A DNA stretch of 46,597 bases. It comes from Alcaligenaceae bacterium. GTDB lineage: Bacteria; Pseudomonadota; Gammaproteobacteria; Burkholderiales; Burkholderiaceae_B. This document shows, in pieces, positions 1-46,597 of this stretch. The notes below the pieces were generated by a model that saw nothing but the letters and a program-made list of their open reading frames with translations, searched no databases and was not told where the DNA came from. How positions within the stretch are numbered: position 1 is the first letter of the stretch; each line of letters starts with the position of its first letter. The DNA lies in assembly GCA_012735395.1 (NCBI GenBank), contig JAAYHN010000119.1, positions 1 through 46,597 of the forward strand, in the 5' to 3' direction. Both the position numbers and the translations under genes were made by a program.

Positions 1-771
1 CTCCATATCCTGACCCGTGACGGAAAAATCAACCAGGACACGCGTCGCAAGCTTAAACAGGTATATCACCTGTACCAGTTCATTGAACCGTTAATGGCGA
101 CTGTCCTGCAGCAAAAAGACAGCCTGAGCCTGGTGGATCACGGTGCCGGCAAGTCGTATCTGGGGTTTATTCTGTACGACCTGTTCCTGAAAGACAAAGC
201 CGGTGCCCATGTGTACGGTATTGAAACCCGCAGCGAGCTGGTGAAAAAATCAGAAGAACTGGCACAGCGACTGGGTTTTGCCAAGGGCATGTCGTTTCTG
301 GCCATGACAGTGGAAGAATCCATTACCTCCACCGAACTGCCGCAAAAGATTGATATCGTGACGGCATTACACGCCTGCAATACCGCCACCGATGACGCCA
401 TACGCTTTGCCCTGGCACGTGATGCACAGTATATTGTGCTGGTCCCCTGCTGCCAGGCCGAAGTGGCGGCCGCCCTGCGTGTGAACAAAGGCAAAACACT
501 GGGTAAAACCCCGCTGTCAGAGTTGTGGCGCCACCCTATCCATACCCGTGAGTTTGGCAGCCAGCTAACCAATGTATTACGTTGCCTGCAACTGGAAGCC
601 CGCGGCTACCAGCTGACCGTAACTGAACTGGTGGGCTGGGAACACTCAATGAAAAACGAACTGATCATTGCCAAAAAAACCGGCGGCTTCAAAAAAAGCG
701 CCCGCGAACGCCAGCTTGAAATTCTGAAAGAATGTAATTTGGAAGCTTTGGCGGAACGGTTCGCTTATTAA
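1..771 (+). CDS. class I SAM-dependent methyltransferase, 5'-truncated by window edge
   Basis: Frame is open from base 1 (LHILTRDGKINQDTRRKLKQVYHLYQFIEPLMATV...) through the 94..771 ORF; SLVDHGAGKSYLGF resembles SAM motif I. Confidence 0.75.
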   Translation, partial: LHILTRDGKINQDTRRKLKQVYHLYQFIEPLMATVLQQKDSLSLVDHGAGKSYLGFILYDLFLKDKAGAHVYGIETRSELVKKSEELAQRLGFAKGMSFLAMTVEESITSTELPQKIDIVTALHACNTATDDAIRFALARDAQYIVLVPCCQAEVAAALRVNKGKTLGKTPLSELWRHPIHTREFGSQLTNVLRCLQLEARGYQLTVTELVGWEHSMKNELIIAKKTGGFKKSARERQLEILKECNLEALAERFAY

Positions 772-821
772 GCGTTTATTTTCTGATTGAACGGCATTGC
801 CCGTTCCTGCGCAAAAGACAA

Positions 822-862
822 AAAAAACGGAATTTGGATTATTCAGCCAAATTCCGTTTTTT
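822..862. terminator. bidirectional Rho-independent terminator
   Basis: CGGAATTTGG (828-837) / CCAAATTCCG (847-856), flanked by A-tract and T-tract; sits between convergent genes. Confidence 0.85.
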
Positions 863-890
863 CTGGTATTAGCCCAATAACAAAATAATA

Positions 891-1475
891 TCAGGCAGGG
901 AAAACCGGTTCGCCCAGGTTCAGCATCAGGCGGTTTGCCCAGCCAAAGATGGAAACCGAATGAATGATATCCAGGATTTCCTTCTCACTCATCCCCAAAT
1001 CTTTCAGGGCCTGTACATGGGCCGGATCGAAATTGTCGGGTGACTCGGTCAAAGCCGTTGCCAGCTTGATAATGGCCTTGTCGCGCTCATTATCACCGGC
1101 AGTGGCCGGATCGGTGAAAACGTCCGCCACGATCTGGTTACGCTTGGTCAATTGCTCAAAACGCTGGGCATGCACCGAAGCACAATACACGCAGCCGTTA
1201 ATACGCGACACCGTCAGGGCACCCAACTCACGCTCGGCCCTTTGCGCACCACCCGGTGCATACATAATGGCATTATAAGTTTCAGAACGGTGATCCAGGA
1301 TTTCCGGCTCATGCACCAGCAGCAGGTAATAATCAGACGTTTTGGCCTGCGGATGACTGGCCTCCAGAATACGCAGCTGTTCTGCGGTGGCGGTTTCCAC
1401 ATTCACCACATCCAGCCAGGCTTTCCAGCCCAGGGTTTCATTGGTGAAACCATTGATTTTAATTACATCACTCAT
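891..1475 (-). CDS. alkylhydroperoxidase/carboxymuconolactone decarboxylase (CMD) domain protein with CxxC-x3-H motif
   Basis: SRINGCVYCASVHAQRFEQ AhpD-like active-site motif; resembles peroxidase-related Avi_7169-type proteins (from memory). Confidence 0.8.
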   Translation of the reverse strand: MSDVIKINGFTNETLGWKAWLDVVNVETATAEQLRILEASHPQAKTSDYYLLLVHEPEILDHRSETYNAIMYAPGGAQRAERELGALTVSRINGCVYCASVHAQRFEQLTKRNQIVADVFTDPATAGDNERDKAIIKLATALTESPDNFDPAHVQALKDLGMSEKEILDIIHSVSIFGWANRLMLNLGEPVFPA

Positions 1476-1990
1476 GCTGTTTTCTCCAATGCCTGCATGG
1501 CTTTCAGGCCGGCAACCAGGCGAATCTGATAGGACAGAAAGGCAATCAGCTGGGCCAGCGCCACGATATCGGGCGTGGCAACGCCCACCTGCTTCAATTC
1601 CAGCAAGGCAGCCTGGTCACCTTCTATGGGCTTCTGTATCAATTTACGGGTAAACAGCAAAATGCTTTCCAGTATATTGTCATTGACCCCGTCAAGCTGG
1701 CCACTTTCAACCGCCTCAATCAGAGATTCTTCCACATTGTTGGCACGGGCCTGTTCCAGATAATGTTCGGCCAGCTCATTGGCACCGGACAGGCGGCTGG
1801 CGTATAACGCCACCAGCCAGCGGTATGTTAATGACAAGCCAAGCGCCGGGCTGAACAAGGCATCGTAACTGGCCTGCGTGCCATTAAGCACTTTTGTCCT
1901 GAAATGTCTTGCTGCATACGTACTGCCTTGGGGGTCCAGTCCCACAAGCGTATCAATCAGGTCTGCTGATTCAGAGTTACTCATCATCAT
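1472..1990 (-). CDS. CMD-domain protein lacking the CxxC motif (Avi_7170-like)
   Basis: 172 aa; no cysteine in the translation; 4-nt ATGA overlap with the downstream CMD gene. Confidence 0.65.
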   Translation of the reverse strand: MMMSNSESADLIDTLVGLDPQGSTYAARHFRTKVLNGTQASYDALFSPALGLSLTYRWLVALYASRLSGANELAEHYLEQARANNVEESLIEAVESGQLDGVNDNILESILLFTRKLIQKPIEGDQAALLELKQVGVATPDIVALAQLIAFLSYQIRLVAGLKAMQALEKTA

Positions 1991-2032
1991 TCCTTTAATT
2001 TAAGTTTAAATTTATATTTATGGTTATCGGGT

Positions 2033-3340
2033 TTATCGGGCTGGCCCGGTATGCTGGCTTACGGCCTGCGCCAGAAAATCTTTTATTTCCGTCCATGTCC
2101 GCTCGTCAGACAAGGCATTGGCATCAGGGCGGCCACCACCGGTACTGACTTTGCCAGACACCGGATGGGCATAAACGACCTGTGTGGTGGGTATATACGG
2201 AAACACAATACTATGGCCGGCATCCTGTGTATCCACCCAGCGCACATCGTAGGGGAAACCCACCGCTTTCAGTTTGTCATGCACCATTTTGCTGTACAGG
2301 CTGGACGGCCAGGAGCCATCATCAGTTCCCGACAGCAAAATAACCGGTGCCTTGATATTTTCCACCGGGATACGCGCCCGCTCAACGGCCTCTTTGTCTT
2401 GCAGGGCAGTCAAGATGGCTTTCTCATGCCGATGCGGTGACGGACCTTCGTCAAAAGGCGCCCAGGTGGCGGTTTTATTGTTTTCCCAGACATGGGTCAA
2501 TGGTTTGCCATTAAGCAGCCAGGCCGGGCCATTACGTCCCACGGCCGGATCGGCGGCATTCTGCCCGCTATGCACCAGTGCTGCCGGCACATACGCCACA
2601 ACGGCAGAAACATCGTTAGGGTACAGGCTGCCCAGCAACAGAACCAGCTCGCCCCCCCGCGATTGCCCGTTAATGGCGACAAAATCTTTATAAGGTTGAT
2701 GGGTTTTACGCAGCCAGTCCAACCCTTTCTTAAAATACTCCAGCGGGGTATTGGAGATATAGTTGGACAGGCCAGGAGCCTTGAAGTAAGCCAGCGCAAA
2801 AGCCAGGTAGCCCTGTGAAGCATAAAGGGCGGCGCGGGGTTCATTAATGCCGCCCCCCGACCCGTTCATGATCATAATGCCAGGGTGCGGGCCCGGTGAA
2901 GCAGGAATAAACAGGGTGCCCACCAAGCCTTCTTCCCGTATTTCAACGCGCTTCACGCCCTCGGCAGCCAGGCGCTGGATAAAGCTGCCCTGCAATACCC
3001 GGTCATCGTAGGCAACCCGGATTCTGGTTTCCAGCGGGCTTAATACATCGAGCGGAAAAACCTCCCGCTCGCCGTCAACAACCGGGATTTGTGACCAAAC
3101 CAGGCCCATGGCCGAGACACCGCTGTAAGAACCGTCCAGCGGGGCATGCCGGCTTAAATCGACAACCCCGTCCGGGTCGGCCTGAAAGCGCGCACTGCTT
3201 TGCCATACCACACCATCACCACGCAGTGTCGTGGCGGTAATAATGACCACCGTTTCAGGTACCAGGGATTCAATCCGGATACTGCGGGGTACATCAATCA
3301 GTGCGTCTTCTGGCGTGATAATGAGTTTTGCGCATGGCAT
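2033..3340 (-). CDS. BAAT / acyl-CoA thioesterase family alpha/beta hydrolase
   Basis: N-terminal beta-sandwich-like region, GQSRGGE nucleophile elbow, late GTDDGSWPS and DAGHSI segments suit a Ser-Asp-His triad. Confidence 0.8.
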   Translation of the reverse strand: MPCAKLIITPEDALIDVPRSIRIESLVPETVVIITATTLRGDGVVWQSSARFQADPDGVVDLSRHAPLDGSYSGVSAMGLVWSQIPVVDGEREVFPLDVLSPLETRIRVAYDDRVLQGSFIQRLAAEGVKRVEIREEGLVGTLFIPASPGPHPGIMIMNGSGGGINEPRAALYASQGYLAFALAYFKAPGLSNYISNTPLEYFKKGLDWLRKTHQPYKDFVAINGQSRGGELVLLLGSLYPNDVSAVVAYVPAALVHSGQNAADPAVGRNGPAWLLNGKPLTHVWENNKTATWAPFDEGPSPHRHEKAILTALQDKEAVERARIPVENIKAPVILLSGTDDGSWPSSLYSKMVHDKLKAVGFPYDVRWVDTQDAGHSIVFPYIPTTQVVYAHPVSGKVSTGGGRPDANALSDERTWTEIKDFLAQAVSQHTGPAR

Positions 3341-3345
3341 ACGGT

Positions 3346-4908
3346 TTATTCCTTGGTAACCATGGCAGGTACGGTACGGTCAGAACTGAGCGGTTTTACC
3401 ACCAGACCTTTTTTCGCTGCCCAAATGTTTTTGTAGTGAAACAAGGGAATAATGCCCACTTCTTCCGACACGGCCACTGCGGCATCACGCATTAAGGCCT
3501 CACGCTTTTCACTGTCAAACTCGGTGGTAACCTGTGCCAGATAGCCATCCAGTTTTTCACTGCTGTAGTGACCCCAGTTGGAAGCACCCAACCCTTTGTC
3601 GGGGTTAACGGTGGCCAGAATACTGACCATGGCATAACTGGCCTCACCGGTACCGTTACCCCAGGCAATTACCGACATGGCATATTCGTTTTTACGGGCC
3701 GTGCTGGAATAAACCGCCCATGGCACCACTTCCACATTGGTTTGCACACCAATCCGTGTCCAGAATTGTGCAACCGCCTGTACGGTTTCAGGTGCCAGCG
3801 GGTAGCGATCGGTCGGTACGTGAACCGTCAGTTTGAACCCCTCGGGGTAACCGGCTTCTTTCAACAGTTCTTTGGCTTTGGCCGCATCAAATTCAATATT
3901 CTTGATGTCGGGGTTATAGCCAATGGAACCTTCCGGCATCCACTGATTGGCTACCGTTACGCCACCTTGCAAAATGCGGTCGGCAATCGCTTCACGGTTG
4001 ATGGCCAGTGACAGGGCTTCACGAACCCGCACATCCAGCAGGGGGTTTTTATCCAACGGTTTACCATTATTGTCGGTAATGTATTTATTGACAGCCGGGT
4101 TAAAGCTTGGCTGCAGTACAAATACACGCAGGCCGTTATAGGCAAAAACACTCACCGACGGGTCTTTCTGCAGTCTGGCCAGGTCAGAAACCGATACCTT
4201 GTCAATTACATCAACGTCACCGGCCAGCAAGGCAGCGGTACGGGAAGCGGCATTGGCGGTATATTTATAATCCACGTTATCCCATTGTGGCTGCTCGCCC
4301 CAGTAATCGGGATTTTTCTTGGCCACCAAACCGGCACCGGGGGTATAGGACACCAGTGTGTAAGGGCCGGTGCCAATGAGTGCCTTGCCCGAGTTGAAAT
4401 CTTCACTGCTGGCGTTTTCTGTGCCATGTTTGCTCACAATATGCACGGAAGCCAGGTTCAGGGGCAAATCAGGATTTGGTACCGTGGTTTTGATAATCAG
4501 GGTTTCCGGGTCCTGAATGGTCACGCTTTCAATCGTGCGCACATAACTGGTGAAAGGGGCAACCAAACCGGGTACCTTGCGGATCCGCTCGATGGAATAC
4601 GCCACATCTTCAGCCACGAAAGGTTTGCCATCGCTCCATTTCACACCCTGGCGCAGTTTGAATTCCCAGGTATTGGGGTCAATATTTTTCCAGCTGGAAG
4701 CCAGGCCGGGCAACAGTTTGTTATAGTAGTTGTTAACCAGCATGTCAAAGAAGAACAGGCCCGTTGAACGGTCACCGGCAAAGTTGTTCAACTGGGGGTC
4801 CAGTGAAGACAGGTTGTCTGCAAAGGCAATTTTCAGGTCATCGGCATGCGCCAAACCACCGGCAGACAGCAGGCCTGCAGTCACAATCGCTAATAGACGT
4901 TTTTTCAT
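3346..4908 (-). CDS. peptide-type ABC transporter substrate-binding protein (SBP_bac_5)
   Basis: Signal peptide MKKRLLAIVTAGLLSAGGLAHA; SLDPQLNNF, WEFKLRQGVKWSDGKPFVAEDV motifs. Confidence 0.9.
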   Translation of the reverse strand: MKKRLLAIVTAGLLSAGGLAHADDLKIAFADNLSSLDPQLNNFAGDRSTGLFFFDMLVNNYYNKLLPGLASSWKNIDPNTWEFKLRQGVKWSDGKPFVAEDVAYSIERIRKVPGLVAPFTSYVRTIESVTIQDPETLIIKTTVPNPDLPLNLASVHIVSKHGTENASSEDFNSGKALIGTGPYTLVSYTPGAGLVAKKNPDYWGEQPQWDNVDYKYTANAASRTAALLAGDVDVIDKVSVSDLARLQKDPSVSVFAYNGLRVFVLQPSFNPAVNKYITDNNGKPLDKNPLLDVRVREALSLAINREAIADRILQGGVTVANQWMPEGSIGYNPDIKNIEFDAAKAKELLKEAGYPEGFKLTVHVPTDRYPLAPETVQAVAQFWTRIGVQTNVEVVPWAVYSSTARKNEYAMSVIAWGNGTGEASYAMVSILATVNPDKGLGASNWGHYSSEKLDGYLAQVTTEFDSEKREALMRDAAVAVSEEVGIIPLFHYKNIWAAKKGLVVKPLSSDRTVPAMVTKE

Positions 4909-4984
4909 TTCAGTTTCCTTCCTTTTTAAATGCGTGTTCCCGCATTATTATTTGACTTGGGGTTTATGGGCTGATTAACCCTGT

Positions 4985-5992
4985 TCAGGGCATATCATTC
5001 AAATGACAGGCACTGACATGATTAATGGCAATTCCTTTAAGCATGGGTACTTCGGTTTTACATCGTTCCATTGCATACTTGCAACGGGGATGAAAGTGAC
5101 AACCCGATGGCGGATTCAGCGGGCTGGGTATTTCACCCTTGATTGCGGCAAAGATTTTCTTGCGCTCACCCAGACGCGGGATCTCTGCCAGCAAAGCCTG
5201 TGTATAGGGGTGATTGGGGTTCCTGAAAATGTCTTCAGTTGGCGCGCTCTCCACGATTTTGCCTAAATACATAATCACGACCCGGTCTGACAAGTGTTCC
5301 ACCACCCCCAGATCATGACTGATAAACAGATAAGTCAGCCCCAGTTCTTCACGCAGATCCATGAACAGGTTCAGGATCTGGGCCTGGATGGAAACATCAA
5401 GCGCGGCCACGGCTTCATCACACACCAGCATGTCGGGCCGTACCGCCAGGGCACGGGCGATCCCGATACGCTGGCGCTGGCCACCGCTGAACTGGTGCGG
5501 AAAACGGTCACGGAAAGCCGCACTCAGGCCGGCCTGTTCCAACTGTGCCGCAACATAATTATCCAGCTCTCTGCTGTTGGCCAGCTTATGGATCAGGGGT
5601 GACTCACCCACAATATCCTTGACCCTTAAACGGGGGTTAAGACTGGCAAACGGGTCCTGAAAAATCATCTGGATGCGCAGCTGCATGTCTTTCAGTTCAT
5701 GCGCACTCATCTGGCGGGTATTGCGGCCATCAATATAAATATTGCCTTCGGTGGGCTTCAGGATACCGGCCGCCATACGGCCCAGCGTGGATTTCCCGCA
5801 ACCCGATTCCCCCACCAGCCCCACCACTTCACCCTTGAAAACATCAAGGCTGACATCACTGACGGCCGCCGTGACAGCCGGGGCGGAAACCAGGCCGGTT
5901 TTTTGCAGGAAACGGCTGAGAGCACCGGTTTTTTTCTCGCCAAACCGTTTGGAAAGATGCTCAAGGCGCAGTAAAGGTGTTGTTTCACTCAT
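4985..5992 (-). CDS. oligopeptide/dipeptide ABC transporter ATP-binding protein (DppF/OppF type)
   Basis: GESGCGKST Walker [16 protein letters not shown] signature, C-terminal CHFHPRCKYAMERC; ATG at 5992 gives ATGA overlap with upstream gene (longer ORF to 6100 less likely). Confidence 0.9.
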   Translation of the reverse strand: MSETTPLLRLEHLSKRFGEKKTGALSRFLQKTGLVSAPAVTAAVSDVSLDVFKGEVVGLVGESGCGKSTLGRMAAGILKPTEGNIYIDGRNTRQMSAHELKDMQLRIQMIFQDPFASLNPRLRVKDIVGESPLIHKLANSRELDNYVAAQLEQAGLSAAFRDRFPHQFSGGQRQRIGIARALAVRPDMLVCDEAVAALDVSIQAQILNLFMDLREELGLTYLFISHDLGVVEHLSDRVVIMYLGKIVESAPTEDIFRNPNHPYTQALLAEIPRLGERKKIFAAIKGEIPSPLNPPSGCHFHPRCKYAMERCKTEVPMLKGIAINHVSACHLNDMP

Positions 5993-6975
5993 GCCGCCGC
6001 TCCTGCCTGATTGCCCGGATGAAAACAGCGAACCAGGTGATGTTCCCCCTGATCGGTAAATTCGGGGCGCACCGCACAGGCGCTGCTGACGCGCGGACAA
6101 CGCGCCGAGAAAGCACAGCCTGCCGGCAGATCCAGCAGGTTGGGTGTCATGCCCTTGATTTGCACCAGACGCTGCCCACGCACATTATTGCCCGGCAGGC
6201 TGTTGATCAGGCCAATGGTATAGGGGTGCTGGGGATTGTCCAGCACCTGGCCTACCGAACCGGATTCCACAATCCGCCCGGCATACATGACCGACAGGTC
6301 ATCGGCCAGCCCGGCCACCACGGAAAGATCATGGGTAATCCAGATCAGGGCCGTACCGTACTGGCGCGACAGGTTCTGCACTTCCGACAGAATTTGTGCC
6401 TGTATGGTGACATCCAGCGCAGTGGTGGGTTCATCGGCAATAATCAGGTCGGGACGCAACAGCAAGGCAATGGCAATCGCCACGCGCTGGCGCATGCCAC
6501 CGGAAAGCTGGTGCGGATACGCCTTCAGGCGGGTTTCCGGACTGGGAATACCCATTAAGCCCAATGTATCGCGGGCACGCTCCCAGGCCTGCCTGTAGCT
6601 GATTTTTTCATGTGCCCTCAGGGTTTCAACCATTTGGGTATCAATCCGCAATACCGGGTTCAGGGTCATCATCGGGTCCTGAAAAATCATGGCAATCCGG
6701 TTACCCCGGATTTCCCGCATTTTGCGGGCAGACAGGGTACGCAAGTCCTGCCCCTTAAAATAAATTTCACCGCCCACCACACGGCCGGGCTCATCAATCA
6801 AACCCATAATTGAAAAGCCGGTCACCGATTTTCCCGAGCCGGATTCACCCACCAGGCCCAGGATTTTGCCTTTTTCCAGCTGGATGGAAACATCATCAAC
6901 AGCGGGTATGGCACCGGCCTTGGTCTGGAACTGCGTTTTCAGGTGACGAACGTCAAGTAATAATGGCTGACTCAT
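5989..6975 (-). CDS. oligopeptide/dipeptide ABC transporter ATP-binding protein (DppD/OppD type)
   Basis: GESGSGKSVT Walker [16 protein letters not shown] signature, CAFSARCPRVSSAC C-terminus. Confidence 0.9.
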   Translation of the reverse strand: MSQPLLLDVRHLKTQFQTKAGAIPAVDDVSIQLEKGKILGLVGESGSGKSVTGFSIMGLIDEPGRVVGGEIYFKGQDLRTLSARKMREIRGNRIAMIFQDPMMTLNPVLRIDTQMVETLRAHEKISYRQAWERARDTLGLMGIPSPETRLKAYPHQLSGGMRQRVAIAIALLLRPDLIIADEPTTALDVTIQAQILSEVQNLSRQYGTALIWITHDLSVVAGLADDLSVMYAGRIVESGSVGQVLDNPQHPYTIGLINSLPGNNVRGQRLVQIKGMTPNLLDLPAGCAFSARCPRVSSACAVRPEFTDQGEHHLVRCFHPGNQAGAAA

Positions 6976-7892
6976 TTGTGTGACCTCGGATTAAAGATTT
7001 CACGCAGACGGTCACTGACCAGATTCAGCGATACGATTGTCAGGAGCAGGGTAATACCCGGGAAAAAGCTGATCCAGTACTGGCCGGACAGCATATATTG
7101 ATAGCCATTGGATATCAGCAAGCCCAGGGACGGTTCGGTCACCGGTACGCCAAGGCCCAGGAAGCTCATGGTGGCTTCAAGGGTGATGGCGCGGGCCACC
7201 TGCAATGTCCCGATCACGATGAGGGGTGGCAAACAGTTGGGCAGGATGTGCCGCAACATGATGCGCCATTGCGGAATCGCCAGGTTAAGGGCGGCCTCGA
7301 CATATTCTTTTTGCCTTTCGGCCAATGCCTGCCCCCTTGCGGTACGGGCATAATAGGCCCACTCCAGAATGACCAGGGTTAAAATCACATTGCCAATCCC
7401 CTTGCCCAGATAGGCCAGGATCATCATGGCAATCAGGATAGAGGGAAAGGACAGCATCAGGTCTACGGTACGCATGATGAAGGCGTCTACCCTGCCACCA
7501 AAATAGGCAGAGCTGACCCCCACAACCGTACCCACCACGCTGGCAATAATGGCCGAGCCGATACCCACCATCAGGCTTATGCGCAGGCCATACATAATCG
7601 CGGAAAACAAATCCCGGCCCTGGCCATCGGTACCCAGCAAATAGGTATAGGTACCCATACCGTTTTCACTGCCGGGCGGCAGGCGGGAATCCAGGATATC
7701 CAGTTGCAGCAGGTCGTATGGGTTTTGCTGTGCAATCCAGTGGGCAAAAACAGCGGCCAGAATCAACAGTATCGCCATCACAAAACCGAATGTCGCCAGC
7801 TTGGATGAAAAGAAGGCGCCCGCCCATTCACGCAGCAGTGATTCTTTGGGCAGAACAGGGGCTTTGTCGGGTATCTGGCTAATATTGCTCAT
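6972..7892 (-). CDS. ABC transporter permease (DppC/OppC type)
   Basis: LLGTDGQGRDLFSAIMYGLRISL and EAALNLAIPQWRIMLRHILPNCLPP EAA-like loop; multiple TM segments. Confidence 0.9.
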   Translation of the reverse strand: MSNISQIPDKAPVLPKESLLREWAGAFFSSKLATFGFVMAILLILAAVFAHWIAQQNPYDLLQLDILDSRLPPGSENGMGTYTYLLGTDGQGRDLFSAIMYGLRISLMVGIGSAIIASVVGTVVGVSSAYFGGRVDAFIMRTVDLMLSFPSILIAMMILAYLGKGIGNVILTLVILEWAYYARTARGQALAERQKEYVEAALNLAIPQWRIMLRHILPNCLPPLIVIGTLQVARAITLEATMSFLGLGVPVTEPSLGLLISNGYQYMLSGQYWISFFPGITLLLTIVSLNLVSDRLREIFNPRSHK

Positions 7893-8863
7893 GATGCCTT
7901 CTCCAGCCGTACCCGTGGATCAAGCAGGCGATAGGCAATATCCACCAGCAGATTGATCGTCACAAAAACGCAAACGATAATAATCAAATAAGCCAAAATA
8001 ACCGGACGGTCAAGCCCGTTGATACTGTCCAGTATCAGTTTGCCGGCACCGGGCCATGAAAAAATGCTTTCCGTCACCACCGCACCCGCAATGGTGGCAC
8101 CCAGCTCAAGGCCCAGCACGGTTACCAGGGGAATCATGGTATTGCGCAGAACGTGTACCGTGATAATACGGAAAGAAGACAAACCCTTGGCACGGGCAAA
8201 CTTGATGTAGTCCAGTGGCATGACTTCACGTACCCCGGCGTGTGTCAGGCGAATGACCAGGGATACCTTGAACAGGGCCAGGTTAATGGCGGGCAGTATC
8301 AGGTGATACAGGCCGTTGGCAGTCAGGAAAGACCACTGCAGGCCAAACACTTCGACCGTTTCACCACGCCCGCTGGACGGCAGCCAGCCCAGATTGACAC
8401 TAAAGGCCATGATGAGCATTAAACCGACCCAGAAAGTGGGTAATGAAAACCCCAGAATACTGCCCGTCATAATGGTGCGTGACAGCAGGCTTTCGGGATA
8501 CAGGCCCGAGACCAGCCCCAGCGGGATGCCTATCACAATGGCCAGAATAAGGGCAGAAAAGGCCAGTTCCATGGTGGCCGGCAAACGCTGCAGCACCAGC
8601 TGCAGTGCGGGCTCATTAAAAATGAAGCTTTTACCCAGATCCCCCTGAAGGGCACTACCCAGAAACTTCAGGTATTGCACCCATAAAGGCTGATCCAGCC
8701 CCAGCTGGGCAATAATCAACGCCCGGTCCCGCTGGTCGGCATCGGGGCCAATCAGGATATCAATCGGATTGCCGATTGCATGCAGTCCCAGAAAAACAAT
8801 AATGGTCATAAGCAAAACAATGACCAGGGCCTGCAAAACGCGCTTAATTAACCATAACGTCAT
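7889..8863 (-). CDS. ABC transporter permease (DppB/OppB type)
   Basis: TLWLIKRVLQALVIVLLMTIIVFLGLHAIGNP N-terminus; IKFARAKGLSSFRIITVHVLRNTMIPLVTVLG EAA motif. Confidence 0.9.
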   Translation of the reverse strand: MTLWLIKRVLQALVIVLLMTIIVFLGLHAIGNPIDILIGPDADQRDRALIIAQLGLDQPLWVQYLKFLGSALQGDLGKSFIFNEPALQLVLQRLPATMELAFSALILAIVIGIPLGLVSGLYPESLLSRTIMTGSILGFSLPTFWVGLMLIMAFSVNLGWLPSSGRGETVEVFGLQWSFLTANGLYHLILPAINLALFKVSLVIRLTHAGVREVMPLDYIKFARAKGLSSFRIITVHVLRNTMIPLVTVLGLELGATIAGAVVTESIFSWPGAGKLILDSINGLDRPVILAYLIIIVCVFVTINLLVDIAYRLLDPRVRLEKAS

Positions 8864-10326
8864 TCAGCACCCATAGGTTGGGGAGGTGGCGGAGCGGGTT
8901 CCCACTCATCGCCTTCCAGTTCCGGTTCTTCGTATGCTTCCAGCTGTTCATAATGGAAAGCAATATCTTCATTATAGAGCGATCCGGCAATACCTTTAGC
9001 CAACACCTGCGCGCCTTCGGAGATGGCAGGAATATCGCCCGACACAGTACCATGCGAAGCCACGGCCGGGTAGCAGAAGCAATGAATGTTTTCAATACCG
9101 GTTAACGGTGTGCCATTCTTAGGCTGGAACTCAAAACGGGGACCCAGGTCCGGACAGGCTGTCAGTTCGGCATCTTCCTGGCCCAGCGGGGGCGCATAAC
9201 GGCCACGCCAGGTACGTACATATGGCGCAAAGCTGGCGTATTCGGGACGCAGATGCCAATCAATCTTGAAACCGGTGGCGAAGATCAGGAAATCCACATT
9301 GAAAATACCTTTTGGGGTATGGATCAGCAACTGTTCATTGGCCACTTCCACCTTGTCAATCGGGCAGCCCACATTGAAACGGGCATTTTCATGACGGGAA
9401 ACCCGCAAGGTACTGCCACGTGGCGGGGGCACCTGCTGCACATTGATATAGTGACGGATACGCCATTTCCATTGATCGGGCAAACTGGCATAACCATGCG
9501 TAATACCCGGATTGCCTGAGCCCTTGCCTTTATTGATACGCGGGATATCCAGGCGCCGAATCAGCAAATCAACACTGGCCGCACCGCTTTCCAGTGCCGT
9601 GGCGGCACTGTCCATGGCAGACGCACCGCCACCAATCACGGCAACCCGTTTTCCTTTCAGCGTATCATAGTCGTACGCATCGGAAGAATGGGCCCATAGA
9701 TGGCGGGGAATGGCATTGGCAAATTCGGGTACGGAAGGCCCGCCCAAGCCATCCCGGCCGGTTGCCAGAATAAGACGGCGCGCCAATACCTGCTGCTCGC
9801 CACCGGCATTCCGGACCGTAAGTTCAAGGTAATTGTCGGGGTTAAGCTCTACCCGGGTAATGCTGTGTTCATTCAGTATGCTGACATCCATGACCTTGCG
9901 ATACCAGCGCAAATAATCCATCCATTGCAGGCGGGGAATTTTATCCAGCAGCTCCCATTCCCTGGCGCCAAACTGGGCTTCAAACCAGGCACGGAATGTC
10001 AGAGAGGGCAAACCCAGCGCCGGGCCGGTCAACTGTTTGGGTGAACGCAGGGTTTCCATACGGGCAGTGGTGGCCCAGGGGCCTTCAAAACCATCGGGGG
10101 AGCGGTCAAATACCTGGATATTATTGATCCCCAAGTGCTTCAGGGCCGTAGCAACCGTCAAACCGGCCATACCGCCACCAATAATGGCAACATCCAGCAA
10201 GTTTGTACCCTTCACGGTTCTTGCGTGAACCCATTGTTTGGCAGGTAATTCCAAGCGGGATAAATCTTCTTTTAATCTTTCTTCAAGCTTATCCAGACCT
10301 GTTTTTTCTTCTGAAATCGTATTCAT
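8860..10326 (-). CDS. FAD/NAD(P)-binding oxidoreductase, flavin-containing monooxygenase-like
   Basis: Two dinucleotide motifs (VAIIGGGMAGLTVA, VAVIGGGASAMDSA), LIFATGFKID; acidic/proline C-terminal tail. Confidence 0.8.
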   Translation of the reverse strand: MNTISEEKTGLDKLEERLKEDLSRLELPAKQWVHARTVKGTNLLDVAIIGGGMAGLTVATALKHLGINNIQVFDRSPDGFEGPWATTARMETLRSPKQLTGPALGLPSLTFRAWFEAQFGAREWELLDKIPRLQWMDYLRWYRKVMDVSILNEHSITRVELNPDNYLELTVRNAGGEQQVLARRLILATGRDGLGGPSVPEFANAIPRHLWAHSSDAYDYDTLKGKRVAVIGGGASAMDSAATALESGAASVDLLIRRLDIPRINKGKGSGNPGITHGYASLPDQWKWRIRHYINVQQVPPPRGSTLRVSRHENARFNVGCPIDKVEVANEQLLIHTPKGIFNVDFLIFATGFKIDWHLRPEYASFAPYVRTWRGRYAPPLGQEDAELTACPDLGPRFEFQPKNGTPLTGIENIHCFCYPAVASHGTVSGDIPAISEGAQVLAKGIAGSLYNEDIAFHYEQLEAYEEPELEGDEWEPAPPPPQPMGAE

Positions 10327-10496
10327 TTGGCAGCTCTTATATAAGGTATTCTTAATGCCGTAGGCATAAACAAAAATATCGCCACACTATTTGAATATAA
10401 CGTGACGATATATTAATTTTGATAATGCATATTTTAAATAATATAGTTAATATTATTTATACATTTTGGTTATAAGTATATTACATTTGATTTTTG

Positions 10497-12266
10497 CTAT
10501 TCTTCCACAAACCAGTTATCTTCAGACAACATGACCTGCTGATGCCCGTAACCGGCCGGCATCATGGGGAAACAGTTTTCCTGGGCCTGGACCCGCACAT
10601 CAAGGAAATAGGGACCGTCTGATTCAAGGCAGGCCTGTATGGCGTCTTCCAGCGCATTGGGGTCGGCCACCATGGCCGCCTCCCAGCCGAAGGCACGGGC
10701 CAAGGCAACGAAATCGGGCATGGATTCATTGTAGCTATGGCTGTAACGGCCATCGTGGATCAATTCCTGCCATTGGCGCACCATACCCATATGCCGGTTA
10801 TTGCAAAGGATGACCTTGACCGGTGTACGATGCTGGTTGGCGGTGGCCAGTTCCTGGATATTCATTAACACGGACGCATCGCCACTGATGCACACCACCA
10901 GTGAATCAGGATTGCCAATTTGGGCACCAATGGCCGCAGGCACCCCATAACCCATGGTACCGGCCCCACCCGAGGTTAACCAGCGGTTGGGCTGATTGAA
11001 TTTCAGGTACTGGGCGGCCCACATCTGATGCTGGCCAACATCGGTACTGACAATGGCATCACGGTTTTCTATTTGCTGATTGACCGTACTTAGCAAATGC
11101 TGGGGCAAAATGACCTCTTCGGAAGGCGTGAAGCCCAGGCAATCTTTCGCTTTCCATTTGCCAATGCGCAGCCACCAGTCATCAAGCTGGCTGGCATCAC
11201 GCTCCAGTGCCTTGATTTCATTAAACAGCCCCTTAAGCAAGGGGTAACAGTCACCCACCAGCGCTACATCGGCACGTACGACCTTATCAATCGATGCCGG
11301 ATCAATATCCAGATGAATTTTGGTGGCATGCGGGCAGAAATCGGACAGGCGGCCGGTAATGCGATCATCAAAACGCGCACCCACACACACGATCAGGTCG
11401 GCATGGTGCATGGCCAGATTGGCCTCCAGCGTGCCATGCATGCCCAGCATGCCCAGGAATTGTTTGTCTGTCCCGGGAAAAGCCCCCAGACCCATTAAGG
11501 TTAAGGTGCAGGGCGCGCCCGTATAATTCACCATATTACTGAAGATTTCGCAGGCATCGGGACCGGAGTTAACCAGGCCACCACCACCATAGAATACCGG
11601 GCGACGGGCATTCACAATTAATGCGGCCGCCCTTTTGGTGGCCGCCATCAGGACAGATGGCGACACCTGTGAAGAGGGGCTGACCGGTATGTCATTATTA
11701 ATGCTTTCTTCGGTATCGGCCGCTGCCGCCATTTGAATATCTTTCGGAAAATCAATCAGCACGGGGCCCGGACGGCCGGAAGCGGTCAGGTTATAGGCTT
11801 TGGCAGTTAAGGCAGCCACATCTTCCACCCGCTTGATTTGGGCATTCCATTTGGTAACAGGCCGTGAAATACCAACGGCATCACACTCCTGGAAGGCATC
11901 CGTGCCAATTGCACTGGTTGCCACCTGCCCGCTGATGCACAGGACGGGAATGGAATCGCACATGGCATCCAGCAGGCCCGAAGTGGTATTGGCCATGCCC
12001 GGGCCGGAGGTTACTAGTACCACACCGGTACGGCCGGTGGAACGGGCATAGCCCTCGGCGGCATGTACCGCAGCCTGTTCGTGGCGAACCAGGACATGGC
12101 GTAAACGGGGCTCTGAATACAGGGCATCATAAAGGGGCAGGACGGCACCACCCGGATAGCCGAAAATGGTATCAACACCATTGGCAATAAGCGTTTCCAG
12201 AAGAACCTGGGCACCATTCAGGGTGGTATTCTGTGTTGGCATGGAAGTCATTATGTGTTCAATCAT
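10497..12266 (-). CDS. ilvB: acetolactate synthase large (catalytic) subunit
   Basis: IFGYPGGAVLPLYDALY, VRHEQAAVHAAEGYARSTG, GAGTMGYGVPAAIGA, GDASVLMNIQELATA ThDP motif. Confidence 0.9.
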   Translation of the reverse strand: MIEHIMTSMPTQNTTLNGAQVLLETLIANGVDTIFGYPGGAVLPLYDALYSEPRLRHVLVRHEQAAVHAAEGYARSTGRTGVVLVTSGPGMANTTSGLLDAMCDSIPVLCISGQVATSAIGTDAFQECDAVGISRPVTKWNAQIKRVEDVAALTAKAYNLTASGRPGPVLIDFPKDIQMAAAADTEESINNDIPVSPSSQVSPSVLMAATKRAAALIVNARRPVFYGGGGLVNSGPDACEIFSNMVNYTGAPCTLTLMGLGAFPGTDKQFLGMLGMHGTLEANLAMHHADLIVCVGARFDDRITGRLSDFCPHATKIHLDIDPASIDKVVRADVALVGDCYPLLKGLFNEIKALERDASQLDDWWLRIGKWKAKDCLGFTPSEEVILPQHLLSTVNQQIENRDAIVSTDVGQHQMWAAQYLKFNQPNRWLTSGGAGTMGYGVPAAIGAQIGNPDSLVVCISGDASVLMNIQELATANQHRTPVKVILCNNRHMGMVRQWQELIHDGRYSHSYNESMPDFVALARAFGWEAAMVADPNALEDAIQACLESDGPYFLDVRVQAQENCFPMMPAGYGHQQVMLSEDNWFVEE

Positions 12267-12451
12267 AAAATAAGTGATTCTTTAATATTATCAATTTTTT
12301 ATCGCAGCTGCCCGAACTTGCCTTTAATAACACGTTAAACTACGCATATTCTTATTATTCCTGCCGGCACAGGGAAGTGGCGCATGCCAAAAACATAAAA
12401 CAACGTCATGGCTGTGAAGGGGGACCGTTTTTACATGCAAGGAATTCTGAA

Positions 12452-13279
12452 ATGAGTGTTCACTCTGATATTAAACGTATCACTGTTCCACAATTAACGG
12501 CTTACAAAGGCCAGAAGAAGATTGTTTCCTTAACGTCTTATATTGCCCCTTTCGCCCGCCTTCTTGATGAATACATGGACATGATCCTGGTAGGCGACTC
12601 TACCGCCATGGTGGGCTACAACATGGAAGACACGCTTTCCATTACCGTAGAACAAATGGCTGCCCATGCCAAAGCCGTGGTGCGCTCCACCCAAAGGGCC
12701 TGCATCGTGGTGGACATGCCGTTTGGCAGCTATCAGGAATCGCCCGAGCAGGCATTTCGCAATGCCGCCCACATGCTGTCCGTCAGCGGTGCCGACTCTG
12801 TCAAGATTGAAGGGGGCGCCTATCTGGCCGAAACCACCCGTTTCCTGGTAGACCGGGGCATACCCGTACTGGCCCATATTGGCCTGATGCCACAATACAT
12901 GCATACCATGGGTGGTTTCAAGGCACAGGGTCTTGGCGAAGAAGCCGCTGCCCGTATTTTTGATGATGCCCTCGCACAGGCGCAGGCCGGTGCCTGGGGT
13001 ATTGTCATTGAAGGCACTGCCGAAGCACTGGCCCGCCGCATTACCCACAGCGTTAAAGTGCCCACCATTGGCATTGGCGCCTCGCCTGAGTGCGATGGCC
13101 AGGTGCTGGTTACCGAAGACATCCTGAATTTAAGTGGCCCGCGCATTCCCAAGTTTGCCAAACAGTTTGCCGATGTCCAGGCCACCATTAAACAGGGTGT
13201 TGAAGCCTACGCCACCCAGGTCCGTGATGGCTCTTTCCCCACCCTGGACAACTGTTTTGGTGTACCCAAAAATGGTTAA
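12452..13279 (+). CDS. panB: 3-methyl-2-oxobutanoate hydroxymethyltransferase
   Basis: MILVGDSTAMVGYNMEDTLSITVEQM, VKIEGG, HIGLMPQ, TIGIGASPECDGQVLV; start chosen at MSVHSDIKR (longer ORF opens at 12377). Confidence 0.92.
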   Translation: MSVHSDIKRITVPQLTAYKGQKKIVSLTSYIAPFARLLDEYMDMILVGDSTAMVGYNMEDTLSITVEQMAAHAKAVVRSTQRACIVVDMPFGSYQESPEQAFRNAAHMLSVSGADSVKIEGGAYLAETTRFLVDRGIPVLAHIGLMPQYMHTMGGFKAQGLGEEAAARIFDDALAQAQAGAWGIVIEGTAEALARRITHSVKVPTIGIGASPECDGQVLVTEDILNLSGPRIPKFAKQFADVQATIKQGVEAYATQVRDGSFPTLDNCFGVPKNG

Positions 13280-13793
13280 GCCCGAAAAACCGCTTGAAGG
13301 GGCGCCCTGGCATGAAGTGCGCCGGTCCACACTTCATGGCAATGGTGTTTTTGCCCTGCGGGACATTCCTGCAGGCACCAAAATTATCGAATACACCGGC
13401 AAACGCATTACGCCTGAACAGGCCGATGCCATGTTCCCGGTCAACCCCGATGACCCTTTCCACACTTTCTTCTTTTCATTAAGTTCGGGCAAAATCATAG
13501 ACGGCGGCAACCGGGGCAACGATGCCCGCTGGATTAACCACAGCTGTGCCCCCAACTGCGAAACCCAAGAGGGCCGTCATGGCAAGCGGGTGTATGTTTT
13601 TGCCAAACAGGATATCAAGGCGGGCGAAGAACTGTTCTACGATTACGGCCTGATTATCGACGACAAACTCACGCGCAAATTAAAGAAACAGTACCAATGC
13701 CTGTGCGGGGCCGCCAATTGCCGGGGCACCATGCTGGCACTGCCCGAAAAGAAAAAAGCCTCAAAGAAAAAACCGGCCGGAAACGCTGCCTAA
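13272..13793 (+). CDS. SET-domain protein (putative protein-lysine methyltransferase)
   Basis: GNGVFALRDIPAGTKIIEYTGKRI, WINHSCAPNCE, GEELFYDYG, post-SET-like CLCGAANCRGTM, Lys-rich tail; start overlaps panB stop by 8 nt. Confidence 0.88.
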   Translation: MVKPEKPLEGAPWHEVRRSTLHGNGVFALRDIPAGTKIIEYTGKRITPEQADAMFPVNPDDPFHTFFFSLSSGKIIDGGNRGNDARWINHSCAPNCETQEGRHGKRVYVFAKQDIKAGEELFYDYGLIIDDKLTRKLKKQYQCLCGAANCRGTMLALPEKKKASKKKPAGNAA

Positions 13794-14279
13794 ACCGGCC
13801 GCCATTTCCTGCAGGCATTGCCGAGCATCGCCCTGCACCACATTTGCACTGCAGGCAATCATCAGGTTCAGGTTTAAACCAAAATCTTCCACGGTGAAGC
13901 CCTGGCTGTCAAGGTGGCGGCCCTGCTCTTTGGCAACCGCAACCTGCTCAAGCAATGGCCGCTTTTCATTGGTATAGACCCAAACAGGCTTGCCCAGGGC
14001 AATCGCAAACCCCGTTTCAAAAACCGTACCGGAATCAGGCTCATGGCCACGGAAGGCGTTCAGGTTGGCCATGACCGCATCGGCCTGGCGTATCAATTCA
14101 AGATTGGCCTGGCAGATCCAGCGTGCCAGCGCCTGCTTGGACAGGCCGTCTGGCGCCTGATTGTCCAGCGGATACAGGCCCTCAAAGCCAAAGGCACTGC
14201 ACAGGGATTTAAGCTGATTGCCATATTCAACGGCATCAGGCCTGAATACATCGGGGCCGGCCAGATAAATTTTTTTCAT
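13761..14279 (-). CDS. nucleoside 2-deoxyribosyltransferase
   Basis: KKIYLAGPDVFRPDA, EPDSGTVFETGFAIALGKPVW; convergent 33-nt overlap with SET gene. Confidence 0.85.
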   Translation of the reverse strand: MKKIYLAGPDVFRPDAVEYGNQLKSLCSAFGFEGLYPLDNQAPDGLSKQALARWICQANLELIRQADAVMANLNAFRGHEPDSGTVFETGFAIALGKPVWVYTNEKRPLLEQVAVAKEQGRHLDSQGFTVEDFGLNLNLMIACSANVVQGDARQCLQEMAAGLGSVSGRFFL

Positions 14280-14378
14280 AAAAACCATCCTTTTTGCTAC
14301 ACTTACATCGGTTTGATTTTCCAATATTAATTGAAATTACCCGTAACAACAGCGCCACATAAAAAACATAGGGAATAA

Positions 14379-15896
14379 ATGAAGAAAAAAACAATTTTCG
14401 CACTGGGCACAGTTATTGTGGCGGTCGCGGCATATGGTACCGCTGCATGGCAAGCCGGCAAAAAAACCGAACAAACCCTGCAGGCACGTGTACAAACGTT
14501 AAACGGGGCCCTTGAAAAATACCTTCCGTTCGGTATTAAGGCAACCCTTGAAAATCATGAGCGTGGCCTGTTTAGCAGTACGTCACAACTGAAAATTTCA
14601 ACTCACAACCCAACGCAAGAGCCGCAGGAACTGCTTTTCCTGCTGCAAACCGATCATGGCCCCTTGCCCTGGAGACAATTGAAAGAACAGCATTTCCAGC
14701 TGGCCCAATCATATACGACAGCCCGGCTTCAGCAAACCCCGCTTACCGAAGCGCTGTTCAAGGCCACGAACGGGCAATCTCCGTTTGATATCCAGCTTAC
14801 CACCCTCTATTCCGGCCAGCAGGAAATGGTCCTGAACGCCATTCCTGTCAGCTTCGATAAAGATAATTTCTTTTTTGATTACAGCGGATTAATACTGACG
14901 GCCAGCAGTGACGAAGCGCTGGACAATATCCGTGTCACGGGTGATATTGCCCATATCAGCGCGGGTGAAGGCACCCTGCAAAACAAAACGGAACATGCCG
15001 AATTCACCGGCATTCATTTCAATGAAACATTCCAGCGCAAAGCGGAACAGGGCTATGAGCTGCAGCGCGAACACAGCATGGAAAAAATCCAGTTTCATCT
15101 GCTACCCGCCCATATCGTGCTGGACCAAACCAAGAGCACTGACACCTTAAGTGATGATGGCAAAAATATTGCCGTCAGCAACACCACCAGTGCAAATAAT
15201 TTAAGCATTAACCAATATGACCTGGGCAGTATCAATTATGCCGTCAGCCTGGATAAAATCAGCTCCAGTGCGGCACGCCTGCTGTTCAATAGCCTGCTGG
15301 GTATGTTTAAGCAAGAACTGAACAAAGCAAAAGAGGGTGCGGCGCCCTCTTTCGACTCCATGAATGCCATGTCTTTGGGCCTGGCTGCCTTGGGCCTGTT
15401 CAATAATGAACCGCTTATTTCGTATGGCCCTATTAAATGGAGCCTGCCCGAAGGCAGCAGTGATGTTACTTTCAAAGTTGGGCTGAACCGGCCGAATTTC
15501 ATTTTAATGTCACGCCAGCCCGAAGAAATGTTATGGGACATGATCCGTTCACTGGACATCCGCCTGTCGGTTTCCAAAAAAATGCTGGCCAAAACCATTA
15601 CCACCATCAGGGAACTGGAACGGGCTTTTAACCCCGATGAGGCCAGCCTTGAATCACTGCCCGAAGACCCGATGCCAATGATCCAGGGCTATGCCGATGC
15701 GCTGGCAGAAGCAGGCCTGCTCACGCAGGAAGGTGACCTGATCAACGGTTCATTACAGGTGGATGGCGGCAAAAATATCAAAACCGCCAGCCATATTTCT
15801 TTCAATGGCGTTAGCATGACCCCCGAGGAGTTCATGGACACCATTACGGAACGGTTCAGGAAGATGGATGAACTGGCCAAATCGTTGCCGTGGTAA
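14379..15896 (+). CDS. DUF945 (YdgA-like) family protein
   Basis: N-terminal TM/signal MKKKTIFALGTVIVAVAAYGTAAWQAGKKTEQTLQ; LENHERGLFSSTSQLKI. Confidence 0.75.
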   Translation: MKKKTIFALGTVIVAVAAYGTAAWQAGKKTEQTLQARVQTLNGALEKYLPFGIKATLENHERGLFSSTSQLKISTHNPTQEPQELLFLLQTDHGPLPWRQLKEQHFQLAQSYTTARLQQTPLTEALFKATNGQSPFDIQLTTLYSGQQEMVLNAIPVSFDKDNFFFDYSGLILTASSDEALDNIRVTGDIAHISAGEGTLQNKTEHAEFTGIHFNETFQRKAEQGYELQREHSMEKIQFHLLPAHIVLDQTKSTDTLSDDGKNIAVSNTTSANNLSINQYDLGSINYAVSLDKISSSAARLLFNSLLGMFKQELNKAKEGAAPSFDSMNAMSLGLAALGLFNNEPLISYGPIKWSLPEGSSDVTFKVGLNRPNFILMSRQPEEMLWDMIRSLDIRLSVSKKMLAKTITTIRELERAFNPDEASLESLPEDPMPMIQGYADALAEAGLLTQEGDLINGSLQVDGGKNIKTASHISFNGVSMTPEEFMDTITERFRKMDELAKSLPW

Positions 15897-15907
15897 CAAC
15901 ATGGCCA

Positions 15908-17326
15908 TCAGGATTTAATAACCCCATAACGTGCCAGGGTACGTTCCCGTGCCTGCGCATGGTCAACAATGGGTGGCAAATAAGCGCCAGCCAGCAACCA
16001 GGGTTCATGAATGTATTTGTTCGGGAGGGCCTCCAGTTCAGGAAGATACCTGCGAATGAACCTGCCCTCCGGATCAAATTTTTTTGACTGGGTAACCGGA
16101 TTGAAAATACGGAACCAGGGTTGGGCATCACAGCCGGTAGAGGCTGCCCATTGCCAGCCGCCGTTATTGGCGGCAAGGTCATAGTCGTTAAGCTTGCTGG
16201 CAAAATATTTTTCACCTTCGCGCCAGTCAATACCCAGATCCTTGCACAGGAAAGAAGCCGTCACCATACGCAGGCGGTTATGCATGTAACCGGTCTGGTT
16301 CAGCTGGCGCATGGCCGCATCCACCAGCGGATAGCCGGTTCTGCCCTCACACCAGGCAGCCAGATAGGCCGGGTTATTATCCCATTGGATGCGATCATAT
16401 ATGCGCCGGAAAGACTGGTTCACCACGTGCGGGAAATGATACAGGACAGCCTGATAGAAATCCCGCCAGATCAGCTCGGACAGCCAGCTTGCCGCCCCTT
16501 CATTTTTTTGCGCCAGGGCAAAACCGGCCAGTTGCCTGATGGACACCGTACCAAAACGGATATGCACCGACAGATACGACACCCCTTTGACCGCAGGAAA
16601 ATCCCGTGCTTCTTTATAGCGGGCCACCCTGGAGGAGAAATCAGCCAACAAAGCCTGGGCACCACGGCTGCCGGCAGGCAGCTTTACGCCTTCCCAGGCA
16701 CCGGCTTCAAAGCCGATTTCCGGCAAGGAAGGGATGCTATTACCCGCAGGTTTAACCGCCAGCCGGGCCGCATATTTTTCAACCGGATAAGCTTTCAGCT
16801 GAAAACCATCAATTTTCTTCAGCCAGGCATTTTTGTACGGCGTAAATACGCTGTAAGGCTTGTCCTGCCCGGTCAATACTTCAGGCCCCTCAAAAACCAC
16901 CTGGTCTTTAAAGTCGGCAAAACCGATACCCAGGGTATCCAGGCTGGCCGCAACAGATAGATCACGCTCGCGTGCCGCAGGCTCATAGTCACGATTGGCA
17001 AACACTTTCCGCACACCCAGTTGCATGGCCAGTTCGGGAATAACATCAAGCGCCGAACCATGCCTGACAATCAGGCCGCTACCCTGGCCACCGGCGCCCA
17101 GGGACAAGGCATTCAAGGCGATATCCAGTTCCTGCACGCACTGGTGAATAAACTCGACCCGCCGGTCTTTGCGGGTAGGCAAAGCAGCCAGGATATCGGT
17201 ATCAAATATGAAAACACAATACACTTTCTGTGCCGAACGCAGGGCATGGTAAAGTGCGGCATGATCTTCACAACGCAAGTCACGGCGAAACCAGACCAGG
17301 GCCGGGCTCAATGCAGTTACAGTCAT
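15908..17326 (-). CDS. phrB: deoxyribodipyrimidine photolyase
   Basis: ALVWFRRDLRCEDHAAL; ELIWRDFYQAVLYHFP; GRTGYPLVDAAMRQLNQTGYMHNRLRM; NNGGWQWAASTGCDAQPWFRIFNP. Confidence 0.92.
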   Translation of the reverse strand: MTVTALSPALVWFRRDLRCEDHAALYHALRSAQKVYCVFIFDTDILAALPTRKDRRVEFIHQCVQELDIALNALSLGAGGQGSGLIVRHGSALDVIPELAMQLGVRKVFANRDYEPAARERDLSVAASLDTLGIGFADFKDQVVFEGPEVLTGQDKPYSVFTPYKNAWLKKIDGFQLKAYPVEKYAARLAVKPAGNSIPSLPEIGFEAGAWEGVKLPAGSRGAQALLADFSSRVARYKEARDFPAVKGVSYLSVHIRFGTVSIRQLAGFALAQKNEGAASWLSELIWRDFYQAVLYHFPHVVNQSFRRIYDRIQWDNNPAYLAAWCEGRTGYPLVDAAMRQLNQTGYMHNRLRMVTASFLCKDLGIDWREGEKYFASKLNDYDLAANNGGWQWAASTGCDAQPWFRIFNPVTQSKKFDPEGRFIRRYLPELEALPNKYIHEPWLLAGAYLPPIVDHAQARERTLARYGVIKS

Positions 17327-17344
17327 CCGATGACACTCCCTAGT

Positions 17345-18112
17345 TCAAACCGTCAGGTATTTTTGCTTGATTGCTTCATTTCCAAGCAAATCCCGCATGC
17401 TGCCGGTATACCTGACCTGCCCCTTTTCAAGCACATAAGCCCGGTCTGACACCAGTTCGGCAAAATGCAGGTTCTGCTCGGACAGCAAGATGGCAATCCC
17501 TTTTTCTTTCAGGGCCAGAATCATGCGGGCCATTTGCTCTACGATCACGGGGGCCACGCCTTCCGAGGGCTCATCCAGCAATACCATAAAGGGGTTCCCC
17601 ATTAAAGTACGGGCAACACTTAACATTTGCTGCTCGCCCCCGCTCATTTTGCCGCCGGGGCGGTCCAGCATATTTCCCAGGTTGGGAAACAGGGAAAACA
17701 GGGATTCTTGTGTCCAGAAAAAACCTTCCGTGCCATCGGGCCAGTGGCGAGCCGGCTGCCGCCCCGTTTCCAGGTTTTCCACCACGGTCAGGTCAGAAAA
17801 CACCCGGCGGTCTTCGGGTACATAACCCAAACCGGCACGGGCAATTTGATAAGCCTGCCAGCGGGAAATATCCTTGCCCATAAAACTGATTTTGCCGCTA
17901 CTGCGCTCCAGCAGGCCCATGATGGATTTAAGCGTAGTGGATTTACCGGCACCATTACGTCCCATTAAGGCCACCACTTCACCCTTGCCAACGGTCAGGC
18001 CAACATCAAACAGGATATGCGCCCCGCCATACCAGGCATTCAAACCCTCCACCTGCAGCATGGCTTGAATGCCCGGCGCTATTTGCCCGTTCTGTTGCAC
18101 GGAAGTATTCAT
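17345..18112 (-). CDS. livF: branched-chain amino acid-type ABC transporter ATP-binding protein
   Basis: ALMGRNGAGKSTTLKSIMGLL, MSGGEQQMLSVARTLMGNPFMVLLDEPSEGVAPVIVEQM. Confidence 0.85.
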   Translation of the reverse strand: MNTSVQQNGQIAPGIQAMLQVEGLNAWYGGAHILFDVGLTVGKGEVVALMGRNGAGKSTTLKSIMGLLERSSGKISFMGKDISRWQAYQIARAGLGYVPEDRRVFSDLTVVENLETGRQPARHWPDGTEGFFWTQESLFSLFPNLGNMLDRPGGKMSGGEQQMLSVARTLMGNPFMVLLDEPSEGVAPVIVEQMARMILALKEKGIAILLSEQNLHFAELVSDRAYVLEKGQVRYTGSMRDLLGNEAIKQKYLTV

Positions 18113-18885
18113 GACGGTACACCCTCTTTCAAGGTTTCAAGCCCAAGGCCCGAACCCAGATAAATTTCCTTCACTTTCGGGTCATTGCGTATTTGTTCCG
18201 GTGTGCCTTCGGCAATCAGCCAGCCGGCTGCCAGCACCAGGATACGATCGGCATAGTTGAACACCACATCCATACTATGCTCGGTAAAAAGTACCCCCAT
18301 TTGGCGCTGCTGCGCCAGTTGGCGGGTCAAGGCCATTAACTCATTGCGTTCCTGCGGTGCCATGCCGGCAGTGGGCTCATCCATCAAGAGCAGCACCGGA
18401 TCATTGGCCAATGCCATGGCCAGCTCAACCCGTTTCACATCACCATAGGCCAGTTCACTGCAGGGACGATCGGCCTGTTCGGCCATGCCGACCTGCTCCA
18501 GCAAGGCCAATGCTTCCGGGCGGTACTGGGTATCCGCTGCCTTAACAAATGAAAAAATTCGCTGGTGATACGACAATAACGTCATTTGCACGTTTTCTGC
18601 CACCGTTAAGGAAGCAAAGGTCGCCGCAATCTGAAAGGTACGGCCTACCCCCCGTTTCCAGATATCACGCCCTTTCATGCCCAGAACAGGTTTACCATTA
18701 AGCAGCACGCTACCCGCATTGGCCGTGGTTTGCCCGCCCACCATATTGAAGGTAGTGGACTTGCCCGCCCCATTGGGGCCGATCAGGGCCAGCATCTCGC
18801 CTTTTTCCAGTGAAAAGCTCACGCCCTGCACGGCACGAAAAGCGCCATAGGCCTTATGCAGGTCATTAACCTCTAGCAGACTCAT
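18109..18885 (-). CDS. livG: branched-chain amino acid-type ABC transporter ATP-binding protein
   Basis: ALIGPNGAGKSTTFNMVGG, LLMDEPTAGMAPQERNEL; ATGA overlap with neighbours. Confidence 0.85.
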   Translation of the reverse strand: MSLLEVNDLHKAYGAFRAVQGVSFSLEKGEMLALIGPNGAGKSTTFNMVGGQTTANAGSVLLNGKPVLGMKGRDIWKRGVGRTFQIAATFASLTVAENVQMTLLSYHQRIFSFVKAADTQYRPEALALLEQVGMAEQADRPCSELAYGDVKRVELAMALANDPVLLLMDEPTAGMAPQERNELMALTRQLAQQRQMGVLFTEHSMDVVFNYADRILVLAAGWLIAEGTPEQIRNDPKVKEIYLGSGLGLETLKEGVPS

Positions 18886-20804
18886 GAACGACCTCCGGTA
18901 TTGCCAACCTTACCTGCCCTGCTTTTTTGCCAGTACGAAGAAAATGTACTGAAAAACCCCGCAATACCCTGCGGAAACAGCAACACCAGCAACAGAATTA
19001 CCAGGCCAAACAGGGCTTTCCAGTAACTGGTAATGCCCACCACATAATCATGCAGCAGGGTGTAGGAAAACGCCCCCACAATGGGCCCCAGCAAGGACTG
19101 TACGCCCCCCAGCAACACCATGACCAGGCCATCAATCGACTTGCTGATATGCAGTTCTTCGGGCGAAACACTGCCTTTGGAATACACATACAGCACCCCG
19201 GCCAGCCCGGCAAACAGGCCGGCAATGATGAAGGCCAGCCATTGTGTGCGCTTTACATGAATACCGATCGCATCACTGCGCAAAGCCGAATCACGCCCGG
19301 CACGCATGGCATAGCCAAATGGTGAAAACAGCAGCCGGCGCAACACCAGCACACTGCCTGCTACAATCACCAGCGTAAAGTAATAATAGGCCTGTGCGCT
19401 GCCCAGCCAGTCGGGTGGCCACAAACCAATCAGGCCATTGGAACCGCCGGTAAAACTGTCCCACTGGAACACGACCGACCAGGTAATCTGGGCAAAGGCA
19501 AGCGTAAGCATGGCCAGGTAAATACCGCTTAAACGGACGCAAAACCAGCCATACACCAGCGCCCCAAAAGCGGTGACCAAGGGCGCCAGAACCAGCGTGG
19601 CTTCCATGGGCAGGCCGGTTTTCAGCACAAGCAGGGCGGCGGCATAGGCCCCCAGGCCAAAATACGCGGCATGACCAAAAGTGTGCATGCCCGCCGGGCC
19701 GGTAATGAAATGCAGGCTGGCCGCAAACAGCACGGCAATCAGGGCATCCTGCATCAGGATCATTAAATAGGGGTAATCATTTTCCAGCAGGGGTACGGCC
19801 AGCAATAAGGCCAGCAACAGGCAGGCCGCCACTTTAAGGAACGGGCCTGCCCGACGGATAGGCGCTTCTATGGGGGCCGAATTGCGTGAGGCGGCCTGTT
19901 CCCTGCCCAGTAAGCCCCACGGCCTGAACACCAGTACCAGCACCATAATCAGGAACTCAACCACCATGGTTAACTGGGAAAACTCGATTTGCAGGCCCGC
20001 AATATGTACCGTGCCCAGCCAGATACAAATGGCCTTCATTTCGGTAATCAGCAAGGCCGCCAGGAAAGCACCGGTAATGGAACCCATGCCCCCCACCACC
20101 ACCACGGCAAAGGCATCGCCAATAATCCGCATGTCCAGCCCCAGGCTGGCCGGTTCATTGGGCAATTCCAGCGCCCCACCCAAACCGACCAGAAAAGAAC
20201 CCAGTGCGAACACACCAGTAAACAGCCAGGCCTGGTTCACCCCCAGTGCCCCCAGCATTTCCTTGTCTTGCGTGGCCGCACGCACAAACGTCCCCCAGCG
20301 GGTACGGTTCAGCAGCCACCACAATAGCAGCAGTACCAGCGGGCCAACCACCATCAGGAAAATATTATAGGTTGGAAACATCCGGCCCAGAACGGACACC
20401 GCGCCCTCAAGCCCCGGTGCCTGCATGCCCAGCAGGTCTTCCGGCCCCCAAAACCAGTGGGCGGCATCACTGGCAATCAAGACCAGCGCAAAGGTTGCCA
20501 GTAACTGGAACAGTTCAGGCGCCCGGTAAATGCGCCGTAGCAGGAAAATTTCAATTAGCACGCCCAACGCGGCCACCATCAGCCCCGCTGCAATCAGGCT
20601 GCCCCAGAAACCCAGTGCCGTTGCCCCCAGCCATGAGGTTAACGAATAGGCAATATAAATGCCCAGCATATACAGGGAACCATGGGCAAAATTGATAATC
20701 CGGGTGACCCCGAAAATCAGGGACAGCCCGGCAGCCACCAAAAACAGGGATGAGGTCCCTGCCAGCCCGTTCAATAACTGAACGATTAAACCCGATGCAT
20801 CCAT
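18882..20804 (-). CDS. fused LivH-LivM ABC permease
   Basis: 640 aa: N-half LivH-like (LSLIFGVTRIINFAHGSLYMLG), C-half LivM-like (SLHFITGPAGMHTFGHAAYFGLGAYAAALL). Confidence 0.85.
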   Translation of the reverse strand: MDASGLIVQLLNGLAGTSSLFLVAAGLSLIFGVTRIINFAHGSLYMLGIYIAYSLTSWLGATALGFWGSLIAAGLMVAALGVLIEIFLLRRIYRAPELFQLLATFALVLIASDAAHWFWGPEDLLGMQAPGLEGAVSVLGRMFPTYNIFLMVVGPLVLLLLWWLLNRTRWGTFVRAATQDKEMLGALGVNQAWLFTGVFALGSFLVGLGGALELPNEPASLGLDMRIIGDAFAVVVVGGMGSITGAFLAALLITEMKAICIWLGTVHIAGLQIEFSQLTMVVEFLIMVLVLVFRPWGLLGREQAASRNSAPIEAPIRRAGPFLKVAACLLLALLLAVPLLENDYPYLMILMQDALIAVLFAASLHFITGPAGMHTFGHAAYFGLGAYAAALLVLKTGLPMEATLVLAPLVTAFGALVYGWFCVRLSGIYLAMLTLAFAQITWSVVFQWDSFTGGSNGLIGLWPPDWLGSAQAYYYFTLVIVAGSVLVLRRLLFSPFGYAMRAGRDSALRSDAIGIHVKRTQWLAFIIAGLFAGLAGVLYVYSKGSVSPEELHISKSIDGLVMVLLGGVQSLLGPIVGAFSYTLLHDYVVGITSYWKALFGLVILLLVLLFPQGIAGFFSTFSSYWQKSRAGKVGNTGGRS

Positions 20805-20810
20805 TATGAT

Positions 20811-22028
20811 TTATTCGGCAGGACGCAGTTTTTTCACTTCCTCATCGGAAGGCTGTACATCTTTGCCATCGACATAGCGGATATCGGTCATGATGCCTTT
20901 GCCGTCTTTCACGTCTAGCCTGCCCACATAAGCCCCCATGGTAGACTGGTTGTCAATATCACGGTACACGATTTCACCAAAAGGCGTTGGCACTTTCAGG
21001 CCCTTGAAAGCCTGTATCAGGGCTTCGGTATCGGTGGAACCGGCCACCTTGATGCCTTCGGCCAGTGACATGATCATGGCATAACCCACGATGGAACCGG
21101 CACGCGGGTAATCATTGAATTTTTTCTGGTAGGCCTGCAGGAAAGCATTGTGTTCAGGGGTGTCAATCGCGTACCAGGGGTAGCCCGTCACGAACCAGCC
21201 TTTAGGGGTATCTTCACCCAACGGGTCCAGGTATTCGGGTTCACCGGTTAACAGGCTCACGGTTGGCAAACCATCAAGAATCTGGCGGGTTTTACCGGCG
21301 CGTACAAACTTGGTTAAGTCAGTGCTGAACAACACATTGAAAAGTGCATCGGGTTTGGCATCGGCCAGCGCCTGCACCACGTTGCCGGCATCAATCTTGT
21401 TCAAGGTCACGGCCTGTTCAGAAACAAACTCGACATCGGGCTGCTGTTCTTTCAGCAGTTTTTTGAAAGACTCGATCGCAGACTGGCCATATTCATAGTT
21501 GGGATAAACCAGCGCCCAGCGCTTCTTGTTCATTTTGACCGCTTCGGGAATTAACATGGCCACTTTCATGTAGGTGGAATCACGCAGGCGGTAGGTATAG
21601 CGATTGCCGTTTTCCCAAACGATTTTATCGGTAAGGGGCTCACCGGCCAGGAAGAATACTTTTTTCTGGCGGGCAAAATCGGCCAGTGCCAGCCCGATAT
21701 TGGACAGGAAACTGCCGGTTAACACGTCTACCCTGTCACGGGTAATGAGTTGCTGGGCTTCACGGATGGCATTGCCCTGGTTGCCGGCATCGTCACGAAT
21801 CAACACTTCAACTTTCTTGCCGTTCAGGCCACCGGCCTGATTGATTTGTTCAACGGCCAAGTCAATCCCTTTTTTATAGGGCTCCAGAAACGCGGGAATG
21901 GTTTTATAGCTGTTAATTTCACCAATGCGGATAACATCCTGTGCATAAGCCGTGGCAGATGCCGATACGGCAAGCAGTGACGCGATACCCCATTGCCGGA
22001 TGTTGCTGGAAAATGTTTTGATGACCAT
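20811..22028 (-). CDS. branched-chain amino acid-type ABC transporter substrate-binding protein
   Basis: Signal peptide; IRIGEINSYKTIPAFLEPYKKGIDLAVEQINQAGGLNGKKVEVLIRDDAG; start at 22028 preferred for upstream GGAG (ORF opens at 22061). Confidence 0.85.
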   Translation of the reverse strand: MVIKTFSSNIRQWGIASLLAVSASATAYAQDVIRIGEINSYKTIPAFLEPYKKGIDLAVEQINQAGGLNGKKVEVLIRDDAGNQGNAIREAQQLITRDRVDVLTGSFLSNIGLALADFARQKKVFFLAGEPLTDKIVWENGNRYTYRLRDSTYMKVAMLIPEAVKMNKKRWALVYPNYEYGQSAIESFKKLLKEQQPDVEFVSEQAVTLNKIDAGNVVQALADAKPDALFNVLFSTDLTKFVRAGKTRQILDGLPTVSLLTGEPEYLDPLGEDTPKGWFVTGYPWYAIDTPEHNAFLQAYQKKFNDYPRAGSIVGYAMIMSLAEGIKVAGSTDTEALIQAFKGLKVPTPFGEIVYRDIDNQSTMGAYVGRLDVKDGKGIMTDIRYVDGKDVQPSDEEVKKLRPAE

Positions 22029-22250
22029 ATTTGTTGACTCCATGCCACTTGCAATATACATCTTATCAATAAGCTTATTACTGAAGAATTGGAAAAACAG
22101 GGTTTTAAGCTGAAAAACCCGAAATTAATAGTAATTTACCGCTTTTTGATAAAAAAAAAGAAGATTGTTTGATTATATTCAAGAAATTATTTTGCTTTCT
22201 TTTGTAGAATAAGAAATTCTTTTTAATAACTCCAACAGGTCAAATCGTTT

Positions 22251-23027
22251 ATGGCTGCTGCTTTTCTTGAAGGCAAAGTATTAAGTGTCCACCACTGGAC
22301 CGATCGTCTTTTCAGTTTCACTACCACCCGGGACCAGGCCCTTCGTTTTAACAATGGCCATTTCACCATGATTGGATTACCGGTTAATGGCAAACCCCTG
22401 CTGCGTGCCTACAGTATTGCCAGCGCAAACTACGAAGAACATCTCGAGTTCCTCAGCATCAAGGTGCCCGACGGCCCGCTGACCTCCCGTTTGCAACATA
22501 TCCAGGTGGGCGACAACATCATTATTGGCCGCAAGCCAACCGGCACGCTGGTCATTGATTACCTGCTGCCTGGCAAACGCCTGTATTTGCTGTCTACCGG
22601 CACAGGCCTGGCACCGTTCTTAAGTATTATTCGCGACCCTGAAACCTACGAGCGCTTTGAAGAAGTCATCCTGGTTCATGGTGTCCGTTTTGTGAACGAA
22701 CTGTGCTACCACGATTATTTCCTCAATGAACTGCCCAAACACGAGTTCCTGGGTGAAATGATCAGCAAACAGCTTAAATACTACCCTACCGTTACCCGTG
22801 AACCCTTCCGCAACGAAGGCCGCATCACCAATTTAATCAATAACGGCAAACTGTTCACAGACCTTAACGTGCCAACCCTTAATGCAGCCGAAGACCGCAT
22901 CATGATCTGCGGCAGCCCTGCCTTGCTGCGTGACCTTAAACCCATGCTGGAAGAACGCGGGTTTGAAGAGGGCAGTACCTCTACCCCCGGGGCTTATGTG
23001 GTTGAGCGCGCTTTCGTAGACCAATAA
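22251..23027 (+). CDS. fpr: ferredoxin--NADP+ reductase
   Basis: LRAYSIASANYEEHLEFLSIKVPDGPLTSRLQ, LLSTGTGLAPFLSIIRD, RIMICGSPALLRD, C-terminal VVERAFVDQ. Confidence 0.9.
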   Translation: MAAAFLEGKVLSVHHWTDRLFSFTTTRDQALRFNNGHFTMIGLPVNGKPLLRAYSIASANYEEHLEFLSIKVPDGPLTSRLQHIQVGDNIIIGRKPTGTLVIDYLLPGKRLYLLSTGTGLAPFLSIIRDPETYERFEEVILVHGVRFVNELCYHDYFLNELPKHEFLGEMISKQLKYYPTVTREPFRNEGRITNLINNGKLFTDLNVPTLNAAEDRIMICGSPALLRDLKPMLEERGFEEGSTSTPGAYVVERAFVDQ

Positions 23028-23059
23028 TCCAATCAAGTCCAATCATTGCTTGACACCCG

Positions 23060-23109
23060 AATCGCTGTTGCTTGACGCTTAAGGCTTTAACAGGAACAGC
23101 GATTTTTTT
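23060..23109 (+). terminator. Rho-independent terminator for fpr
   Basis: AATCGCTGTT (23060-23069) / AACAGCGATT (23095-23104) then TTTTT; runs into the 3' end of the convergent helicase ORF. Confidence 0.65.
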
Positions 23110-24899
23110 GTGCGGGTAATGGCCACATAGAAACGGTTTCGTTCAATGCCGGCATCATTGCCACGGTTGCAAAAGCCATGGGTGTCCGCGTTATAAACCA
23201 GCACCTCATCAAACTCCCTGCCCTTGGCTTCGCTCACGGTATACAGGCGAATGCCGCCCCGCGTTTTCCAGCTGGCGGCTATTTTTGCATATAAGGCGGG
23301 CCACTGTTCAAGCGTCGCTTCGTGCCGCAGCAGAAACTGCAACAGGCCCTGCCAGGAACACCAGGCTGTTTGTTCCAGCACCCTGTCAGGCCTGGTCTGA
23401 TGGCTGAAAACGCCTGACATTTTCACAAAGGTTTCCAGCTCCAGCGACAAAGCGGCCTTGCTGTCTTTCTGCTGCAACCACCATTGCAGCGCTGTTTTCA
23501 TGTCTTCGGTAAAGGCTTCACCTTTGGCCGAACCCCCGCGTAAATGCATATCCAGGTACATGCGTAAACTGCCCGGCACCGCTTTATGGGCAATTTCATG
23601 CCGGGCCTGCTCATCAAGCAGGCAATGCGGCAAGGAAAGAAACTGCCACACCGCTTCATTCAGTTTTTTAACCGTGGTCTGGACATGCGGGAAACGTACC
23701 GCATATAAATAAACCATCATACTAACCGCAAATGAATTCAGCAGCGGATACGTTAACGCAATATTCTCATGGCCACTGTTCAGCAAATCAAACGCGGCAC
23801 GTACTTTATCGGCCCCGTTACGGCACACTACCGCCAAATGGGACAGGCGGGCGGGTTTAATTTGCCGCAATACCTCTGCTATTTCTGTATTGGCAACACT
23901 GATGGTGGTTTTATGGCGTGCGGCCGAGGTCATGTCCCGTTTGCTTAACTGGCCGGCCATGGTGGCCAGTGCCGCGCCAAAGCGATGGCTGCTTAAGGTA
24001 TGAATGATACGGGCCGAATAATGCCGGACATAGCTGTTAAACACGGCATCGGTATCGGTGCCGCGCCAGGCGAAGATATTTTGCATGCGATCACCAACCG
24101 CCAGAATACGGGCATTCGGGCTTAACACCTTGAACAGGAAAGCCAGCTGCAGGGGGGTGGTGTCATGAAACTCGTCGATAAAAACAAAACGGTAGCCACC
24201 CATATAGCGGCTATCCAGCGTTTCCGCCTCCAGCCGCTCAAGCAAATCAAAAGCGGCTTCGGAAATCAGCCTGAAACCAAACACGCCATTTCTTTGTGCC
24301 GGGGCTATATACGGATCCAGCAACTCGGCTTCCGTTCCTTCGTCGGGGCCGGGCCAATGGGCCCGATATGAATCATAGGCATAAAAAACACGCCGCACGA
24401 AAGGGTAATCAAAGTTGAGCTTGCCTTCACAGATAAACTCGCCGTCTTCCCGTGATTCGGCTTCATTGGCACGTGAAGCACGGAAAAAATCCAGGTCATC
24501 CATGAGCGCATTCATGTGTTCTTCATTAATCTGTGGCGCCGTGAATGCTTCGTCAAAGCCTTCTTCGCAAGCTTCTTCAACCAGTTGCGGCAACAGTTCA
24601 CGAATCACGGCATCACGGGAAAGCACATAACGTTCATCGCCCAGGCGGCGTAATAACTGGTGCGCCAGGCCATCAATGGTGGTGATGGTAAGGTTGGGCT
24701 GTTCTGCCGAGACAAGGCCACGGCTTGCCATATACCCGCCTAACACATCACGCCCGGCACGGCTGAATGTCATTAACAGGGTGGGCGCACCCGCCACACA
24801 ATGCCGGGCTTCTTCTGCAATCAGGGTGGATTTCCCGCTGCCGGCCACCCCTTCCACCAGCAAGGCTTTTTCCGGGTAATGATTGAACAGATTATCCAT
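23079..24899 (-). CDS. UvrD/Rep-like superfamily 1 helicase
   Basis: VEGVAGSGKSTLIAEEA Walker A, FVFIDEFHDTTPLQLAF motif II, AVGDRMQNIFAWRGTD motif III, GREFDEVLVYNAD, FYVAITRTKKSLFLL motif VI. Confidence 0.85.
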   Translation of the reverse strand: MDNLFNHYPEKALLVEGVAGSGKSTLIAEEARHCVAGAPTLLMTFSRAGRDVLGGYMASRGLVSAEQPNLTITTIDGLAHQLLRRLGDERYVLSRDAVIRELLPQLVEEACEEGFDEAFTAPQINEEHMNALMDDLDFFRASRANEAESREDGEFICEGKLNFDYPFVRRVFYAYDSYRAHWPGPDEGTEAELLDPYIAPAQRNGVFGFRLISEAAFDLLERLEAETLDSRYMGGYRFVFIDEFHDTTPLQLAFLFKVLSPNARILAVGDRMQNIFAWRGTDTDAVFNSYVRHYSARIIHTLSSHRFGAALATMAGQLSKRDMTSAARHKTTISVANTEIAEVLRQIKPARLSHLAVVCRNGADKVRAAFDLLNSGHENIALTYPLLNSFAVSMMVYLYAVRFPHVQTTVKKLNEAVWQFLSLPHCLLDEQARHEIAHKAVPGSLRMYLDMHLRGGSAKGEAFTEDMKTALQWWLQQKDSKAALSLELETFVKMSGVFSHQTRPDRVLEQTAWCSWQGLLQFLLRHEATLEQWPALYAKIAASWKTRGGIRLYTVSEAKGREFDEVLVYNADTHGFCNRGNDAGIERNRFYVAITRTKKSLFLLKP

Positions 24900-24961
24900 T
24901 AACAGGTTCTTTTTTAAAGTGAATGCCTGCGCCTTTTGTATAGGCGCGCATTTGTATTGTA

Positions 24962-25001
24962 TTTTACTAAAAATAAATATCGCTTTTTACTAAAAGTAAA
25001 A
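24962..25001. promoter_or_regulatory. tandem operator-like palindromes upstream of malate synthase G / helicase
   Basis: TTTTACT-AAA-AGTAAAA (24985-25001, perfect) and TTTTACT-AAA-AATAAAT (24962-24978, degenerate), 23 bp apart. Confidence 0.5.
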
Positions 25002-25104
25002 ACTGTGTTTACCTCTATTGTATTGAGGCTTATAGTGCGTCGCGTCATAATAGCATTAACACAATCAAACTATACTCAGAAAACATTACATACAGGAGCC
25101 CGAC

Positions 25105-27285
25105 ATGAGCAACAGAACCCAAAGCCATCGTTTGCAGGTTGCAACCGAACTTAAAGAATTTATTGATACCCACGCCCTGCCCGGCACCGGTGTAGACCAG
25201 GCCGCTTTCTGGCAAGGGTTTGATGCACTCATTCACGATCTGGCCCCTGAAAACAAGGCCTTGCTGGCCGAACGCGACCGTATCCAGGCCGAAATGGACA
25301 ACTGGTACCGTGCCAACCCCGGCCCCATTCAAGACATGGCCGCTTACAAGGCTTTCCTGAAAGAAATCGGTTACCTGAAAGACGTGCCCGCCGATTTCAA
25401 GGTCAGCACCGCCAATATTGATTACGACATTTCCGACCAGGGTGGCCCACAGCTGGTGGTACCCATTACCAATGCCCGTTATGCCCTGAACGCCGCCAAT
25501 GCCCGCTGGGGCAGTCTGTACGATGCCCTGTACGGCACCGATGCCATCAGTGAAGAAGACGGTGCCGGCAACACCGGTGGCTATAACCCGGTACGTGGTG
25601 AAAAGGTCATTGCCTATGGCCGCGACTTCCTTGACCAAAGCATCCCGCTGGCCAAGGGTTCACACAAAGACGTGACCCAATACAGCGCCGGCAATGGCGA
25701 ATTTTCTGCCACGCTTAACGATGGCAGCCAAACCACGCTGGCCGAGCCAGACTGCTTCCTGGGTTATCGCGGCGATGCTGCCAATCCCGAAGCTATTGTG
25801 CTCAGGCATAACGGCCTGCATTTCGAAATCCAGATTGACCGCAACCACCCCATTGGCAAACAGGATCCGGCTGGTGTCAAAGACCTGCTGCTGGAAGCCG
25901 CATTAAGCTCCATCATGGATTGTGAAGACTCCATTGCCGCCGTTGATGCCGAAGACAAAGTCCTTGCTTACCGCAACTGGCTGGGCCTTATGGACGGCAC
26001 CTTAAGTGAAACCTTTAGCAAAAACGGCAAAAACCTTACCCGTACCCTGAACCCTGACCGCCAGTACACCAGCAAAACCGGTGAAGCCGCAACACTGCAT
26101 GGCCGCTCGCTCATGTTTATCCGTAACGTTGGCCATTTAATGAGCAACCCGGCCATTCTTGATGCCAACGGCAATGAAGTGCCCGAAGGTATTATGGATG
26201 CCGTCATTACCAGCCTGATTGCCATTCACGACCTGAAACGCAAAAACGGCAACTCACGCACCGGTTCCATTTATATTGTCAAACCCAAAATGCACGGCCC
26301 TGATGAAGTCGCTTTCGCCAACAAGCTGTTCAACCGTACCGAACAGCTGCTGGGCCTGGCACCCAACACCATCAAGATGGGTGTCATGGACGAAGAGCGC
26401 CGCACCAGTGTCAACCTGAAAGCCTGCGTCTTTGAAGCCAAAGAACGGATCGCCTTCATCAACACCGGTTTTCTTGACCGCACCGGCGATGAAATCCATA
26501 CGTCCATGGAGGCCGGCCCGGTTATCCGCAAGGCAGACATCAAGCAAACCGCCTGGATCGACGCCTACGAGCGCAATAACGTGCAAACCGGCCTGTCCTG
26601 CGGCCTGGTGGGCAAGGCGCAAATTGGTAAAGGCATGTGGGCCATGCCCGATTTAATGGCAGCCATGATTGAACAGAAAATCGGTCACCTGAAAGCGGGT
26701 GCCAATACCGCCTGGGTACCGTCTCCCACGGCAGCTACCCTGCACGCCATGCACTACCACCAGGTAGACGTTAAAAAAGTGCAGCAAAGCCTTGAGGGCG
26801 ATACTTCAAATTATCTTGACCGCATCCTTACCATTCCGGTTGCCGAAAACACCAACTGGAGCGAGGCCGAGAAACAGGAAGAACTGGATAACAACGTACA
26901 GGGTATCCTGGGGTACGTGGTACGCTGGGTTGACCAGGGCATTGGTTGCTCGAAAGTGCCCGATATCCATAATATCGGCTTAATGGAAGACCGCGCCACC
27001 CTGCGTATTTCCAGCCAGCACATTGCCAACTGGCTGCGCCATCATATCGTGACCGAAGAACAGGTGCGCAACACCCTGGAACGCATGGCCGCGGTGGTAG
27101 ACAAACAAAACGAAGGCGATGCGGCTTACCGCCCCATGGTGGGCAATTTTGAAACCTCAGCCGCTTTCAAGGCAGCCAGCGACCTGATCTTCAAGGGCCT
27201 GACCCAACCTAACGGTTATACCGAACCCTTGCTGCATCAATGGCGTCAGGTTGCCAAGGCACAAAACGAAGTGCCTGCCAATTAA
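25105..27285 (+). CDS. glcB: malate synthase G
   Basis: 726 aa; [68 protein letters not shown]. Confidence 0.95.
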
Positions 27286-27344
27286 AGCAGCCGTTTAACC
27301 CGTCTTGTCTTATTTAAAGAACGGGTTTGCCACATATGGCACTC

Positions 27345-27378
27345 AAGCCGGTTCAGTTCATTGCTGAACCGGCTTTTT
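27345..27378 (+). terminator. Rho-independent terminator after malate synthase G
   Basis: AAGCCGGTTCAG (27345-27356) / CTGAACCGGCTT (27364-27375) followed by TTT. Confidence 0.85.
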
Positions 27379-27519
27379 CATCAAAAAACCGGTTTCAGTA
27401 TCATTCAAACAACACAATAACAATTGGATACAAACCACATAAAAATCGCTATCTCCCTCTGCATAACAGTCTTTTTCATTCAACCTGGCGTCATTGCCCT
27501 TTAAAATTTTATTGAGCCT

Positions 27520-27538
27520 AATAATAAGAACAATTACT
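27520..27538. promoter_or_regulatory. candidate Fur box
   Basis: AATAATAAGAACAATTACT matches 12/19 of GATAATGATAATCATTATC by eye; 38 bp upstream of a TonB siderophore receptor. Confidence 0.45.
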
Positions 27539-27576
27539 ATTACGATTTATTATAAATCTTGAGACTTGCACTAACC

Positions 27577-29868
27577 ATGAAGCAAAAAGACAATCAGCTT
27601 ACCCTGGCCCCTGTCTGGGTACCTGGCCTGGCCATTGCCGTAGGCGCATTGGCATCAGCCGCCGCTGTGGCACAAACACAAACAGTTAACAAGGCTGAAG
27701 AGGTCACCACCCTGAGCGCCATCCAGGCCCAGGACAGCGGTGACACCTATCAGGTAAAACAGGCAGCCAGCCCTAAATTTACCGCCCCCCTGCTGGATAC
27801 CCCACAAACAATCCAGTCCGTTCCTGCCAAAGTATTAAAAGAACAAAATGCGCAAACACTGCAGGAAATCTTAAGCAACGTACCCGGCATTACCTTCTCT
27901 TCCGGTGAAGGCGGAGCCGGCTGGGGCGATATGTTTACCATTCGCGGCATGCCCAGCGAACAAAGTGTCACGGTTGATGAAACCCGTGACAGCCAGTTAA
28001 CCACCCGTACCGATAACTTCAATATTGAACAGGTTGATGTATACAAAGGAACCGGCTCGTTTGAAACCGGCGTGGGTGCCGTGGGCGGTGGTGTCAACCT
28101 GGTTACCAAAACCCCAAAACTGGACAACTTCAACGTGCTTAGCCTGGGCCTTGGCAGCGACAGTTACCGCCGTGCCACCCTGGACAGCAACATCATGATT
28201 ACCGACACCATTGCGTTCCGCCTGAATGCCATGGGCCACCACAATGATGTCCCTGGCCGTGGTTCTGCCGAAATGAAACGCTGGGGCTTTGCGCCATCCA
28301 TCGCCTTTGGCCTGGGTACCCCCACCCGCCTGACACTGTCTTACTTCCAGCAAAAAGATGAAAACATCCCCGACTGGGGTGTGCCCATGTCACGTACCAA
28401 TGGCAAGCCCATGGGCCCCATCGGTTGGGACTACTGGGCCGGTTTAACCAACTATGACACCGAAGAAAGCGAAACCAAGCGTTTTTCAGCCAAAATTGAA
28501 CACGACTTCAACGACCGGGTCCGTATCAGCAACCAAACCACCTGGTCACAAACCGACCGCTTCACCAGTTTCAGCTCAACCGGCCGTCTGGTACGTAACG
28601 GTGGCACTGGCGGCAACAGCGATTACTGGGGCTATGCCACCAACGGTAATGAAACCGAATCGTTCCCCGCCGATAACATTGGCTATGCACGCCTGGTTGG
28701 CTCAACCAACAAGTACCGTGGCAAAATATTTTCCAACCAGACCAACCTGAATGTGGATTTCAATACCGGTTCCATCAAACACAATCTGGTGATTGGCCTG
28801 GACATGTACAAGGAAAGCTACCGCAAGCGTCCTTATTCCCATGAAGTTCCTGACGGACGCTGGGCGATTGATGTCACCGATCCAAGCAACCATTATTCTG
28901 GCCCGACAAAAATCGCCACTTCTACCGACCGCAGCGGTGCCGAAATTGAAAACCTGGGTGTTTATGTCTATGACCACGTAACCCTGTCACCCAACTGGGA
29001 AGTGGCCGGTGGCCTGCGTTTTGACCACTTCAAGGCCCGCTGGTTTGACGCAGACGGCAACAAAACCGATGACCGCCAAAGCAAAAATGCCTGGAGCGGC
29101 CGTTTAGGGGTGGTTTACAAACCGGTTGAAAATGGCAGTATTTACCTGTCATACAGCCAGGCAGAGCAGCCTTCCGTGGCCGCCACAGCCAGCCGCAGCG
29201 GCGGTGGCTCAGGCGATGCCGAATTTTCTTCGGGCAAATCCAGAACCTGGGAACTGGGCACCAAGTGGGACTTGCTGAACAACAACCTGTCACTGACAGC
29301 CGCCATTTACCAGGTTGAAAAAACCAACCCGACCGATACCGCCGAAAACGGTATTGATACCGTACAATTTGCCGGTAAAGACCGGGTACGTGGTCTTGAA
29401 GTGACCGCGTCGGGCAATATTACCGACAAATGGTCTGCTTTTGCCGGCCTGAGCCTGATGAAAAGCAAGATTGTCCGTGATGACGCAAACCCGCTGGACG
29501 TGGGTGGCGAGCTGAAAAACGCCCCCAAAGCCACATTCAACCTGTGGACAACCTATGCGGTCACGCCTGAGCTGGACGTCAGCCTGGGCGCCCAATATGT
29601 TGGCACCCGCCAGTTTGCCCGTGGTAATGTAACTACCGGCGCCGCCTGGGGTGGCAAGAGCGCCAAAATCAAGGCACCGGCCTATTGGGTCGCCAATGCG
29701 GCGGTCAGTTACCAGGTTAGCAAGAATGTTGACCTGCGCCTGAATGCGTACAACCTGTTCGACAAAAAATATGTGTCACGCATGACCAGCAGTAGCGACA
29801 AGTTCCAGATCTATGGTGTGCCTGGTGCAGGACGCAGTGTGGTCCTGTCTACCGACATCCGCTTCTGA
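27577..29868 (+). CDS. TonB-dependent siderophore receptor (catecholate/Fiu-like)
   Basis: Signal region, plug LLDTPQTIQSVPAKVLKEQNAQTLQEILSNVPGITFSSGEGGAGWGDMFTIRGM, VYKGTGSFETGVGAVGGGVNLVTK, terminal VVLSTDIRF. Confidence 0.9.
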   Translation: MKQKDNQLTLAPVWVPGLAIAVGALASAAAVAQTQTVNKAEEVTTLSAIQAQDSGDTYQVKQAASPKFTAPLLDTPQTIQSVPAKVLKEQNAQTLQEILSNVPGITFSSGEGGAGWGDMFTIRGMPSEQSVTVDETRDSQLTTRTDNFNIEQVDVYKGTGSFETGVGAVGGGVNLVTKTPKLDNFNVLSLGLGSDSYRRATLDSNIMITDTIAFRLNAMGHHNDVPGRGSAEMKRWGFAPSIAFGLGTPTRLTLSYFQQKDENIPDWGVPMSRTNGKPMGPIGWDYWAGLTNYDTEESETKRFSAKIEHDFNDRVRISNQTTWSQTDRFTSFSSTGRLVRNGGTGGNSDYWGYATNGNETESFPADNIGYARLVGSTNKYRGKIFSNQTNLNVDFNTGSIKHNLVIGLDMYKESYRKRPYSHEVPDGRWAIDVTDPSNHYSGPTKIATSTDRSGAEIENLGVYVYDHVTLSPNWEVAGGLRFDHFKARWFDADGNKTDDRQSKNAWSGRLGVVYKPVENGSIYLSYSQAEQPSVAATASRSGGGSGDAEFSSGKSRTWELGTKWDLLNNNLSLTAAIYQVEKTNPTDTAENGIDTVQFAGKDRVRGLEVTASGNITDKWSAFAGLSLMKSKIVRDDANPLDVGGELKNAPKATFNLWTTYAVTPELDVSLGAQYVGTRQFARGNVTTGAAWGGKSAKIKAPAYWVANAAVSYQVSKNVDLRLNAYNLFDKKYVSRMTSSSDKFQIYGVPGAGRSVVLSTDIRF

Positions 29869-29876
29869 TAAACTGT

Positions 29877-29910
29877 CAGGGTTCTTGCCCTATTTTTTGC
29901 AAGAACCCTG
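29877..29910 (+). other. intercistronic hairpin
   Basis: CAGGGTTCTTGC (29877-29888) / GCAAGAACCCTG (29899-29910), perfect 12-bp stem, no U-tract after it. Confidence 0.7.
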
Positions 29911-29940
29911 CCTGTCATTACGCTTTATAAAGGTTTTACC

Positions 29941-30621
29941 GTGTTAATCCAGATTCCGAATGTATTCAGCAAAGAAGAAGCCGCCGCCATCCGTCAACAA
30001 CTGGAACAGGCTGCCTGGATAGACGGTAAAACCACCGCCGGTGCCCTGGCCATCCACGCCAAAGACAACCAGCAACTGGCCGAACAGGATCCCCTGGCCA
30101 TGGAGCTGGGCCAGAAAATTATCCAGCGGCTGTCACAAAGCAATGTGTTCATGTCCGCTACCTTGCCGGCCAAAATCTATCCCCCTTTATTTAACCGCTA
30201 TACCGGTGGCGGTACGTATGGCATCCATGTAGACAACGCCATCCGCCCGGTTGCCGGTACCCGTGAACGCGTGCGCACGGATATTTCCACCACCCTGTTT
30301 TTTAGCGAACCCGAAGATTATGACGGTGGTGAGCTGGTGATTGAAGACGTTTACGGCCCGCGCGAAGTGAAGTTGCCGGCAGGCCATATGGTGGTGTACC
30401 CCGGCACCAGCCTGCACCGTGTCAACCCCGTTACCCGGGGCGCCAGAATAAGTTCTTTTTTCTGGACCCAAAGCCTGGTACGCGACGACACCCATCGCAG
30501 CCTGTTATTCCAGCTCGATGGCTCTATCCAGTCACTGAACCAGTCCGTACCGGAACATGCCAGCCTGGTTTCCTTAAGCGGTGTTTACCATAATTTACTG
30601 CGCCAGTGGGCCGACGTATAA
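29941..30621 (+). CDS. PKHD-type Fe(II)/2-oxoglutarate-dependent hydroxylase (PiuC/YbiX family)
   Basis: GTG start; [88 protein letters not shown]. Confidence 0.9.
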
Positions 30622-30710
30622 AACACAGCGCAAGCCTGTTCTGAATCCGTTCTTGTGTAACAAGCCATTCCGGGCATATTCAAAAACAAGCGTTTTCGTT
30701 ATACTTGGGC

Positions 30711-31493
30711 ATGCCCAGATTCCTGCTTATCCAGCTCATCCTGCTTATTCAAATTCTGCTGTCTCCCACTGTGCTTGCGCAGGAAAAAGTCAGCCCCTGT
30801 ATTACATACGAAACCGCAGACAAAAACCGGGTACATATTGCCAAGGTTGATTTACACTGTCCTGGCATCACAATCATTGGCACTGATGTCTCGCAGTCCA
30901 ACAGAACCACCTCCAATTTTGCCTTCCCCAACAAAACCACCATCGCCATCAACGGTGCTTTCTTTGACGGCAACAACAAGCCACAGGGGCTGAATGTCAC
31001 TAATGGCATACGCTGGCCAAACAGCCATGACACCACCCACCATTCTTTTCTTGCCTGTACCGCCGGCAAGCAATGTTTTATTGAAGAGCCCAATCGCAGA
31101 ACCGCGCATAAACCCGAATGGCATACGGTTATTTCCGGCTGGCAGAACCTTAAAAACGGCAGCTATATCTGCCCGCGTGGCAGCCCCCGGATTTGCCATA
31201 CCAATGCCCGTGGCCAGCATCCGCGAACAGCGGTTGGCCTGAGCAATAATAAACGCTATTTGTATCTGGTTGTGGTTGAAGGCCGGCAAAACGGTTTCAA
31301 GGGTTATACCCTGAACCAGCTGGCACGCCTGTTCAAACGGCTGGGGGTGAATATGGCATTAAACCTGGACGGTGGGGGCAGCAGTACCATGATAGTCAAG
31401 CGCTCCCGCGTGAATGAACTGCCTTCACGCCAGTTTTTTCTGGAGCGCAATGTTGCCAACCATTTGGGCATTATTGACAGCACCCCAAACTGA
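30711..31493 (+). CDS. secreted phosphodiester glycosidase (NAGPA/DUF2233) family protein
   Basis: N-terminal signal peptide ending PTVLAQ; AINGAFFDGNNKPQGL, ALNLDGGGSSTMIVK, VANHLGI; alternative start 30705. Confidence 0.8.
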   Translation: MPRFLLIQLILLIQILLSPTVLAQEKVSPCITYETADKNRVHIAKVDLHCPGITIIGTDVSQSNRTTSNFAFPNKTTIAINGAFFDGNNKPQGLNVTNGIRWPNSHDTTHHSFLACTAGKQCFIEEPNRRTAHKPEWHTVISGWQNLKNGSYICPRGSPRICHTNARGQHPRTAVGLSNNKRYLYLVVVEGRQNGFKGYTLNQLARLFKRLGVNMALNLDGGGSSTMIVKRSRVNELPSRQFFLERNVANHLGIIDSTPN

Positions 31494-31546
31494 AAATAAC
31501 CCTGATCTTGCCACACACAACGGCTTATGGGCTTATTGTTATTGGC

Positions 31547-32476
31547 TTATGCCGCCCGGGCGATCTGTCCGGCCAGAGCCAGCTGGCGACTGCTTTTAAA
31601 ATACCGTTCCTGCTTTGTAACCGGATCGGTAAAGGCAATAGAGCGGGCCAGCAGCTGCAAGGGATGATTGAAATTGTCATCGGCACGGGCGGGTAATAAA
31701 TCAGGATAAAATTCATCATGGCAAATCGGCATGCCCAGGCCATTCATATGCACCCGCAACTGGTGTTTCTTGCCCGTTAAAGGTTCCAGCAAATAATGCC
31801 CGAGGGTATTGTCATGGGCCAGCAGGGAAATCCGGGTACGGCTGTTGGGGGCTTCTTCAGCCGCCTCTTCCATAGTGAAATACTGCGGGCTTTTACGGAT
31901 ATGGCTTTCCCTTGTCAACGGGAAAGCCAGCGCGGGCACAAGCGGTGCAATCGCTTCATAGGTTTTCTGGACATCACGGGTCTGGAACAGGGTTTGGTAA
32001 GCCCCCCGGTAGCGTTTATTGGCACAGAACAGCAGCAGGCCTGCGGTATCCCGGTCAAGCCGGTGAATCGGGCTGAGATCGAAGTTATCCAGCTGTTTGC
32101 GCAGGCGGATCAAGGCGGTTTCCTGTAAATACCTCCCACCCGGAATACTGGCCAGAAAATGGGGTTTATCGGCCACCACCAAAAATTCATCCTGATACAG
32201 CACGGTCACCTCAAATGGCACCGTTACTTCTGCCGGCACTTCCCGGTAATACCAGAGCCAGCTATCAGGCACGAAGGGGCTGTCCAGGCCCATAGACTCA
32301 CCGGCGGCATTGACCATATCGCCACGCGCCAGCCGTTCCCGCAGAATATCGGCAGGCATATGCGGAAATTTCGCCAGCAGAAAACCAAGCAGGTCAGGCC
32401 AAGCCTGTTCCCGTGGCAAATACAGGCGACTGGGTACAATGCCGTCACGTACCGGCAAAGGAATGGTTTCAGACAT
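31547..32476 (-). CDS. RluA-family pseudouridine synthase
   Basis: SPIHRLDRDTAGLLLFCANKRYRGAYQTLF, EPLTGKKHQLRVHMNGLGMPICHDEFYP. Confidence 0.88.
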   Translation of the reverse strand: MSETIPLPVRDGIVPSRLYLPREQAWPDLLGFLLAKFPHMPADILRERLARGDMVNAAGESMGLDSPFVPDSWLWYYREVPAEVTVPFEVTVLYQDEFLVVADKPHFLASIPGGRYLQETALIRLRKQLDNFDLSPIHRLDRDTAGLLLFCANKRYRGAYQTLFQTRDVQKTYEAIAPLVPALAFPLTRESHIRKSPQYFTMEEAAEEAPNSRTRISLLAHDNTLGHYLLEPLTGKKHQLRVHMNGLGMPICHDEFYPDLLPARADDNFNHPLQLLARSIAFTDPVTKQERYFKSSRQLALAGQIARAA

Positions 32477-32634
32477 GCAATAAATAAGAAAAAGGAATAA
32501 AACCGCTATTATATCCTGTCGGTTTCACCCCTTTAACAGGCAGGAATATCTGCGCTGCAAGGAAGCACACCCGCCATCTCCCTGAAAGGAACCCACCGGC
32601 TTATTGCAAGCGGGTCCACAAACAGGATTCACGA

Positions 32635-34020
32635 CTACAGCGCCTTTAAAATCGCTTCTACCGTGCCTTTGGCATCACCAAAACACATATAACTGTTATT
32701 TTTGAAGAACAGCGGGTTCTGCACCCCGGCGTAGCCCGTACTCATGGAGCGCTTGAACACGATAACCTGCTGGGCCTTCCAGACTTCCAGCACCGGCATG
32801 CCCGCAATCGGGCTGGTCGGGTCTTCGCTGGCGGCCGGGTTCACGGTATCGTTCGCCCCAATCACCAGAACCACATCGGTATCGGCAAAATCATCGTTGA
32901 TTTCATCCATTTCCAGCACGATATCGTAAGGAACCCTGGCCTCGGCCAGCAGTACGTTCATGTGACCCGGCAAACGGCCTGCCACCGGATGGATACCAAA
33001 ACGCACATTGATCCCTTTATCGCGCAAGTGCTGGGTAATTTCAGCCACCGGGTACTGGGCCTGGGCCACGGCCATGCCATAACCGGGGGTGATCACGACA
33101 GAACTGGCGTTTTTCAATACTTCGGCCACTTCTTCAGGCACCATTTCACGGTACTCGCCCATTTCCTCGTCGCCACTGCTGGCGACGGCATCGTTACCAA
33201 AACCACCGGCAATCACCGAAATAAAGGAGCGGTTCATGGCCTTACACATGATGTAAGACAGAATCGCACCCGATGAGCCCACCAGCGCACCGGTCACAAT
33301 TAACAGGTCATTGGACAGCATGAACCCGGCTGCCGCTGCCGCCCAGCCAGAATAAGAGTTCAGCATGGACACCACCACCGGCATATCGGCACCGCCAATG
33401 GAAGCCACCAGGTGCCAGCCAAATACCAGCGCAATAAGGGTCATGACAATAAGGGCAAAGGTGGAACCACCCGCTGCAATGAAATACCACATTAACAGGA
33501 AGGACACCAGCAATGCCAGGGCATTCAGTTTATGGCGGTGTGGCAACATTAAGGCCTTGGAACTGATTGAACCTCGCAGCTTGCCAAAAGCCACGATAGA
33601 ACCGGTAAAGGTGACCGCACCAATAAATACCCCCAGGAAAACCTCTCCAAGGTGGATATTTTGCATGGCAGCTGAAACCACACCGTGGCTGTCGGCCGTA
33701 ATATAACTGTTATAGCCCACAAAAACCGCCGCCAGACCCACAAAGCAATGCAGCATGGCAATCAGCTCGGGCATTTGCGTCATTTCCACCTTTTGCGCCA
33801 GACGCATGCCAATGGCACCGCCAATTAGCATGGCCAGGATAATCCAGACCAGGCCTTCGACGTTCTGGCTGAAAATGGTGGCCAGCAACGCGATGGTCAT
33901 CCCGGCGATCCCGAATATATTACCCCTGCCGGCCGTTTCCTGTTTTGACAAACCCGCCAGACTGGCGATAAAGAACAATGCGGCAATAATGTATGCCGCC
34001 ATTACCAAACCTTGAGACAT
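32635..34020 (-). CDS. pntB: NAD(P) transhydrogenase subunit beta
   Basis: [66 protein letters not shown]. Confidence 0.95.
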
Positions 34021-34022
34021 TC

Positions 34023-35564
34023 TTACTCCCCTTTGTCTTTTCTGAACATTTTCAGCATGCGCTGCGTAACCAGGAAACCACCTGCGATATTGATGCTGGC
34101 AATTAAAATGGCAATAAATGCCAAGACATTAACCAGCCCGTTGCCATGCCCGATCTGCAGCAGGGCCCCCACGACAATAATGCCGGAAATCGCATTGGTC
34201 ACCGACATGAGCGGCGTATGCAGGGAATGGGTTACATTCCAGACCACGTAATAACCCACTACGCAGGCCAGGACAAAGACAGTAAAGTGAGCCAGGAACT
34301 CTGGGGGGGAATAAGCCCCTGCCAAACCGAAAAGCGCTACCAGCACCGCCAGTACGCCCAGTTTGAAACGGGCAGACTTCGGTTCGGCCTTTTTGACCGC
34401 AGCCACCGGTTTGGCCGCTGCCGCAGGCGCTGCCGACACGCTAATGGCTGGCGGCGGGAACGTGATTTCACCCTGTGTGATCACGCTCATATTGCGTATA
34501 ACGACATCTTCCTGGTCTAGCGCAACCTGCCCGTCTTTTTCTTTACACAGCAATTTGCTTAGGTTAACCAGATTGGTGGCATACAGCTGGGAAGACTGGG
34601 CAGGCAAGCGGCCCGGCAAATCAGTGTAACCAATGATTTTCACACCGTTATCGGTCACGAAAACTTCAGAGGGTTGGGTATATTCGCAGTTGCCACCGGC
34701 CGCCGCTGCCATATCCACAATCACCGAACCCGGTTTCATGCTGTCTACCATTTCACGGGTAATCAGCTTGGGGGCCGGTTTGCCCGGAATCAGGGCAGTG
34801 GTAATGATAATGTCCACCTCTTTTGCCTGCTCGGCAAACAGGGCCATTTCAGCGCGAATGAACTCTTCTGACATGGTTTTGGCATAACCGTCTGAAGACG
34901 AGCCGTTTTCACCGGAAAAATCAAGCTTCAGGAATTGTCCGCCCATGGACTCGATCTGTTCGGCCACTTCAAGACGGGTGTCAAATGCCCGTACAATCGC
35001 CCCTAAAGAACCGGCCGTACCAATGGCAGCCAGGCCGGCCACACCGGCACCAATCACCAGTACTTTGGCGGGGGGCACCTTGCCCGCAGCGGTAATTTGC
35101 CCGGTAAAGAAACGGCCAAAATGGTGGGCTGCCTCTATGACTGCACGATACCCGCCAATATTGGCCATGGATGAGAGCGCATCCAGGGACTGGGCGCGTG
35201 AAATGCGTGGCACCATATCCATGGCCAGCACATTGATTTTATTACCTGCCAGTTTTTGTACGAGTTCGGGATTCTGGGCTGGCCAGATGAAACTGACCAG
35301 GGTACTGCCTTCCCTGAGCAGGGCAATTTCCTCGTCGTTAGGGGCATTGACCTTGTAAACCAGATCGGATTGCCAGACTTCGGTTCTGTCTGCCGTTTGG
35401 GCCCCGGCCTTGATATAGGCCTGGTCATCAAAACTGGCCTGTTGCCCGGCCGTGTTTTCAATGACGACATCAAAGCCCAGTTTGCGCAGCTGTTCTACCG
35501 TTGCCGGCGTTGCCGCCACCCTGGTTTCCCCCAGCATGCTTTCTTTAGGTATGCCTATACGCAC
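34023..35564 (-). CDS. pntA: NAD(P) transhydrogenase subunit alpha
   Basis: MRIGIPKE N-terminus, [30 protein letters not shown]-terminal TM segments. Confidence 0.95.
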
Positions 35565-35922
35565 AAATTACCTCCTAATAGCCAATAAATAAAAAAACCT
35601 TTTCCGATCAATTGTTTCTGGTTATTTTTTTGTAATTGATTTTTTTTCTAACGTAACATACTAATGTTTAATAATGTATGGATTTCCTTAATACCACATA
35701 CTGATTTTTTTTTAATTACAACAATATTAATAACTTTTCATGCAAATTAAGCACTTATACATGGGAAAATAGCAGCAAAAAACAGACAGTTTCCTTTTAT
35801 TTGGTCCGCCACGTCTTTTTTCACATACTGCATAATCATGACGGCTACCCGGCTTGCTACAATGAGTTTCTTCCAGCCGGACAGCTCATCGTACTTCCGG
35901 TCTTTTCGCTGCACACCCATTC

Positions 35923-37149
35923 ATGACACCCACCCACACCAAAAAACATAAACGTGACCTGATCTGGTTTCCTCTGGCCCTGGTTATTTTCGAGTTCGCG
36001 GTTTATATCGGCAACGATCTGGTTCAGCCAGCCATGCTCACCATTACCCGCGAATTCAGGGTAGACGACAGCTGGGTCGCCTCTTCCATGTCGCTTTATA
36101 TTCTGGGCGGTGCCATCCTGATGTGGTTGATCGGCCCGCTGTCTGACCGCTACGGCCGACGCAAAGTCATGCTGGCAGGCACCCTTTACTATGCCGTTAC
36201 CAATCTTTTGATATTGTTCAGCTTCAATATTGAAAGCTTTATGCTGATGCGCCTGCTGCAGGGGATTTCCCATTGTTTTATTGGTGCCGTGGGCTATGTC
36301 AGTATCCAGGAATCTTTTCGGGAAACCACCGCCATCAAGGTAATGGCAATCATGGCCAACATCGCCCTGATCGCCCCTTTGCTGGGGCCGTTGGCAGGGG
36401 CAGCCATTATCAGCTATGTATCATGGCATTGGGGCTTCATCCTGATTGCCGGTATTACCTGCCTGAGCCTGATTGGCCTGTACCGCCACATGCCGGAAAC
36501 CGTAGACCTTGCCGCCCCCAAAGAGCCCATGGCAAGCATATGGGCCCATTACAAAACCACCTTGCGCAACCGTAATTTTATCCAGCTGGCACTGTTCAGC
36601 CCGATTATCGGCCTGCCCATGCTGGTCTGGATTGGCCTGTCTCCGGTTTTCCTGATCAAGGACCTGGGCCTGAGCAATATGGGTTATGCCCAGGCCCAGA
36701 TTCCCATTTTTGCCTGCCTGATACTGGGTAATGTCATCCTGGCCCGGGTGTCTGGCAAAGTACCTGTGGGGCAAACCGTATATTATGCATTACCCCTGGT
36801 GGTGTCAGGCGGGCTTTGCCTGTTACTGGCCGGTTTAATACCCGCTTTTGCCCTGACGGGACTGATACTGGGCATGAGCCTGCTGGCTTTATCCCAGGGG
36901 CTGAGTTTTGCCGTGCTGTACCGGCTTACGCTGCTGTCATCGCAGGCACCCAAAGGGGTTGTGGCCGCTGCCATGAGCCTGATCATGATGCTTATGTCTG
37001 CCATCAGCATTGAACTGTTCAAATGGCTTTATGTGATTGCCCACCTGCCCTGGCTTTGTATCGCCTGCGCTACCCTTGCCGCCATTTATGCCTTGCTGAC
37101 CACACCCGTCATGCGTTTGGCCATGCGCAAACCCGGGCACAATGGTTAG
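35923..37149 (+). CDS. MFS multidrug efflux transporter, MdfA-like
   Basis: FEFAVYIGNDLVQPAML TM1 acidic residues, WLIGPLSDRYGRRKVMLAG motif A; 12-TM-like hydropathy. Confidence 0.8.
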   Translation: MTPTHTKKHKRDLIWFPLALVIFEFAVYIGNDLVQPAMLTITREFRVDDSWVASSMSLYILGGAILMWLIGPLSDRYGRRKVMLAGTLYYAVTNLLILFSFNIESFMLMRLLQGISHCFIGAVGYVSIQESFRETTAIKVMAIMANIALIAPLLGPLAGAAIISYVSWHWGFILIAGITCLSLIGLYRHMPETVDLAAPKEPMASIWAHYKTTLRNRNFIQLALFSPIIGLPMLVWIGLSPVFLIKDLGLSNMGYAQAQIPIFACLILGNVILARVSGKVPVGQTVYYALPLVVSGGLCLLLAGLIPAFALTGLILGMSLLALSQGLSFAVLYRLTLLSSQAPKGVVAAAMSLIMMLMSAISIELFKWLYVIAHLPWLCIACATLAAIYALLTTPVMRLAMRKPGHNG

Positions 37150-37203
37150 CCATGACTTAATGCTGCTAAAATCGCAGTAACGAATATTTTTCATATTACT
37201 GTC

Positions 37204-38199
37204 ATGGCAGCCCATAACAACAATAGCCTACCGCTTGTATCCGTCCGGGAACTGAAAAAACACTTCCCCCTTAACCGGCACCAAACCGTGAAGGCACTGG
37301 ATGGTGTTTCATTTGACATCTACCCGGGTGAAACCTTCGGCCTGGTGGGTGAGTCTGGCTGTGGCAAATCCACTGCAGGCCGTACCATTATGGGCCTGTA
37401 CCAGCCCAGCGCGGGTCAGGTGCATATCAAAGGCCAAAACATTCATGCGCTGGACAAAAAAGAACGCAAAGCCATGATGCGTCATGTCCAGATGATTTTC
37501 CAGGACCCTTACGCCTCACTCAACCCACGCTCCACCGTTTTTGAGATTATTGCCGAACCACTGGAAATCCATCAAATCCACAAAGACAGGAATACCTTAA
37601 AAGAACGTATTTATGCCCTGCTGGAAGAAGTTGGCCTGAATGCGGAACATGCTTACCGCTATCCGCATGAGTTCTCGGGGGGACAGCGCCAACGGATTGG
37701 CATCGCCCGTGCCCTGGCACTGGAACCCGATATTATTATCGCCGATGAACCCATTTCCGCGCTTGATGTTTCAATCCAGGCCCAGGTTGTTTTGCTGCTG
37801 CAACGCCTGCAACAGCAAAAAAAGCTGACTTACCTGTTTATTGCCCATGACCTGGCCATGGTGAAATACATTTCAGACCGGGTGGGTGTCATGTACCTGG
37901 GGCAGATGGCCGAACTGGCCAGCAGCAGTGAACTCTATGCCAACCCTTTACACCCTTATACACAGGCTTTGCTGTCTGCCATTCCCGTACCCGACCCCGA
38001 CAAGGAAAAGAAACGGCAGCGCATTATCCTGAAAGGTGAATTGCCCAGCGCCATCAACCCGCCCGCCGCCTGTGTTTTCCATACCCGCTGCCCGCAAGCG
38101 CAAGCCATCTGTCAACAGAAAAAACCCGGGTGGAAAGAGTACACGCCCGGCCATTTCGCCGCATGCCACCTGATCACGACAGGAAACCAATCAATATGA
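37204..38199 (+). CDS. oppF: peptide ABC transporter ATP-binding protein (OppF/DppF type)
   Basis: [49 protein letters not shown]. Confidence 0.85.
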
Positions 38200-39131
38200 A
38201 AAGCTATATCTTCAAACGGTTTCTTCTCATGTTAAGCACGATTTTCATTATCGCAACGCTTACCTTTATTTTGATGCATCTCATTCCCGGTTCTCCTTTC
38301 GAGCAAGACCGGCAAACCAGTGCTGCGGTACAGGCCAACCTGCACGCTTTTTACAAGCTTGACCAGCCCCTGCCTGTCCAGTACCTGAATTACCTCAAAT
38401 CCATTATCACCTTCAATTATGGCCCTTCCATCGCCAACCCCGATACCACCGTCAATGAACTGATTGGCCGCGGTTTCCCGGTTTCATTCGAACTGGGCAT
38501 ATGGGCAATAGGTATCGCCCTGCTGTCCGGCCTGGTGCTGGGTACCCTGGCCGCCATTTATCATAATGGCCTGATTGACCACCTGGCCATGACACTGGCC
38601 GTCCTGGGCATTTCCATTCCCAATTTTGTGCTGGCTACCCTGCTGATCCAGGAACTGTCCGTCAATCTGGGCTGGTTCCCTGCAGCCACATGGCGTACCC
38701 CCCTGCATATGGTGCTGCCTATTGCCGCATTAGCCACCACACCCATGGCCATTATTGCCCGGCTGACCCGCTCCACCATGCTGGAAACCTTAACCCAGGA
38801 CTATATTAAAATGGCCCGTGCCAAAGGGCTATCGCCCTTTCGTGTTATTGTGCGGCATGCCTTGCGTAACGCCATGATGCCGGTGGTTACCCTGCTTGGC
38901 ACCCTGATGGCGTCTATTCTGACAGGTACTTTTGTAATTGAAAAAATTTTTGCCATCCCCGGCATGGGACGCTATTTTATTGATTCCATCAGCACCCGGG
39001 ACTACCCCGTGATTATGGGCACAACCGTATTTTACAGTGCCATTCTGGTATTCATGCTGTTTCTGGTGGATATGGCCTATTGCCTGCTGGACCCCCGCAT
39101 CCGGCTCGACCAAAACAGGGAGGGCTCATGA
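38196..39131 (+). CDS. oppB: peptide ABC transporter permease (OppB/DppB type)
   Basis: ATGA overlap with opp[68 protein letters not shown]. Confidence 0.85.
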   Translation: MKSYIFKRFLLMLSTIFIIATLTFILMHLIPGSPFEQDRQTSAAVQANLHAFYKLDQPLPVQYLNYLKSIITFNYGPSIANPDTTVNELIGRGFPVSFELGIWAIGIALLSGLVLGTLAAIYHNGLIDHLAMTLAVLGISIPNFVLATLLIQELSVNLGWFPAATWRTPLHMVLPIAALATTPMAIIARLTRSTMLETLTQDYIKMARAKGLSPFRVIVRHALRNAMMPVVTLLGTLMASILTGTFVIEKIFAIPGMGRYFIDSISTRDYPVIMGTTVFYSAILVFMLFLVDMAYCLLDPRIRLDQNREGS

Positions 39132-40066
39132 AAAAACGCCCGCAAAGCGATATCCGCCCCGAATGGCTGTTACCCGCCAGCAACCATACCAGTCATGCCA
39201 GCGCGGCCCTGGTCCGCCCTTACGTTTCTTACTGGCAAGATGCCTGGTATCGCCTGCTGCGCAATAAGCTGGCCATGATGGGCTTGGTATTTCTGCTGCT
39301 CCTGATTGGCATGGCCGTATTTGCTCCCCTGTTTTCCGCCTATTCCGTCACCGCACAAGACCTGAGAAGCCAGAACCTGCCACCCTCGGCATTACACTGG
39401 TTTGGCACCGATGACCTTGGCCGTGACGTCTTTGTCAGAACCTGGTATGGTGCCCGCATCTCCCTGTTTGTGGGTTTTATGGCTGCCCTGATTGATTTCA
39501 TCATTGGCGTGGCCTATGGGGGTTACAGTGGCCTGAAAGGTGGCCGTACCGATGCCATCATGATGCGCATCGTTGAAATCCTGTATGGCCTGCCCTATCT
39601 GCTGGTGGTTATCCTGCTCATGGTGGTAATGTCACCCAGCCTGTTCACCATCATTATTGCACTTACCATTACCGGCTGGATCAGTATGGCCCGTATTGTG
39701 CGCGGCCAGGTCCTGCAACTTAAAAACTACGAATTCGTTACCGCTGCCCGTACTTTTGGTGCCGGCACCGGACACATTATCCGTAAGCATCTCTTGCCCA
39801 ACACAATGGGCCCCATCATTGTCCAAATGACCCTGACCGTACCCAGCGCAATTTTTGCCGAAGCTTTCCTGAGTTTTCTGGGGCTTGGCATACAGGCGCC
39901 CTATGCCAGTTGGGGGGTCATGGCCAATGACGCCTTACCGGTTATATTATCGGGCGACTGGTGGCAACTTTTTTTTCCTGCCCTGTTCATTTCCCTTACC
40001 ATGTTTGCCTTTAACATGCTGGGCGATGGCCTGCAGGATGCGCTGGATCCGAAGTTAAGGAAGTAA
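39128..40066 (+). CDS. oppC: peptide ABC transporter permease (OppC/DppC type)
   Basis: ATGA overlap with oppB; WFGTDDLGRDVFVRTWYGARISL; AARTFGAGTGHIIRKHLLPNTMGPIIV. Confidence 0.85.
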   Translation: MKKRPQSDIRPEWLLPASNHTSHASAALVRPYVSYWQDAWYRLLRNKLAMMGLVFLLLLIGMAVFAPLFSAYSVTAQDLRSQNLPPSALHWFGTDDLGRDVFVRTWYGARISLFVGFMAALIDFIIGVAYGGYSGLKGGRTDAIMMRIVEILYGLPYLLVVILLMVVMSPSLFTIIIALTITGWISMARIVRGQVLQLKNYEFVTAARTFGAGTGHIIRKHLLPNTMGPIIVQMTLTVPSAIFAEAFLSFLGLGIQAPYASWGVMANDALPVILSGDWWQLFFPALFISLTMFAFNMLGDGLQDALDPKLRK

Positions 40067-40067
40067 T

Positions 40068-41066
40068 ATGCAATCCCCTTCTCTGCTTGATATTCAACAT
40101 CTTTCAATTCAATTTCAGATTCATGGTGGCCAGGTTCATGCCGTCCGGGATCTGTCTCTGTCCATCCAGGCAGGTGAAACCCTGGCGATTGTGGGTGAAT
40201 CCGGTTGTGGCAAATCGGTCACCTGCAATGCCATTATGGGCCTGTTACCTAAACAAACCACCCGTATCGGGCAGGGTAAAATCCTGTTCAAGGGCAAAAA
40301 CCTGCTGGACCTGAATGAAAAAGAAATGCGTGAGCTGCAGGGTAACCATATTGCCATGATTTTTCAGGACCCCATGACGGCACTAAACCCGACCCTGACC
40401 ATTGGTGAACAATTGACCGAAGGCGTGATAAGACACCAGAAACTCAGTCAGCAGCAGGCCCGGGACAAAGCCGTTAAAATGCTGTCTCTGGTGGGTATTG
40501 CCAACCCACGGGAACGCCTTGAACAGTACCCGCATCAGCTGTCGGGTGGCATGCGCCAGCGCGTTGTGATTGCCATCGCCCTTATGTGTGAGCCCGAATT
40601 ACTGATTGCCGATGAACCCACCACCGCACTGGATGTCACCATTCAGGCACAGATTCTGGAATTATTCAGCCATATCCAGGCTGCCACCGGTGTGGCCATC
40701 ATTCTGATTACCCATGACCTGGGTGTCGTGGCTCAAATTGCCAATAAGGTTGCCGTCATGTATGCCGGTCAATGCGTTGAATCAGGTACCCAAAGGGATA
40801 TTTTCTATAATCCGCAACATCCCTATACGCAGGGTTTGTTGCAATCAATGCCCAGTCTGGACATGAACCAGGCAAACCTGCATCCCATCCCGGGCCAGCC
40901 CCCCGACCTGTTTTCTCCGCCCGCTGCCTGCGGGTTTTACACCCGCTGCCCCAAAGCCTTGGTGTTATGCAACGAAATACCGCCCGAATATCACACCATC
41001 AGTCGCACACAACAGTGCCTGTGCTGGTTGCAGGATTTACGTACCCGTAGTAATTTAACTGATTAA
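40068..41066 (+). CDS. oppD: peptide ABC transporter ATP-binding protein (OppD/DppD type)
   Basis: [51 protein letters not shown]. Confidence 0.85.
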
Positions 41067-41112
41067 GCATCATGAAAAACAAATTTATAGCTTATCAAAG
41101 GACATCAAAAGA

Positions 41113-42690
41113 ATGAAACAGAAAATTCTCGCTATCTGCCTTGCTTCCTGCCTGGGCTTCAGTGTATCGGGGCAGGCGATGGCCGAAAAAGTGTTGCGCC
41201 TGAACAATACCGAAGAACCCACTTCACTCAATCCGGCAGCCGGTTTCAATCTGATTTCCTGGGAGCCATTGAATAATCTTGTTGAAGGGTTGGTCAGGCT
41301 CGATGAAAAACATCTGGCAGCCCCCGCAACGGCCGCCAGCTGGCATGTTTCCGACGATGGCAAAACCTATACGTTCAAACTGCAGCCCAATGCCAAATGG
41401 TCAAATGGCGATGCCTTGACCGCCCACGATTTTGTGTATGCCTGGACAACCATGCTGGCACCGGAAACCGCCTCTCCGGCCGCTTTTCTGGCCTATCCCA
41501 TAGCAGGTGCCAAGGCTTTCAATGAAGGCAAGGAAGCCAGGCCCGCCATTAAGGCCCTGGACGACCAGACCCTGGAAGTCACGCTTGAAGCCCCCAATGT
41601 CTCTTTCCTGAACATCATTACCAACCCGAATTTTGCCCCCGTCAACCAGAAAACGGCCACCCAAAACCCGAAATGGCATGCTGAAGCCAAAACCTATGTG
41701 AGCAATGGCCCGTTCTTGCTGAAGGAATGGGAACACGCCCAAAGCATGCGTTTTGAAAAAAACCCGCATTACTGGGATACCAACAGCGTCAAAATCGATG
41801 CCATTGAATTTGCCATGGTCAATGATCCCAATACCTCATATCAAATGTACCGTACCGGTGAGCTGGACATGACGCCCTCACCCTTACCTTCCGCCCTGTA
41901 CGACAAGGTCAAGGATAACAAAGACTTCAGGAATGTACCGCAGGCAGGTGGCTATTTCTTCCGCTTCAACACCAACATGCCGCCTTTCCAGAATGCCGAT
42001 ATCCGCAAGGCATTTGCCCTGGCCGTTAACCAGGAAGATATTGTCAATTACGTTACCAAGCAGGGGCGCCAGCCCTCCTATGGTTTTGTGGCCCCCGGTT
42101 TTACCGGCCCCAATGGCAAGGATTTCCGTGAAGAAAATGGCAATCTGGTCAAAACCGATACGGCACAGGCCAAACAGCTGTTGCAAAAAGGCATGGCCGC
42201 TGAAAACTATACCGTCCTGCCAGACGTAACGCTAAGCTATATCAACAACCCCAGCGACAAGAAAATTGCCGAAACCCTGCAACATATGTACAAAGAAGCG
42301 CTTGGCGTTGATATCCGCCTGCAAAGCATTGAAAGCAAGGTATTCTATGCCAAGCAAAGAGGCCTGGAACTGCAGTTTTCACGCAGCTCTTTCGTGAATG
42401 ATTATGCCGACCCGTATAATTCGCTGGAAAGCTTCCTGAGCGGTTCTTCCATGAACCGTACCGGCTGGTCAAATCCGGAGTATGACAAATTGATTAACCA
42501 GGCCGATACCGAAGCAGATGCGCAAAAACGCTGGGATATGTTATTACAGGCAGAAAAAATCCTGTTTAATGACATGCCGGTATTCCCGCTCTTTTTCTAT
42601 AATCAGATTTATCTGCAAAAAGAAAATATCAGCGGTATTTTACGCCATCCCGTTGGCTATATAGACTTGAAGTACACCACTATTAATTAG
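41113..42690 (+). CDS. oppA: peptide ABC transporter substrate-binding protein (OppA-like)
   Basis: Signal peptide ending GQAMA; VLRLNNTEEPTSLNPAAGFN, WHVSDDGKTYTFKLQPNAKWSNGDALTAHDFVYAW. Confidence 0.88.
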   Translation: MKQKILAICLASCLGFSVSGQAMAEKVLRLNNTEEPTSLNPAAGFNLISWEPLNNLVEGLVRLDEKHLAAPATAASWHVSDDGKTYTFKLQPNAKWSNGDALTAHDFVYAWTTMLAPETASPAAFLAYPIAGAKAFNEGKEARPAIKALDDQTLEVTLEAPNVSFLNIITNPNFAPVNQKTATQNPKWHAEAKTYVSNGPFLLKEWEHAQSMRFEKNPHYWDTNSVKIDAIEFAMVNDPNTSYQMYRTGELDMTPSPLPSALYDKVKDNKDFRNVPQAGGYFFRFNTNMPPFQNADIRKAFALAVNQEDIVNYVTKQGRQPSYGFVAPGFTGPNGKDFREENGNLVKTDTAQAKQLLQKGMAAENYTVLPDVTLSYINNPSDKKIAETLQHMYKEALGVDIRLQSIESKVFYAKQRGLELQFSRSSFVNDYADPYNSLESFLSGSSMNRTGWSNPEYDKLINQADTEADAQKRWDMLLQAEKILFNDMPVFPLFFYNQIYLQKENISGILRHPVGYIDLKYTTIN

Positions 42691-42710
42691 TCAAGTAACA
42701 AGGAACACTC

Positions 42711-43199
42711 ATGATTGACCTCATTATTGCCGACCTGGACAATCCGGTTCATGCCTCTGCAATATTAACTGTCCTGAATGATTATGCTTCCGATCCGACA
42801 GGTGGCGGAGCGGAATTATCACCCTATGTACAGAAAAACCTCATTGCCTCCCTGAAAAAACGGGGCAATATCTATACCATTCTGGCTTTCAGGCATCAAC
42901 AGCCTGCCGGTATTGCGCTATGCATCTAAGGTTTCTCCACATTCGCCTACAAACCCTTGCTGAACATCCATGATTTTTCTGTGATGAAGCCTTACCGTGG
43001 ACAGGGTATTGGCAAACTGATGCTTGACCGGGTAAAACAGCTGTCCAAAAACCTGGGGTGCTGCAAAATTACCCTTGAAGTGCTGGAAGGCAATGCAATT
43101 GCCCGAAAACTCTACGAACATGAAGGCTTCCTGAATTATCAGCTTAACGCTGAAATGGGTAATGCCCTGTTCCTTCAATACCCCATGGAAACTGATTAA
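42711..43199 (+). pseudogene. GNAT-family N-acetyltransferase interrupted by an in-frame TAA (42927-42929)
   Basis: 42711..42929 and 42957..43199 are in the same frame; continuous reading ...GIALCI*GFSTFAYKPLLNIHDFSVMKPYRGQGIGKLMLDRV... with acetyl-CoA loop YRGQGIG. Confidence 0.8.
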
Positions 43200-43227
43200 T
43201 TCCAATAAAATCAATCAGTTAAATAAA

Positions 43228-43258
43228 ACAAAAGAACCTGACTTGTCAGGTTCTTTTC
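43228..43258 (+). terminator. Rho-independent terminator
   Basis: AAAGAACCTGA (43231-43241) CTTG TCAGGTTCTTT (43246-43256). Confidence 0.85.
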
Positions 43259-43380
43259 AATGGGTTTCCAAAACAGCATTACAGCCAACAATAGAAACAA
43301 TTGTTGCTCACCATAACAGTCCTGCTCCCCGGTATTTGAGATCATGAATCCAGCAAAATACATATGCAAGGAGTATGATA

Positions 43381-43716
43381 ATGAACATTAAAAACTACAG
43401 CCGCCTTATTCTGGTTTCAGCCTTCAGCCTTGTCATAACAGGCTGTGCCTATCATGGTAATGGCTATAGCGGCCAACGCACAACCGCGACGGTTGGTGGT
43501 GCCGCACTGGGTGGTCTGGCTGGCGCTGCCCTGACTGATGGCGATCCCGTAGCAACGGTTGGTGGCGCTGCCATTGGCGGCCTGATTGGTAACCAGCTTT
43601 ACCGTGATGATGACCGTTCGTATCGCCGTGGCCGTGACCGCGATTACAGACGCTCTTACAACAACAGGCGCTATTATGACGACGACCGCCGCGACTGGCG
43701 TGGCAGACGCTGGTAA
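43381..43716 (+). CDS. glycine-zipper small lipoprotein
   Basis: Lipobox-like LVITGC; GGAALGGLAGAAL...GGAAIGGLIGNQL glycine zipper; Arg/Tyr/Asp-rich tail. Confidence 0.8.
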   Translation: MNIKNYSRLILVSAFSLVITGCAYHGNGYSGQRTTATVGGAALGGLAGAALTDGDPVATVGGAAIGGLIGNQLYRDDDRSYRRGRDRDYRRSYNNRRYYDDDRRDWRGRRW

Positions 43717-43749
43717 TAACAACAAGCCCAAACCCGTTGCTCAATACAA

Positions 43750-43788
43750 AATGCCCGGTATCAACAATACGTGATACCGGGCATTTTT
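43750..43788. terminator. bidirectional Rho-independent terminator
   Basis: TGCCCGGTATCA (43752-43763) / TGATACCGGGCA (43772-43783) then TTTTT; A-tract on the other side. Confidence 0.85.
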
Positions 43789-43805
43789 CATGAATACGGG
43801 CTTAT

Positions 43806-44012
43806 TTACACCACCTCGTAGCCTGCTTCCTGTATGGCTGCCTTGACCTGATCTGCGCTGACCTGGCCGTTGGTGCTGACCTTGACCGATTTCTGTTCAA
43901 GGCTGACTTCCGCCTTTTCAACTCCCGCCAGCTCTTCTACCGCTTCCCTGACGTGCGCAACACATTTGCCGCAAGACATACCCTCTACATTAAATTGCAA
44001 TTCCGTTGCCAT
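43806..44012 (-). CDS. copZ: heavy-metal-associated (HMA) domain copper chaperone, CopZ-like
   Basis: 68 aa, FNVEGMSCGKCVAHVREAVEEL (MxCxxC). Confidence 0.88.
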   Translation of the reverse strand: MATELQFNVEGMSCGKCVAHVREAVEELAGVEKAEVSLEQKSVKVSTNGQVSADQVKAAIQEAGYEVV

Positions 44013-44053
44013 ATTTAGCTCCTTTCGATTAAGCGTTTTTTAAAGATAGCCCT

Positions 44054-44084
44054 ATCTTAAACCTTCCCATCATTGGAAAGTCAA
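44054..44084 (-). promoter_or_regulatory. CueR/MerR-family-type promoter with 19-bp spacer for the copZ-like gene
   Basis: On - strand TTGACT-TTCCAATGATGGGAAGGTT-TAAGAT; dyad ACTTTCC...GGAAGGT inside a 19-bp spacer. Confidence 0.8.
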
Positions 44085-44851
44085 GAACCCTGATAAAGCC
44101 GCGCAACCCGGTTTTCGTGCTGGCCATCCATTTCACCCGGCAAAACAATACTGCCATCCAGTGCCGTGGCACCACGATAACCAACCGCAAAGGCCCGGAA
44201 ACCCATACGGCCATAATGGGGGCTATAGTCGTAGGTATCATGGTGGTGCCCGTGAAATGCGGTATGCACCCCCAATTGCCGCGCCAGGGCATCAATTACC
44301 GGGAAGCCAAAGCGATTGCAGGAAGGTGCTTCGTGGGTAACCAGAATATCGGCCTTTTCCTGCATCAGGCCCTCGTACTCTGAAGGAAAAATCGTACTGC
44401 GATGACGCAGATTCACGCCATTACGCCAGGCGGCCCGGTGGCCCCCTGCCGCAATAAAATCATAAGGAGAATAATAATTCCAGCCTGCTTTGGCTGGGTC
44501 CCATATTTTCCCCCGGAAAACCCCGCCCAGGCCGGCAATACGCACCCCCGCCACCTCACACACCCGGCCACTTAAATTACGGTCTTTCAGGTGGGAGAGA
44601 AATAAATTGTCGTATTGTTCTTCGGTATCGGTATCATGATTGCCATGAATCCACCAGATTTCCGTCAAATCAAGAATATTGGCCAATTGTTCGTGAAATG
44701 GACGTGGCGTTTGTATATCTCCCAGAAACACAATAGCCTGCGGCCTGATTCGATTGACCACATGGAAACAATGATCAAAACCGCCGTGCGTGTCTCCGAA
44801 AAAAAGTATTTTTTTGCCTGCGTCCATAAGTTCTAATGGCCTGTATTTCAA
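44081..44851 (-). CDS. metallophosphoesterase family protein
   Basis: ILFFGDTHGGFDH, FLGDIQ, WIHGNHDTD, VTHEAP, FHGHHHDTYDY metallophosphoesterase motifs. Confidence 0.85.
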   Translation of the reverse strand: MKYRPLELMDAGKKILFFGDTHGGFDHCFHVVNRIRPQAIVFLGDIQTPRPFHEQLANILDLTEIWWIHGNHDTDTEEQYDNLFLSHLKDRNLSGRVCEVAGVRIAGLGGVFRGKIWDPAKAGWNYYSPYDFIAAGGHRAAWRNGVNLRHRSTIFPSEYEGLMQEKADILVTHEAPSCNRFGFPVIDALARQLGVHTAFHGHHHDTYDYSPHYGRMGFRAFAVGYRGATALDGSIVLPGEMDGQHENRVARLYQGS

Positions 44852-45150
44852 TTGAAAAAGCCATGTAAATAAAAATCATCCGTATGATGTCCTAATCATA
44901 GCCTACTTTGTATTTTTATTAGAAATAATTCAGTTCCTGCCATGCAAGAACCGTATAAGCAGGCCGATTATAAAAACCAATATGACATATATTGAACGGT
45001 CAACTCAAAACAATACAAAAATTACATATTGATGCTGCGCAGACACAAATAAACACCCATACTTTGTTAAATAATCATTACATCAAAAAATACTTTAAAT
45101 ATAATGTAATTTATTTTAAATATAAAAATTAATATAATTTAACGAAAGAT

Positions 45151-45193
45151 ATATTTGCAAATATTTGATACTGTTCAATAAATTTGTTAAACT
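45151..45193 (+). promoter_or_regulatory. candidate sigma70-type promoter abutted by a 14-bp palindrome, upstream of proX-like gene
   Basis: ATATTTGCAAATAT (45151-45164); TTGATA (45165-45170), 17-bp spacer, TAAACT (45188-45193). Confidence 0.45.
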
Positions 45194-45396
45194 GGAAAAC
45201 AATTAAAAAATATTTCATTCATAAATTGTGTTAATCATGCAGTAAAAAATGCATTGAAAAACCTGTCAATAGGGCAAATTTTTTGCCCTTCAATTAATGT
45301 TGGTATGTATCGACGGCAATGCCGTTTTCCGCACACCCTCTTTGGCAAGCACAGTTATTCTCCAGTAACCTGCGAAACTTAAGGAGGCTTAGCGCC

Positions 45397-46410
45397 ATGC
45401 TTAAAACAACTCACCTTTTCCCGGCCGCACTTTTGTCACTTTCCCTTGTAACATTGGGCGTAACTCAAACAGCACAGGCTGCCGAAACCCCTCAATGTGA
45501 AGTCAACAGAAGCGTCAACATCGGTGGCATGACCTGGGAATCCAATCTCATCCTGGCCGAACTAGAAAGCTATATCCTGCAAAAAGGCTATGGTTGCAAA
45601 ACCGATATCCTGCCTACCGAAACCCTGTCAGCCATTGCCGCCCTTGAGCGCGGTGATCTCGACATCAAGCCCGAAATCTGGCTTAACAGCGAACGTGACC
45701 CCTGGGAAAAAGCGGTGGCAAGCGGTAAAGTCAAAGCCATCGGTTCACTTTTCACGGGCGGTGAAGCCTGGTACATTCCAAAATACACGGCAGAAAAATA
45801 CCCTGACATCAAAACCCCCACCGACCTGCTTAAATACAAAGACAAATTCAAAGACCCCGAAGACCCCTCCAAAGGCCGTATCTTTGGTTGCCCGGCCGGC
45901 TGGAGCTGCGAAGTGGTTACCAATAACCTGCATAAAGCCCTTAAGCTGAACAACGATTTCAATATGTATTCACCGGGCACGGGTGCCGCACAAAAAGCCG
46001 CGCTTATGTCCGCCTATAAACGCAAGCAGGATATTGCCTTCTACTACTGGTACCCAACCCCGCTGGTTGGTTCACTTGACCTGGTAGAACTTGAAATGCC
46101 TGCCCACGATGAAAAAACATTCACTTGCCTGACAGCGATTGACTGCCCCGATCCGCAGCCATCCGCCTACCCTACCAGCCCTGTTTATACCGGTATTAAC
46201 GTAGAGTTCTCCAAACAGGCACCCAAATTAACCGAGTTTTTATCAAAAATCACCCTGCCTGTTGACGTACTTGATGCCGCCCTGGCCCGTATGGAAGAAA
46301 CCGGCGATGAGGCCGGCGACATCGCCAAATGGTTCCTGAAAAACCATGCCGAAACATGGACACAATGGGTTCCTGAAGACGTTGCGAAACGCGTTCAGGC
46401 TTCACTGTAA
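45397..46410 (+). CDS. proX: glycine betaine/proline-type ABC transporter substrate-binding protein (ProX/OpuAC)
   Basis: AAGGAGG just upstream of MLKTTHLFPAALLSLSLV; NIGGMTWESNLILAELESYILQKGYGCKTDILPTE, KPEIWLNSERDPWEKAVASGKV. Confidence 0.85.
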   Translation: MLKTTHLFPAALLSLSLVTLGVTQTAQAAETPQCEVNRSVNIGGMTWESNLILAELESYILQKGYGCKTDILPTETLSAIAALERGDLDIKPEIWLNSERDPWEKAVASGKVKAIGSLFTGGEAWYIPKYTAEKYPDIKTPTDLLKYKDKFKDPEDPSKGRIFGCPAGWSCEVVTNNLHKALKLNNDFNMYSPGTGAAQKAALMSAYKRKQDIAFYYWYPTPLVGSLDLVELEMPAHDEKTFTCLTAIDCPDPQPSAYPTSPVYTGINVEFSKQAPKLTEFLSKITLPVDVLDAALARMEETGDEAGDIAKWFLKNHAETWTQWVPEDVAKRVQASL

Positions 46411-46433
46411 TATAACCCGTCACAATAAAAGCA

Positions 46434-46481
46434 TGACAACTCCCAGCCTTTTTCTCCCAGGAAAAAGGTTGCGGGTTGTCA
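46434..46481 (+). other. long intercistronic stem-loop between SBP and permease genes
   Basis: Outer stem TGACAAC (46434-46440) / GTTGTCA (46475-46481), inner GCCTTTTTC / GAAAAAGGT. Confidence 0.7.
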
Positions 46482-46509
46482 CATCATTAATTAGAAAAAC
46501 GGATCTTAT

Positions 46510-46597
46510 ATGTTCCCCGAAATCATCTCCGCACGTGGCGTCCGTGACAGCATCGACGGCTTTGTCGATTATCTGGTCATCAACTACGCCGATGACC
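46510..46597 (+). CDS. start of ABC transporter permease (ProW/OpuAB-like), truncated by window edge
   Basis: Open frame MFPEIISARGVRDSIDGFVDYLVINYADD to the window end, directly downstream of the ProX-like SBP. Confidence 0.55.
   Translation, partial: MFPEIISARGVRDSIDGFVDYLVINYADD

Follow-up and report, generated by a model that had tools for sequence, protein, structure and literature searches.

A predicted CueR-type promoter before a stand-alone copZ gene in an Advenella-like bacterium

The stretch of DNA analysed here (46,597 nt, hereafter the window) carries a small gene for a copper chaperone, copZ, directly behind a metallophosphoesterase (MPE) gene, and this arrangement raises the question of whether copZ is switched by copper from a promoter of its own or is expressed together with its neighbour. 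Read on the minus strand from 44084 to 44054, the sequence between both genes is TTGACT + TTCCAATGATGGGAAGGTT + TAAGAT, in which a -35 box (44084-44079) and a -10 box (44059-44054) are separated by a spacer of 19 nt (44078-44060). A first-pass annotation, made from the letters alone, had described these boxes with a PcopA-like sequence between them, and direct reading of the sequence bears this description out: the imperfect palindrome ACTTTCCAATGATGGGAAGGT (44081-44061) matches the CueR consensus ACCTTCC-N7-GGAAGGT in 13 of 14 arm bases, the single deviating base lying in the left arm (ACTTTCC). The same annotation took the 19-bp spacer to be diagnostic of MerR-family activation, a claim that is too strong for the spacer alone and holds for the spacer plus the palindrome, which jointly identify the class. 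A spacer of 19 bp is reported for CueR and HmrR promoters, together with the signal ACCTTCCC-(5)-TGGAAGGT (PMC1526738). The promoter before copZ combines this separation and a palindrome in the spacer with a copper-handling target, and its type of box is shared by copA. An inverted repeat, AAGATAG-GG-CTATCTT (44038-44058, minus strand), spans the -10 box and the likely copZ transcription start; it is absent from the three closest congeners and was set aside.

Table 1. Features around copZ, in window coordinates.
Feature	Position	Strand	Basis
CueR-type promoter (predicted)	44054..44084	minus	Sequence; rarity and profile score; conservation before copZ in three congeners
CueR box (predicted), imperfect palindrome in the spacer, ACTTTCC-AATGATG-GGAAGGT	44061..44081	minus	Sole strict match in the genome
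copZ, 68-aa single-domain HMA copper chaperone (predicted), metal site GMSCGKC	43806..44012	minus	Pfam HMA, 61.7 bits; TIGR00003, 64.1 bits
Hairpin between the convergent copZ and osmB-like genes, probable terminator	43748..43787	minus	-29.2 kcal/mol, z -6.0
Metallophosphoesterase (MPE) gene, upstream of copZ	44081..44851	minus	ORF; TGA stop (44083-44081) inside TTGACT

The product of copZ is the only stand-alone HMA protein encoded in the genome, and its single HMA domain with a metal site of the MXCXXC type is that of a CopZ chaperone. Its score against TIGR00003 (copper ion binding protein) lies above the 62-bit cut-off of that model, and the stricter CopZ equivalog models were not passed by this protein. 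The gene starts about 40 nt past the -10 box. The strong hairpin that separates copZ from the osmB-like gene converging on it was not listed by a simple terminator scan; it is a probable terminator, so that copZ is likely transcribed alone into an RNA of about 300 nt that ends there.

The rarity of the site was evaluated in the window and in the whole genome. Allowing up to three mismatches, the pattern TTGACCTTCCN7GGAAGGTTTA was matched once in the window and was absent from all 100 dinucleotide shuffles. A CueR profile was trained on 20 sites located upstream of copA or of divergent copZ genes, all taken from other genomes and none from the present one; on this profile the copZ site scored 35.9, inside the range of the training sites (26-48), compared with at most 16.8 in 2 Mb of random sequence from a first-order Markov model (both strands) and 8.0 at the next-best position of the window, the reverse reading of the same palindrome being set aside. 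The site is thus far above chance. In the 2.65 Mb genome the copZ box was the only match to the strict pattern ACYTTCC-N7-8-GGAAGGT, and a relaxed pattern with three mismatches occurred at exactly two sites, with zero control matches: one before copZ and the other (C199:10737-10763) directly upstream of copA.

The comparison with relatives bears both on the function of the box and on its origin. The three closest congeners are Advenella mandrilli, A. faeciporci and A. alkanexedens. In all of them copZ follows MPE and has the promoter in front of it, which in each case reads TTGACA-19-TAAGAT; the AAGGTTTAAGAT core does not vary, and the left half-site is degenerate and weaker (profile scores of 20.8, 33.2 and 32.0, respectively). 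In six Advenella with larger genomes (4.3-4.9 Mb, including A. kashmirensis), as well as in Oligella, a Pelistega MAG and other Alcaligenaceae, copZ also follows the MPE gene and no recognisable CueR box was found before it, the best profile scores being near or below 8. These boxless pairs argue that the association of MPE with copZ predates, or does not depend on, the copper promoter. Elsewhere in the family, CueR boxes occur before copA, often with a second box facing the opposite way, in some cases towards copZ. It is conceivable, as a tentative scenario that we consider somewhat less than an even bet, that Advenella of the small-genome clade acquired a CueR promoter within an already existing MPE-copZ pair, which would have put a formerly constitutive or coupled copZ under copper control, and that the junction was then compacted in the present species until the MPE stop codon joined the -35 box. 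A further observation concerns another gene of the window. A gene of the GNAT acetyltransferase type (42711-43199, plus strand) contains one in-frame stop (TAA, 42927-42929); since its frame is open at the same place in the three congeners, the interrupted gene is either a pseudogene or the result of a sequencing error.

The same data permit consideration of whether copZ may be expressed mainly by read-through from the MPE gene, the box being weak or relict. The two genes share a strand with 69 nt between them, and in relatives outside the clade copZ sits close behind MPE with no CueR box, as this explanation would have it. Nevertheless, the box survives in the four species of the window's clade at 65-67% CopZ identity, and its AAGGTTTAAGAT core is unchanged even though the DNA preceding it has diverged and altered in length, which makes predominant read-through unlikely and favours a functional CueR-type promoter.

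If copZ is controlled by CueR, the genome should be expected to hold the remaining parts of a copper response. The first-pass annotation had stated that neither copA nor cueR lies in the window, and a search of the window agreed; its proposal to locate both genes elsewhere and compare their promoters succeeded for copA and not for cueR. The only gene for a Cu-type P1B ATPase in the genome, copA, is on contig C199 behind the promoter TTGACC + TTCCTATCATGGTAAGGAT + TACACT, which scored 43.6 on the CueR profile. The gene is broken off by the end of the contig after 531 codons, and its 3' half was not found in a search through the assembly. Likewise, cueR was not found in the assembly (91% complete), in which no MerR-family protein passes the CueR model TIGR02044. 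All nine remaining genomes of the genus have a CueR-family gene whose product passes TIGR02044; it is found some 2 kb beyond the CopA HMA domain, on the same strand. The five of these nine proteins that were read out all carry CXGX5C and SX2V, which have been named as copper signatures (PMC10187127). Taken together, the truncation of copA by a contig end and the position of cueR right after copA in the relatives suggest that cueR probably sits in an assembly gap rather than being absent.

Three MerR-family genes are present in the assembly, on contigs C200, C211 and C326. The last two were rejected as metal regulators on gene context, that on C211 following ihfA and that on C326 lying beside an acyl-CoA dehydrogenase gene. 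The C200 gene is CadR/PbrR-like and divergent from a Zn/Cd/Pb-type ATPase gene; this pair was rejected as the cueR-copA locus, its regulator being below the CueR cut-off and its box of the CadR/PbrR kind. The pair (C200, 496-3321) includes an ATPase with a His-rich stretch and has its own promoter with a 19-20 bp spacer, TTGACTCTGAAGTTGCTACAGGGTTTCTAAT. Could the site before copZ then be the MerR-type promoter of another metal sensor, such as this one? The C200 regulator is the best TIGR02044 match in the assembly, albeit at 104 bits against a cut-off of 147, and yet the box that it has at its own divergent ATPase gene, TTGACTCTGAAGTTGCTACAGGGTT, scores -5.6 on the CueR profile, as opposed to 35.9 for the copZ site and 43.6 for the copA site. 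The copZ promoter lacks a spacer palindrome of the CadR/PbrR type and differs in sequence from the C200 box, and control by such a sensor is very improbable.

A peculiarity of the present locus is that the MPE stop codon, TGA (44083-44081), forms bases 2-4 of TTGACT, as the first-pass annotation had noticed and as the ORF (44851-44081) confirms; at its other end, the true start of this gene may be the ATG at 44827 (MDAGKKI...), and the alignments with MPE homologues begin at residue 4 or 8. The three congeners with this promoter have MPE genes that end in TAA, at distances of 57, 93 and 107 bp before the -35 box, which indicates that the overlap is not conserved; it appears to be particular to the present genome and an incidental result of tight packing. 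A functional coupling of MPE translation termination with copZ transcription is scarcely credible: although the overlap is real in the sequence and TTGAC inherently contains TGA, the congeners do without the overlap, and no mechanism requires it.

The reading of this site as a CueR-type promoter for a stand-alone CopZ, advanced in the first-pass annotation, is supported by the sole other genomic match before copA, by conservation in the congeners and by the CueR-family genes next to copA in the genus. Against it count the failure to find cueR in the assembly and the degenerate left half-sites of the three congeners. We place the probability that CueR, of the MerR family, binds this promoter and drives copZ in response to copper at roughly 0.93, judging from sequence comparisons. 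In promoters of the MerR family a 19-bp spacer puts the -35 and -10 boxes out of register, and CueR with bound Cu(I) distorts the spacer and activates transcription. Here CueR would sit on the palindrome in the overlong spacer and keep the promoter inactive; once it bound Cu(I) (or Ag(I)/Au(I)), the DNA would be bent and untwisted, the distorted spacer would allow RNA polymerase to use both boxes together, and transcription would yield a short copZ mRNA that stops at the hairpin near 43750. The resulting CopZ would act as a buffer for Cu(I) in the cytosol and pass it to CopA, whose gene would be controlled by the like promoter elsewhere in the genome, with cueR expected directly behind copA, in the assembly gap where C199 ends. 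According to this model, copZ and copA may constitute a two-site copper regulon.

A literature search found no paper on copper in Advenella bearing on the copZ promoter; the locus can be compared with better known systems. The -10 box of E. coli PcopA, quoted in the first-pass annotation as TAACCT, differs from the TAAGAT before the present copZ. Both promoters have a TTGAC -35, a 19-bp spacer and a palindrome of the ACCTTCC-N7-GGAAGGT type (PMC10187127, PMC1526738), although PcopA drives copA whereas the present promoter, with one different base in the left arm (ACTTTCC), would drive a separate copZ. The cueR/copZ(n)-copA locus of Haemophilus influenzae also has a CueR-activated copZ promoter, as evidenced by lacZ fusions in which deletion of cueR abolished the copper induction of the copZA promoter, which contains a similar box; there, copZ occurs in tandem copies in an operon with copA, while the present copZ is separate (PMC10187127). 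Other family members (e.g., L117, L119) have divergent or adjacent copZ and copA genes with separate CueR boxes of like design, unlike the Advenella copZ, which adjoins an MPE gene away from copA. Pseudomonas aeruginosa has stand-alone copZ genes under CueR. Its CueR and two CopZ chaperones are reportedly the subject of the 2019 work of Novoa-Aponte; the present genome has one stand-alone HMA protein. Bordetella and the window genome share a GTDB family. In Bordetella pertussis, a CueR-controlled copZ-prxgrx-gorB operon lies distant from copA, resembling the present case in the CueR-type control, here predicted, of a copZ apart from copA; cueR is divergent from copZ there, and copZ heads a peroxide-defence operon (PMC7794356). 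The present copZ, in contrast, is apparently transcribed alone and has no adjacent cueR. With copZ and copA in different places, the locus is a further example of a split copper regulon, and the comparison between the Advenella clades might offer a modest case study of regulon change. It also shows the trust that is due to a MerR-type promoter called from raw sequence: the called site has only one counterpart in the genome, and both precede copper genes. The current understanding of CueR is not altered by it: CueR-controlled copZ genes away from copA are already known from B. pertussis and P. aeruginosa, and the present case is an ordinary new instance.
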